A stretch of DNA of 64,000 bases from Anadara kagoshimensis. Taxonomy: Eukaryota; Mollusca; Bivalvia; Arcoida; Arcidae. The notes under the pieces were generated by a model, which saw nothing but the letters and a program-made list of their open reading frames with translations, did no database searches and was not told the origin of the DNA. Every line of letters starts with the position of its first letter. The first letter of the stretch is position 1. Location: positions 21,511,534 to 21,575,533 of the forward strand of contig CM037874.1 of the NCBI GenBank assembly GCA_021292105.1, written 5' to 3'. A program made the translations under genes and the position numbers. Below, in pieces: positions 1-64,000 of the stretch.

Positions 1-278
1 ATCAGATCAATGGGGTTCGCCGCTGTATCACGTGCTACCCCCTTATGTTTGAGCGGAACACTTATTTCAATGGATATGGAATTGCATAAGATGATGTTTT
101 CCCGTAGAAACGACGTTATTCCCTGAATTTGTGACGATTTTGTTAACGTTTTACAAATCCTTCCGCACACACGTCAAGAGGTATTGAACACATAGTACAG
201 CTTCGAACCCTATTCGGCATTGTTGACAAGTTTCGATAGTCAATTTAACAGCAATATGGTTTAAATTCTGACAAGTAT

Positions 279-475
279 TTAAAATATATGATAATTTTAC
301 AGCACTAAACGGTCGTTCCGGAATACAATTCCTCATCAGGAGAGCATGGACTAAAATAACCAAACCAAAATATGATAAAAAGATACCCAAAAGGATCAAA
401 ATATATTTTTAACAATCTTAGCTAAGGAAATCCTTTGCATGCATGAGGGAAAACATCTTAGATTTTAGGCATTCC
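279..475 (-). repeat. Dispersed repeat family R1, copy 1
   Basis: Reads on the minus strand like the copies at 5672-5850, 6244-6420, 46622-46795 and 46950-47125. Shared landmarks are a CTCATGCAAAGTATT-like block, TAGCTAAATTTGGT, and CACTACTGATGAGGAA followed by a stretch ending in GCTGTAAAATTAA. No coding capacity. It looks like a short non-autonomous mobile element, but termini and class are not resolved. Confidence 0.6.
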
Positions 476-3400
476 AGATTCTAAAGTGGTATATGACAAC
501 GATATAAAGATATATTGAAAAAAAAAATAGTATAGAAGACTCTGAAAAAGTCTTCGTTTGAGGATTAGTATTATATAAATTGGAATCACTTAACTGAGTA
601 CTATTTTTCCGTTTTATGTATTTTATGCTTTTATTTTCTAATTCCTCATCCTTTAATCTGACTAATTTATTATCTGGATTTATTTTCATCCATTAATCAA
701 AAATTTCTGTTCGGAATTTCTAGAATACTTGACAAGTTATTTATTATTTTCAACATCTTTCATGTTTTCTCGCACCTGGTCTTTTTATTTGAAAGCTTAA
801 CGAAGGGTTTTCTAAATACGTAAAGAAGAAGAGTAAAGAACTGTTTTAGAATCTCTTAGGACCTTTGTAAATAATCAGTACCTTTAATTGTAAACACCTG
901 TCTGTGTTATGTGTTATAAATGTAAAACACAAGTATATCCCCTCTTATATATACGAGATACGCAAAACAGAAGAAAACATATATACATAATATGTATAAT
1001 GTCCCTGGATAATTATGACATTTATGATGGGTCATATTGCATATGGTACGTTTTATCGCGTGGTTATTCTAATTGTCGAAGTGAAATACAATGCCAGATC
1101 GGAACACATCAATTTTAACTTTTGTCTCTGGTTGTTATGTTAATCCACCAGACCTAAGATTGTTTCCGATGTTCTTTTAGCTTTTTATAGTCTGATGAGG
1201 AAACTATTTTTATCAAAGACACAATTGTATTAATATCCATAGCAATTTTTTATCCCAAAAGTCAATGTCAAAATTTGTGACTGGGTTTGATTTGAAATTG
1301 ACGAATTTTGCGAAGCTTCATTTCTCTGAAAAATAAAGTAAATGAATCTTCTTCGAGACAACATATTTAGTTATGTGGCTTGAGTTAAGCAAGTCATTCA
1401 TTCCAGAAGTATTTAATTAGCAAAACACTTGATGTTTTAACGTGTCAAAAGCAAGCAAGCCTTTGTACCATTTCAACGTATATGAATAACGGATTCTATG
1501 TTTAAAACAGAAACAATACCTTGTGAATTGCATGTACATGTATATTGAAACAATAAGATTATAATATATATTTCATATTATTCGTATATGTGATTTTCTC
1601 TTACCATCCTGATTGTTTATCTATGTATTATAATTATGTTATTTGTATCTGATTGTTTCTATCAGTTATGCAAAATGCATTTGTAACAAAAAGCATATCC
1701 TTGCTTATTGCAATAACAATGAAGAATGAATTATAATCATATTAAACATATTAATGTATTAATAGACCACTTTGGTTTTAAAATAGCCCAGCGGTCAAGA
1801 ATTTTTAGCAAAAAAAAATATTTATTTTGCATTCTATCTAAAACATTAAATTTGATTTTCATTTTTCTTACCCGTCTATCATCGCCATCTATAATATGAA
1901 GAAGTAGAAAAAAAATTGTTTCTGCAGTTTGAAAGTAAGTACGCACGTGTTTAAAAGATCCGTGAGAGTTAAGAAACCTTATAGAACAGTGTTAGGTTTA
2001 ACATTTATATTATTTCAATGAAAATAGAGCCGACATTAAACAATTCTTACGACTTTTATTGTGTATTAGGTATTGAGTATGTTTGTAATTTACTTAGGAT
2101 TCCGTAATTGAACACGTGTGTTGCACATTAACTGTATAGTTTTGCACACACGTGCCATCAGCATGCAACATTTCATTCAATTTTTACATTTGTTCTACAT
2201 ATGCGTTTGCTCTAATGCTTGTATTAATTTTAATCTTTGCATTACAACAGAGGGGACTGTTTTTAATTATAAAGTAATGTGTTCTCGTTTCGTTTTCACA
2301 TTCTTATTGTCGGATTAACTGTACAACTATTTAAATCTATCTCTAAAACATTACAAGTAAAGACTATAATCTCTTCTTTAAGAAATGCAATAATACGGGT
2401 TTTAAGACAGTCTTAACTTCTTAAGTAAGATATAGAAAGTGCATTTTTTAATGTTGTAACCCTTTTCAAAATTTACCCATTGTTTTATTTTCTTTCTTTT
2501 AGGGTCATTTTACTTCACATTTACGCTTATTGTGCTGCCAAGCTTGTGGTAGGCTTTCTTTTGTAAACAACCCCACCAAACTCTATGTAAAATATTTGAA
2601 AAAATATTTACAAAAAATCAAAATGGCTTGATTTTTGTTATTCAGTGAAAATTAGAATTTAAGAGGAGGGTATAAAATTGAAATCTAAAGGGTGTCTAGT
2701 AACTTGCTGTGAAATAAACTTGTGTGTACTGGAGATTGCATAGTAAACAATAACTAGAGTAACATCTCCAAACAAGCAAGAGATTATAAGCTATTTAGCT
2801 ATGGTTTTGTTCCGTCAAAATGTTTAAGAGTCTTTGTGATTATTGATCTTTGATTTGACATTGGAAACTGCAATTGATTTAGACAACTGATATCGTCGTC
2901 CGAGACAAATGAATTTAAAAGCTTAGAGTTTGAAAGTAACCACATTTCCTAACATTGCAATTGTGCTGAACATGTCCCAGCGAAGTGTGGCAGGTCAAAT
3001 ATGTGTAAATCATTAAAGTTTTATTTACAAAGTTTTTTGTTGTCAACTTGTTTTTCAATTTTTGCAATGTCTTTATTTTAGATCTTACTTTAATTTTAAT
3101 AAAAGCCATTTGGAAACATAGCACAACAAAATTTCATAAACAAGTGGTGATAATCAAATTTAACAGAAAATCTATTGATTGACAATCAAAGTATCCGATA
3201 ACTGGAACCAAACGTCATACCATTACAAGTCAATCCCTCCGTTATAAAAGCCATGCCATGTTTAAATTCGCGATAATGTAACAGAGTTATGTTTTAAGTT
3301 TTTTGAGGTGCGAAAACTGGCGTGTCGACAATTTGATATAAAACAGTTGCCAATATTTTGATTATGCATAACGTATAGACCATTTACTTATTGCCTGTTA

Positions 3401-3482
3401 ATGCATATGGTGAGAGTCATGGCTTATATCAGTGCTTCTCCTTGACGTATACCTCGTTCTTTATTTTATAATTGTTCATAAT
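476..3482. other. Gene-free AT-rich stretch
   Basis: Both strands hold only short open frames (under 75 codons) with AT-biased composition and no recognisable domain. I see no convincing exon, tRNA-like box pair or long repeat here. Confidence 0.5.
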
Positions 3483-3698
3483 ACAGTACACAGACCTGTC
3501 GAAAGTTTAACACTGAACTGATGAAAAGGAGTAGATGTTTGGCTGCACATTAGCTAATACAGAGATACTTAGTGGTTAAGAAGCTGCCGAAAGACAGGTA
3601 GGAACTGCAGAAAAGCTTACGAGATGTAGGGAACAAGTTGAGCTGCAATGTCGCACCGATTCGAGAGCTTAGTGTTAAACTTTCGACAGGTCTATACT
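3483..3698. mobile_element. MITE-A copy 1 (~216 bp)
   Basis: Flanked by terminal inverted repeats: left CAGACCTGTCGAAAGTTTAA, right TTAAACTTTCGACAGGTCT. The interior carries the family landmarks AAGCTGCCGAAAGACAGGTA and a GAGCTGCAATGTCGCACCGA-like block. No coding capacity. Several copies are bounded by TA, which suggests a Tc1/mariner-type (Stowaway-like) non-autonomous element. Confidence 0.8.
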
Positions 3699-3949
3699 TT
3701 AGTTTATATTATATTTATCCATTCATTAGACCTACTGTGTAGATTTTCTCAAATTACCTTAAAAAATTAAACATATTGCCGAGAAAATTAATTGTCTCAA
3801 GGAGCGGTCATATAATTTTGATGAGCAGGTCAATATCTCGGCATTATAGTCTATTAAAGACCTACAGGGCAGTATCTGTTGTGCTTTACGCGTTATTTTA
3901 CAGAGTCGAAATTTTGTTTCATATTATATAAGTCAGTCAGAAACATGAC

Positions 3950-4150
3950 GTCCCATAGGTTGGTTTTTTCTTTCACGCTCTTAATCTTAATCTCTTGACC
4001 TTAATTACACCTTGGCGCGATGTAGCTAGCTAGACAGGATGTACTTACCTCTTCCGCAGCACCCGGTCTCTACTCACTGGTTTAACTTGGTTTGGCAGTT
4101 TTCAAAGTTTTTACTTTGCTTTTGGGATCGTGATTTTAGCAAATTTGTTT
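3950..4150 (-). repeat. Dispersed repeat family R2, copy 1
   Basis: Minus-strand copy of a repeat also at 9593-9845, 17285-17380, 23050-23165, 35290-35430 and 50395-50605. Landmarks are GCTCCGGAAGGGTAAGCACC (degenerate here), TAGCTAGCTACA, and a flanking block related to AAAGTAAAAACTTTGAAAAC. No open frame; class unknown. Confidence 0.6.
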
Positions 4151-5435
4151 GTGTTTCATTTATCGTATTTCTATTTCACACAGTTTAAGATAGAAGATAG
4201 CAACGTTTAACTAAAATGTATTTAGATATGCCCAAAGCAAGCGAAATACGAAAACAGTAGAAGTTTAAAAAAGAAAACGGGCAAACAAGACAAGAACATA
4301 CAAACACATATCAAAAACATCAATTATACAATTCCTGGCTTTGAACGAACATTGGTTTTAATAACAAAATAATGCCCAGGGCTGTGTTTAAATTATTATA
4401 CGATTTCTAACTACCACACTTATTTTACAATCAGTGACCCACAAATACAGACAGTTTTAATAATAAATATGCATAAAAAGTGTCATTTTCTTTCAGAAAT
4501 AAAACTGTTGTCTCAATTTATAAGCGTTGTTTTACTTTCCAAATTATGTCAGATGCAAAATTACGGACCTGATTGTAAACAACTAATCAAGTGATGACGT
4601 AATTATAACAGGTACAAGGTGCCGGTCCAAAGTTTTTTTAATAATTTAATTTAGTAATAACAATGAAGTGGTTAAGTACTTTCTGGTAAGTGTAAAGTCA
4701 ATGACAGACCTTGTTTAAAAGTGAAGAAATTATCCTGTTGTCATTTTATTTTATTTTATCAACTGTCTCTATATAAAATAAGACGAACGCATAGTAAGAC
4801 CACTGATTATGGAACTCCCTACTTTGGATGGACACTGGAATATCAGTCCAATGGTGTTGTCATAACACTCAGGGTGGGACCGTCAATGGTTCTCTCCGCG
4901 TTATCAGTGAGGTTGTAAAGACAGAGAATACTAAGACTGAAGGTTGTATATGTCCACTAGCAGAGTTTGCCTTGTTACATTTTTATCATATTTCCTATAT
5001 CAAAGCTTTATGATAGTCATATTTTATTTCATTAAACCAATGTTTGTTAATGGCGTTGCACGAAACCACTTACCGCACTTGTCTCAACATCGCCATTTTC
5101 CCTGTACCGACAAATTACACGATCAATTAATCCCCCCTACTTTTATTATATGCTCAAATAGTCTTACAAAGCCCTAGATCGAGTTAGAAATTATTTGAAC
5201 AATTGGTGTTGTATTTATTCCACGTGTCACTAATTGGTTGATTGCGAGTTACAGAATAATATACGAAGACGTGTAAAAACTAACAAAGTGTGATGAAGCT
5301 AATGTATTCAATATGTGTGTATGTTTTCATACACTTTATAAATAGGAAAGTGTGCAACATGTGTATGTCATTAACAAGTATTATTAACGTAAATACCTAA
5401 CGTCGTATTTTCTATGTCTCAACAGCGAATAAAGT
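4151..5435. other. Gene-free stretch
   Basis: Three short overlapping plus-strand frames (60-77 codons) lie at 4721-5177 but show no domain, no codon-use signal and no splice-supported extension. I do not call a gene. Confidence 0.45.
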
Positions 5436-5645
5436 GTGTTGTCTTATTGCGAAATTTCCTGCGTTTTCTTTTTTCTATTTATCTTTAGTTTAGGAAACCT
5501 ATGTGACCATTGGTATTTTAATGCAAACACCTTGAGTCTTATTTTCTGTGTCTCAAAGCTGAAAGCTAAAAAAGATTGTTGTCTTATTGCGAAATTTCGT
5601 TTATCTTTAGGTAATCTACGTGGCCATTGGTACCCATTTCTTATC
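5436..5645 (+). repeat. Two-copy tandem duplication, ~139-bp period
   Basis: The block TTGTCTTATTGCGAAATTTC recurs at about 5439 and 5578, and TTTATCTTTAG followed by a diverged GTGACCATTGGTA/GTGGCCATTGGTA recurs in the same order. It is a local tandem duplication without coding content. Confidence 0.65.
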
Positions 5646-5671
5646 TTAATATACTATTTTCTAAATTTGTT

Positions 5672-5850
5672 TCTATGTGAAATTTGAAATTCCTCAAAAA
5701 CTAAGGTATACTTCCTCATGCAAAGTATTTCCTTAGCTAAATTTGGTAAAATATATTTTGGTTTCACAATTATGGTCCAAGCACTACTGATGAGGAACTG
5801 TATTCCGAAACGGTCGTCTATTGTTGTAAAATTAAAACTTGTGTAATACA
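5672..5850 (+). repeat. Dispersed repeat family R1, copy 2
   Basis: Carries the R1 landmarks in order: AAATTCCTCAAA, CCTCATGCAAAGTATT, TAGCTAAATTTGG, a TTGGTTTCACAATT block, and AAGCACTACTGATGAGGAAC. Same orientation as the next copy 570 bp downstream. Confidence 0.65.
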
Positions 5851-6243
5851 TGTATGTAATTTACAACAAATAGCTGAATTATTAAGTTCGTTTTTAAAAG
5901 AAAAAAATAAGTTTATAGTATAACTTCTTATCTGTATTTTTTTCCGAAAATTCCTCTCACAACCTTTTCAGACCGATTTGGGTCCCGGGTTTTTTATTTT
6001 TACCGGAACAAAAACATTTTTTGAATTTCTAATCCATTGAACAACTAATGCAATGCCAACTTTCCTAAATAAATGTATATATAAAAATATATTACATTCT
6101 TAATGCCTGATTTTTTTTTATAATAAAGTTAATTATTATCTGGTCAGCAAATTAAATTATATAAAATTAAACTCAATAGGCAATACTTTATTGTCATATA
6201 TATATATATACTACTGTCTAAATTAATTTTCTGCTAGTTAAAT

Positions 6244-6420
6244 ATAAAATTCCTCAAATCGAAGGTATACTCCCTCATGCAAAGTATTCCCATAGCTAAA
6301 TTTGGTTAAATATGTTTAAGTCCTTTGGATATTTTTCCAACCGTTTGGTTTCAAAATTTTGGTCTAAGCACTACTGATGAGGAATCGTATTGTGCTGTAA
6401 ATTTAAAATTGGTATAAAAT
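6244..6420 (+). repeat. Dispersed repeat family R1, copy 3
   Basis: Second plus-strand R1 copy in this cluster, with the same block order and ending GATGAGGAATCGTATTGTGC followed by TGTAAA. Divergence from copy 2 argues for separate insertions or an old duplication. Confidence 0.65.
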
Positions 6421-6734
6421 ACAATTTAAACGACTCAGCACATTGCATTCCATAATGTACCAATGGAAAGAAAAAATGATATAGTAAAAAGTAAGAAAAA
6501 ACCTTTAATACATTTTGTGATTCTGAATATGAAAGAATAAATTGGCACTTTAGCGTAGTTATATTATTTCAAATGGTCATATTTATGGATCATTGGTTTT
6601 AAATTAGTTGGACATTTGGGAACCGTATAATAGTATTTTTACCACATCCATGGATTATTTTAGTTATTGAAAACAGTATACGTCCGAAACCGGGAGTTGT
6701 ACAATTAGTAATCTCGATACGTGTTTGTCTTCTA

Positions 6735-6850
6735 TGTTGTCTTAGCCCTCTGTATAACGCACAGACAAAATTTATGCACCTTCGTCTATAGCCGGTGACG
6801 TCTCGATATAAGTAAAATATTCTTGACTAGGACGTTAAACGCCATTACAC
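6735..6850 (+). mobile_element. SINE 3' fragment
   Basis: 5'-truncated SINE. It retains the GCACCTTCGTCTATAGC block and the shared SINE tail GTCTCGATATAAGTAAAATA followed by TTCTTGACTAGGACGTTAAA. The tRNA-like head is absent, as expected for a 5'-truncated retrocopy. Confidence 0.7.
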
Positions 6851-7119
6851 AACACTATCTTGTTTGTTTCTTTCTTTCATAAACTTACACTGTATCGTAT
6901 TCTTGGTTGCTTTGGATACTTACAAGTACAGGGTTTTTTTCAATATAACCTGCGTGAACTTTCAAGATAACCCGCGCTTAAGTCATGTCTGACCACCAAG
7001 CATTAACACTGGCTCAATTTAAGTATTATGTCATGCCCGTTTCAAGAAAGCAACTGGCTTTGTTTAGTTTGAAAGATAGAAAAAAGTTGACTATTTTTTC
7101 TCTTCTAAACATGGAACAT

Positions 7120-7215
7120 CTCTTCTCCCATTGAGAGATAACTAAAGACACATGTTGATAAAAGATATATCTTCTTAATGCGATTGTCCCAACATGATGT
7201 TTTCATCAGGGATAC
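7120..7215 (+). repeat. Dispersed repeat pair, member 1
   Basis: CCCATTGAGAGATAACTAAA, GACACATGTTGAT, and GCGATTGTCCCAACATGATG recur in the same order at 8395-8515. This is a short non-coding dispersed repeat of unknown class. Confidence 0.5.
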
Positions 7216-7379
7216 ATGTATACTACATACGAGTAGAGGTGAAATAAACAAAGCCACCCTCCTATTGGTTAAGTGGGTGGCAAAACAGTGTATTTCTCTT
7301 TGAGAAATATAAATTATTTTCCAAAATTCTGCCTTTTGTCCATATCGCTATTTGTTCCTTCCTTTCCTGGTGGTTGTCC

Positions 7380-7582
7380 TAATTGGCCATAGTGGCCGAC
7401 TGGTCTAAAACTCACTCTTACAGATCGCATCGCCTCTCACTGTTAAGGTTGGAATCCCAATCGAGACAGATCTTAGTGCGTGTAAGTTTAAAGTGAAAGG
7501 TTTTCTTCGGGAGCATCCCAGTGCTTGCCGTCTAGATATAAGTGAAAGAATCTTGACTGGGACGTAAAACGCCATTACTCCG
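7380..7582 (+). mobile_element. SINE type 1, full length or nearly so
   Basis: A tRNA-like head carries an A-box-like TGGCCGACTGGTCTAAA and a degenerate B box GGTTGGAATCC. A central region follows, then the tail ATATAAGTGAAAGAATCTTG with ACTGGGACGTAAAACGCC. tRNA-derived SINEs are transcribed by RNA polymerase III and mobilised by a partner LINE. No acceptor-stem pairing is seen, so it is not a tRNA gene. Confidence 0.75.
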
Positions 7583-8164
7583 ATCAACTTTGCTTGCCTA
7601 GTGGTCACGTCAAGGTCATAATTAGTCCCAATAACAGTAACAACCACAAGTCAGTACTAGAACTTTATTTCTACACATGTATAGGTATTGTGTTGTGCTT
7701 TCGAAGAAGTACGCATTGCAATATTTTAGCTTTAGAAGTCGATTGCTCTTGAATAAAAAAAAGAGCAACCGTTATTACAAGTCTATACAAACATGCATCT
7801 CACGCCGGTATTTTATGGATGGCGCCTGCAGAAGAACACATTGCAATATTTCAGCATTATGAATTGACTGCACTCGTGTAAAAATACGCAACAATTACCA
7901 CAAGCATTTCAAGCTTGAGTTTTGCATGGTACTTTCAGAAGAACACTGCCATGTTTTATTTTCATCTTGTTTCATATTGCTGTTATGTGCTGCTTTTGAA
8001 TTTTAATGAAATAATACATTCAACAGTAGTACATGCTATGTGCAACCGTTACCATAAGCCTTTACAGAATTTTATTTTTATTACTACATGTCCGAGTTGT
8101 GCATGTAACTTTCGTTAGAGAGCATTGTCATATTTAACCTTAAAGAATAATGTGGAATAAATTA

Positions 8165-8360
8165 TTTTTGCAGGGTCCACTTTTCGTGGTTGTAAAACAT
8201 TATATCATTTCGTGGGGTGAAAAATTCGTGGTTTTTGGGTTTCTTTTTAATGTAGCTGTGTTAAATATACTATTTCGCTTACATTTAATTTCGTGAGTCA
8301 GGGTATCCGCGAAAGTATCGAAAATAGGAAATCACAAAAAATACTGATTTCACAGTACTA
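8165..8360. mobile_element. MITE-C copy (TTTCACAGTA-ended element)
   Basis: Contains TTCGTGGGGTGAAAAATTCG, ATTCGTGGTTTTTGG and a right end TGATTTCACAGTA. These blocks recur at 15985, 17495, 44050, 51545 and 59862. Other copies pair TACTGTGAAATCATT with its complement, so it is a small inverted-repeat element. Non-coding. Confidence 0.55.
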
Positions 8361-8394
8361 AATAATTGTTTGGGTGTTTTTATATTGACTAACT

Positions 8395-8515
8395 TTCCCA
8401 ATGAGAGATATAACTAAGGACACATGTTGATTGAAGAAAGGTGCTTCAAGATAGATATTCTAAGTACAATCGTCCCGACATGACGTTTTAATCAGACATG
8501 GGAGATATTTCAGTA
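8395..8515 (+). repeat. Dispersed repeat pair, member 2
   Basis: Partner of 7120-7215, sharing GAGAGATATAACTAAGGACA, CACATGTTGATTGAAGAAAG and an ACAATCGTCCCGACATGACG block. Confidence 0.5.
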
Positions 8516-8699
8516 AAAAGCCACAAAAATACCCAAACCAGTGTGTGAGAAGGAGTTTGCCTGTAAGTACAACGTTTGTATGTAATATTTTTCTTGTCTA
8601 TAAGGACACGCCTATGAATTGTTGTGAGAGCATTACAAACGTAAGTACTAGAAAGACACCACAGGATTTCATTATAACCCAATCTAGTTCCTAAATCGG

Positions 8700-8800
8700 G
8701 GCAGCGTAAATGGCTGAGTGGTCTAAAACACAGACTTGCGGATCAAAGCGCCTCTCCAAACCTAGGTTCGAATCCCACTCTGGGACAGGTCCTAGTATAA
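8700..8800 (+). mobile_element. SINE type 1 head only (tRNA-like)
   Basis: A-box-like TGGCTGAGTGGTCTAAA and B box GGTTCGAATCCCACT are spaced as in a tRNA, followed by the type 1 extension CTGGGACAGGTCCTAGT. The central and tail modules are missing. The head matches the type 1 SINEs at 7380, 14415 and 36420 (minus), so it is a 3'-deleted copy rather than a functional tRNA. Confidence 0.65.
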
Positions 8801-9056
8801 TAACAAATAGAACATATTTAGTTGCGCAAGTACATTTTGGAAACAATTTACTGAACAGTGAACCATTCACCAGTAAACCAAGTAGAGAGTTCCTGGAAGT
8901 TTCAATCTTATTATTAACCAAGTACGTTATGTTTGCTTGAGCATTATACATTTGATACATAAGTACACATACAAGCTGAAGAACAATTGCATTACATACT
9001 TATCCTGAAGCAAATGTTTGCTACTTCTTGGTTTGATAGCGAGATGAATAAACAGT

Positions 9057-9094
9057 TACCCCCCCCCCCCACCAACCACACACACACACACACT
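9057..9094 (+). repeat. Poly-C and (CA)n microsatellite
   Basis: A run of C is followed by (CA)n. Confidence 0.9.
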
Positions 9095-9119
9095 TTTTGC
9101 ATGTCAATATTTTACTATG

Positions 9120-9420
9120 GGTCTTAAAAACAAGTAAACAATCCAATGATCACCAGTCTCTGCAGTAACTTAGCCATTGGCATTACACAATTGTCTGATA
9201 ATCACCAAACTTAATGCATCTTATGTGACCCAATATTGCATATGGAAATAGTGCAATGATATTCGACCTTGAAGCTTATTAAACTACACCTAATTTGCAT
9301 GACAGGATTGTTTAATAATCACCAAACTTGGTCCATCTTATTCTGATCCAATATTAATGACCAAATAATATTCCCAACTTGCCGCATCTAAGACTGAACC
9401 AATGTTGCTTAACATGATGG
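9120..9420 (+). repeat. Degenerate repeat, ~100-bp blocks
   Basis: Blocks of the form TAATCACCAAACTT, CATCTTATGTGACCCAATAT and GCAATGATATTCGACCTTGA recur within this stretch and again near 9990-10100 (GCAAAGATATTCGAATGTGA). This is an old, diverged repeat with no coding content. Confidence 0.4.
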
Positions 9421-9592
9421 TCCAATAAATAACAAACTTTTTTTTAATTTTTATTATTGTTATTGACACAAGTTGACATATATACAATTAATTAATCACA
9501 CAATTATGACAATTATATTAAATCTTCTAATAAGAAATGAAAACAAAATGTAAATGCTGAAAACAGATAATTAACAAACAATAAAAAAAAAC

Positions 9593-9845
9593 CCATACTA
9601 ATCTATGTCCGAATCACAATCCAGAAGTAAAGTAAAAACAAACATACTAATCTATGTCCGAATCACAATCCACAAATAAAGTAAAAACTTTGGAACTGAC
9701 AAGTCAGGTTAGACAAGTGAACTTCCACCAGGGATGTTAGGCCGGGTGCTCCGGAAGGGTAAGCACCTCCTGTTTAGCTAGCTACACCCGCCACGTGTGT
9801 AATCAAAATTGTGTGAAAGGAACATTTAACTATGGGACGTCAAAT
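9593..9845 (+). repeat. Dispersed repeat family R2, copy 2, with a 50-bp direct duplication
   Basis: ATACTAATCTATGTCCGAAT with CACAATCCA occurs twice, 50 bp apart (about 9596 and 9646). The R2 core CCGGGTGCTCCGGAAGGGTA, AGCTAGCTACACC and GCCACGTGTGTAATC follows. It is the most complete R2 copy together with 50395-50605. Confidence 0.65.
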
Positions 9846-10944
9846 ATATCCAGGACAATCCTGGACACAGAGACATCAAACTTATCAACAATACTGTGAT
9901 GACGGTCATAAAACTTTTTGAGAGCCTTGATAAGCCTAGGCTTGCAATATCCCCGAGTCAACAAATTATTTGCAAGCAGCCTGCTTCGTTGTACTTATTG
10001 CATCCTATTACAATATTGTATCGAAAGATGGTGCAAAGATATTCGAATGTGAAGCTTATTGGACTGAACCAATATTGTGTACTGGCAACTTGTGTCATAT
10101 TCATGTTTTCTTGGCAAAAGATAATATCTAAGTATGTTGGTACATAAAAGTTTCGTAATTTGTTAAAAAGTTGTATGAGAACATTAAATCAAGGACCACT
10201 TCTGCCAAGTTGCAATATTTAGTGTTAATGGTGTAATAAGCCATATTTTCACCAAAATTGTTTTAAAAACTTAAAATTGAAAGACACTTATAGCTTCAGT
10301 GGACTTTATTTCCGCAACGTAATTAGAATTTAGCCACGGTACTAAACCCAGATTTCTTCCAAAAAAAAAAAAATTAAAACTTAAATTGAAGAGCCACTTA
10401 TAATTTTGATTTTAATCATTTTGAAAAAAAAATCCACATCTTTTCGCCTTCATAACAATTTTTATCTTCATAACCGCACCACTCACAGTGTTTCAATAAT
10501 TTTCCCATGGGTAAAATTTATAAAACTCTATATTGAATAGGATATATTGGTCTTCTAGCTATCGAGAAGTTGTAAAACACTACATTTATCGCTTGAAATT
10601 TACGATAATGGCTATCAAATTTCATAATCATAAAACTCTATATTTCCTAAGAAAATAATCTCGGCGACATATGATGGTACGACATTTTGATACATTTCGT
10701 GAGAAAATACAAAAATTATCCAAAGATGTCGATCCGATCAAGCGTTTGTGTGAATCTGTTATTTTTGATCTAGTCAAGAGTTTAATTGGTTTTCAGCATG
10801 AAAAGATGATCCTTGATAAGGGGAGATAACAAGTAGTCACGCTGACTTTCCCGCGAATTTTATCAGATGAGAGAATGCGATACTGTCACTTTATATGAAT
10901 AAACAACCAACGTAACATGGAGTACAGATTAAAGAAAAATACAT
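9846..10944. other. Gene-free stretch
   Basis: Only an 83-codon plus-strand frame at 9896-10147 and low-complexity AT-rich DNA are present. No domain or splice-supported exon is visible. Confidence 0.45.
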
Positions 10945-11163
10945 ACATTACAGGCATGTCGAAAGTATAACACTAGTAAACGGAATAGTGTAAGCTCATT
11001 CCAGCCTTTCGGAAGCGCTATGTCTCGACAGCATTTCGGCATCTGCTGTCTATTTCTTGGCAGCATTTCGGCCATGAGTTATCCATGCCCCAGCCACTTG
11101 GCAGTCGAGCTTCGAATTATTTTTGTTAGTTCGTTGTTAAACTTTCGACAGGTATGTACTGTA
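10945..11163. mobile_element. MITE-A copy 2
   Basis: Terminal inverted repeats CAGGCATGTCGAAAGTATAA and TTAAACTTTCGACAGGTATG bound a ~170-bp interior. Only about 30 bp separates it from copy 3, so the two are nearly tandem. Confidence 0.75.
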
Positions 11164-11191
11164 TTTATTTGTGATAAAAAACGTCATATGC

Positions 11192-11407
11192 ACAGTACAT
11201 GCCTGTAGAAAGTTTTACACTGAGCTTTCGAAAAGGAGTCGAGGTTCGGTTGCCGAGTGGCCAAAGTATAGATAGCTGGAGACCCGCGAATAGCAGCCAA
11301 GAGATAGATGGCAGCTGTCGAAAAACTGTCGGGATAAAGTTAAGAGACTCCGAGATGAGCTGCCGATCTGTAAGTTTAGTGTTAAACTTTCGACAGGCCT
11401 GTACTGT
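11192..11407. mobile_element. MITE-A copy 3
   Basis: Ends are ACAGTACATGCCTGTAGAAA and GACAGGCCTGTACTGT. The interior has the family blocks for a gated GCAGCTGTCGAAAAACTGTC and a GATGAGCTGCCGATC segment. Short frames on both strands across it (62-89 codons) are incidental to the inverted-repeat structure. Confidence 0.8.
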
Positions 11408-12168
11408 ATGCATCTGTTTTGATGATCCAAGCACGGTTGGGTATGTTTAAAAAGTCATATGTCATCTTAGTCAGAAGGTGGGCTGGTATGTAATTGTCGC
11501 AGAAGGGTCCAGACAGTGTATCCAAAGTGAAAAATAGACGTAGTCCATGCCAAGACTTAGACTATCTTACAAGAGAGATTACTCGTACAGGTTTTTGTTT
11601 CTTAATTCACTTGTTCAGATGAGAGCGAGTAATAATATTCATTTTGTTTCTTATTGCTTGTATATAGTTTACTGATAGATAAATATTGTTTAAATTAAAA
11701 ATAGATTGTGTACTGAAGTTGACTGATGTGGCGTCATTTGCAATGTAAAAGAGGTGGATTGGATTTACGCCGATTGGATTTTCAAATGTACAAATACATG
11801 TTTTTTAAATGTTGACACTTTGACGTTATTTATAAGAATACATTATAAGTATCAATGATATAGGAACATCTTGCTGTTTGTCGAGTCTCTGACTGGAACA
11901 TTCGACCCCGAGGGTGAGATTTCCCTAAATAAATAACAAATATAAACTAAATTGATTATATTTCTTCGATACAATGTTTGGCTTCAAATATGATCTTCAT
12001 AGACACCGGAGCGATGTTTTACAAAGTCTAATTTTGTAATACAGAGTTTCATGTTAAAGAAAAAAAATGACCATCCAAAAGCCTGTAAATAAATTTTGTT
12101 CACACACGCGCACGCACATACACAGAAAATGTTCAAAACTCAAAATCCACTTGTACTTTCAAGTTTTC

Positions 12169-13043
12169 CAGGGGCGTAGCCAGGCGTACGTTTGTACGCA
12201 AAAACGTCCACATCGTTTTCGCAAAAAAAAAAATCGAGAGAGAGAGAGTATAATATATTTCTTATATCAAACCGTTGGTCTTCACCGGAAATGTTATATA
12301 CGAATTCGGTTTATACCTGACTTCGATAGCCTCTGAGGTGCGGTTCCGGTGTTGTCTTGACTTTGCCGGCATGGCAAAACAATTGAAACTATCTGATTTG
12401 TTTTCGGCTTCAAAAGCCGATAACTCGAGCGCAGTTAGTCCAGCAGCTCAACAGCAGAATCCAGATACACAAGATAAACCTGAGGGTATAAGTAAACCAA
12501 CATCATCAACTTCAAATGTCCATAAACCTGGGCCAAAGTATCCCGATCTTTTCGCTTTGAATAATGATGAGTTGAGATGCACCAATACAAAACTCCAGCT
12601 TCTCACAGAAACATGGGAAACGGCCCATAAATATCAATTCCCAGTAAGGTATAACAATTACACTAAAGAACTTCTACTAGCCATTCGTCACGTTTCATTA
12701 TGTATTAACGCAATATATTTACAAATATATTTCCTCTCCTCCGTTTAACCTCACCACTATATTAATTGAACTCCCATTTTAACTTGACTTTCTCAATTAT
12801 TGAGTGTGTTGTTTTCGTAGTGCTTATGCCATACAACATCAGATCCCCTTGTACCTCGTCTTCAGGTTTAAGAATGAACCAGTTTTCAAAAGAACGACAA
12901 AAACTACCACAGCATAGCATAAAATTATAAGAAAAATTCTGATAAATAGCGCCCTGGAGGGCCGAAAATTCGCATCAGGGCGGCCCCCAAACCCCCTGCC
13001 CTCTTTAGGCGTCCACTTCATAAACACCCCAGCTACGCCCCTG
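12169..13043 (+). mobile_element. Deleted hAT-like DNA transposon (875 bp)
   Basis: The left end CAGGGGCGTAGCCAGG and right end (complement) CAGGGGCGTAGCTGGG share a perfect 12-bp terminal inverted repeat of a type common in animal hAT elements. The right end carries the G/C-rich AGGGGGTTTGGGGG-type subterminal block (complement, near 12980-13000). The element encloses a transposase first exon (12371-12643), but only about 400 bp follow it, so the body of the transposase has been lost. The flanks share TTTTC (5 bp) rather than the 8-bp duplication typical of hAT; this mismatch is unexplained. Family assignment is inference from ends plus the exon. Confidence 0.65.
12371..12643 (+). pseudogene. 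hAT-like transposase, first coding exon only
   Basis: The open frame starting at the ATG at 12371 begins with MAKQLKLSDLFSASKA, the basic-then-LSDLF style of N-terminus seen in hAT/ZMYM1-like transposases. A Ser/Gln/Pro-rich linker follows, then a conserved-looking segment with PDLFALNNDEL and ETWETAHKYQFP. In TTF/ZMYM1-like hAT transposases a tract ending in Y-x-F-P leads into the zinc finger. Exactly 91 codons end at FP before GTAAGG, a good splice donor in phase 0. The frame reads on in sequence to 12748 but with AT-rich, non-conserved residues. The TTF finger, DDE catalytic region and dimerisation domain are absent between here and the right terminus, so this is an exon remnant. The domain call rests on pattern recognition only. 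Confidence 0.5.
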
Positions 13044-13201
13044 TTTTCGGTAGCAATCTTTAGGCAAAAATGTGTGCTGAGAGCTATATCGGATACCGAA
13101 AGCAAAAATACCACAGCATTAACGGGCTATTTTTAAGTAAGTGGGTTTAGTTAGCAGTGTGCCAATTTTGACTTCGAAATGTATTTTTCATATATCAACA
13201 A

Positions 13202-13258
13202 AACTACAGTCAAACCAGGTGGCCTAGAGAGGTGGTCTTTAACACAACTTTGACTGTA
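13202..13258. mobile_element. MITE-D minimal copy (~57 bp)
   Basis: The left end ACAGTCAAACCAGGTGGCC and right end AACTTTGACTGTA are inverted, with GAGAGGTGGTCTTTAACACA between. The same end type is found at 42858-43010, 57257-57440 and at both borders of the large array at 52679-55395. Confidence 0.6.
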
Positions 13259-13651
13259 TGTCGCATCAACCGCACATAGACTTCCGTTGTTTACTTGTCA
13301 TTCACAACAAATAAATACTTTTATGTTGTTTGTAAATTACAAAAACAGAAGCCCCATTGATTCAAATGTATTTCCAAGTTGAAGTAAGTTATTTTCCCAT
13401 GAATGTTTTTGTTAATATTTTGAATATTTTCCATATCTTTCAACTCGGTAGTTAACCTTTTTCTCAACAAGACAGCAAAAACCATCACTAAATCAGTAAT
13501 GTCTATTTAGACAAACAACACCATACAACAAATCCAAGAAAAATTCCAAACTTCAAATTCAGAAATAGAAATTCTTGTACAAAATCCCCTCAGTAGGCGA
13601 CCCTGCCAAAGCGGTACTTGTGTCCACTTATATTTCGTATGAAGTATTGTT
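13259..13651. other. Gene-free stretch
   Basis: No open frame of note and no repeat recognised. Confidence 0.4.
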
Positions 13652-13892
13652 ACAATACAGACCTGTCTAAAGTTTAACACTGAGCTACCGAAAAAGAATC
13701 GAAGCTAGACTGCCGGGTGGCCTATTTATGGATAAATAGTGACCAGCAAAGCTACCGAAAGATAGGTAGCAGCTGCCAAAAATGTCGTGAGATCCCGTAA
13801 GACACTACCTCTCCGCTGAGGGGTCGAGACGAGCTGCCGATTCGGAACTAATTCGCTAGCCTAGTGTTATATTTTCGACAGGTGTGTACAGT
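13652..13892. mobile_element. MITE-A copy 4
   Basis: Ends are CAGACCTGTCTAAAGTTTAA and TTTTCGACAGGTGTGTACAG. The interior includes GCTACCGAAAGATAGGTAGC and GAGCTGCCGATTCGGAACTA, shared with copies at 22055 and 42025. Confidence 0.8.
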
Positions 13893-14414
13893 ATTTGAAA
13901 ACTGTCAAAAGTAATATAAGCTTCTCAGAGGATCACAATCACCATACCGTTAATAGGAATGATACAGTAAAAACAATCTACATTCTTTGAAATTCTTGAG
14001 TCAATGGTGTATTCTTATGAAGTTGGCTCTTTTTGGTATCATGTAAAACATAAATTAACCTTTAGCAACTGGTTGTTCCAAGCTCCTTTAGCTTAGCAGG
14101 TTAACAAAAACGTATGTATACATGCATTTCAAATTCAATTCAATACAATGTGCAATTATCAAAAAAGCGAGTGCAGTCAAAGTTTTATGTCTAATACAAA
14201 TACTTTTCAATCCCACTTCCATTTTCTAATTTTTCTAATAATTTGATTAAGCTAACTGACCTTTGAACAAGTGCGCCCTGAACACTTGATTTAAAAGTTT
14301 AACTAGATTTTAAAATATTAAAATAACTTTGTTAATTTGATTGTTCTCTATTTTTACCTTATTTTACATGCCTTATTCTAACAATTATGTTTTCGAATTG
14401 TTTTCTTTATTTTT
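13893..14414. other. Gene-free stretch
   Basis: AT-rich DNA with no gene or repeat that I can support. Confidence 0.4.
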
Positions 14415-14655
14415 CAGGGTACTTGGTGGCCGAGTAGTCTAAAGTAAGCACTTGTATAAACGGATCACAGCGTCTCTTAGCTCACAACCTAGGTTCGAAT
14501 CCACTCGGGACACATCCGTGTGTAAGAAGGTTTGTAAGTTCGCTCGCTGAGGGTACATGTAGATGGTTTACTCCGGTTTCCTCAACCATTCCTGAACTGA
14601 CCGTCTCGATCAATATAAGACAAAGAAGCTTGAATGTTGCATAAAACGACATTCT
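14415..14655 (+). mobile_element. SINE type 1, full length
   Basis: A-box-like TGGTGGCCGAGTAGTCTAAA and B box GGTTCGAATCC are followed by the type 1 middle (TACTCCGGTTTCCTCAACCA) and a diverged tail (GTCTCGATCAATATAAGACA, then TTGCATAAAACGAC). The sequence ends near 14655. Confidence 0.75.
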
Positions 14656-14699
14656 TTTTCAGTCAATTGTTTAGTATTAGTAGTAGTACCTTTTTAACT

Positions 14700-15897
14700 A
14701 TCTTCGTTGTAGGCGCAACTTTGATTTTTTAATGTTATGTTGCATTCTCCACCGACTTAAATTTCATGAATCAAGTTAAGGCAGCTGTGTTTATGAATGA
14801 GTGTGAAACTGGACCCAGGCCCAATGCCCAAGGCATAATAGTGGTCTTACAATATGCCCATTTTTATATTTATTTACGCGAGTGTTTGTCAGTGCGTGAT
14901 TTTTTTCCTCCTCAGCGTGTGACTTTCTTTCCCACAGTTATTAATTTTGTTGTCTTGGATAGGGACTAATTACTGATTTTACTTATTATGTTCAGTGGTT
15001 TACATAATCATTTAGTAAAACTGCAACATAAAAACTTGTCCATTGACAAGAACTTGTTCATTGATATAATGGAAGTTTAAATATCTTACTTTTTGTAAAA
15101 TATAAATATGTAATATCAAATTCACTGCAAAATAAGAAATCTGTCCTCTGTGACTTTCGGACCCATCCCAAATCCCACTAACATACAGAAAAAACCCTTA
15201 TTATTGCACCTCTACAATATTGCCACCTCGCTTATCGTTATAGTACTAGAATTCAGAAGTCTCAAAATTCTTCTTTTTATGTCTTTCATTGATTTATTAT
15301 TTTATTCATGCCAAACTTGGACACTACACACATGGTGGCGATGGATCGCGGTTTTGCTGTATAGGGAAGGACTTCTGTTTTTGAACATGCCAGTGATTTC
15401 GGCGAAATTATGGCTCAATGTGACGTCATTGTTGACGATATATCCTGACCATTACAGAGTTAATCTAGATTTTCATAAATCACACGATAGATCGGTTATT
15501 TTCTTAATTCAGGGAAATCCTATAAAATATAAATAATTAATGATGATTAACACCTACACACATAATTATCACGTGATAAACCGTTTTGTTTGTGTATTTA
15601 ATTTATCTGTAATCTGTTAATTGGTCAGAATCCCTTTGATATCCAGTAATGTTTGTTTTTATTTTCTGGTTGGGAGCAATTTTACTGAATTCCTAAGCGT
15701 TAAATGTTCTCATTAATCTCACGATTTTCTCAGACTATTTCCAGGGATATAAGCGGTTTGATATGAGTCTACTATTTTCAGTGATATAAGCGGTTTGATG
15801 TTTTAACTCATTTTAACTCAATATCTGTCAGTGTAAAAGAGAGTTTCAATATAGACCATAGGTTGAATTTGTCTGTCGTGCTCGATATTCTGTAACA

Positions 15898-15900
<3 letters not shown>
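14700..15900. other. Gene-free stretch with an unsupported 128-codon frame
   Basis: The longest frame is 15150-15536 (+). It is Leu/Ile-rich with no recognisable domain, lies in AT-rich DNA and has no paired splice sites I trust. A 40-bp direct repeat (GATATAAGCGGTTTGAT) sits at about 15747 and 15783. Confidence 0.45.

Positions 15901-15901
<1 letters not shown>

Positions 15902-15933
<32 letters not shown>
15902..15933 (+). repeat. (GA)n microsatellite
   Basis: 16 or so GA units. Confidence 0.95.
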
Positions 15934-15938
<5 letters not shown>

Positions 15939-15984
15939 TTGAATTATTCTTCTTTTCTTGTTAGTATCATGCAAAAAATCATTA

Positions 15985-16080
15985 TACTGTGAAATCATTT
16001 ATTTCGTGTTGTCAAATTTTCGTAATTCTTAGAAATTTGCGATTCCGCGGGTCATAAATTAGCGACCTGAGGTTACTGTT
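15985..16080. mobile_element. MITE-C copy, partial
   Basis: Begins with TACTGTGAAATCATTTATTT, the MITE-C terminus, followed by TTTCGTGTTGTCAAATTTTC. The opposite terminus is not found. Confidence 0.5.
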
Positions 16081-16234
16081 TAGGGCAAGTGTGATATGCT
16101 TATGTAATTTCATAATCTCGGTGTTCAAGAAGACGACGAAAATCATGCTTGTAAATTAAAGGGACATCGCCTTTATTCCGTCCTTCTAATGTTTGATGGA
16201 GAAAACAAGCTTTGGGTTATCTCTAAGCAAGTTA

Positions 16235-16455
16235 AGTGCTATTGCATACTTTTTACAAGACAAGTGCTATTGCATACTTTTTACAAGACAAGTGATATTG
16301 CATACTTTTTACAAGACAAGTGCTATTGCATACTTTGCCTTAGCATACTTTTTACAAGACAAGTGCTATTGCATACTTTGTCTTAGCATACTTTTTACAA
16401 GACAAGTGCTATTGCATTCTTTTTTACAAGATTAGTGCTATTGTGCATACTTTTA
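16235..16455 (+). repeat. Short tandem array, 28-bp unit
   Basis: The unit CTATTGCATACTTTTTACAA plus GACAAGTG repeats about seven times. Two middle units are lengthened by an extra TGCCTTAGCATACT-type insert (unit about 46 bp), a small higher-order change. The open frames across it (65-80 codons in two frames) are a by-product of the repeat. Confidence 0.85.
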
Positions 16456-16624
16456 CAAAACAGCCGAATACACAAACGTATGTCAATGGACATGTTTTTA
16501 AATTGAAGTTGCAATTCGTTTGTAATTTAGGGATTTGTAATTTAGTTTGTAAACTAAATAGAGAATATAGCTCAACAATTAAGTGAAACTGGATATGATA
16601 ATAGTAAATACATGTAACTGTATT

Positions 16625-16860
16625 CACGGTTGCCCAGTTGGTAGAGTATTCGTCAGTATGTGGCCATGGGAGGTCGGGGTTTGAAACATGGCCTGCCTAA
16701 CAAAGACTATCGCATGTACAGGCAGACATGACACGCTAAAAGAACCCTGAGCGCACAGTAAAGATAAAAAATTCGGTCACTCCAACTATAGCTTGTGACA
16801 TCTCGATATAGGTTCTCGCTATCCTTTCACAGACCACTTCGATATGAATGAAAAATAAAA
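16625..16860 (+). mobile_element. SINE type 2, shortened copy
   Basis: Has the tRNA-like start GGTTGCCCAGTTGGTAGAGT, a degenerate B box (GGGGTTTGAAACATGG), an AGAACCCTGAGCGCACAG block and a degenerate tail ACATCTCGATATAGG. It abuts the full type 2 copy just downstream. Confidence 0.55.
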
Positions 16861-16865
16861 TTGAC

Positions 16866-17216
16866 CTGTGCGTGTAACTCCAACACTCAGTCCACTGCTC
16901 GCTCCGTAAGTGGTAGGTCGTGGGTTCGAACCCCGGCCGGGTCTGACCCAAGACTTAAAAGTGGGTAGTGACTGTTCTTTCGCCAAGCACTCGGCATTAC
17001 GAAATGAAAGTCACGGTTCTTTCGGATGGGAACTTAAAATAAACGAGGTCCCGTGTCTTGGTAGGCTTGGCACGATAAAGAACCCTGCTGTATAATGTCA
17101 TCAGCGAAACGCATAGGCAAAATTTCTGCACCTTCGCCTATAGCTGTCGATGTCTCAATATAAGTGAAATATTCTTGACTGGGACGTTAAACACCATTAC
17201 TACTACTACTACTACT
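16866..17216 (+). mobile_element. SINE type 2, full length with (CTA)n tail
   Basis: The head has B box GTGGGTTCGAACCCCGGCCG, then GGTCTGACCCAAGACTTAAA, GAAAGTCACGGTTCTTTCGG and AAAGAACCCTGCTGTATAAT. The shared tail TATAAGTGAAATATTCTTGA with CTGGGACGTTAAACACCATT runs into a (CTA)n run. Short frames across it encode only SINE-derived peptide. Confidence 0.8.
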
Positions 17217-17284
17217 ATTCCGTGGACGCTAACAATGCGGATATCCAAGACAAAGAATCTGGCAATATTCAAAAAGCAAGTACT

Positions 17285-17380
17285 AGTATAATCACTTTGA
17301 AAATTGACAAATTGGGTTAAACGTGTGAACTTTCGCAAGAGAATTGAGACCGGGTGCTCCGGAAGGATAAGCACTTATTC
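17285..17380 (+). repeat. Dispersed repeat family R2, copy 3 (partial)
   Basis: Contains TTTGAAAATTGACAAATTGG and ACCGGGTGCTCCGGAAGGAT followed by AAGCACTT. It directly follows the SINE above. Confidence 0.55.
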
Positions 17381-17494
17381 AAACATTGTTCTATAATATG
17401 CCACTTTTGAAATTTCATGAAATAATGTATTCAAAAGTAGAACATGACAACTACGGTCCTTTAGCTATCAATTTCTCTTAACAATTTGTTCTAT

Positions 17495-17645
17495 GAAAAT
17501 TAATGTGAAATTATTCATTTTCAAAGTTCCTAATTTTCGTGATTCTATGAAAAATACCATTGCTTGGGGTGGTAAATTCGTGGTTTGAAGTTACTTTTTA
17601 ACTCTTGAAGCACCGTGAAAATTAAGGATTTCACAGTATTCTATG
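17495..17645. mobile_element. MITE-C copy
   Basis: The left part has TGTGAAATTATTCATT and the right end is AAGGATTTCACAGTATTC. The interior GGGGTGGTAAATTCGTGGTT matches the copy at 8165-8360. Confidence 0.6.
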
Positions 17646-17649
17646 TATT

Positions 17650-18215
17650 CTATTTTAAATGTATTCTATTTTCTAATTCTAATTCTTTATTCCTTAATTC
17701 TACATTTATTGGTTACAATTCAAAGTATGGCGGTACATTAAATAAATAACAGTGTATTACATAGAGTTATAAAATAGGATGGTAAGTACATTGAAAAAAA
17801 TATCAATAAACCTTATTTTGTAAAGTATAACAAACAATAGACTTTTTATATATGGATGGGCCATGATGTACAGCTAGTTGTCCCTTCTATATGTAGCCTT
17901 TTTAAAAAATAAACCAAAATTACGCAACTGGCGAATATTCTGAACACTCATCAGTTGAATCAATTTAAATGCCGAGGGTTTTGACCTATAAAAACGTTTA
18001 ATATATAATTGACGTAAGTCTGAATAATGAGGACAGACGAGAATGAAGTGGAACTCGTCCTCGATTTCCCCCGTGTTGCACTTGGAACATAACCTGGTTT
18101 CCCTTGCTACATTATGATAGCGCCCTGTTTCAATACAGAGGCGATGAGCAGAACACCTGTATCTTGAAATAAAGTTAGTGATTGTTCTTGGCAGTGGTTT
18201 TTGTAGGTAAAACTA
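17650..18215 (-). mobile_element. LINE 3' remnant (C-terminus of ORF2 plus 3' UTR)
   Basis: Minus-strand retrotransposon fragment: the coding end described separately, then a ~220-bp 3' UTR with AATAAA-like signals and a short TTAGAA/TTAGAAT-type tail near 17660-17690. It is 5'-truncated in the usual LINE manner. The related but distinct LINE at 25168 shares the C-terminal Cys/His layout. Confidence 0.7.
17874..18215 (-). pseudogene. LINE ORF2 C-terminal fragment, Cys/His knuckle
   Basis: Reading the minus strand from about 18215 to the TAG at 17876-17874 gives a ~114-residue frame. It contains HRLCIETGRYHNVARETR, then the zinc-knuckle-like LCSKCNTGEIEDEFHF with LVCPHYSDLR (C-x2-C...H...C), then SKPSAFKLIQLMSVQNIRQL. 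This is the characteristic C-terminal tail of CR1/jockey-type LINE polymerases, downstream of the reverse transcriptase domain, which is missing here. An in-frame stop lies just upstream. There is no endonuclease or polymerase core, so the copy is dead. Confidence 0.7.
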
Positions 18216-18499
18216 CGAGGTTAAATACGGTCAATAGTTTTGTTTTTTTTTTTAATATTTATAAAAGGTTGCATTGTAGAACAACAAGGTTTGAATTATG
18301 ATAACGTGATGATTTTGACCCCAACGTATCTCTGGAGGGTCGGGTTCGAACTCCAGCATGGTCTGATCATTCTAGCAATCAATTGAAAACCACCGCTGAA
18401 TCTCAAGATGCAATTATGATCATATTTAATTGCGTTTTGATAAATAATCAGTAGTCTCACTATGTGTTTATCTTTTGTAATATTTCTTCGTCACACCTT

Positions 18500-18770
18500 C
18501 CTCTCAGCATTTTGCTAAGATTCTGATTGTACTCGGTTGAAAATTCACAGTCATTCCTTAACCAAGATTTTCTTTAACTTGAATTTAGCTCATTTATGCG
18601 ATCGTTTATGGAACTCAAAATACAAATTTTCGACAACACTTGAATACCTATGCTATAAACTTGAACTGATCTTCAAAATAATTCCTTGATAGCAAAATAA
18701 CAGAACGATTTTGTTGGATTTAACTAAAGGAAAATCTTAGTTAAGGAATGATTCTGAAACTGCGGTCTGG
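18500..18770. mobile_element. MITE-E copy, inverted-repeat element
   Basis: The left CATTCCTTAACCAAGATTTT and right AAAATCTTAGTTAAGGAATG are inverted. Related, more diverged elements lie at 41585-41835 and 44330-44700, all near CAGTTTC/GAAACTG termini. Non-coding. Confidence 0.6.
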
Positions 18771-21700
18771 TGTTACATAACGCAACTTATGCATTTATGA
18801 GTTTTGTATATGACGCACCCAACGTTAAATTGTAGATGCTTCACTAAAAACCCTTTAAAATAAGAAAACTGTTTTTAATTTTATGATAATTTTATTAAAC
18901 ATTTGACATAAAAAATATTTCTCATAAATTACATCATTTCCATCTCACTTTATCTAATAATACAAATCTATAAAAAATTAAAAAGTATCTCGTCTCATTC
19001 AACTGATTTCTTTGTAAAAGAAAAAAGTACACAAATACCATCATATAAAACTCGCTAACAACTACATTGTTAATAAGAAAAGAAAATACGGTACTCTGCA
19101 AAACATGTGTCTCGAAAAAAAAAACAATATGAAGCTAAATTGTTTGACAAATTTTGCTTATGGTGTCCTCTTGATTTTTAAGGCAATCATGCCTGTTGGT
19201 AAGACCAAAATATGGTATGTGGGCAATGATTGCAATGGCAATGTTCAAAACAAAAATAATGAAAAGGTACCAAAATACTCTATACTAATGATCACTTGCT
19301 AACAATAAAATCCCTATGTCGCAAAATTTTAACAAATCATTGTAAAATCGAATCTATTGGCAATGGCTTGCCATTAAATATGGATTTAAAATTGCCAATT
19401 AAAATTCTTACTAAAAAAACAAAAACTCACATTGTACACATGGCGAAATACATAAATACCGTACACACATTATATATATAAATTATGAACACAAGGTGGT
19501 CCGTTGGTTTGATTATAAAATAAACTGTGTAAAATCACCAAAACACAAAAAATGATTGGTTCAATCAAGAACCCGTGGTCCTATTAGAAGTATTTTGTTC
19601 AAGATGAAAAAATGAAGACAGGGACGTTTTGGTGCAATATATAGAAAAGTCAAATACGACCTGTCATGTTATAAATATTAGAATATTTCGTTCAGAGAAT
19701 TCAAAACATTATAATTCTAGTATTACAGATCCAGCACTTTATGTTAAGTTTAATGAAAATAAAATAAATAGACATGTTTTCATTTTAATATCGTCCTAAA
19801 TTTGCGATATAAATTAGATTAATGATATAAGAATGAAATTAAGTGAGGAGGATCTCGCGATATGAGCCTGATTGACTAGACATTTACAATTAAGTTATAT
19901 CCATAAAAAGTTATAACCAGATTAAGATTTGCTCCATTAAGTAATAAACATTATATTGGTCAAACTTTGCCCAATAAACATCCTCAAAAAATACAGTAAA
20001 TTGCCAACACTTTTGCAATATAAACTGGGTTCCCATAAACATAATAGAAAAATATTTTCGAACTCCAAAAACAATGGCGAAAAGTCGGGTGGCAATGTCA
20101 TTTAGAATAGTTTTTAAAATGTAACCGTTCACTTATTCACATTGCATGGGTTTTTTAACTAAATTCGATCTTAGCAAGTTATGCAAATTCAATTCTAAAG
20201 CAAAAATCTGAGCATCATTTTTCAAATTCCTACTTCAAAGTCATCAGATTTTTTTACAAAACAATTTATCAATCGACCTCATAAATAATGGCTAATCTCG
20301 ATAACGCTTTACATACGATTTCGAGGTTATTTAAAATATACTTGCTTTGAATTACTAGTAACCCAACAATTTAAATACACTTATTCAAACAATGTATATG
20401 AACTGATAAAAGTAGTTTTGTAAAACTTTTAAATATTTCTTCTTAAATAGATTAACGTTCAATGTCGTTCCAGCTCTGCAAGGGGGCTAATTGGAGGGAA
20501 CCAGTCAAATTGTCATGCAAACTTCTGACGTTGATCATCAAATCTTTTGAATGTTTTTAATTCCTGTGATCATCCATGGTATTAGCAGACTAAGTCAAGC
20601 TTTAAAAAGAAATTGCTTTAATGAATCACCTCAATGTTTGAATGTTAAGATTTATTCACGATTGCACTATTTTTGAAACAGAATAAAATAGCACACGGTC
20701 ATACATACATTATTGTATTAAATTCGTGATATAAATACGATTTTATTCCGCTGATCCTCAACGAACATGTATTATCTTTCTGTGTGGTAGTCATTTATTT
20801 ATTTCCCTCCACGTTTGAGAATTTTAAGTTTCTCTTCGTGACAAAATTTGAAGATTTAACCGACAAAGAAGTAATTTCTTATCCAATTTTGACTGATCAT
20901 TATTAGACCGTCTGTGTATATGAGTTAATCCTCTTCTAAAGAGCGGCATGTAGACAAAATTGGACTTCGTATTTAGTTACGGCGAACTTTGATCCCGAGC
21001 AGGTTGCTGCAAGTTCATTGTAGTTATGCTGCCTTTAACATTTGGTGGTTCTCTGTTACTTCGTTTTTCTGAAATAAATAAATAAATAAATAAATAATAA
21101 ATAAAAAATAAATACATTTAAACAAACAAACAAATAAATAAATAAATAAATTGGTAAATGTATCACTGTAAATTTTTGGTGTTTGAAATATTGTATAGCA
21201 CTTGTACACCGAACAATATTGAAATCAAAACAGAATCTTCTTGCACCAGATATACCTGAAGGGTTCGAATTGTCATATTATAAAATTTTGGAATTGTCTG
21301 AATGAAATTATCCAAAAAAAAATAATATGACAAAATATCTAAATCAGTGATATTAACGCTTTGGTTATCACACAGTTTAGCCATTTTTACACCCCATGCA
21401 ACTCGTCGTTCAACAGAACGATATTTAGCTCATCTCTACTAAAACAAAAATGTCATGTATATCTTGAGCGAGGACATTAGCATACAGTGTTTATGTTCAG
21501 ATGAGCAAACATTTTCTTCTGATAATAATATCTTGAAAGATGGCGTAAGCTTCCGAAAATGCATCTTGGGCGAAGGTTGTAGCGCCCGGTGTTTATGTTC
21601 AGGCAAGGAACCGATGCTCTTCTGACGGCTCTTTAGCCACATTACAATTAGGATTAATGAATGCTTTCAGACCTTGTCTAATATTATATAAATCACTGTG

Positions 21701-22054
21701 TGACATCAGAAATGATCCATTTCTCGGCACATGTGATAACACTTCATGTCTACAATTCATGAGATATCAATCATTCAATGTGTGGAACCGGATATAGTCA
21801 ATTGATCATTATTGTGATCAAAACAGCTGTCTGAAAAGATTTATTCAGAATGCGAAATGAACATGAACCGTTCTGTTGTATAATGGATTATAAAAGGCGT
21901 TTTTGATGAGTCGGGGTTCAACTAAACGACCTTGTCGAACACCTGTATTTATGGTGATATATTAATTCAAATATAAAACCATCTACCAGACTTTTCACTG
22001 CCAGTCTTCAGCTGTCTTATACATAAAAGTTAATGGACTTCTCATTTCTAAGCT
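18771..22054. other. Repeat-poor, gene-free stretch
   Basis: About 3.3 kb of AT-rich DNA. Only short frames (60-73 codons) and an (AAAT)n microsatellite at 21069-21150 are seen. I find none of the SINE or MITE families that crowd the left 18 kb. It may hold non-coding regulatory DNA of the Twist locus; this is inference. Confidence 0.4.
21069..21150 (+). repeat. (AAAT)n/(AAAC)n microsatellite
   Basis: Imperfect tetranucleotide run. The minus-strand 61-codon frame across it is an artefact. Confidence 0.9.
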
Positions 22055-22270
22055 ACAGAACAGACCTGTCGAAATTTTAACACTGTGGTAGCGAAATGGA
22101 TCGAACTCGGCTACTAAGTTGTCGAGATGCGGAAACCTTGTGGTAGAAAAGCTGCCGGGAGATAAATGACAGCTGCCAAAAAGTTATAGCTTAACGAGGG
22201 GTCGAAATGAGCTTCCGATTCGATACTAATTCTTTAGCTTAGTGTTAAACTTTCGACTGGCCTGTACTGT
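22055..22270. mobile_element. MITE-A copy 5
   Basis: Ends are CAGACCTGTCGAAATTTTAA and TTAAACTTTCGACTGGCCTG followed by TACTGT. The interior block GAAATGAGCTTCCGATTCGA matches copies 4 and 6. Confidence 0.8.
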
Positions 22271-23049
22271 ATATGCTTAATGCCAAAAACACTTCCATTA
22301 TGGTTAATTTATTATTTTCGCAAATTTCAAGAAAAACCAATCACCGGTGAGATGGATATATACTTATATATTTTCTGTTAGGACGTTATACTAATTGATG
22401 GGTTTAAAGTGTTCTTAATCACTTCCGAACGCGTTTGAGAATTCGTCAAGTTAATGACATTACCATGCGGTAAAAGTAACGGTTTTTCTCTACATAAGAT
22501 CGTAAAAATCTTGGAACAAACGGTAAACCGTTTTGATGATGGGCACAGCTGCTGAAACATGCATCCTACTTCATCAGAGCCCGTTTGACAAAGTGTATTT
22601 TCAATTTTTTCTTTTTACTTTTTAGTTGTGTGAAAACAGACTACTACTCGTATGTAAAATAATAATTACTATTAGTATTTCCGCACTTTGTAACCATTTT
22701 ATATCTTTTCCTTCCCCTGTGTACAGTGTTGTACCCTTTGTAATATTCTTACAAAAATTGCTTTAACCTTTTTAAAATGTTTAATGCACAGTTATTTTTT
22801 TTTCTTTTTCGCCAGCTGTCATTTGCTGTTATGAGTATATATGTTTTGAATTTAGAAAGATTTAAAAAACAGCACACATTTTAAATTGTCACGTAGAACT
22901 TATAATGACACCGGAGACCTGATCTAAGTTTCAAAACCCTGTGCAATGAAAATGGGTCATGTTTTTTAAAATGTTAAAAAACTATTTTGCACCACGTAAT
23001 TCTTTAATTTTATTATTCTACAAACATAACAACATCAATTTCAGTTCAC
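22271..23049. other. Gene-free stretch
   Basis: Short frames only; no recognisable domain, RNA gene or repeat. Confidence 0.4.
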
Positions 23050-23165
23050 ACGTGGTGGTTGTTGCTGTCTAAACAGGAAGTGTTTACTCTTCCGGAGCGC
23101 CCGGTCTCACTGACTTGGTGGACGTTTACATGTGTAACTTACTTTTCCAGTGTCAACGTTTCTTT
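23050..23165 (-). repeat. Dispersed repeat family R2, copy 4 (partial)
   Basis: AGGAAGTGTTTACTCTTCCG with GAGCGCCCGGTCTCA is the minus-strand R2 core. Flanking similarity is lost. Confidence 0.5.
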
Positions 23166-24510
23166 TATGATTGTGGTTTGAACATGGACCGGTATGTTTT
23201 GGGTTTCATTGATTACTACACTATACTAGTAACAAGGTGCTGGTAGATTGCAAGTCTTTCTTGAAAAGCGTCACTTTAACCAAAAATTTCGAATGTTTAT
23301 TGGAACGATCACGTGTACTGTAGTCCGAAAATTTTGACCAAGACTACAATCAAAATTAAACTTTTTGGTTAACGTTTTCGAACTAACATAACTGCTGTAT
23401 GTCTTGCGTGTTTGGCATATACTGGAACACGTTTATGCGGCAACACCGCTATGTGGCGTTACAATGCACTTGTGTCTGGTGTTTGGTACTTGGAACCTGA
23501 TAAATGCTTTGTGTTGTATGATTTCTCAATCAAACATTTCCAAGTATAAAAGAGTAACATTATTATGTCTATTAAGACACGCTCACTTGAAAATTCATAA
23601 ATGGCATTACAATATTTATTTTATTAATCATAGGAAAAATTCCAATTCCTCGGATGACTTAGACGCTGAAACACAAATAAGTATTAAGTTACCGATCAGG
23701 ACCGACGTGTAAGATGGTTTATCTAAAATGTTGAGAGGGAAATCGTACCCATTCTTTTTATCTTTTTTCCTCTAGTTAAATGTCGATTAAGAAGATAATT
23801 TTGCGGCTTTAAACGCGAGTCGGAAGCAATCAGCATCACAGAGTAAAAGAATCCCTTTTCTTGTCTTCGTTTATCTCGGCCACACATAAATTATTTCAAA
23901 TTTCATTTTCTTCAAAATGTCACGTGATCCTATAGTCCCTGTACAAAAGATGGTAAGATAATACGGTTTCGACACTTGAGGCTTCCGAAAATTTTCACAA
24001 ACTGAGATTTATTAATTTATTTCATCTCTTATGACAAAGTTATGAGTGTTATTTTGTGTATGTGTATACGGAATATGCTTCATGTTTTGATGTATAAGGT
24101 TTTTCCAAGTCTTTGCAGAGATGGATCCTCTTTAGAATCGAGGTCAAATTACCGAGAACCTTTTTATTCTTTCATTTCTTCTTCTTTTTTTAAAATATTT
24201 ATTTATTTTATATTTAAGACTTCTTACCATTTTGTTCTTTTGACATTTTCAGTGTTTAAATTAAAAATGTGGGTCTAATTATAATAGGCAAAGAGCAAAC
24301 ATTTTCCAAATATAGCAAATTGTAAAATTACAACTCAGAAGAGCGACCCATTTCAACTTGGAATTTAATTCTCATATTTTACTGGGAGGTTTAACATGAT
24401 TAAAAAAAATTTCAAATGACAAAATATTAGCTTTTAAATCATTTGGAATATACATACGTCTTTCTTGATATAAAATCAATACCATTAATAAGTGAAGTAA
24501 TGTAGATTTA
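23166..24510. other. Gene-free stretch with an unsupported 102-codon frame
   Basis: The plus-strand frame 23404-23712 has no recognisable domain. No other candidate exon is seen. Confidence 0.4.
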
Positions 24511-24514
24511 CTAC

Positions 24515-24710
24515 CCAGTCAAGAATTTTTCATTTATATCGAGGTGGACAGTTCTTGGACGGTGGAGGAAACCGGAGTGCAGAGAGAAAATTACAACACT
24601 TCGACAAGTGAATTAACAAACTATCTTTCTAAAACAAGAATCTGCCCCGAGCGGGGTTCGAACCTAGGAAGTGAGAGGCACTGTGAAACGCAAGTGCGTG
24701 CTTTATAATG
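24515..24710 (-). mobile_element. SINE type 1, minus strand
   Basis: In complement order it shows the tail (AGTCAAGAATTTTTCATTTA), the middle GGAGGAAACCGGAGTGCAGA, and the B box as GGGGTTCGAACCTAGG. It ends near a degenerate A box (CAAGTGCGTGCTTTATA). Confidence 0.75.
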
Positions 24711-25154
24711 AAAACTCATTACAGATGTCAGTTGTGTTTTTTTTTTTTGTTTTACATTCGAACTTTGTTTTTACTTTTGATTCGCATTGGAACTTTAATG
24801 TTTTTACTTTGGATGTGCATTTTCTTTGTTATTACTAATCCGTCGTGTGTGCGTGTGATCGGCATCATAGATTAACAGCCAATTACACGTGCATTAAGCG
24901 CAAAAATGTTGTGTTTCTTAAAGAACTTACACGTGTAAGTTACAAAAACATACATGATTATTACACAATACCGTGAAGAGAGCATTTAGTACGGTTTTGG
25001 TTTGTGTTTTGGTATAACGTAAATGGAATGTTTGTTGTTGTGTATGTTCACTAATTAAGCTATTTTCCTGATTAGTTTATGAAATAATATCCTATCGTTT
25101 TACTGTTAATTTTGACAGTTATCCATATTTCAGAATAATTGAGTAAGTAAATGG
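24711..25154. other. Gene-free stretch
   Basis: AT-rich sequence up to the LINE target-site duplication; nothing recognised. Confidence 0.4.
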
Positions 25155-25170
25155 CTAATGGAATATATAT

Positions 25171-26833
25171 ACACCTGTGTACAAAAAAGAAGACCCCAAA
25201 AATGTAAAAAATTACAGACCCATATCTCTCTTGAGTATTTTAGCCAAAGTCATGGAACGATGTGTTTACAAACATGTCTATAATTTTTTATTAGATAACA
25301 ACCTAATTTCTTATCTTCAATCCGGTTTCAAACCTGGGGATTCTACAATTAACCAGCTTCTTTTTATTACTAATGACATAGGCAAAGCTTTAGACGACGG
25401 TAAAGAAATACGTGTAGTGTTCTGTGATATTAGTAAAGCATTTGATAGAGTTTGGCATAAAGGACTCATTCATAAACTTTATTCAATCGGGGTTAGGGGG
25501 AAATTACTTATGTGGTTTAAATCATACTTGTCTAATCGTAAACAACGCGTTCTTCTTAGAAATGGTTACTCTTCGTGGAAAGAAATAAATTCTGGTGTCC
25601 CTCAGGGCTCTATACTTGGTCCTCTTCTTTTTCTTATTTATATAAATGATATAGTTTTAGATATTCAAAGTAATATACGATTGTTTGCTGATGATACATC
25701 ACTTTATTTGATAGTTGAAGACGCTTATTCAGCCGCAGAAAAACTTAACATTGACTTAGATAGGATACATTCTTGGGCAAATAAATGGTTAGTTACTTTC
25801 AATCCACAAAAAACTGAATCCATGATAATAAGCAGAAAAAGAATAAAACCGTTTCATCCACAGTTATATATGAATAACGTTCCCATAAACGAAGTTGAAA
25901 TACATAAACACCTTGGTATTTTTTTCACTGAAGACGGTTACTGGAAATATCACGTTGACCAAATAATAACAAAGGCATTGACAAGAATTTCTCTTTTCCG
26001 TAAAATTAAATTTAAAATTGATCGATCCGCTCTTCAAAAAATTTACTTTACTTTTATCAGACCCGTTCTTGAATATGCCGACGTAATTTGGGACAATATC
26101 AGTTGTGAACAACAAAAACAATTAGAACAAATTAATATTGAAGCAGCTAGAATTGTTACAGGGGCGACCAAATTTTGCAGCATCGATTTATTATACAAAG
26201 AAACTGGGTGGGAAACTTTAAATTATAGGAGAAAGAAACACAGACTTATTCTATTTTATAAAATGTACCATGGACTATCTCCAGAATACCTTTCAAATAT
26301 AGTACCTCACAGTTATCTAGAAACACACTCTTATCCAACTCGAAATAGAGAAAATCTTCATACGTTTCTATGTAATTCAACATCTTTTTTTAATTCTTTC
26401 TTGCCCTGCACCGTTCGTGACTGGAATTCAATACCTACTAACATTCGCAACGATGAATCAATACAAGTTTTCAAAAAATATTTTGACAAACGTAATGATG
26501 TTCCAAAATACTTTCAAAGCGGTTCACGTCTAGGACAAATCTACCACGCCAGAATAAGAATGGAATGTAGCACTCTCAATGCACACCTATTTAACAAAAA
26601 TATTATTGACAACCCTTTTTGTAGATGTGGTCATATTGAATCCTCTGAGCATTTCTTCTTAAAATGCCCACTTTATAGACAATTACGTCAACAAACCATT
26701 TTCTCTCTACCCTATAATATAACTATAAATTTTTTATTATATGGTGATGTTGTAAACCTTACTGTTGATGAAAATATCTATGCTTTCGAAGTTGTTCAAA
26801 AATATATATTATTATCCAAAAGATTTTGTCAGT

Positions 26834-26835
<2 letters not shown>
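25171..26835 (+). CDS. LINE reverse transcriptase, 5'-truncated ORF2
   Basis: Non-LTR retrotransposon polymerase that would copy LINE RNA into nicked target DNA. The frame enters at the truncation point as T-P-V-Y-K-K-E-D; no genuine start codon is present, and GTG at 25177 is only an interior codon. Counting from 25177, YRPISLLS is at about residue 13, motif A FCDISKAFD at 82-90, motif B SGVPQGSILGPLLF at 139-152 and the catalytic FADDTSLY at 170-177. A thumb/connection region follows (LEQINIEAARIVTGATKF). Near the C-terminus is a Cys/His knuckle, CRCGHIESSEHFFLKC. The 552 codons are uninterrupted, so the copy looks young, but the N-terminal apurinic endonuclease is missing and it cannot be autonomous. 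The motif set fits the CR1/jockey group; the exact clade is unresolved. Confidence 0.9.

Positions 26836-26871
<36 letters not shown>
26836..26871 (+). repeat. (CT)n microsatellite in LINE 3' UTR
   Basis: Begins immediately after the ORF2 stop codon, inside the LINE insertion. Confidence 0.95.
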
Positions 26872-26875
<4 letters not shown>

Positions 26876-27139
26876 TCATCTAAATTTAACAATATTATAT
26901 GCAATATTTAATTCTTCAACTTGCTTTCCTGATCTTATAAGTTTATGTATTCTAAGCAAAGACTGTGGAGACGAGTTAATATAAGACCTTGGTCTTGTTC
27001 TCGAATCCTTTTCTTCATGTATATGTATGTTTTGTACAATTGTATTGCTTTTTGTGAATAAAATATTGTTTAAACTAATGGAATATAAATTACTGTATTT
27101 GCACGTTAGGGTATAATTGCAAGTTACACAAGGATTTCA

Positions 27140-27232
27140 TTGGGTACTCCGGTTTCCTTCATCATCCAGGAACTGACCGCCTCGAAATAAGTGAAAGAAC
27201 TTTGACTAGGGCGTAAAACACCATTTCTCCAC
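27140..27232 (+). mobile_element. SINE type 1 3' fragment
   Basis: Contains TACTCCGGTTTCCTTCATCA, CTGACCGCCTCGAAATAAGT and TTGACTAGGGCGTAAAACAC, the middle and tail of type 1 SINEs. The head is missing. Confidence 0.7.
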
Positions 27233-29401
27233 TCCCTTATACCACCAAACCTGGTTACTTCAAACTCAAATACTGGATAAATGTGGCGTTAATATGACGT
27301 TATATATACATCAGTAACCAAATGAAAGAACAATTATCGCTTTTACAAAAACCCTAAATATTTCAAAACCAAAAACCCTCAATATAACAAAACCGACAAG
27401 TGTCAAATTCCTGCTGAACAAGCATGTAATTTTTGTCTATTGCAGGATGAGATTACTAAACTATTTTGATATAAATTTACATTCAAGTGTTTCCTTGAAA
27501 TATTCGTAAACTCAAAAGAAATGTTGAAATATGTTTTGCAAGTAATGGTTAAATTGGAATATATAACAAGTTACGAACGCTTTGCAAAAAACCAAAAAAA
27601 ATCTATCAGTAGTTAAATATATCTCATCGTTATTTGTGGAAAAAATTTAAGTCAGCAGTTCAAGGAAAAGTTGTATGCATAAAACTAAGAGTAATACATT
27701 TCTGGCTGTTTATCTTAGTCATTTTAAATTTAACTTGACGAAATGGTGTGTGCTTATACTGAAACGAAGATTTATAGTTTAATTTATGCAAAATGTTTGA
27801 TGGGGAAACTATACGCAAAAAATCCTTGTCGTCCCCGGTTATGTTGGAGATGTTCATCTGCTTTGTCACTACGGTACTGCTTATATTATCTGGACACATT
27901 TCCCTTAATTGCCGGTTTAAATTGATGTTCAAACAATTTGCAAAAGGTTTATTTTTGTGATAAGGAGACCAATCTTTAAAAATTATAGCATAGCTTCAGA
28001 ACTGAATTTACCGATTTCTCCAATATTGTTCAACTATACACGTGTGCGAATGAAAGGCCTCAGTTCAATACCTAAGCCACAGAATCCAAAAGTAACTTAA
28101 GTTTGGAATGTAAACCACGGTCGAGCATAGTGGTAGAATTTCAGTCGACATTTTTATGTTCATATTTGGCAAGACAATCTACGACTAATTACAAGTCTCA
28201 GATTGTAAAAGATACCATTTTTGTTGACATAATTACTGACTTGACAACTGTAACAACTGGCCTTAAGATAAGACCTGGTATCGGTTGTCAAAACATTATA
28301 TCGCGAAAAGTATTCGTTGATTCGCGACACGACACGTCCATCATCACCCCGTGTTCTTACTGGGTTACCAAATTACACCGGACATTCCAGCTCTATCATT
28401 CTTGGTGTAAACCATTCCAAAACATTGCACTGTACAAACAATGTAATTCAAACATATAAAAGATCACGATTCTGACAAAGCTTCTCGATGACGTCCAGAA
28501 CCCATCAGTAAGCAGACGAAACAGATTCCTAAATATTTAACTTTTGTAAACAGCTGCTAGTTAAAGTACTTATATCAGAAAGAATTTTCTCATTTTCATC
28601 CCACCAGGTTTGGTATTTTTGTCTTTAAGTATATATATCCAATTAAACCGGGAAATGTCACGCGAAAGACGTTGTAAATAGAACATGCAGTTTTAAGTTC
28701 GACCTTGTTACATCAAGATTGCACAGCATAAAACACAATTTCAGCACGAACTGTAAAATTGATTTAATTAAATACCAAATCATGACAAAAAATGAAAGAA
28801 AAAATACTTAAAGAATTTTGATTAAAAATTGTAATCTCGCCGACTTTATCGTCTGCTTTAAAAACAAAACCTGATTAATCGCGCCTCAGATGATTTTTGA
28901 AAAAAAATGTCGCTAACGATTGGGTTTTATCCAAGATAAGCTTATTAAGGTTTTTATATATTTTTGTTGAAATACAAGATGTTTATTTATTAAATCTAAA
29001 AATACAAAATTTTTGATTGTATATATTTTAGCAGCATATGAAAATTATCTATGCCGAGTATTTAAAAATTAAATGCAAAAAGATAAAAATAAAATATATT
29101 AGTATCGTAAAGGTCGTTCTACTCACTTTAAATAATGGTAAAATATAAAGTATCAATTTCAAAAATAAATAAATAAATAAATAAAGATAAAAATAAGAAT
29201 AAGCACTCTCCAAACATCAATTGAATAGCAAAGCTTCAGCAACTGTGGAACTTCTGGTTTTTTTGGCCAAATTATTTTGCAAAACATATTGATCTAATAT
29301 TTTTTGTCATTTGCAGTTTTTTGTTTTTTTTTTTTTACACAGAAGTATTGCATAAAAACTAAATTAAATTGCACAAATGGCATTGTAATATGTTTTACGG
29401 T
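27233..29401. other. Repeat-poor, gene-free stretch
   Basis: The longest frame (28103-28459, +, 118 codons) has no recognisable domain and I do not call it. No SINE or MITE of the window's families is seen. It lies 3' of Twist. Confidence 0.4.
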
Positions 29402-29466
29402 AGTGTCATGTGCTGATTTTGATGGCAATTTTTTAATTGGAATTCAAAATCAGCATATGACAGTAG
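29402..29466. repeat. Hairpin element, family H1 copy 1
   Basis: TGTCATGTGCTGATTTTGA on the left pairs with TTCAAAATCAGCATATGACA on the right across a short AT-rich loop. The same hairpin recurs at 36023-36097. Confidence 0.7.
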
Positions 29467-30039
29467 AAATACGAAGCATTTATACTTAAAAATCATAACA
29501 TATATCATTAACTATTTAGCTAAAAGAAATGCATCGGGAATGTTTAAACTTATTTCAGTCAACAATTTATTTTCCTTATCAAATTTAAATTTTGAACGTA
29601 TGCCATAAGACTAATAAATTTGTAAATATTAGATCAAAATCTTTACAGCTTGTTTATTGAAGTTGCAAAATCAAGGCTTTATTATTTTTTAATTCATCAT
29701 ATTTGTTCAAACGTAGAAAGCGAACTGATCTTAATATTGTCATGAACCTTTTTTTTTTTAATTTATTCAATACATTTAAAATAATTGTATATGACAATAT
29801 GTGTGTTGCTGATTTCGTTTGCTCGCAAAAAGTGTACTATTCGAACCAAAAACACACATAAGGAGTTTAAACGTCATATCATAAGTTTTTGAATATTTCA
29901 TTCAGAAATTTCAAATATTTATAAAATGACAGCAAACGCAACACGTGACAACAACGTAAAATCACTGCAACAAAAGATACATTTCATAAATTCATACTTA
30001 CAAAAATATATATCTTCTAAAAAGATGCAACTTCCACCT

Positions 30040-30633
30040 TCAGTGTCCCGACATTGCCCAGGCTCCTTCCATTCTCCAAGCAGAGAAAGCGTAACTAAGC
30101 CTCTCACTGGCCACATAATTACAACTGGCTCCATCAGAACTAAAATTATCGTCAGTTCTTAACACTTGGTATAAAAAGTCAATATACCTTGATGCTAATT
30201 TTAGAGTCTGAATTTTACTTAATTTGTCTGAAGGTAATGTTGGAACTATTTTACGTAACTGCGCAAAAGCGTCATTTAAACTTTGTGTCCTCTGCCTCTC
30301 TCGAATGTTTGCCAGACACCTTTGATTTTGAATGTCATCAATCGTCTGAGTTGGCCCCTTCTTCCGTTGTTTTTTGCAAGGTGCGTCATTAGAACTCTCC
30401 GGTGAAGAAGATTCACTATAACTGTCACTCATTTTGCTAAATGTCCGTTTCCTGGATTTTCCTTTGGCTTTATATTGTAAACAAGACTCGGAGTTCAAAT
30501 TTTCCTGATATTCTTGTTTGATATTTGAAATCATAAGATTATTTTGATGTTGATCCATATCGTAGACAAGAGTTTCCGGACCCATCATGTTGTGTTGCGG
30601 GATCATACCCGAACTAAGCGCTGTCAAAACCAT
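30040..30633 (-). CDS. twist: Twist-family bHLH transcription factor
   Basis: Nuclear DNA-binding regulator of mesoderm and mesenchyme; bHLH dimers bind CANNTG E-boxes. The frame is complete in one exon: ATG at 30633-30631, TGA at 30042-30040, 197 residues, similar in size to vertebrate Twist. The N-terminal half is low in recognisable structure (Met/Gln/Asn-rich, then a Ser-rich stretch at about 69-82) with two basic clusters, KGKSRKR (57-63) and KKQRKKG (87-93), likely nuclear-localisation signals. The bHLH spans about 104-158: basic region [15 protein letters not shown], loop PTLPSDKL, helix 2 [20 protein letters not shown]. The C-terminal WR/Twist box, [17 protein letters not shown] (180-196), separates Twist from Hand, Scleraxis, Paraxis and other bHLH relatives. 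Codon 106-107 gives QRCLAN where most Twists have QRVMAN, a small lineage difference. Neighbours are gene-free on both sides. Confidence 0.96.
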
Positions 30634-30724
30634 TAATTACAGCCAAAAAATATATAATGAACTGATTTTTTTCTCTCTTTTTGCTGCAAAGCTCACACAA
30701 CTGCGAATTTTAAAACTAATCGAG

Positions 30725-30806
30725 CACGTGTAACGCACAAGAACTCTATTTTTCAAACAATAACATTTCAAATTCCGTGATATATGTCTGCGGAGAAAAT
30801 CACGTG
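30725..30806. promoter_or_regulatory. Two CACGTG E-boxes upstream of Twist
   Basis: CACGTG occurs at 30725-30730 and 30801-30806, that is 92 and 168 bases upstream of the Twist ATG. They are perfect bHLH half-site palindromes, but short enough to occur by chance, so a regulatory role is only suggested by position. Confidence 0.3.
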
Positions 30807-31384
30807 TACAACTTCTCTAGATTTATGATAAGTTTTGAATGATGTGAAATGTCGTGTTCCATATATTGGCTACTGGTTATGATGGGTGAGTCTAATAATG
30901 ATGATAAGAAACAAGCTCCGCCCTTTATCTGTCAATCAAATATTCAGAGGTGCAAAAAGATGCTTCGCCAATAAATCGTAATGTAAATAAATAAAAACAA
31001 AATTTTCTTTCTTTTGAATTTGGCGGAAATGTGTTTTTCACTAATCTCATTTAGAAGAAATTCTGACATCGCAGTTCTTAAGACTTCATAAAAATATTTA
31101 TTTATCTTTTTTGTTTTGTCAATATTTATTTGTTTAACACTCCCCTCATACATCCCTAAGTTATTACATGTACCTCACGCGAAAACAAAAAGTATTAAAT
31201 TTCACCGTATTTTCTTACATTCCAAAAATCTCCGGTGTTAAAAATGACAACCGTTAAAATATGAATTACACGGCTGCCAAACTATTTTGCCAAAATTTTA
31301 CTGTGAAGAAAATTGTGATCGGCACGAGTTGACTAATCTCCCGCGCTTAAAGAAAATAATGTTAAACTTATAGAGAGATTATAC
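30807..31384. other. Upstream region of Twist, no gene
   Basis: AT-rich with one 69-codon minus-strand frame (30944-31153) lacking any domain. It probably contains 5' UTR and promoter of Twist, but I cannot place a start site. Confidence 0.35.
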
Positions 31385-32130
31385 TTACTTAAATGACTTA
31401 CTTATATCTAAGTTAAATCTAAAACTGGCGCATTTTCCCAACATATTCTACATTTGTTATTCTATCAAAACTATGCTTGTATGGATTAAATGACTTGCTT
31501 TTATTTTTGAAAAAAATCTTTACGCATATCCTATGTGACCAAATTTGTGAGAAAAAAATCAACACATTTTATTTGCAATAGTCAGTATTCCATGAAAACA
31601 AATAAGTGTGCATGGATCAAATGACTTACCTTTTATAAGTTTTAAATTTACAAATGTGCTAATTTTGAATTTCTCTATAAAATTGAGCATATCACATGTA
31701 TCTCGTTTTTACGTAGCATACAGACAAAATTGATCTTTTCAACATATTCTACATTTATTTTTTTATCAAAAATATGCTTGCATTGATTAAATGACTTGCT
31801 TTTATTTTTCTTTAAATCTTTACCCATATGCTATGTGATCAAATTTGTGCATTTTTCCTTACACATTTTAGTTGTAATACCCGTTATCTGTCTATAAAAA
31901 TGTTGTTATTGATCAAATTACTTATCTTCAAAAATCTTTAAATTTACGCATACTAGTAAGCTATTTGCTAAATTTGAATTCCAATAGCATATGACACATA
32001 TTTCGCCCCTTTTTGCACAAAACAAAGTTCTTGAATTGTTTTCAACACATACGTCTCTTATTTGCAATGTTCGTTATACTATAAAATACTAGTGACTGCA
32101 TGGTTAAATTTTATGAATGAAATATTTAAA
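31385..32130. repeat. Degenerate tandem array, ~298-bp higher-order unit
   Basis: The anchor AAATGACTT (or a variant) recurs at about 31391, 31488, 31619, 31788 and 31914. Alternate copies match best: TAAATGACTTGCTTTTATTT at 31487 and 31787 (300 bp apart), and the 31619 and 31914 copies (295 bp apart). Each larger unit is two diverged ~130-170-bp halves. It lies 0.75-1.5 kb upstream of the Twist start codon. Confidence 0.7.
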
Positions 32131-32194
32131 AAAAATAATAACATGACTTAAATTAAATTCAGATAATTTTTGTTTATTTTCTATTTTTCTTTCT

Positions 32195-32525
32195 TTTGTT
32201 GCTTTTTTCTTCGAAACATTATGCGGAGTTGGACTTCTATATAAGATCGTGTTTTCTTAAAAGTTGTTGAAATGAAATTTTTATTTTATTTGTCTTTTCA
32301 TATCCATTGATCTCGCCTTAAATATAATTACATGTATTAATTTATCTGGTTTTATTTGTCTGTATATTTCTTATTTTACATTTTTATGCTTTTTTCTTTG
32401 AAAAAAAATGACGATTTAAGCTTCAGTAAAGATCGAAAGTTGTTGACAATATAAAGTGTTGAAATAAAAAGGATATTTTTTTTTTTACTCGTATCCTTGA
32501 TCTCACCGCATATAAGTTTAATTAA
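32195..32525. repeat. Two-copy degenerate duplication, ~188-bp period
   Basis: CTTTTTTCTTCGAAA/CTTTTTTCTTTGAAA at about 32203 and 32389, and CATTGATCTCGCC/CCTTGATCTCACCGC at about 32305 and 32494, keep the same order and spacing. Confidence 0.5.
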
Positions 32526-32540
32526 TAATATATCCGCACT

Positions 32541-32543
32541 AAT

Positions 32544-32598
<55 letters not shown>

Positions 32599-32599
32599 T
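32541..32599 (+). repeat. (TTTA)n microsatellite
   Basis: About 14 uninterrupted units. Confidence 0.95.
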
Positions 32600-32969
32600 A
32601 TCCATTTTATATGTACACAGATTATCGTGTAACTTTCTTATACATGTTGTATATAGCACACACCTTTGAAGAAAGGTGTTAAAATGATCAAATTGGTAAA
32701 TTTCCTGTTTTCTGTTAAAATTATTAATACGAATTGTCGCTGGGTAAAATCATTATATATTGTTATGTACAAAACAAATAAAAAATACCTATAGACGCGC
32801 GCGCGTGTGTGGGAACGTGTGGAAATATGATTACTTCAATTCCGAACACCTGTTATATTGAGAAGTGGAAAACGAGAGAGAGAGACAGAGAGAGTGCGCA
32901 ATTTTATTGCATTTTGAGGGACCACAGTATCAAAGTTCGAACACAACTTAGAACAGTTCCTAGGATGGG

Positions 32970-33090
32970 AAAGTTTGAGTTCGCATGCCGAAGATCAGAG
33001 TTTATCCACACACTCTGGTTTCCTCCCCCATCTCTGATTGAAATACTTGAAATAATCTTGACTGCATGAACATAAAACTCCATGGCTCCA
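32970..33090 (+). mobile_element. Degenerate SINE type 1 fragment
   Basis: CACTCTGGTTTCCTCCCCCA and TTGAAATAATCTTGACTGCA resemble the type 1 middle and tail; the match is weak. Confidence 0.35.
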
Positions 33091-33099
33091 CATGATACT

Positions 33100-35289
33100 C
33101 CACTCTTTTCATAATTAGTCTAATATCTTCGGCAACCAACCTCATGCAACAGAGATGGAAAGGGAGGAAAAAGAGAAATGCAAAATACATTCGGCATTCA
33201 AACCAGTACATGAATTTGTTAGTTTAAATATAAAACAAAATGTTCAAGAAAATCTGTTTTATCATGAATATTATTGTTCACAATATACATGTAGTGAAAT
33301 AGTACAAATTAAGTTTTTAAAATAAATTTACAGAAAATAAATCTTTAAAAAGGGGTATATCATTTCATATCACTCTGAAAGCTATGATTTTACATAGAAA
33401 CGGTTTTGAAAAATTATTTTCAACAAAACATGTAACAAAAATATGGAACAAAACTGACTAAATTTATACCATCTTCGGTTTGATTGGAGATGTTCTTTTA
33501 ACCTGAAAAAAACCTGTAAAGGGTGGAATCAAGTGGTGTTAAAATATTTTTTTCCAATATATAACACATTATTGTTTAATACGAATTATTTGATAAGAAT
33601 TTAATGGGGAGGAGAATACAACAGGAACTCATACCGGTGACTAGTTTTGCAATCATACGGATGATACGAAAATACAATGCAATTTTATAAAAACAAGAAA
33701 AAAGAAAGGAAAAATAACATATTAACATTTTTTCCTCTGCAATTATAAATAATGGCCAAACTTGACCTGTTGTTTTTCAAAGGGATTTACTTGGCAGGAA
33801 GTGGGAGGGTAGGTTACTTTGTATCTTTTGAAATCTGCAGGGGGTGGGGATACATGTCGGAAGTAATTGACATCTCACTGTATCTCTAATTTACTAATTG
33901 ACGTAGTCTTGGTCAAATTTACGATGTATCTCGACCATAAAACACGGAACGTATCGGCATTACGCGACACTTCGCAAAAACTCGCGTGTAAAAGGCGATA
34001 TTTAATGGAGATAAGATGTTACATAATTTACACATACTTGTGAAATTTTTATTTGATTTATTTTCTTCAATTTTAAACTTTTTTGAGAAATAAATTGAAT
34101 AATTTATATATAAATTTGTGATTTTTATGTTTTATGATAAAGTATACATTAATATAAATTAAAAGTCAGTTTTTTGGTTTCCTTTCATCTCTTGGTGTTT
34201 GAATTATGCTTGTCGTTTCTGAGCCTTCAACATGTCATTTTTTGTAAATATAAACAGCGAAATTCAGACAAATTTCTGTAATCTTAACTTTGCTACTATC
34301 AATTTCTAACCTTGTTAGATTTTACAACTTCATGATTTAAGTTCGCATTAGTTTTATATCCCAAACACTACTAAAACTACATGTACACTTTTTTATACAC
34401 GGGACAACATTAAAATTTGAATTTTAAATTCAGTTTTCAAATCGTTTGTAGGACATACAAATGCAAAAGTGGGGACGAGTGTAGTATTGCAAAATATACA
34501 TGTAAAAGAAAAACTTAATTTTCTATAAAAAGGGATTACTTTGAATTTAAAATTTTGAATTTTACCATTACAAAAGAAATGGTAATATTCAAAACATCAT
34601 GAAATGGTGTTATTTAACCAATTTACTTTTAAAAAAATATCACGAGAATGCTTATCATAATGCCGTCGTTATGAACGAAGTCATAACACCCCGAACGTGA
34701 GTGTTTGCGTGATTGGTCGCGACCAACGGAAAAGAATATTATTTTTAGTCAAAATTTTTAAAAAATTGGATATACTATCCCATTTTTTCTTTTTGTCGAT
34801 TTAAAATTCTCAAAAGTACTTGAACAGTTAAAACACATTTTACAGTTATAAAATGAATCTGAAACAAGAATAGTTGTTTTAAGTACATTACCGTTTATTC
34901 AAATACCACATTGACAGCTAATAAAATTAATTTGGTGAAAATGAACCTATTTAACATCTGGCAAAATAAGTAAAAATCAAAAATATGAATTTTGACCTGA
35001 CTAACTGGACAAAACCAATATTAAGTGGACAGTTGATTGATGAGTATGCTGGCCATCACTTTAGCCACTTGACCATAAAAGTGACAAGAGATTTGCCAGT
35101 CGTCGAAATTAAAAATGAATCAAAAGAAACAGAACAACAGAATCCGGACTGTCTTGTAGTGCCATTATAGAGATACGATCTAGAAATGGTGTATCAGAAA
35201 ACATGGAATGAACTCATAGGACATATTTCATGTGACAATGTTCAGATTTTTTAATATACATGTATTATGATACTTAAGCATGAGTGAGT
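33100..35289. other. Repeat-poor, gene-free stretch
   Basis: 2.2 kb of AT-rich DNA upstream of Twist. The largest frame is 69 codons. No family repeat, RNA gene or exon is recognised. Confidence 0.4.
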
Positions 35290-35430
35290 TAGTTGTCTTT
35301 AGCTAGACAGGAGGTGCTTACCTTGTCAAAGCACCCAAGTTCTGGTGGAAGTGCGCGTGTTTTACTTAATTTGCCAGTTTTCAAAGTTTTAATTTTTGGG
35401 ATTGTGCTTTGGCCAAGACTTGTGTGTTTG
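35290..35430 (-). repeat. Dispersed repeat family R2, copy 5
   Basis: TAGCTAGACAGGAGGTGCTT, AAGCACCCAAGTTCTGG and CCAGTTTTCAAAGTTTTAAT are the complement of the R2 core and flank. Confidence 0.6.
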
Positions 35431-35539
35431 TTTTTGATTTCCAAAGGTAGAAGTGGCTTGTTAACAATTCTAGAGAGATTGACACCTATTCTTGTTTTGG
35501 ACTATATAGTAAACCTAAACTGTGCCATAACATTCAATT

Positions 35540-35840
35540 ACAGTACACACTTGTCGAAAGTTTTACACTAAGCTATGTTACAACGCGTTTTGTAACAAAA
35601 ACGTGTTTGGTAAAAGATTTAAAATTCAACCAGGAACAGAAAAAACGGTACCACAATATCGTTAGGATGTGTTGATACATATGTCACATACATGTAGTTG
35701 ATATCTGTTGAGATATCACTTTATTAGATGATTAATCCAACTTTTTTTTCCAAAAACGCATTTTGTAACAAAAGTATGTGAGACGTGAAACGGGTTTAAA
35801 TAAATAATCTAATAAAGTGATATCTCAACACAGCTAACGA
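35540..35840. repeat. Solo MITE-A terminus followed by an inverted-repeat element
   Basis: CAGTACACACTTGTCGAAAG with TTTTACACTAAGC (35540-35575) is one MITE-A end with no partner. Then a direct repeat of the form ACGCGTTTTGTAACAAAA occurs at about 35583 and 35756 (ACGCATTTTGTAACAAAA). A perfect 23-bp inverted repeat (GATATCACTTTATTAGAT core) has arms at 35707-35729 and 35807-35829. The structure looks like a nested or rearranged pair of small elements. Confidence 0.55.
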
Positions 35841-36022
35841 TGTCGATTTTTAAAATTATAATGAATTTGTCCCTGTGGCTCATGAAAACTTTTGTATGTC
35901 ATATTTTTGCGAACGCACTGTAAAAAAAAAACAGTATAAACACAATTGACTCATCTTTTTACTCTTTTTCTTACATGCAGGTTTAATTCAAAAACAAGAA
36001 AACCAATACTTTATGCTGTTTT

Positions 36023-36097
36023 GTTACTGTCATGTGCTGATTTTGAATGCATTATTTTAATAAAAATTCAAAATCAGCACATGACATTACAGTAACA
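36023..36097. repeat. Hairpin element, family H1 copy 2
   Basis: GTTACTGTCATGTGCTGATT pairs with ATCAGCACATGACATTACAG plus TAAC around a short loop. The arms match those of 29402-29466 while the loop differs. Confidence 0.75.
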
Positions 36098-36415
36098 ACT
36101 CAATTTCATAATAGAAAATTCATGTAAAGTTATTTTCGAGACCTATCCAAAAACCAATTACACATTTATTTCATTAAAGTCTCACAATCTAAAGTCGAAA
36201 TGTTCGAAAAGAATCTATGACACCAGGCCTAGAATTCAGTACTATAGAGCTACTATTGGTATTTTATGAAATACCAAAAAAATGGACAAAATATCACAAC
36301 TACGCGAGTGAAATTTTCGCTAGGGGAAATTTTAGCGAATTTTCTTCACCGTGAACAATAGCGAAAATTAGACACGCGCGAAAAATTCCCGATATACGGT
36401 ACGATACCAAATAAA
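36098..36415. other. Gene-free stretch
   Basis: A GCGAAAATT-rich segment at 36300-36395 (for example GCGAGTGAAATTTTCGCTAG) resembles MITE-C interiors but has no clear ends. Confidence 0.35.
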
Positions 36416-36419
36416 AGTA

Positions 36420-36655
36420 GCACATGAAGTAGAGTGGAGTTTAACGCCTCAGTCAAGATTCTCTCACTTATATCGATGCTGTCAGTTAATGAAATGTCGA
36501 AGAAACCGGAGTGCCGAGAGAAAATCACTGACCTTCGACATGCAAACTTTCTTACACTACGACCTCGGTCCCGATTGGGATTCGAACCTAGGCGGTGAAC
36601 GGCTCTAAGATGATCCGTAAATAGGTGCTTTAGACCACCCGGCCTCCGATTCCCT
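36420..36655 (-). mobile_element. SINE type 1, minus strand, full length
   Basis: The complement shows the tail TCAAGATTCTCTCACTTATA, the middle GAAGAAACCGGAGTGCCGAG, the B box as GGGATTCGAACCTAGGC, and the A-box end TTTAGACCACCCGGCC. Confidence 0.8.
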
Positions 36656-36993
36656 TCGATAGCAGCACGTCACCAAATACTTTTGAATGACATTATTATT
36701 TCATTAAAAAAATCAAAAGTAGCACATGCCAGATTTTCCGACACGCCATTAGTACAACGCCAGTGATGTACTGGATCTTGGTGATGGTTCTAACAGACAT
36801 CAGCAAAGACATATTTAACAGGATGAAAATTGACTTTAACTGTGGAATATTTCAACTCACTTCCGCATTTAAGAGTTTTAGTAATCCCTTTCCCACGCTA
36901 TTTCTGACGGAGTAAATACGAAAGCAGAGACTCATTCACAGGAGTATGTATCAGTCATCATGATCATGATGTAAACACACAGTTGTAGAATAA

Positions 36994-37591
36994 ATGCATA
37001 ACATGGTGCTCTCGAAAACACATAAATCTAGCCAGCTTTTTTCTCTTTTTTGTTTTTCCTATTTTCTCGCTTTTTTGAAAATTCATCAACCAGTGTTCAT
37101 TCTAGTAAGGGGTATGGATCTCCCATTTTGTCAAATTAAAATAATCAAATTTCTTTTTTCTGATTATTGCACATTTACATAATATCGATAATAATAATAA
37201 TTAGTTATTTTATTATAGTGTCACACATTAATACACATTTAATATGTACATACATAAAAATGGAAAACAGAAAATACATGTATTATAATTACAGTGTACA
37301 TTATTGCATGTCAAATGACCCCATCGCTAAGGCCTTTGTGAACCATATTTAATATTATATGAATGATAAAATATTGATTTTCATAAGATGTTTTTAACGA
37401 AAGTTTATGAAAATGGTCCTTCTGATAATCCTTGAATGAACATATAAATCTGTCGGTTTTTCTGTTTTGTTTTCCATTTTTTCGCTATTTATCCGTATAA
37501 GGAACATATGGCCATAAATCTCCTATTTCGCCCAATGACCCCATTGTTAAAGCCTAGATGGCCATACTGAACATTGCATATGTTAAGGTGT
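36994..37591. repeat. Degenerate ~205-bp tandem units (left part, interrupted)
   Basis: Related blocks are AATTCATCAACCAGTGTTCA with TTCTAGTA near 37080, AATGACCCCATCGCTAAGGC near 37312, GAAAATGGTCCTTCTGATAA near 37408 and AATGACCCCATTGTTAAAGC near 37532. The series resumes right of the transposon at 40542. Confidence 0.6.
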
Positions 37592-37815
37592 GTGGGACCC
37601 CTATATGTAGTAACTACCACAAATGTAGTAACGGTCACAAATGTAATAAAATTGTGTCACATATGTAGTAACGAACCACAAATGTAGGAACGACCGTTAC
37701 CACAAATGTAGTAACAATTTTTGTTACCACAAATGTAGTAAATGAAAACCGCTATATGTAGTAACGAAAATTTCGAAATCTGAACGTTAGAAACCAACAT
37801 TTAAGGTGCGTTCTA

Positions 37816-37918
37816 ACCCGATAGAAGCGACTTTTAACGCGTTAGAAGTGACTTTTAACTCGATAGAATGGAATTCTATCCCGATAGAAGTGGCTCTGAT
37901 TCCGATATAAGTGACTTT
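37816..37918 (+). repeat. ~21-bp tandem units inside the TIR transposon
   Basis: Variants of CGATAGAAGTGACTTTTAAC repeat about five times, with an internal reversed piece (GGAATTCTATCCCGATAGAA). Confidence 0.7.
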
Positions 37919-38269
37919 ATTAAATACCAAAGAAAAAATATATATGTATAAATTGTTAATTTTGCTGGGTTTTTTTCTATTTACATGTACTTGAAACAAT
38001 TAGTGTCACATAAGCGGCACATTACAAAATGATTAGCATAACATGTAATAGTAATTCAGATATAAATGTAATAAATAAATAATAATAATAACTACTAGTA
38101 TCTGATAATCCTTGTAAGGGTGTTACCCCTGTACTATGTTATGTATTATGCGATGAGCGATAATGCCAATTGGCCTCTTATTTTCATTATACTTCGGTTT
38201 GTAAAATACATGTAAAATTCAGTTTTTAAATTTAAGTTTCTGGGTTTTCTGTATTTTTGCAGATTTAAG

Positions 38270-38640
38270 TAGGGTACATGTATTGATTATACTCCACGGC
38301 ACTTAAGATGTAGGAAGTATAATGCTGTTGGTCGGTCCCTCCGTCCGTCCATCAGTCAATTATAAGTTTTCCGCATTGTTTCCTAAACACTTTCAGATAC
38401 TAGAGTTTTTGAATGGGAGTCACCACAATGAGTTGCAGATCAAGTTAACGTTTTGTTTTACTACGAATCCGATCCTTTGCAATTGTCTGATAATTTTATT
38501 GAAATACTAGTAACAGTTTTCTGCAGTTTTTTTCGTAATAGCTTGCACATATTGAACTGATTTGGCATATAGGTCTACCATAATGTGTTACAGATCAAGT
38601 TCACGTTTCATTTTGCTTTGCTGAAATTTACGTTTTTACG
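38270..38640 (+). repeat. Dispersed repeat with (CCGT)-rich start
   Basis: GGTCGGTCCCTCCGTCCGTC precedes CACCACAATGAGTTGCAGAT, and a second diverged block ACCATAATGTGTTACAGATC follows 170 bp later. Layout is like widespread invertebrate repeats that carry GGACGGAC-type runs; it sits inside the TIR transposon. Confidence 0.45.
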
Positions 38641-38714
38641 ATGACTACACTTGATTTGGTCCAATATGTGGGAGCAACCTCACAAAAGTTTTTGTAATAT
38701 TTGCTGATTTTTAT

Positions 38715-38715
<1 letters not shown>

Positions 38716-38765
<50 letters not shown>
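38716..38765 (+). repeat. (TC)n microsatellite
   Basis: About 25 units, within the TIR transposon. Confidence 0.95.
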
Positions 38766-38768
<3 letters not shown>

Positions 38769-38874
38769 GCATTTACAATACTTCGTAAATATCGTTATTG
38801 AAGTATATGAACTGCATTTTATAAGATGTGTTAGTCTGTAAAAAAGAACGTCTGTAATCATATATGGTGTATCT

Positions 38875-39110
38875 TGTTCTTTCGCCAAGCACTGGCATTA
38901 CGAATGAAAGTCACGGTTCTTTCGGATGGGAACTTAAAAACAAACGAGGTCCCGTGTCACGGTGGGCTTGGCACGCTAAAGAACCCTGCTGTATAATGCC
39001 ATCAGCGCACCCACATGCAAAATTTCTGCACCTTCGCCTATAGCTGGCGACGTCTCGATATAAGTAAAATATTTTTGACTAGGACGTTAAACACCATTAC
39101 TCAACTCTAA
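38875..39110 (+). mobile_element. SINE type 2, head-less copy
   Basis: Starts TTCTTTCGCCAAGCACTGGC, then GAAAGTCACGGTTCTTTCGG, AAAGAACCCTGCTGTATAAT and the tail GACGTCTCGATATAAGTAAA with GACTAGGACGTTAAACACCA. The tRNA-like head is missing. Nested in the TIR transposon. Confidence 0.8.
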
Positions 39111-39383
39111 ATTCTTGTACCCTGCTTAGTGTTTAAGTGCACTTCTCACAGGCTAGTTGCGTACCCAGTCCGCTAGAAACAGATCATAGTGTGGTACTTC
39201 TTTAAGGTTTTCTCTTTTGTCTGCGGTTTAAATTAAACGGAAGTGTTAAAAAAAATTCAGATTGTTTTATTTTGTTACTAAATTCTTAGCTTATTATTTT
39301 TAATTTGCATTGCTATGGGTGGGTGTCCAGTTGCCTGCTGAATATTGCAATTTGACCAACTAGATGAACATTAATGCATCCCT

Positions 39384-39398
39384 CCCCCCCCCCCCCCC

Positions 39399-39432
<34 letters not shown>
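39384..39432 (+). repeat. Homopolymer C then A run
   Basis: About 16 C followed by about 33 A. It could be a retro-inserted tail or an assembly-fragile tract. Confidence 0.85.
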
Positions 39433-39434
<2 letters not shown>

Positions 39435-39699
39435 GACAAAATAAGTAATTTGGCGTTTTCTAAGTTTTAAGTGATGGTGTTGTATTTTGTTTTTGTCTAG
39501 TTATGTACGCATCTACCCCCCCCCCCCCATTTCACCCCACCCACACGAAGTCATCTGATCACTCTGTATTAATTGAAGCACTACAAACTGTCTATTTTGA
39601 TTTGTACAAAGGTTACACATTTTTAAGACTTTTGATAAAAATACAAATCTCAATGTCGATTCGACGTCATGTAATTTGCAGGAGTTAATTGAATGAATG

Positions 39700-39905
39700 T
39701 TCCACTTATATCAAGGCTTCACCAGCTATATGCAAAGTGGCAGAAAGTTTTACCCATGGAGTGCAATGGAATGCGCTAGGGTTCTTTAACGCGTCACACC
39801 TGGTTTTAGGGTCTTTTCCAAATACCCTAATGGCTTTCATTTTAAACTACCATTTTTAAGTCTTGGTCAGACCCTGCCCGGGTTGCGAACCCACGAACCT
39901 TCCTG
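39700..39905 (-). mobile_element. SINE type 2, minus strand, diverged
   Basis: In complement: TCCACTTATATCAAGGCTTC (tail), CTAGGGTTCTTTAACGCGTC, TTTTAAGTCTTGGTCAGACC, and CCCGGGTTGCGAACCCACGA (B box). Nested in the TIR transposon. Confidence 0.7.
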
Positions 39906-40541
39906 GAAGTGGAATAATAAACAAACCATAACAAATAAATAGAACACCAACCCGTCAAAGATGGGGGTGTGACCAAAAAAAAATCTCTTCGAAGCGGCGA
40001 CTAATAAATGTACTGGGGACGTGAAATTCATCTCGGGACTTCCTTGTAGTAGCCTTGTCAGAGGTGAAAATGACTGTTAACATGAACATGAACCGTGATA
40101 TTCCACATCGTTATGAGTAGCTTAGAACTGAAAATCGACTTGCATTTGACTCTGGCTAAACATGGTGAAACCGAGGAATAATATGGGTTTGGGGTTTCAT
40201 TCCTTAAATTACCCGACAGATATACCTTAAATTACCTGGCAGAGAAACCACAGTGCTTGTCATTAATTAACACTAGCCTAGATATTACCCATTTTGAAAA
40301 AAAATATATTTTATCATTTTTTAAATTTTACTACATTTGTGGTAAAATTAATTTGTTACATTTGTGGTAAAATTTTGTTGCTACATTTGTGGTAAAATTT
40401 TGCTACATTTGTGACCAACATTTACTACATATGTGACAAACCTTACTACATTTGTGGTTCGTTACTACATATGTGACACAATTTTATTACATTTGTGACC
40501 GTTACTACATTTGTGGTAGTTACTACATATAGGGGTCCCAC

Positions 40542-41000
40542 AAGGTGTTTTAGAAGAAAGCTTTTTTGAAAATGGCCCCTCTGAAAAATCCTTGCATGAA
40601 CACATAATCTGTCGGGTTTTCTTTTTTGTTTTCTGATTTTCTGGCCAATTTGAAAATTCATCAATCAGTGTTCATTCTAGTAGAGACTATAGATCCCTTA
40701 TTATTTATGATCCCATTGTTCAGACCTTAATAGGCCTTATTTATAATTTATGTTATGTTAAACATGTTTAACATAACATAAATTATAAACTTTCGATGTT
40801 ATGGCGTTTTAGATGAAAGTTTCTTGAAAATGACCCAAATCTTTGAAAAATACTTGATTGAACACTGATCATTGTTAACCAAACTATTTTACCATCTAAA
40901 ATTGAATGATTTAAAAAAGATATATCAGTTTTATTTACACAAGTTGTATAATTAAAAAAATGTTTACATTTTATTTTTTTCGATATTTTCATAATTTTGA
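40542..41000. repeat. Degenerate ~205-250-bp tandem units (right part)
   Basis: GAAAATGGCCCCTCTGAAAA near 40570, AAAATTCATCAATCAGTGTT near 40655 and GAAAATGACCCAAATCTTTG near 40826 continue the left series. Removing the transposon and one target copy restores a ~205-bp spacing. Confidence 0.6.
40740..40789. repeat. 50-bp perfect palindrome
   Basis: Every base from 40740 to 40764 pairs with 40789 back to 40765. The centre is TTAAACATGTTTAA with arms TTATAATTTATGTTATG. There is no loop. Confidence 0.9.
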
Positions 41001-41584
41001 TTTTTAACTACGCCGAAGTTCATTAGTTATACCTAAAATGTACTCCTCGTAAGCCCCCTCAAACCAGAAGACGAGGTTGTTGTTGATGTATGCGTGTAGT
41101 GTTTTACTGTTTATGACAATTTTTTCTTTTTGAATTTTTTGCTTGTTTTTGAGTGACAAATATGTTGTTTTTCATTATATCAGCATTATTTTTTCAACAA
41201 CTTTTTTGTACATAAGGGATTGGGATGCACTCGGCTAAGGGTGATATATAGAATACATCATGGATTCGTCACGATTGTGTCACTTCGGACAAAATACCAC
41301 TTATAATGTGTTTTAGAAATCCTTCAAAGTTTTGTAGTCTACCTGTTACTTATATTTAAAAAGTCGGATTTTTATGAATACAATAGCAATTGATGATGGT
41401 GATGATGATGGTGGTGGTGGTAATTGCAGTCGATGTATCCCCTTCGTTATTTAGGGTCATTGTCAATGCTTCCCCCTCATGTACTGAAAGTTCTTTTTCT
41501 TCTTCTTCTTCTTATTATTATTATATGATCGATGTAACCTCTCGACACTGAAGGTCATTGTAAATGCCACCCCCTTATGTTATT
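41001..41584. repeat. Trinucleotide runs and a local duplication
   Basis: (GAT/GGT)n occurs at about 41395-41421 and (CTT)n/(ATT)n at about 41500-41525. Two similar blocks (AGGGTCATTGTCAATGCTTC and AAGGTCATTGTAAATGCCAC), about 100 bp apart, suggest a duplication; a third weak match lies near 41878. No gene. Confidence 0.5.
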
Positions 41585-41835
41585 GGCTTCAGTTTCACAA
41601 TCAATCCTTCATTAAGATTTTCTTTAACTTAAATCTGGACAATTATATTACAAAAAATCAACAAAATTAGAATATAGGTGTAATAAGCTTAGAGTGATCT
41701 ACAAAATGACACCTAAAACTGTGACTGTTTGGAAATATGTGACTGCAATTAACAAAATATATCAGATTTAGAATTTACCCCACTAAGTTCAAAAATCTTG
41801 ATTAAAAACAATTGTAACACTGGAGGCAGAGGGTC
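41585..41835. mobile_element. MITE-E copy, diverged
   Basis: The left AGTTTCACAATCAATCCTTC with AAGATTTTCTTTAACTTAAA and right AAAATCTTGATTAAAAAC resemble the 18500-18770 element. The interior includes TGACACCTAAAACTGTGACT. Confidence 0.45.
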
Positions 41836-42024
41836 ACTATTTTCCTAAGTGTGACCGACGTATCTCCATCGTGTTAATGAAGGTCACCAAGTGCCAACTA
41901 GCACTGTTGGGAGTCTGCAGTTTTCTGCATCCAATGTGTAACGTGCCAATATCTATTTAACACCTATGCCTCAGAATGCATAACTACATGACCATAACCC
42001 CATACCACACTGGTCGGAATATGT

Positions 42025-42240
42025 ACAACACAGACCTGTCGAAAGTTTAACACTGGGCTGACGAAGAGGAGTCGAGACTCAGGTGCCGAGTTGCTAAGAT
42101 ATGGATACCGAGTAGCTGCCGAAATATAGATAGCATCTACCAAAAAGCTGTCGAGATATAGCTATCATGGATCGAGATGAGCTGCCAGTTCGGCACTAAT
42201 TCGCGGTCTAACGATTTAATTTTCGACATGTTCGTACTGT
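42025..42240. mobile_element. MITE-A copy 6
   Basis: Ends are CAGACCTGTCGAAAGTTTAA and TTTTCGACATGTTCGTACTG. The interior GATGAGCTGCCAGTTCGGCA with CTAATTCG is shared with copies 4, 5 and 7. Confidence 0.8.
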
Positions 42241-42857
42241 TACTAACATGGCCACACAACCCGTGCCATACCGGCTTCAATACAAAATATTCCCCGATGG
42301 TGACATAACGATGCACGTACATATCAAGTCATAGTGACCTGTCAGATTATATTGGTCAAACAACAGATTTGACCCTATGAGGTATTTTTGACCAACTGAC
42401 CAAATACCCTTACTGCAACCAGATGGTTATGTCAATGTCATAATGTGTATTTGGAAAGAACTTGTTGCTTCATAAGCAATTACCCAGAATGTCTAGAAAC
42501 GGACACACGCCAAAAGCGTAAAACGTTTTGAAGTAAGATACAGTAAAAAAATTCCTTACAACCCCACGGTTTATTAACTCTGTTTCCTTCATTTAAACTA
42601 CTGGTGGCTATCAGAATAGATTTCATTAGCCTTTTAAAAAAATATTTATTTATTCATTTGTTTTTCATTCATTTATATTTACTTTCTAAATGTAGCAGAT
42701 TGACACGTCTGAATGCGTCCTACCGATAGATGTCCGTTTTAGTTTTAGCCAAAAAATCCATTCGACACAAGTTTCTGAGAAACTTTCTCAAAAAGAAACG
42801 TGTTCAAGTTCAGCTTATTTGTGAAATATTACATTCATTACACGCTCACTTGCATTA
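42241..42857. other. Gene-free stretch
   Basis: No exon, RNA or repeat that I can support. Confidence 0.4.
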
Positions 42858-43010
42858 AAACCTGTATATAAAGACCACCTAAGAAAATATATAAACAGGA
42901 GGTTTTTATATAGATGTTCTCTTTGAAGTATAAAGCAACGGGGCCTTAAAACTTGTTTTAATAAACAGATGGTCTTTATATAGAGGTGGTCGTTATAACA
43001 AGTTTAATAG
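42858..43010. mobile_element. MITE-D copy (single unit)
   Basis: The left AAACCTGTATATAAAGACCA and right TTATATAGAGGTGGTCGTTA with TAACAAGTTTAAT are inverted relative to each other. The GGTCTTTATATAGAGGTGGT block is the same sequence amplified in the 52679-55395 array. Confidence 0.7.
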
Positions 43011-43089
43011 TATAGTATACAAGGTATTTCAAAAAATAATATTTTCACATGCCAAGCAATCCCGTCATGATTGTCAAAGATTGGTTGAA

Positions 43090-43325
43090 TGGGGATTTAT
43101 GTCTCATACAGAATATTTCACTTATATCAAGACGTTACCAGCTATAGATGAAATGTCAGAAATGTTAACCTTTGCAGTGAGCTCAGGTTAATGTTTAACG
43201 TGCCACGTCTGCCATGTGCTTGGCGACAAAACAACCACTACCTATTTTCAAGTTTTGGTCAGACCCTGGCTTGGGTTCGAATCCCAACCTCCCACATACG
43301 AAGCGAGCTACTGTTGTGGTAAAGC
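43090..43325 (-). mobile_element. SINE type 2, minus strand
   Basis: In complement: ATATTTCACTTATATCAAGA (tail), ACGTGCCACGTCTGCCATGT, CCTATTTTCAAGTTTTGGTC, AGACCCTGGCTTGGGTTCGA (B box), and CCAACCTCCCACATACGAAG. Confidence 0.75.
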
Positions 43326-43628
43326 GATACTTGATCAATTTATGTAAACCACGGAAACATAATTAGCCGTATTTTATTTACAAATGCGATTTATGCTTTT
43401 AGTATCATTAATTTTATCAGAAATATAGAATAAAATTAGTCTTAAATATCATAATTAAATGCTGTGGCGGTTGATTTATTGACCAAACCTGACCACCGTG
43501 ACCAGCGGTCAAAATTCCTATAATTTAAGTTTCCATCCTCTATCTGTACTTTTACCGCTGGAAAATGAACTTGTTAATAAAAAGTGGCATATTAATGCTA
43601 ATATTCTTGACCATTAATTGGCTACCTA
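43326..43628. other. Gene-free stretch
   Basis: AT-rich; nothing recognised. Confidence 0.4.
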
Positions 43629-43849
43629 GAGTACAGACCTGTCCAAAGTTTAACACTGCGCTAACCTTTGCGAAATGGAGCTGAATTTGGTTGCCAAGTG
43701 GTTGAGATATGAATACAAGTGATCGAAACCCTGCTGGGAGATAAATAGCTGCTTCTGAAAAAGTGGTAATTTACGAGGTGCCGAGATGAGTTTACAATTC
43801 GGTACTAATTCGTTATCTTAGTATTAAAGTTTCGACAGGTCTGTACTGT
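43629..43849. mobile_element. MITE-A copy 7
   Basis: Ends are GTACAGACCTGTCCAAAGTT and TTTCGACAGGTCTGTACTGT, one of the best-preserved terminal pairs. Confidence 0.82.
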
Positions 43850-44049
43850 AATTAGTCCAGATGACCATGAACTTAAGGAATATTGGATATTTATCGGACC
43901 CTGTATTATCTATGTGTCATGTGGGTAACATCGCCGTAATAAAACGTCTATACAAATTGATCAGTAATTTACAAAATGCACATATCAAATTTATCTTAAA
44001 TTTTCACATTAAGATAAGGCAGAATTGTCTGCATTGACCTCATGTATAG

Positions 44050-44230
44050 ATTTGAATAACGTAAAATCATTTGTGTTCGGAAGCGCCCCTGTTCGAGGTG
44101 CCCTGATTTTCGAACACCATTGTCCACGAAATTACATGTCCAACCAGTAACGACAAACACCACGATTTTTTGCTTTTTTAGAGCCACGAACATTTGACAT
44201 CGCGAAAGTAAATGATTTCACAATAGTGAC
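44050..44230. mobile_element. MITE-C copy
   Basis: The left ACGTAAAATCATTTGTGTTC and right GAAAGTAAATGATTTCACAA are imperfect inverted ends. The interior has CACGAAATTACATG and GAGCCACGAACATTTG. Confidence 0.55.
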
Positions 44231-44329
44231 ATAAACAAAGAAGCATAAAAAATCTGTTACACCTTTAAAAGCTTTAATTCCATTTTACCAAATTTAAACC
44301 TTTTTTTAGAGTTAAGAATATACATTTTT

Positions 44330-44700
44330 GTCAGAACTAAATGCATTCACTATCAGCTTGAAATCATCTTAAAAATGACACTCAAAATGAAAATCTTAAT
44401 TAAATTACTAAGTCCAGATTCAATTTTTTTATATTTATGTTAAGGAAAATGTCAGTTATGGAATGAAGTGAAACTAGCCCCGGTTTTACAATCATTCACT
44501 AACAACTTAATCTGTTAAATTGAATTATTTTTTAATTGTTTAAATATTCAGAAATTTTTGGTGTCATTTTGAAGATCAAGCTTATAATATTTGTAATTAG
44601 GTTTGTCAAAAAAATATATTCATAATTCCGAAAAAATGATTCCCAAAATGTCCATAATTTAAGTTAAGGACTAGGACCTGAATATAAAAGCAAAAACTAT
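44330..44700. mobile_element. MITE-E-like region, diverged
   Basis: AAAATGACACTCAAAATGAA on the left is roughly inverted with TTTTGGTGTCATTTTGAAGA on the right. TAAGTTAAGGACTAGGACC and GAATGAAGTGAAACTAGCCC recall MITE-E ends. Boundaries are uncertain. Confidence 0.35.
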
Positions 44701-44839
44701 TATCTTTTTATTGTTACCAAGTCTAAATCAGTTATAATGCATCTTATCATTAATACAAACGACCACTTTTTCTCGAAGAAGTGTAAACATAAAGTACGTT
44801 TTTCTTTAAGTTAGAGGAAGTCTATTAAGATGTGACACA

Positions 44840-44949
44840 TTCAATTTCACACTTCAACGTGTCAAACTCCAGGCTCAATTACAATATTGTCAAACGTGAT
44901 GATACGGATTTACAGTCTTAGATAACTAAAACATATACAATACTGCATT

Positions 44950-44989
<40 letters not shown>

Positions 44990-45082
44990 ACACTTCAACG
45001 TGTCAAACTCCAGGCTCAATTACAATATGGTCAAACGTGGTGATACGGATTTACACAGAATTATAACTGATCTCTCTCTATT

Positions 45083-45119
<37 letters not shown>

Positions 45120-45178
45120 AATTTCACACTTCAAGGTGTCAATACAATATGGTCAAACGTGGTGATACGGATTTACAG

Positions 45179-45235
<57 letters not shown>

Positions 45236-45260
45236 GTGTTCCAGGCTCAATTACAATATA
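44840..45260 (+). repeat. Tandem units separated by (TC)n runs
   Basis: The block CACACTTCAACGTGTCAAAC with CAGGCTCAATTACAATATGG and GTGATACGGATTTACA recurs at about 44847, 44988 and 45123, with a partial at 45232. Each copy is followed by a (TC)n run of different length. The 103-codon frame across it (45000-45311) is mostly Ser-Leu from (TC)n and is not a gene. Confidence 0.85.
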
Positions 45261-45403
45261 GTATCGTTTGTAGATACATTTCAAGATAGTTTAGGAACCA
45301 GCTGCAGTTGACACCAGATATACATTCATACGTAAACCCACGTCATATCAGACCGGCGATAATCTATGTTACGTCACCATCTTGTACCCAGCATCTATCC
45401 TGT

Positions 45404-45473
45404 AGTCTCACTTAGCATACATTTGGAATTTTAAGGTAAAAAGGTAGGATTTTTATGTATGCTAAGTGAGACT
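45404..45473. repeat. Hairpin element, family H2
   Basis: AGTCTCACTTAGCATACAT pairs with ATGTATGCTAAGTGAGACT around a ~30-bp AT-rich loop. The right-hand sequence recurs twice at 46505-46564. Confidence 0.75.
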
Positions 45474-46123
45474 GGAACATGGTTGTGGACCATGGAGAGA
45501 ACAATAGAAATTAATTACAGGTAAACTAAAGTCTGTTTCAAGATAAAATGACATTAATGCAAATCATACAAGCACCATACAACCAATTTAACAAGAATTA
45601 AATGTGTTCAATTCTATTTTAATCTGAATATTGAAAACTGTTGAAGATGTTACCCAATATCTTTAACATGTTTAACATTTACATTTTCAAATTGTGAAAA
45701 AGACAGAATATTTTCACTATAATTAGCAGGTTATTAATTAAAATGACCTAAATTCATTTACCAATAAATAAAAAAGTACAAAATACTTTAAACAGACAAT
45801 AATAATAATTTTTCACAAAGTCCATAAATCTCACTACATAAGGGAATTCTTAATGACACAAAAACAAAACTAAAAGATTTTTTTAAATAAAAAACAAATG
45901 TGAACATTGTTAATGTCATTAAATTTCTCTTAGAAACTGCTTGAAATCCTGGTGTAGTTTATTAAAATTTTGTTTTTCTAAAACTTGACCATATTCCCGT
46001 TCATAAAACAAATTTATTTATTTACTTTTATGTTTTTATTCCTTCATTTTATTTATTTATTATTTTAATTTCCATAATCTTTATTTACCGATTTTTATTT
46101 TTCACTGGTTTTTATTAATACGC

Positions 46124-46125
<2 letters not shown>
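45474..46125. other. Gene-free AT-rich stretch
   Basis: Low complexity increases toward the (TTTA)n tract; nothing else seen. Confidence 0.4.
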
Positions 46126-46170
<45 letters not shown>

Positions 46171-46356
46171 CAAGTTTTTATTTATTTTATTTACTAGTTT
46201 TTATGAATTAACTGATTAAATTATTTATATTTCTTATCAATTTATTCTTCTACTGGTTTTTATTTATTATGAATGAATGAATGAATGAATGAATGAATGA
46301 ATGAATGAATTTATTTATTTATTTATTTATTTTTATTTATTTATTTATTTATTTAT
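46126..46356 (+). repeat. (TTTA)n and (GAAT)n microsatellites
   Basis: (TTTA)n occurs at about 46126-46170, (GAAT)n at 46271-46310 and (TTTA)n again at 46310-46356. Confidence 0.9.
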
Positions 46357-46504
46357 TATTATCATTAATTAACTGATTGTTATATTTTATTGATATTCTT
46401 TAATTGTTTTTTTTTAAAAGACTAAAATTTGACTATGATAATAATTAGGCATCTTTAGGAAATGAACTATAGCCAGGTGTACATGTCTCAGGTAAAATTT
46501 GGTG

Positions 46505-46564
46505 ATTTTAAAATGTATGCTAAGTGAGACTATGGTTTTTTAAAATGTATGCTAAGTGAGACTA
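46505..46564 (+). repeat. Direct pair of the H2 end sequence
   Basis: TTTTAAAATGTATGCTAAGT with GAGACTA occurs twice, 32 bp apart, in the same orientation as the right arm of 45404-45473. Confidence 0.75.
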
Positions 46565-46621
46565 AACCCTCACCTATCAGTCACCAGATCTCAGTTTCAC
46601 CATATCCCCAAAAACTATAAT

Positions 46622-47125
46622 GGTATGCTCTCTCGTGGAAAGTATTTTAGCTTAATTTGGTTAAATAAAGTTTGGTCATTTGGATATTTTTAAAATCCCT
46701 TAAAAATTTTGGTTTCACAATTTTGATCCAAACACTAACCGTAACGTTAATGCCGAAATGACTGTCTTGTGCTGTAAAATTAACACTGTCTGGTATTATT
46801 AACCAAAATGTTTCATATATAATATATTAATATATAAGTTTGAAGTGGTCTTCAAATGAAACCTTACAATTTTCAGTATCTGACAATTAACAAAATTATA
46901 AAGGTTTTTAAAATTGCCATATTTAAGTTAGGGAAATTACATTTATACCAGCACTAGACGACCGTTTCGGAATACAATTTCTCATCAGTAGTTCTTGGAC
47001 CAAAATTGTGGAAACCAAAATTTCTTCTAGGGGTTGGAGACCTAAATATATTTAACCAAATTTAGCTATGAAAATACTTTGCATGAGGAAGTATACTTTA
47101 GTTTTGAGGATTCATATTTTAACCA
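46622..47125. repeat. Inverted pair of R1 repeats (copies 4 and 5)
   Basis: The plus-strand R1 copy at 46622-46795 faces a minus-strand copy at 46950-47125 across a ~150-bp spacer. The second copy contains CGTTTCGGAATACAATTTCT and CAGTAGTTCTTGGACCAAAA, the complement of the first. Confidence 0.6.
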
Positions 47126-48110
47126 GCAGGAAATTTAGAAAATAGTATAATTCTTACAATCTTAATTCAGAAATGAATGTGAAACTGGGGCCAGTCTGAG
47201 CCTGATTACAATCGGTTTTACTAGTGATACGGACAAAACTCGGCTTACGGCTCCCAGTAACAGTGTGTACGAAAAATTCCAAATTAAATACATTTGTATA
47301 TTCGAATGTGTAAATTTAGCATATAGTTCAAATTAATAATAATAACAAATTAAAAAAAACAACAACTTTTCAAATCGTTGATTTCTCTGGACTTTGCACT
47401 TTAAACTGGACTACAAACTTAAACTGCTCCATTTCTTTTTTAAATCAAAATTGTAAATTTAACGCTGCAAATAAATCTTCAACTGATAAATAAATTAATA
47501 AAAAGGAAATAAAGAAAAGGAAAATGTTGGCAAATGTAAAAACCTATTTTTCGGACAGATAAAAATGGAGCATGTTTTTATTTTGATGGTAAGTCCTGTT
47601 ACATTCCTGTCTAAATCATGTTTAATTTATATGGCCTTTACCAATAATTAAACCGGCGTTAGACCGATATTTTATGAACATTTTTCTTTTTTCTTTTCAG
47701 ATCTCAAAGTGTGCGATATTAGTATAATTTGACAGTGACTTATAACAGGGAGTGCAAAATGACCATCTTCAAAGGTACTAGTACCGGACTAACCAAAGTG
47801 GACATAATTAATCCAACAAGCATTAGTAACCAGTTCACTTAGGGGCATCAAACAGAAGCAATCATCTCCATGGTAATGCACGTGCGACTGTCCCGAGGAA
47901 CCAATTAGCGTTGAGATAAGAGAGCGCCCAATTTAAAATTATCAAAGGGCATCGGGAGTAACTCAAATTTCCAAGATTCGGCTAATTAGGATTTCAACTG
48001 CGGGAGTTTTCAAGGATCATACATTATGTTAATTTAAACATAAACACTTGTCGTGTTGTTCTAATTAGGACACAGAAATTTTATATGAATTTATGCTGTT
48101 CAATTGATTT
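47126..48110. other. Gene-free stretch
   Basis: No supported feature. Confidence 0.4.
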
Positions 48111-48350
48111 CGTTTATTTTTACATCAAACTTTAAGGGTTAAGGGACAAGGGATGTTTAATTGAGGGACCTTTCATTTTGAAAGTTGTTTGTTTACAAAT
48201 AATTTGGTTTCCTGTATCATGTTCGATTGTTTTCGTTTATTTTTACATCAACTTTTGGGGGTTAAGGGACAAGGGGTGTTTAATCGAGGGAATCTTAAAT
48301 ACTAAGACTGTTTGTTTACAAATATTCTGGTTTCCTTATTTTCACGATTT
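48111..48350 (+). repeat. Two-copy tandem duplication, ~123-bp period
   Basis: CGTTTATTTTTACATCAA, GGGTTAAGGGACAAGGG and TTGTTTACAAAT recur in order at 48111 and 48234. The 64-codon frame across it is incidental. Confidence 0.75.
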
Positions 48351-49095
48351 TAATATAAATAAATTTCTTTAAAATTGTGACATAATTTATTAAAGCGACG
48401 TGACATTGGTTGGAACCCGTGTGAAAGTTTGCGTTTACATCACACTTATTTCTCACAATACCATTTTTACTTTATCAATAAAAACCTTTAAAAATGGAAT
48501 ATGACAGTTTAAAAGAAAAAGTAGCATGACAATTCAAAAGTACCGCATATTAAAACCGTTTTCTTGACTACTTTTTATATAAAACATGTCGATATGCAAT
48601 TTAAAATAAAACTAGCGGGCAACAACATTCTAAAGCAGAAAGTTCAAGCGATTTCAGACAAGTTGCTTTTCTGACCGAAGAAAACATTGTAACTGAACAA
48701 CATCTACTTTGCAACAAAAACACAGACGGCAAAGCCAAGAACACAAAAAAGCAACAGAAGTAATGAAAGAAACAGGCAAACAAACAAGACAAGAGACGAA
48801 CACTGGGTCCCACTGGATTCACTTATAAAACTCTTGGATGAGAACATACGTTTAGTAGTGTGCTTAAAGTGCTTTAGACATCCCTATCTCACTTATTTCT
48901 ACAACCACTGATATGTAAATATATGCATATCTAAAAATAAAATAATATAATATGAGCAAATGACAATAAACCAACAGCAAAGCATGTTTAGACAGGAAAC
49001 AAATGCCATGCAAGTTTGTTATTGAGCGATATTAACAAATTCAACAAAAAAGATTTCGCCAAGTTTTCGATTCAGGAAGATTGGGCTTAATCTGA
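48351..49095. other. Gene-free stretch
   Basis: A 73-codon minus-strand frame (48601-48822) has no domain. Confidence 0.4.
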
Positions 49096-49098
49096 AGA

Positions 49099-49129
<31 letters not shown>

Positions 49130-49345
49130 GAACTTTTAAACTACTTTTAACAACATCATGGTGATGTCCAAAACAAGGTCTATATGATTAAAACATAATT
49201 TTATCCACGCTTATTACATTACTCTCTCTCTCTCTCTCTCTCTCTCTGAACTTTTAAACTACTCTCATCAAAATCATGATATCGGTGTCCAATACAATTT
49301 CTATATGATTGAAAACATAATTTTATCCACGCTTATTACATTAGA
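49099..49345 (+). repeat. Two-copy duplication with (TC)n, ~118-bp period
   Basis: (TC)n followed by GAACTTTTAAACTACT, ATATGATT and TTTTATCCACGCTTATTACA is present twice (from about 49130 and 49248). Confidence 0.8.
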
Positions 49346-49606
49346 AATATGAAGTTAAGCTGTGGGCTCAAGTGTTTACAACCCACCCTTAATTATAGAG
49401 TGAGAAAGATTATCTCCATGTCAATATTAGTATAAGTACTATCCTTCTGATTAACCAGTACCATATAATAGATATTAGTCCAATATAATAAAGTACATAT
49501 GTTAGTACCAGGCCGAAAATTCTACCTTTTTTTATTTTTACCTTGTTTTTTCATTGTTATTTTCAATTTCAAAATACTGAACTGGTCTATTTAACGATAT
49601 ATATAT

Positions 49607-49810
49607 ACAGTACAAACGGGTCGAAAGTGTAACACTAGACTAAAGAATAAGTACCGAATCAGGGGCTCGTCTAGGCCCCTCGTTAGCTTTAAATATCTCG
49701 ACAATGGCAATGTGTCTCTCGGCAGCTGTTTGACTAGCTTTACATATCTTGAACACTCGGCAGCCATTTTCATCAGTTATTAATTTTTTTAACTTGACAA
49801 GTCTGTGCTG
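49607..49810. mobile_element. MITE-A copy 8, diverged
   Basis: The left ACAGTACAAACGGGTCGAAA and right TTGACAAGTCTGTGCTG are inverted ends with several changes. Confidence 0.6.
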
Positions 49811-50394
49811 AATTTCTCATCTCATCGCCAACGTCTGAAATGTTGCAACCAGACCTAAAAAAGGTAATGTATGAATGGAATGGAATCCTGAATACTGTCC
49901 ATTTTTCTAAACTCAAAGTAACACAAAATCGAAACGGCAGGTACCTCGGCCTGATGTAAATTTGGTTATGACGTCCATCAAATCATAATGAACTGACCAG
50001 ACACCTTGGCAAAATAGTTTGGACATTGGTCAGACGTGAATTTTTCGGTTCGGTTACATTGGTCAGAGGTGACTGGTAAAATTTGGGGGCGTAAGGAGGA
50101 ATTTGGCGTTAAGATATGTTTTGGTTTTTATGAAAGATCAAGTTTAAAGATACCGTCGGACACAACTGGTACTCAATCAGCAAATTAAAAAATACCGGAC
50201 AGCAGACGACCGTCCATGTGTCATAACTGTGATTCAGATGTCAAAAGCCATAACCAATCTCAAGCTTGTTCGAAAGTGTTGTCCAACGAAAGCATTTTTC
50301 CAAACCTACCCATCAAGGGAATCTTTACTGAGCATTGCATAGTTGAACATTGCTATCCTACGTAGTTTCTATTCTAGTATCAAATAAAAATAAA
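49811..50394. other. Gene-free stretch
   Basis: Nothing recognised. Confidence 0.4.
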
Positions 50395-50605
50395 AATGAA
50401 CATACCAATCCGTATTCAAATCACAATTCAAAAACAGAGTAAAAACTTTGAAAACTGTCAAATTAAGACACGCGAAAATCCCATTAGGGAACCGAGGCCG
50501 GGTGTTTCAGTAGTGTAAACACCTCCTTTATAGCTAGATACACCATTCACGTGTGTAATCAATATTGAGGTTGAAAGAAACATGGGATTATGGGACGCTT
50601 CCTTA
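50395..50605 (+). repeat. Dispersed repeat family R2, copy 6
   Basis: ATACCAATCCGTATTCAAAT, AGAGTAAAAACTTTGAAAAC, CGAGGCCGGGTGTTTCAGTA and CATTCACGTGTGTAATCAAT keep the order of 9593-9845. Confidence 0.65.
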
Positions 50606-50965
50606 AGTATTTTTCTATCTCATAAACAACCTCAAGCTATTCCTATCTCACAAGTTAATCGTTAAGCTATTCTTATCTCATAAGTCAACTTAAGCCTGTT
50701 CTATCTCATAAGTCAGTTTAAGCATTTCCTATCCCACAACGATCTCAAATATTTCTCGTCTTCTAAGAATTGCTTTCCTTTCAACTACTCTTAAAAGATA
50801 CAATGACTATAGCCTAGCAAAACACGTGTTTTTAAACACCATTTACCCTAACAAATGTCTTTTAAGAGCAAAACTATCCAAACATTTTCTGAGCACCAAT
50901 CTATTCCGTTGCGTTCTGCTAATCGTTGCCCAACATGTAAAATGTCATTCATAATTTACCATTGT
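50606..50965 (+). repeat. Short CTATCTCATAAG direct repeats
   Basis: CTATCTCATAAG or a variant followed by TCAACTTAAGC-like sequence recurs about five times between 50617 and 50745, spaced 30-40 bp. Confidence 0.55.
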
Positions 50966-51290
50966 AGTAACTCAGTTAATAGAATGTCCGCTCTTGTAAG
51001 TGGGAAGTCGTGGGTTCGAACCCCGACCCGGGGTCTGACCCAAGAGTTGAAAGTGGATGGCGACTGTTTCGCCAAACATTCGGCATTATAAAAATGAAGT
51101 CGCGGTTCTTTCGGACGGGAACTTAAAATAAACGAGGTTTCGTGCACGTTAGGTGTGGCATGATAAAGAACCCTGCTGTATAATGCCATCAGCGCAAGGC
51201 ACAGACATTCTTCATCCTCGCATATAGTTGGCGACGTCTCCATGTAAGTGAAATATTCTTGACTGGGACGTTAACTTGTGACACCAACTC
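50966..51290 (+). mobile_element. SINE type 2, full length
   Basis: A box AACTCAGTTAATAGAATGTC, B box GTGGGTTCGAACCCCGACCC, GGGTCTGACCCAAGAGTTGA, CGCGGTTCTTTCGGACGGGA, AAAGAACCCTGCTGTATAAT, and the tail TAAGTGAAATATTCTTGACT with GGGACGTTAAC are all present. Confidence 0.8.
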
Positions 51291-51544
51291 AACTAAACTC
51301 TTTCGAACACATACGTTTTCTTTAGCAATGCATACCGAAACATGTATAACTACCTCTACAAGATTTCCTGGACATTGTTTATTCAACCTTGTTTGTTCGA
51401 GCAGGGCCCATTACATTTCATTTTCCTGAAAGCTACCTATCCAAACATACTTTTTATGGCAGTGTCGACTCCAGAAGGATCTTAATATATTTTCAGTGGA
51501 ATTGGGTCCAGGAAAATTATATTTTCTTATCATAATTGACCAAA

Positions 51545-51665
51545 ATACTGAAAAGTATTTATTTTCGCGTTGTACTAAATATTTTTTATTTCGCGGACGT
51601 TTGTTTTACGCGAAAATTAATACCGTACAAGCGAAAATTATATTATGATAATTGTGTTGTAGTGA
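51545..51665. mobile_element. MITE-C-like fragment
   Basis: TTTTCGCGTTGTACTAAATA and ACGCGAAAATTAATACCGTA resemble MITE-C interiors; the ends are not clear. Confidence 0.35.
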
Positions 51666-52432
51666 ATATTTAAAAAAAACGAAAAATTAACCATGCAGAT
51701 ATGTCTAAATTTTGTGGCCTCGAAAATATATACACCCGAAATTAAATACGTTTACATACATTTTATTGTGCATGTATATACAATTTTATAACGTAATAGA
51801 CTATACAATCTATAAACAAATAAAAATACAAATGTATTTGTATTTTGCAGCAAACAGCTTTCAGTAATCTATTGATTTTGGGAATGCAAAGACCAAGAGC
51901 GTTACACGCGGAATTTTACTGTGCAAGAGGGATAACTCCTACTATTTTTTTTAACAATTTAATAAGAGATACACGTTACTTAATTTATTATATTATATTG
52001 CTATTGCTATTATAATTTCAATCCCTATTTTCTTTTAATGGTAAATATTAATATACATATAAATGTAAACCAGCTTTGATATGTGTCTGACAAAAATTTA
52101 ATTTTCAAATCAGTATTGAGGCAATCTGGATTGAAATGCAAAAATTTTTTTCTTTTCTTTTTTCCCTTAAACATAAAGCCAGCATTAAAGTCAATTATTT
52201 GCATTGAAAACAAATTTCATTTCAATTCAGTGCCATTACTAATTTATTTCATGAAATTGTGATATTCAGGAGAAAAGTGGGGGGAGCACCTTTTTTGATA
52301 CAGTTTGTACATTGATATGTGTATGTTTATAAATTAAAAATTTGACCAAACAATGGAACAACCACACTAACAAAGTTATAGATTATCCATGGATATTTTA
52401 CTGAGTTACCCGTGAGATTTATTTTGTCAGAT
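51666..52432. other. Gene-free stretch
   Basis: AT-rich; no supported feature. Confidence 0.4.
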
Positions 52433-52597
52433 ACAGTACAGGCCTGTATAAAGTTTAACACTAAGCTTGTCTCTGTCTCTGTCAGCTTTTCAACAGCTGC
52501 TATCTATCCCGTCAAATTTTTTTTACCACTGGCCATACAAATTTCGGTGCTTTGACTCCTTAGCCCAGTGTTAAACTTTCAACAAGTCTGTACTGTA
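52433..52597. mobile_element. MITE-A copy 9, internally deleted
   Basis: The left ACAGTACAGGCCTGTATAAA and right TTTCAACAAGTCTGTACTGT with an adjacent TA on each side make this a clean TA-bounded copy, about 50 bp shorter than the others. Confidence 0.7.
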
Positions 52598-52678
52598 GAT
52601 TTTTCTATTAAATTATATCCTCCCAGACATAGTATCACAGGCTAGTAGTACACTTACACAAGTATATACTGGTAATAC

Positions 52679-55395
52679 AGTAAAACCTGTACATAAAGAC
52701 CACCTATAAGATCTAAAATATAGGGCTTTATAGGCAGATGGTCTTTATATACAAGGTATTTGTGGTTGCTATATGGAGCAAAGGAAGCTTGAATTATGAG
52801 TAGGTGGCCTATATATTGAGGTGGCACTTATAGCAGGTTTTATTTTAGACATATGGTTTTCATAAAGAGGTGATCACTAAAGCAGGGTTTTTTTCTGAAA
52901 TAACATGTGGTTTTATTGAGCTGGTAATATAGCAGGTTTTATTTTATAGAAATATGGTTTTTATACAGAGGTGGTCACTAAAGCAGGTTTTTTTCTGAAA
53001 TAACATGGGGTTTTATTGAGCTGGTAATATAGCAGGTTTTATTATATAGACATATGGTTGTTATACAGAGTTGGTCACTAAAGCAGGTTTTTTCTGAAAT
53101 AACAGGTGGTCTTATTTAGGTGGTCACTATAGCAGGTTTACTGTATAGACATATGGTTGTTATACAGAGTTGGTCACTTAAGCAGGTTTTTTCTGAAAAA
53201 ACAGGTGGTCTTATTGAGGTGGTCACTATAGCAGGTTTTACTATATACACATATGGTTGTTATATAGAGGTGGTCACTAAAGCAGATTTTTCTGAAATAA
53301 CATGTGGTCTTATTGAGGTGGTCACTATAGCAGGTTTTATTGTATAGACATATGGTTGTTATACAGAGTTGGTCACTAAAGCAGGGTTTTTTTCTGAAAT
53401 AACAGGTGGTTTTATTGATGTGGTCACTATAGCAGGTTTTACTGTATAGACATATGGTTGTTATACAGAGGTGGTCACTAAAGCAGATTTTTCTGAAATA
53501 ACAGGTGGTCTTATTGAGGTGGTCACTATAGCAGATTTTATTGTATAGACATTATGGTTGTTATACAGAGTTGGTCACTAAAGCAGGGTTTTTTCCTGAA
53601 ATAACAGGTGGTTTTATTGATGTGGTCACTATAGCAGGTTTTACTATATAGACATATGGTTGTTATATAGAGGTGGTCACTAAAGCAGATTTTTCTGAAA
53701 TAACAGGTGGTCTTATTGAGGTGGTCACTATAGCAGGTTTTACTGTATAGACATATGGTTGTTATACAGAGTTGGTCACTAAAGCAGGGTTTTTTTCTGA
53801 AATAAAAGGTGGTTTTATTGATGTGGTCACTATAGCAAGTTTTACTGTGTAGACATATGGTTGTTATACAGAGTTGGTCACTAAAGCAGGGTTTTTTCTG
53901 AAATAACAGGTGGTTTTATTGATGTGGTCACTATAGCAGGTTTTACTGTATAGACATATGGTTGTTATATGGAGGTGGTCACTAAAGCAGATTTTTCTGA
54001 AATAACAGGTGGTTTTATTGATGTGGTCACTATAGCAGGCTTTACTGTATAGACATATGGTTGTTATATAGAGGTGGTCACTAAAGCAGATTTTTCTGAA
54101 ATAACAGGTGCTTTTATTGGGGTGGTCACTATAGCAGGTTTTATTGTAAAGACAAATGGTTGTTATACAGAGTTGGTCACTAAAGCAGGGTTTGTTTCTG
54201 AAATAACAGGTGATTTTATTGATGTGGTCACTATAGCAGGTTTAACTGTATAGACATATGGTTGTTATACAGAGGTGGTCACTAAAACAGATTTTTCTGA
54301 AATAACAGGTGGTCTTATTGAGGTGGTCCCTATAGTAGGATTTACTGTATAGACATATGGTTGTTATATAGAGGTGGTCACTAAAGCAGGTTTTTTCTGA
54401 AATAACAGGTGGTCTTATTGAGGTGGTCTCTATAGTAGGATTTACTGTATAGACATATAATCTGTTTTTATATAGAGGTGGTCACTGTAGCAAGTTAACT
54501 GCATAGACAGGTAAGTTTTGTATACAGGTGGTCACTATAGCAGTAAGGTGGAATTTTTACATAGGTGGTCACTATTACAGGTTTTACTGCATAGACAGAT
54601 GGTCTTTATATTGAGGTGGTCACTATAGCAGGTTTAACTTTATATACAGGTGGTCTTTTGATATAGGTGGTCACAATAGCTGGCTTTACTGCATATTCAG
54701 ATTGTCTTTTTATATACATGTAGGTGGTTACTATAGAGATTTTACTGCACAGACAGGTGGCTTTTTAAATAGGTGGTCACTATAGCAGGTTTTTTTTAAT
54801 TGACAGGTGGCCTTTTTATACAGGTGGTCACTACAGCAGGTTTTTATATATTGGAAGGTGACCTTTTAATACAGGGGGTCACTATAGCAGGTTTTACATA
54901 TTGACAGGTGGCCCTTTTATACTGGTGGTCACTATAGCAGGTTTTGCTGCATAGGCATGTGGTCTAGAAGTGTACAGAAATGGTCACTATAGCAGGTTTT
55001 ATTGTATATGTGCTCTGTATACAGGGGAGTGGAGTATTTGTTTTTGATGTAGCAAAAGGATTCTTTCACTTATATCGAGACAGTAAGTTCTGGAATGGTG
55101 AAGGAAACCAGAATGTCTGAAGAAGGTCACCAACCTTCAGATAGCGAAAGTACAAACTAAGGTCTGCCCGAGAGAGATTCCAACCTAACCTGTGAGAGGC
55201 ACTGTGATCTGTAAGTGCATGCTTTAGACCACTTAGGCCACAAAGGCCCCCTATATACATGTATGAAGACTCTTGCTTTAGCAGGGTTCCTTGTATAGAC
55301 AAGTGGTCGTTTTAAAGAGGTGGAAACTATAGCAGGTTTCATTCTATAGACGGGTGGTCTTTTTTGAAGAGGTGGTCACTAAAACAGATTTTACC
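52679..55395. repeat. Large ~100-bp tandem array derived from MITE-D
   Basis: Between 52848 and 54470 the anchor GACATATGGTTGTTATACAG (or a variant) recurs about 17 times at 99-102-bp spacing. Each unit holds two related halves, one with GGTGGTCACTATAGCAGGTT and one with GGTCACTAAAGCAGATTTTT, so the basic module is about 50 bp. From 54470 to 55000 the array decays to ~50-60-bp single modules, then resumes after a SINE (55045-55245) to 55395. The left border starts ACAGTAAAACCTGTACATAA, and the right border ends AACAGATTTTACC, its rough complement. These are the termini of MITE-D. Frames across it are repeat artefacts. Confidence 0.9.
55045..55245 (-). mobile_element. SINE type 1 inserted in the tandem array
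   Basis: In complement: GGATTCTTTCACTTATATCG (tail), GGTGAAGGAAACCAGAATGT (middle), GAGAGATTCCAACCTAACC (degenerate B box), and GCTTTAGACCACTTAGGCCA (A box end). Confidence 0.78.
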
Positions 55396-55451
55396 ATGAA
55401 ATTCTGAGAAAAATACATATAAACAATAATACAATGTTTTATTTTCCATTT

Positions 55452-55611
55452 AAGAAATGACATTCTGATCATGGTATTTCAAGGGGTAATGAAAGATAGT
55501 GTGGCGCATGCCAAATTCGATGAAAGGCAAAGCCCTTCATTTTGAATTTGGCACGCGCCACACTATCTTTCATTACCCCTTGAAATACCATGAGCAGAAA
55601 TGTCATTTCTT
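55452..55611. repeat. 160-bp foldback (near-perfect inverted repeat)
   Basis: Arms of about 75 bp: AAGAAATGACATTCTGATCA with TGGTATTTCAAGGGGTAATG and GTGTGGCGCATGCCAAATTC face their complement, with only a few mismatches and a very short centre near 55531. Non-coding. Confidence 0.88.
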
Positions 55612-55856
55612 ATATTTACAATAAATATTTTGTACATTGGCGCTATTTTTTTCCATATCTGCGCGTGTGATATAGAGTTTTTAGCCATGCAAGATTATGG
55701 CCACGCGACCCCCTGTGTAGGACATGACGTAATATCGCGGGAAAATCGATACACATCAAGGGTCATGACCCCCATTGTCTTTCATTGGGAATTGAAATAA
55801 AATTGCTTCTGTATGTTCCATCGAAGACAGGTACAGTCATATTGTAAATATTTGTT
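55612..55856. other. Short intergenic region 3' of NSUN6
   Basis: No gene. It may include 3' UTR of NSUN6 if the early polyadenylation signal is not used. Confidence 0.35.
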
Positions 55857-55862
55857 TTTATT
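55857..55862 (-). terminator. Candidate polyadenylation signal of NSUN6
   Basis: AATAAA on the minus strand begins 12 bases after the NSUN6 stop codon. This would give a very short 3' UTR, so a signal farther downstream (for example AATAAA near 55437-55442) may be used instead. Confidence 0.35.
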
Positions 55863-55873
55863 ATCCTCTATGG

Positions 55874-58800
55874 TCAGGTTGTATCAATTATTTTTGTAAA
55901 TTTGGCTATAAAGAATCCTATAGTGTCATTATTAACAGTTTTTACTGTATCCTCACTGCTTCTAACACAAGGGTCAAAATACTGTAGCTTCTTCAGGTCA
56001 TCCTCTCTGAGTCCATCACAACATCTACCATACCCACCAATGTGTGGCGTCTATAAAACAGAAAGGGTTCATAATTTTATATCTACATTGTACTGTATGG
56101 TCTCCCCATTACCTCTTAATAAATCCTAATTACATTACATGTACTGGTATCAGACTATATTGACTTGAAAATATGATAAAAACAAGCAAATTCAGTGAAT
56201 TAGGATCCCCCCCCCACTAGCAGGTTCTTTTTGTGATTTGCACTTATGTTCGAAGGGCAATAACTCCCAGGAAAATGGGTTAAAGATATGCACATCTCAT
56301 ATCAATGTTGATGCTTTGCACCAGGTTTCATGAAATAGTGCTTGATAGTTAGTGCTTCTTAGTTTTGGAGAATTTGCACAGACGAGAATTTCAGACAGAA
56401 GGAAGGATGGATGAAAAAGGCAGGGATAACAAAAAATCATTCAACACCAATTTATAGCAATGACAGTCATGTGATAATCTAGTTCAGACTTTGTAAACTT
56501 GTTAACAACACCACTGCTGTGGAGTAGAATGGTGGTGTTTTACTTTATTTGTAAAGATTTACCATCAAAATTTTATACAGCTTCCAATGTCACCAGATAG
56601 GTGGTCATCTATATGTTTAAGGGGTTCAAAATAATGTTTTGTAATGGAAGGTCCAGGACTTTTTGCCTTTGTTTTTGGCAGGTCCCACATAAAAGTTTTA
56701 TGGGCAATTATGTAATTATGCAGAAAATCAAGTATTTTTCTGGTAAAAAATGGCAGGTCCATCGGACATTTTAAATATTAAGGGTCCTAATATATACTAG
56801 ACCTCGAGAATTTTGAACCCCTGTATGTACATGTACACAGTAATTGTTCAACTCAAGTCTCAACTTAACAAATACACTACCTGTGATTCCAATTTTAAGT
56901 TTTTAAATGTTCTTAATGCCCATGCTACTTGTTTTTCATTCTCCTCAAGTGTAATTGTACATGTACTGTATACCAAAACTCCACCAGGCTTTAACAGATC
57001 CACTGCCTGAAACATAAGATACGGTTATATCAACTTTTCAAAAACAAGAGTAGTCTCCCTTCCACCATACTATAAATTAATAAGTTATTAAACTGTGATA
57101 CCCAACTCATTCTTAGAGAATTTACTCAAACAAAAAGCCAGTAACTAGAAAAGAATGTTTCCAAAGACCTGGGTCTGGTTTCACAAAGCTTAAGTAAATT
57201 GTAATGATCATTTAGTGCTAATTAGCAGTTAACTCCCTAATCATCAATTAGCTAATACAGTTCAACCTGCCATAAAGGCCACATCTATATAGGTGCTACC
57301 TGCTTATAAATGACAGTAGAACTGCTTCCAAATTGGTCCTTATTCATATTATTTGCACCTGTATATAAAGACTACCTGCCCATAAAGGGCACTTTTACTG
57401 GTTCGATTTTTGGTGGTCTTTATAGACAGGTTTGACTGTAGTAAATTGATTTTTTAATTACTGCAATTGCACAACAGGTATTGTTCTTATTAGTTATAGC
57501 TATCTTATTTTTTAATTTGCATCAGCCAAAGATTTTCCTCACCAAATATGGTTTTATTTGACCCCAAGAGTTTCAGGAGACAAAATACCATTTATGTATA
57601 AATGAAAGCCTGCTTTACGAGCTAGCTATAACCAGAGAAGCTAAAAAATAACATAGCTTCATTCAATAGAGGGTAAGAACATACTGCTATACAAAAGAAT
57701 TCTACAAAAGAATTAATGGAAACTAAGTGTTCAATCTAGAAAGGGCTCTTGTTCTGTAGCCCCAAAAATAATGATTCTGTCCCCTTATACTGTCAGATAG
57801 CCAACCTTAGCCAATGATTTAAATTTTAGTTAAGTTCTGAGTAAGTCTGGTTCAATCTCTCATTTAAAACTTCAATGATGTCAGACATATTACATACATT
57901 GGAGAATAAGATGTAGATGTTCAAATACTGATCTTTTAAAATAAAACGGTAGTTAAGTCATTATATAGACAAAATTTTTAAAGACATGTCCCCAGTTTTT
58001 GTAAGTCCTGGGCCAGAATGACACAACTAAGCTAGTCAATTCTGGATTGAACACAGGGAATCTTAATATAAAAAATAACATTTGAATACTGTAGTTGTTT
58101 TACACCGTAATCAAAAAATTTTCACTTATAATAGGAAACTGGAGTGTTCCAAGAAAACTATGACCTTTTGGCAAGCAAACTGTCAAACTTTCTCTCACTA
58201 GGTTCTTTCCCGAGTTCAGGAATGGTGAAGGGAACTGGAGTATCCAGAGAAAACCACAACATTTAGCAAACAAATTGACAAATTTTCTCATACTAGGATC
58301 TACACTGAGAGGGATTGGACCCTAGGCAGTGAGAGGCACTGGAAATAGTAAACACATACATTTTAAGACCACTGGTAAAAATGTTTTTACAGTTACTTAC
58401 TGGGTTACTGAGGCCTCATAAAGGACCAACTTTACCTTTGTAAATATTTTTCTTTGATAAGTAGGATATGACTTCAAGTTATTGCTATTTAAGTTACTTC
58501 TGTATGCAGGCCTTTGACCTAGGGCACTACACGGTCCATCTAACAATATCCTGTCAATACTGCCTGCTGGATAGGGTGGCCCTCCGGAAAGTTCTACAAA
58601 ACAAAATAATTAAAACTTCCATAATTGTTGCTGGTTTTACTTCATTGGTTAAAACTTTTAATCTAAATTGAATATTTTATCAGCTGTTTTTGAAACAATA
58701 ATTTTTCAGCATGTTTCTACATGCCATAATTTGGTAATATTGAACAAGTCTTGGGCAATGCAAATTTATAGATTTCTTTCTCAAAACTGTTTAAGTTCCA

Positions 58801-61800
58801 ATTAACTACTAGTTATCGGCAGAAATTGTAATTGATGGATCGCTGGCCATGCCAATAATGTTCCGACAAAGCCTCAGAATGCTTGAAATAAACACAAAAA
58901 GAATGAAAAGTCGGCCTGAATTATGGTATTTAATGACGTCACTGACACAAAAACGTCATTAGTTACCATGTCGCTGCTTTGGAGCCGTGATGTTGGCCTG
59001 TGTCGAAAAATAAATGGCATGGCCGGGGATATGTCAATTGATTAAGTAAGACAAAATTTGATTTTCATTGTACTGATTTATATCAGCACATCACTACTGG
59101 ATGAACAAGTTATAACTGAAATGGGATGCCAAAGTGTCCCTAAAACTAACCCTAACTAGGGAATGCATGTGTTCCAAACCATGTGTATAATAAAATTATG
59201 AATATCCAGTGGTACATCTTATCTGACCAAAGATTGTTGCTTTGAACATGGTGAAGTTTCAGAAAAAATTGTTCAATAGTTTTAAAGAAAAGTGGCAGAC
59301 AAAAAGTTCACTGATGAAAAGGAGCCCTTTTCATTTGTGGGACATAATATTTAGTCAGACATAGACATAGAAATTTAAACCTTCAGAATAAGATACGTTT
59401 TTTTCCAGATCTCAGCAACCCTAGAAAAAAAAATCTCTAAAAACTCATCCCTCAGGTTGAGATTTTTTCTTCTCCACTACAAAACATGGATAGATTCTAT
59501 TGATCTTACCTGCTGTATCATCAACAGATTTAGTAGCATCATATACATAGGGTTCAACACAGGTTATCTTCCAATTGTGGCAGTTTTTCTTTATCTTTTC
59601 AATTTTCTGAATAGTTTTATCAAGAGCAATTACTCTTCCCTGAAATAATTAACAAAAAAATTAAATATTTCAAAAATAATTCAAATAAACATGATTAAAA
59701 CTGTGGAAGGCTGGATTTTACAATGGCTGATACCTCAAAGCTAACATCCAGAATAGGATTAGAAGTGGATTAATTTGGATTGTTTTTACAACATTGATAT
59801 GTTTTTTTTCACCAATATGGTACTGTATATGAAGAAAAACTTTCACAGGTTTTGATCTTCTAAGCTATTTTGCAGTAAGAAATTTTCATGGTTTTGACTG
59901 TAGGCAAAGTGTACCAAGGGAAATAAGAAATTTTCGCTGAGAAGATATATTCGTGGTACAAGATTCACCATGAAAATCATGAATATTTTTTGCTTGCGAA
60001 TTTCTTCTTACACAGTATCTGGATTTATCTAAATTGTCAGAAATCATGTTTATTCAATATTCACCATAGAAGAATTGGCAATCCAGTTGTGCTTACACAG
60101 GAATGGGATATCATAATGGTTAATCAAAGTTTCTTTTCTGGTAAAAATACAAAAATCCAATTTTTTTAAAATAGGAACATGTACTTACTTTATTCTTCAT
60201 TAATGTTGCTATGTGAGAAGTTTTACCACCTAGATAAAAAGACAAAAAAGCAATTAAAGCACAAATAAATGGGACTGACCATCTCTATATAGTAAAAGAA
60301 TCTTGACTGGGAAGTGAAGTACCATTTCTCATCTCTCCATTCCATTTTATGAGTGAACAAATCAAGCTATGGTAAAGTTCATTCTCAACTGTCTCTGGTC
60401 CATTTTTATCTCTGTAATTTGACCCTGTATATAAAGGTCATCTTACCAAAGGTCCACTTTAAAAGATTCCTAAAGTGTGACTGTAGCAGTGTTCAATTTT
60501 GAAGGGTACCTTGTGCCATTGACCCCAAAATACAGCAAATGTACTTTATTTCAGAGTTAATTTTAGCATTGTTTTTTTTTTTTGTAATTTCCGGCCTATT
60601 TGCAGACAGGGGTAATATTTGTGGATTTATGAAACTATAAGATTGAAATTCGTGAAACAGATTATGCAGTGTATTGCGCATAGTTTGTCCTCAGACAATA
60701 TCGATGTTGGCTATGTACTTTAATGTGTTACTTTATGCACGGTACAAACTTTCAGGGTGATTCCTATATACCCCCTAAACTTCATTTGTGGGAGGTATAA
60801 CTAAACTTGTAGATATAATTTTGCAACACCAAAAATACTATCTGTGGGCCAATCTTTTTAGTCTTAGTTGAATTTTGAATAAATTCAGTTCTACATCTTT
60901 CCTTTTATTTTTTTTTCTTTTGTAAGCACACTCTCTGTTTTTTTAAGGCCTGGCCCAGGATGACCCCAACAAGGGCATTTCTGGATTGAACTCTGCTGTA
61001 GATGATCTTACCTGGGGCTGCACACATGTCAAGAATTGTCTCCCCTGGTTGTGGATCTAGCACTAGACTACACACTATAGATGGCAGGTTCTGTGGAAAC
61101 ACAAGGTGTGGACAGAACTCCATCAAACTTGGAGCTTCATACAGTGGCTCTGTCATCACAATGCCAACACCACTAGAATAAACAAAAACGAGACTTCAGC
61201 AGTTATTTAAGAAACAAAATATCCCTAACATCCCTTTTGGTGATTTTACCCTGACCTCTGACCTACACACCTAAATTTGGTATTCAACACATGTCTCACG
61301 TTAATATACATCCAAAGATGTGGAAGTCACAATTTGACCATGTAAACCTAATGACCTTGACCTCTGACCTACACATCAAAATTTGGTATGCAACACATTG
61401 TCTCATGTTGATATACATCCAAAGATGTGAAAGTTACAATTTGACCATGTAAACTTTACCACTGACTTACCGGTACACACCTAACTTTGGTATTTGACAC
61501 ATGCACTCACGCTGTTTCACATTTGTTCCAAGTTTGAATTGAGTTGAGTAATGGTACTTAATGTCCAAGTCAAGAATATTTCACTTATCTAGACATGTTG
61601 CCAGTTGTAGGCAAAGGTAAAGAAATATTGCCTGTGATGTGGCAATGATGGCATTATATAGCAGGGTTCTTTATCATGCCATGTCTACCATGACACAGGA
61701 CTTCATTTATTTTAAGTTCCCATTCGAAAGAACTGTGACTTTTATTTCATTATGCCAAGTGCTTGGCTAAAGAACAGTCACTACCCACTTTCAAGTCTTG

Positions 61801-63957
61801 AGTATCACCCCATTAGGGTTTGAACCCACGACCTCCCACTTTAGTTCCAAGATTTACCAAATACCATCCATAATTGTGGAAGTTATGGAGCAGACATGAT
61901 ATTGGGTTAGACAGACAGGTGAACATACAGAAAAGACACTATGACAAATTATTGATGTCTAAAACAAAGTTCTGTGGGTCCGGGATTGTCCCCTTATACG
62001 ATCACCCTTCTATTCTGATGACAAACCTACCTTAAATCTTTCCCAGAACAATACAATTCCTCTCTGCTGACTTTAGTGACACCATTACCAACATATATCT
62101 TCTTGCCAGTAAATGGCTTTATTAAACCTCTTCTACACTGACCATCCACATCTGAGTATACCGACACTTTGTCACCAACTTGCATTCCTAGAGAAAATAA
62201 CATACGTACATGTAGTGGGGTTTGTGGCTGTACCAATTGACGTATCGTCGACCACGCCCATAATGTTCCGACACTGGCTGCCATCACGGTACCAAAGCAG
62301 CGTCACGGCAACTAATGACGTACTAGTGTCAGTGATGTCATTAAATGGCACTATTCAGCCCGAGTTTTCATTCTTTTTTGCATGTAAATAAAGCATCCGG
62401 ACATTCGACAGAACATTGTGGGCGTGGCTGGCGAGACATCAATTATGTGATACCCCCTAACCTCTAGCATGCACTGAGACACGGGACCTCAGTTTTCAGT
62501 CTCATCCAAAAGACTATACTAGTAATTTAGCTTTTTACAGCTCCTCTATTATGGACAGGAGATGAAAATCATCTTAGAACATTTCCAAGTCCCGAGTGAG
62601 GTTCAAACCCACAACACTTGACTTCAAAGGCAAGTGACAGTACCACTTGGCCATGTCCACCCCTAACCATACCTTGGTTGTTCAACACATTTCATTTTGG
62701 GGGTTTCTATTCCATCTTGCTAGTAATGCCATACACTGAAAGGATCTTATAATGTTTGTTTAAAATCAGGAAATACCTGTAGATCCAGATTTAAGTAAAT
62801 TATCCATGATTTTTTATTTTTTAAAATATGTTTGTAAACATATTAGTTGTAGTGTTGTACTAATTGCCGCCCATGCTTTTTATGTTCCGACACTGGCCAC
62901 CATCACGGTACCATCATGGTACCAAAGCAGCATCATGGCAACAACCGGTAATCACATACTAGTGTCAGTGACATCATTAATTGGCAAAATGCTGTCCGAT
63001 TTTCATTCTTTTTGAGTTTATTTCAAGCATGCGGTGCCTTTGTCGGAGTGGCCGGTGATCTGTCAATTTTACTGTTTTCCGCTGTAATGCAGTGGGGCTA
63101 ATTTAAATCAATGGTCAAATACCAAAAATATGATGTTATTACATAAAATTTATGCTACTTTAAGTCTGCATGAATTTACCCAAATTATAATTTCCCCTTA
63201 AATCCCCACAAACTGAAATTAAAACATTTACAACATATAGTGTGAACTCTTGTTTAATTTTATATAACTGAATTATGTGTACCTGTTGGTGCTCCCATAA
63301 TTCCTTGTACAAATATGTCTGCTCCTCTTAGAACAGCCATGCCACAGGCAAGATCAACAATAACCTCTTTATCGGACTACAAAAAATTAATGATATATAA
63401 CCCTTTAAGTAACTGAGGCATATATGCATTAGACCCCTTAGCCACCATGACCCCCATATGTGTACTAGGGCATGCATAAATGTAAGTAGATGTGGATTAC
63501 ATTTTGCACAAAGAACCTTGTTATGTAACCCAAATATCATGAATTTTCAGATAAATCTAAAAAATTTAAAAAGTCCAGAATGAGCAACTCTTTATTCAAC
63601 CAAAAAAAAAGTCTGGTTAACATGAACTCAGAGATCTAAATTTCTGGATAAGTCAAATTATATTTTAGTCCTAATGTCCAATGAATGAGAATTCATGGTT
63701 TTAAAACAAATTCAAAGATATTAATGTTCATTACTGGTAACCTGAATTAAATACAATGAAATATTTTCATTTTTCTAGTGGAGGAACTATTTTCATTTTC
63801 CCGTGCAGTCAGGAATAATAAGATTCCACTGTAATTACGGTAAATGGCTAACTTTATCATGGTGATTGTTTGGTCCTCTACTTTCTATAACTATAACTTC
63901 CGATAGTTCTGGGTGTATATACATCACTGGATCTTCTCTACCTCTGTCTTTATATAT
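55874..63957 (-). CDS. NSUN6: NSUN6-type tRNA (cytosine-5) methyltransferase, 5'-partial, nine exons
   Basis: SAM-dependent enzyme; in human it makes m5C at position 72 of tRNA-Cys and tRNA-Thr, with its PUA domain reading the CCA end. Exons in transcript order: 63957-63853, 63376-63283, 62187-62031, 61172-61012, 60229-60189, 59639-59510, 58593-58436, 57006-56881, 56050-55874 (TGA at 55876-55874). All eight introns have GT/AG borders and the joined 1,149 bases stay in frame, giving 382 residues. PUA domain about 36-118 (VIVDLACGMAVLRGADIFV, GDKVSVYSDVDGQC). SAM-binding LDMCAAPGGKT at 166-176, acidic loop VIALD at 189-193, motif IV LLDGPCS at 246-252 with Cys251, motif VI YSTCT at 295-299 with the catalytic Cys298, and C-terminal DTIGFFIAKF. 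Human NSUN6 has 469 residues; the D/PC/TC residues here are offset by 75, so roughly 75-90 N-terminal residues lie beyond the right edge. The only visible oddity is DGPCS instead of the usual DAPCS. Confidence 0.95.
56205..56440 (+). repeat. Interspersed repeat in NSUN6 intron 8
   Basis: CAATAACTCCCAGGAAAATG, CACCAGGTTTCATGAAATAG and AGACAGAAGGAAGGATGGAT follow the layout of a widespread invertebrate repeat with a GGAYGGAY-type end. A poly-C run precedes it. Confidence 0.45.
57257..57440. mobile_element. MITE-D copy in NSUN6 intron 7
   Basis: The left CAGTTCAACCTGCCATAAAG and right CTTTATAGACAGGTTTGACT with GTAG are inverted ends. Internally GCACCTGTATATAAAGACTA and CCTGCCCATAAAGGGCACTT show the start of module duplication. 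Confidence 0.72.
57441..58105. other. NSUN6 intron 7, no further feature
   Basis: No exon-like or repeat sequence recognised beyond the flanking elements. Confidence 0.45.
58110..58375 (-). mobile_element. SINE type 1, minus strand, internally duplicated
   Basis: The middle module appears twice: AAACTGGAGTGTTCCAAGAA and GAACTGGAGTATCCAGAGAA, each followed by CAAAC...TGACAAA...CTAGG. It then shows GGGATTGGACCCTAGGCAGT (B box complement) and TTTTAAGACCACTGG (A box end). Lies in NSUN6 intron 7. Confidence 0.65.
58830..59041. mobile_element. MITE-B copy 1, NSUN6 intron 6
   Basis: The left ATTGATGGATCGCTGGCCAT with GCC and right GGCATGGCCGGGGATATGTC with AATTGAT are inverted ends. The interior contains GTCGCTGCTTTGGAGCCGTG and TGACGTCACTGACAC. 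Orientation is opposite to copies 2 and 3. Confidence 0.8.
59042..59509. other. NSUN6 intron 6 remainder
   Basis: No supported feature. Confidence 0.4.
59862..60020. mobile_element. MITE-C-like copy, NSUN6 intron 5
   Basis: The left TAAGAAATTTTCATGGTTTT and right GCGAATTTCTTCTTACACAG are roughly inverted. The interior TATTCGTGGTACAAGATTCA resembles MITE-C. Confidence 0.4.
60278..60345 (+). mobile_element. SINE tail fragment, NSUN6 intron 4
   Basis: CATCTCTATATAGTAAAAGA with ATCTTGACTGGGAAGTGAAG is a diverged copy of the shared SINE tail. Confidence 0.5.
60346..61011. other. NSUN6 intron 4 remainder
   Basis: Contains a MITE-D-like fragment (CCCTGTATATAAAGGTCATC, 60423-60487) and nothing else recognised. 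The 84-codon frame running from exon 4 into this intron is read-through past the donor site. Confidence 0.4.
61244..61500 (+). repeat. Three-unit tandem repeat, ~105 bp, NSUN6 intron 3
   Basis: AATTTGGTATTCAACACATG-type starts recur at about 61273, 61380 and 61484. ACATCCAAAGATGTG and ACAATTTGACCATGTAAAC are shared by the first two units. Confidence 0.75.
61545..61840 (-). mobile_element. SINE type 2, minus strand, NSUN6 intron 3
   Basis: In complement: AGTCAAGAATATTTCACTTA (tail), GCAGGGTTCTTTATCATGCC, TTTTAAGTTCCCATTCGAAA, CAGTCACTACCCACTTTCAA, and TAGGGTTTGAACCCACGACC (B box). Confidence 0.78.
62235..62446. mobile_element. MITE-B copy 2, NSUN6 intron 2
   Basis: The left AATTGACGTATCGTCGACCA with CGCC and right GGGCGTGGCTGGCGAGACAT with CAATTA are inverted ends. 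The interior includes CCATCACGGTACCAAAGCAG and TAATGACGTACTAGTGTCAG. Confidence 0.82.
62470..62665 (-). mobile_element. tRNA-derived SINE-like element, third type
   Basis: On the minus strand GTGGACATGGCCAAGTGGTA is an A-box-like start and GTGGGTTTGAACCTCACTCG a B box. The downstream body (GGACAGGAGATGAAAATCAT in complement) does not match types 1 or 2 and lacks their tail. Confidence 0.5.
62861..63068. mobile_element. MITE-B copy 3, NSUN6 intron 2
   Basis: The left end is eroded (TAATTGCCGCCCATGC) and the right GGAGTGGCCGGTGATCTGTC with AATT is better kept. The interior CACGGTACCATCATGGTACC shows a small internal duplication of the GGTACCA block relative to copy 2. Confidence 0.78.
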
Positions 63958-64000
63958 CTGCAATAAATGTATTTATATTTTCAATTTATAAACAATAAAA

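Follow-up and report, generated by a model that had tools for sequence, protein, structure and literature searches.

At positions 37592-40541 of the window (the whole 64-kb stretch of DNA analyzed) lies a 2,950-bp element that is very probably a recently moved, non-autonomous cut-and-paste DNA transposon mobilized in trans; a single copy is known here. Its ends, the duplication around them, the membership of both flanks in a single repeat unit, an array of a short motif, and the lack of any transposase found are direct observations, and among them are the marks of a non-autonomous terminal inverted repeat (TIR) transposon: inverted repeats, a duplication in a once-continuous target, and no transposase found. 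The initial annotation of this DNA had described a young, gene-less transposon with subterminal arrays. The TIRs, the motif, and the flanks all support that description, while its youth is something we infer from the identity of its ends and duplication copies.

Termini of the element

The element, its ends, and the duplication that flanks them are placed as follows:

37592-40541, the element, 2,950 bp (sequence read directly)
37585-37591, left copy of the target duplication AAGGTGT (AGGTG at 37586-37590 in a 5-bp reading)
40542-40548, right copy of the target duplication AAGGTGT (AGGTG at 40543-40547 in a 5-bp reading)
37592-37687, + strand, left terminal inverted repeat, 96 bp (97 bp counting from 37591)
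40446-40541, − strand, right terminal inverted repeat, 96 bp (97 bp counting to 40542)

The two arms show no difference over 97 bp inward from 37591 and 40542 and then diverge immediately; direct reading thus bears out the 96-bp perfect TIRs reported earlier and adds one outer base. With its 97 bp, this inverted repeat exceeds every other exact one of the window whose arms lie within 5 kb. The longest found in 20 first-order Markov simulations measured 15 to 20 bp, which rules out a chance inverted repeat. Among the best 30 inverted-repeat pairs with flanking duplications listed for the window, no other pair has such ends. The direct repeat that flanks the element ends stops at 7 bp, and a direct match of 7 bp at two random points of the window arose in 34 of 200,000 draws.

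The single copy seen would agree with a chance or segmental inverted duplication in which no transposon took part. We consider this extremely unlikely, however: the direct duplication sits at the exact end of both arms, the flanks together make up one repeat unit, and copies of the motif are confined to the ends.

The insertion site within a local repeat

Both flanks are part of a diverged local repeat that has sister units on either side of the element:

37300-37450, + strand, sister unit A of the target repeat, along which the joined flanks align
40690-40870, + strand, sister unit B of the target repeat, along which the joined flanks align when a 50-bp palindrome is omitted

For this comparison, 71 bases of the left flank were joined to 62 bases of the right flank, and 500 shuffled left flanks served as the control. 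Unit A scored 102 against the joined flanks and unit B without its palindrome scored 112, versus 77 in each case for the right flank alone; none of the 500 shuffled left flanks did as well against either unit. Because the joined flanks align in this way along both units, we read the two flanks as former neighbors in one continuous repeat unit.

The undivided unit B gave only a marginal result (89 versus 87), a score that 30 of the 500 shuffled left flanks also reached. Within this unit, about 200 bp to the right of the element, lies a perfect 50-bp palindrome (40740-40789; 25-bp arms, no spacer). Since its omission restores the alignment of unit B to the joined flanks (112 versus 89), the palindrome appears to be a small event of its own in unit B, either an insertion or an expansion.

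Whether the unsplit site carried a single AAGGTGT is less sharply answered by the sister sequences, with unit B favoring it and unit A not. Unit B without the palindrome prefers a single copy (112, versus 103 with two), as does a shorter stretch of the same unit (87 with one versus 79 with two), whereas for unit A two copies give the better score (111, versus 102 with one). The preference of unit A apparently stems from about 20 additional bases that immediately precede its insertion site; a shorter stretch of unit A scores 132 with one or two copies alike. For a further stretch, 36960-37130, the alignment starts at the final duplication bases and runs rightwards only; its score is 76 either way.

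Two readings of the duplication

The base preceding the left arm (T) is complementary to the base following the right arm (A), so the length of the duplication is ambiguous. In one reading, a 7-bp duplication (AAGGTGT) surrounds ends of the form GTGGG..CCCAC; in the other, a 5-bp duplication (AGGTG) surrounds ends that are one base longer, TGTGG..CCACA. The 7-bp AAGGTGT given in the initial annotation is indeed present at both junctions, but the 5-bp AGGTG reads equally well there. The empty site would be identical under the two readings and therefore cannot choose between them. From the base frequencies of the window, we calculate odds of about 1 in 4 for the single chance complementarity that the 7-bp reading demands and of about 1 in 9 for the two chance matches in the flanks that the 5-bp reading demands. 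On base composition, we thus have a mild preference for the 7-bp duplication.

Subterminal motif arrays

Each end of the element carries an array of a short motif, and an array of a different unit lies on the left side:

37600-37765, + strand, left subterminal array, 8 copies of a CACAWATGTAGTAAC-type motif, all in one direction
40327-40533, − strand, right subterminal array, 10 motif copies in mirror orientation to those on the left
37814-37918, + strand, 21-bp unit of another sequence, TAACCCGATAGAAGTGACTTT, present 5 times in tandem immediately inward of the left array

With up to 2 mismatches allowed, the 15-bp motif CACAWATGTAGTAAC has 16 matches in the 64 kb, and all 16 fall inside the element ends; 0.45 matches would be expected, and none of 100 shuffles reached 16. 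A looser search, in which up to 4 mismatches were allowed and at most 3 were seen, recovered 8 copies on the left and 10 on the right, just as the 8 to 10 copies per end first described had suggested. Their consensus is CACAAATGTAGTAAC. Eight motif positions are invariant over the 18 copies, although this total takes in the four copies of the inverted repeat once for each end: the outermost four are identical in both ends because they are located within the inverted repeat. When the inverted repeat is counted once, the copies are spaced 18 to 27 bp apart (mean, 22.2 bp), near two helical turns.

A 20-bp frame beginning 5 bases before the motif approaches GTTACYACAWWTGTRGTAAC, an imperfect palindrome. 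Over the 13 distinct copies, self-complementarity averages 5.69 of 10 pairs at this offset (−5), versus at most 3.92 at 23 other offsets. Single copies range from 3 to 8 complementary pairs out of 10, and for 5 of the 13 distinct copies the palindromic match does not exceed that of their own shuffles at P < 0.1. The array is probably a set of sites for a dimeric protein; the simplest candidates are the transposase and an accessory factor. En/Spm (CACTA), Ac/Ds, and similar transposons carry, close to each terminus, a series of short motifs that bind protein, as our element probably does; unlike our element, En/Spm has CACTA ends and 2- to 3-bp duplications, and Ac/Ds has hAT ends and 8-bp duplications. 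For tandem repeats in transposon ends, including those of Galileo, a role as secondary transposase-binding sites is proposed in PMC3573991.

The innermost left copy of the motif, ACCGCTATATGTAGTAAC (37748-37765), shares 17 of its 18 bases with the outermost copy, ACCCCTATATGTAGTAAC, which gives the impression of a former terminus enclosed within the current one. The 21-bp unit TAACCCGATAGAAGTGACTTT forms no array at the right end in the tandem-repeat listing of the window. When the strand of the left end was folded, z was −1.74 and 9 of 200 shuffles did as well; we did not count this as evidence.

Interior of the element and the surrounding window

Between the arrays, we found the following features:

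38717-38765, TC microsatellite in the element interior
38875-39116, + strand, partial copy of a dispersed repeat; identity with the window copies near 16973, 61536, and 51067 is 91, 82, and 79%, respectively, over 230-247 bp
39695-39903, − strand, another copy of this dispersed repeat, more decayed and oppositely oriented

Twenty-seven stop-to-stop frames of at least 40 amino acids overlap the element, the longest of which (89 amino acids) runs through the TC microsatellite. The initial annotation had seen no transposase frame, and a Pfam scan of 25 of these 27 frames likewise gave no transposase match; the two frames left out run through the TC microsatellite. The strongest Pfam match, DUF3915 (6.1e-05), fell in a microsatellite frame and below the curated cutoff. 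The dispersed repeat is presumably a tRNA-derived short interspersed element (SINE). Its more decayed copy is 63% identical over the longest aligned piece and 66 to 87% identical over shorter pieces. The interior thus appears to be old host-like material between identical ends, either captured or inserted later.

Elsewhere, the window looks eukaryotic: it holds dispersed repeats, a reverse-transcriptase frame (25159-26835; Pfam RVT_1), and, on the minus strand, a basic helix-loop-helix (bHLH) frame (30040-30636; Pfam HLH, 5e-17) that we take to be Twist-like. Judging by the SINE, the Twist-like frame, and the microsatellites, the source is presumably an animal, probably a mollusc. A further DNA element of 875 bp (12169-13043), unrelated to the first, has ends CAGGGGCGTAG../..CTACGCCCCTG and a 5-bp duplication, TTTTC, and we assume it to be like hAT5; a 164-amino-acid stop-to-stop frame within it (12254-12748) has no Pfam match at 0.1. 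A tandem array of a 99-bp unit (52812-55008) shows strong strand skew (GC skew, about +0.2) and leaves three 125-amino-acid stop-free frames on the minus strand.

Superfamily placement

The proposal in the initial annotation that the ends and the 7-bp duplication fit no known superfamily, and may mark a less described group, is not established. It was premature because the duplication may be 5 bp and because 7-bp duplications are recorded in several groups. These include Galileo of the P superfamily, in which three copies have 8 bp (PMC4168063); Dada, with 6 to 7 bp (PMC3706591); and Kyakuja and hAT7 of fungi (PMC12730594). Variants of hAT with 5-, 6-, and 7-bp duplications are described, hAT5 being the 5-bp form (PMC12730594), and the Ginger elements TDD-4 and TDD-5 have 5-bp duplications (PMC2836005). 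We leave the superfamily open and claim no new one.

If the duplication is 7 bp, the element might be a non-autonomous member of the P superfamily, resembling Galileo of Drosophila and having internally repetitive ends; we judge this unlikely. P ends begin with CA, which counts against it, and no P transposase was seen in the element. The 7-bp reading would require one accident only, the complementary outer base (about 1 in 4). Likeness is closest to the inverted-repeat-only copies of Galileo, which share with our element internally repeated ends, 7-bp duplications in one of our readings, and copies without transposase (PMC4168063, PMC3573991); the tandem repeats of Galileo ends are credited with secondary transposase-binding sites (PMC3573991). 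However, the Galileo inverted repeats described in these sources are mostly much longer than those here (892 to over 4,000 bp, although short ones exist), its ends have another sequence, and its target consensus is GTANTAC (PMC4168063) rather than AAGGTGT.

The 5-bp reading brings in a Ginger-like (integrase-type) non-autonomous element, with ends TGTGGGACC..GGTCCCACA and the duplication AGGTG, which we hold to be rather unlikely. The junctions are consistent with it, and the outer base pair then gives an inverted repeat of 97 bp. Ginger termini conform to TGTNR, and their inverted repeats measure about 40 to 270 bp in Ginger1 and 50 to 180 bp in Ginger2 (PMC2836005); our element resembles both in end type and in inverted-repeat length, with TGTNR termini only if the outer T/A is counted as part of the element. 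A survey of molluscs counted 98 Ginger elements (PMC10294476). However, among the Ginger families described in PMC2836005, duplications are usually 4 bp, with 5 bp only in TDD-4 and TDD-5, and the targets are CCGG/CCGT or RTATAY, neither of which is the site found here, TTAAGGTGTTTT. The element holds no integrase, and two further flank bases would have to match by chance (about 1 in 9).

Some other described group whose ends were not matched here, such as a hAT variant, a Mutator-like element, or a family already in Repbase, is a reasonable possibility, although we stop short of calling it probable. Long inverted repeats and the capture of host DNA, both characteristic of Mutator-like elements, speak for such an origin, but Mutator-like duplications are 8 to 11 bp, which does not fit a direct repeat that stops at 7 bp. 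The ends of hAT elements start with CAG or TAG, and those of our element are not of this type, a point against a hAT variant. The existence of hAT variants with 5-, 6-, and 7-bp duplications (PMC12730594) is a point in its favor. Very unlikely, in our estimation, is an undescribed superfamily whose transposase would bind a long phased array at each end and whose marks would be the ends GTGGGACC.., an exact 7-bp duplication, and arrays in which an imperfectly palindromic 20-bp site recurs at intervals of about two helical turns.

Dada, Kyakuja, and RAG-like/Transib transposons were considered and rejected. Dada is defined by having no terminal inverted repeats and by insertion in small RNA genes (PMC3706591); inverted repeats are present here, and the window has no Rfam match at the gathering score that would indicate a small RNA gene target. 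Kyakuja has CA..TG termini and a 7-bp duplication but no inverted repeats (PMC12730594), whereas our element has inverted repeats and either GT..AC or TG..CA termini. The RAG-like transposons of molluscs would share a 5-bp duplication with our element if the 5-bp reading is right, but their 5′ terminus is CAC (PMC7204232), whereas the ends here start with GTG or TGTG.

Searches in prokaryotic and viral collections

Neither the exact 23-base end nor a two-motif pattern occurred in viral contigs (0 matches each); a 14-base end occurred there at 21 loci. The 15-base motif was found at at least 117 loci in prokaryote genome contigs, with one exact match in each of the 80 listed. BLAST of the element against 138 prokaryotic and viral loci returned 0 matches at 1e-3, and BLAST of the whole window against the same loci returned one, outside the element (28957-29045, to locus L032). 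Motif-like sites within 2 mismatches numbered two in 9 of the 138 loci and more than two in none. We treated the motif and end matches as chance, and consider these collections an unlikely source of relatives. In the literature, a search with five strings of motif or end letters found no occurrence.

Proposed mobilization and age

For the non-autonomous transposon that we favor, a transposase from an autonomous relative elsewhere in the genome would be supplied in trans. It would bind, probably in dimeric form, the imperfect palindromes spaced about every 22 bp at each end. The bound transposase would then pair the two ends and cut at the outer boundary, which we place at (T)GTGGGACC, and insertion with a 5- or 7-bp stagger would generate the flanking duplication. 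The interior would have no coding role and would simply carry old host-like repeats.

Arms without a difference over 97 bp and an identical 7-bp duplication fit a recent insertion; recency is suggested because both the arms and the duplication copies are identical. By the rule of three, the upper limit on divergence between the arms is near 3%. Alternatively, the identical ends could result from gene conversion between the arms.

Gene-less passengers moved by an enzyme made elsewhere are common, and as it stands, this element is one more gene-less DNA transposon. A partner transposase of some hitherto unknown class would mean an additional superfamily, although nothing here shows that. With ends identical over 97 bp and its duplication intact, the element suggests a family of recent date that may still be active, and the end array provides a clean query with which to find its autonomous partner.
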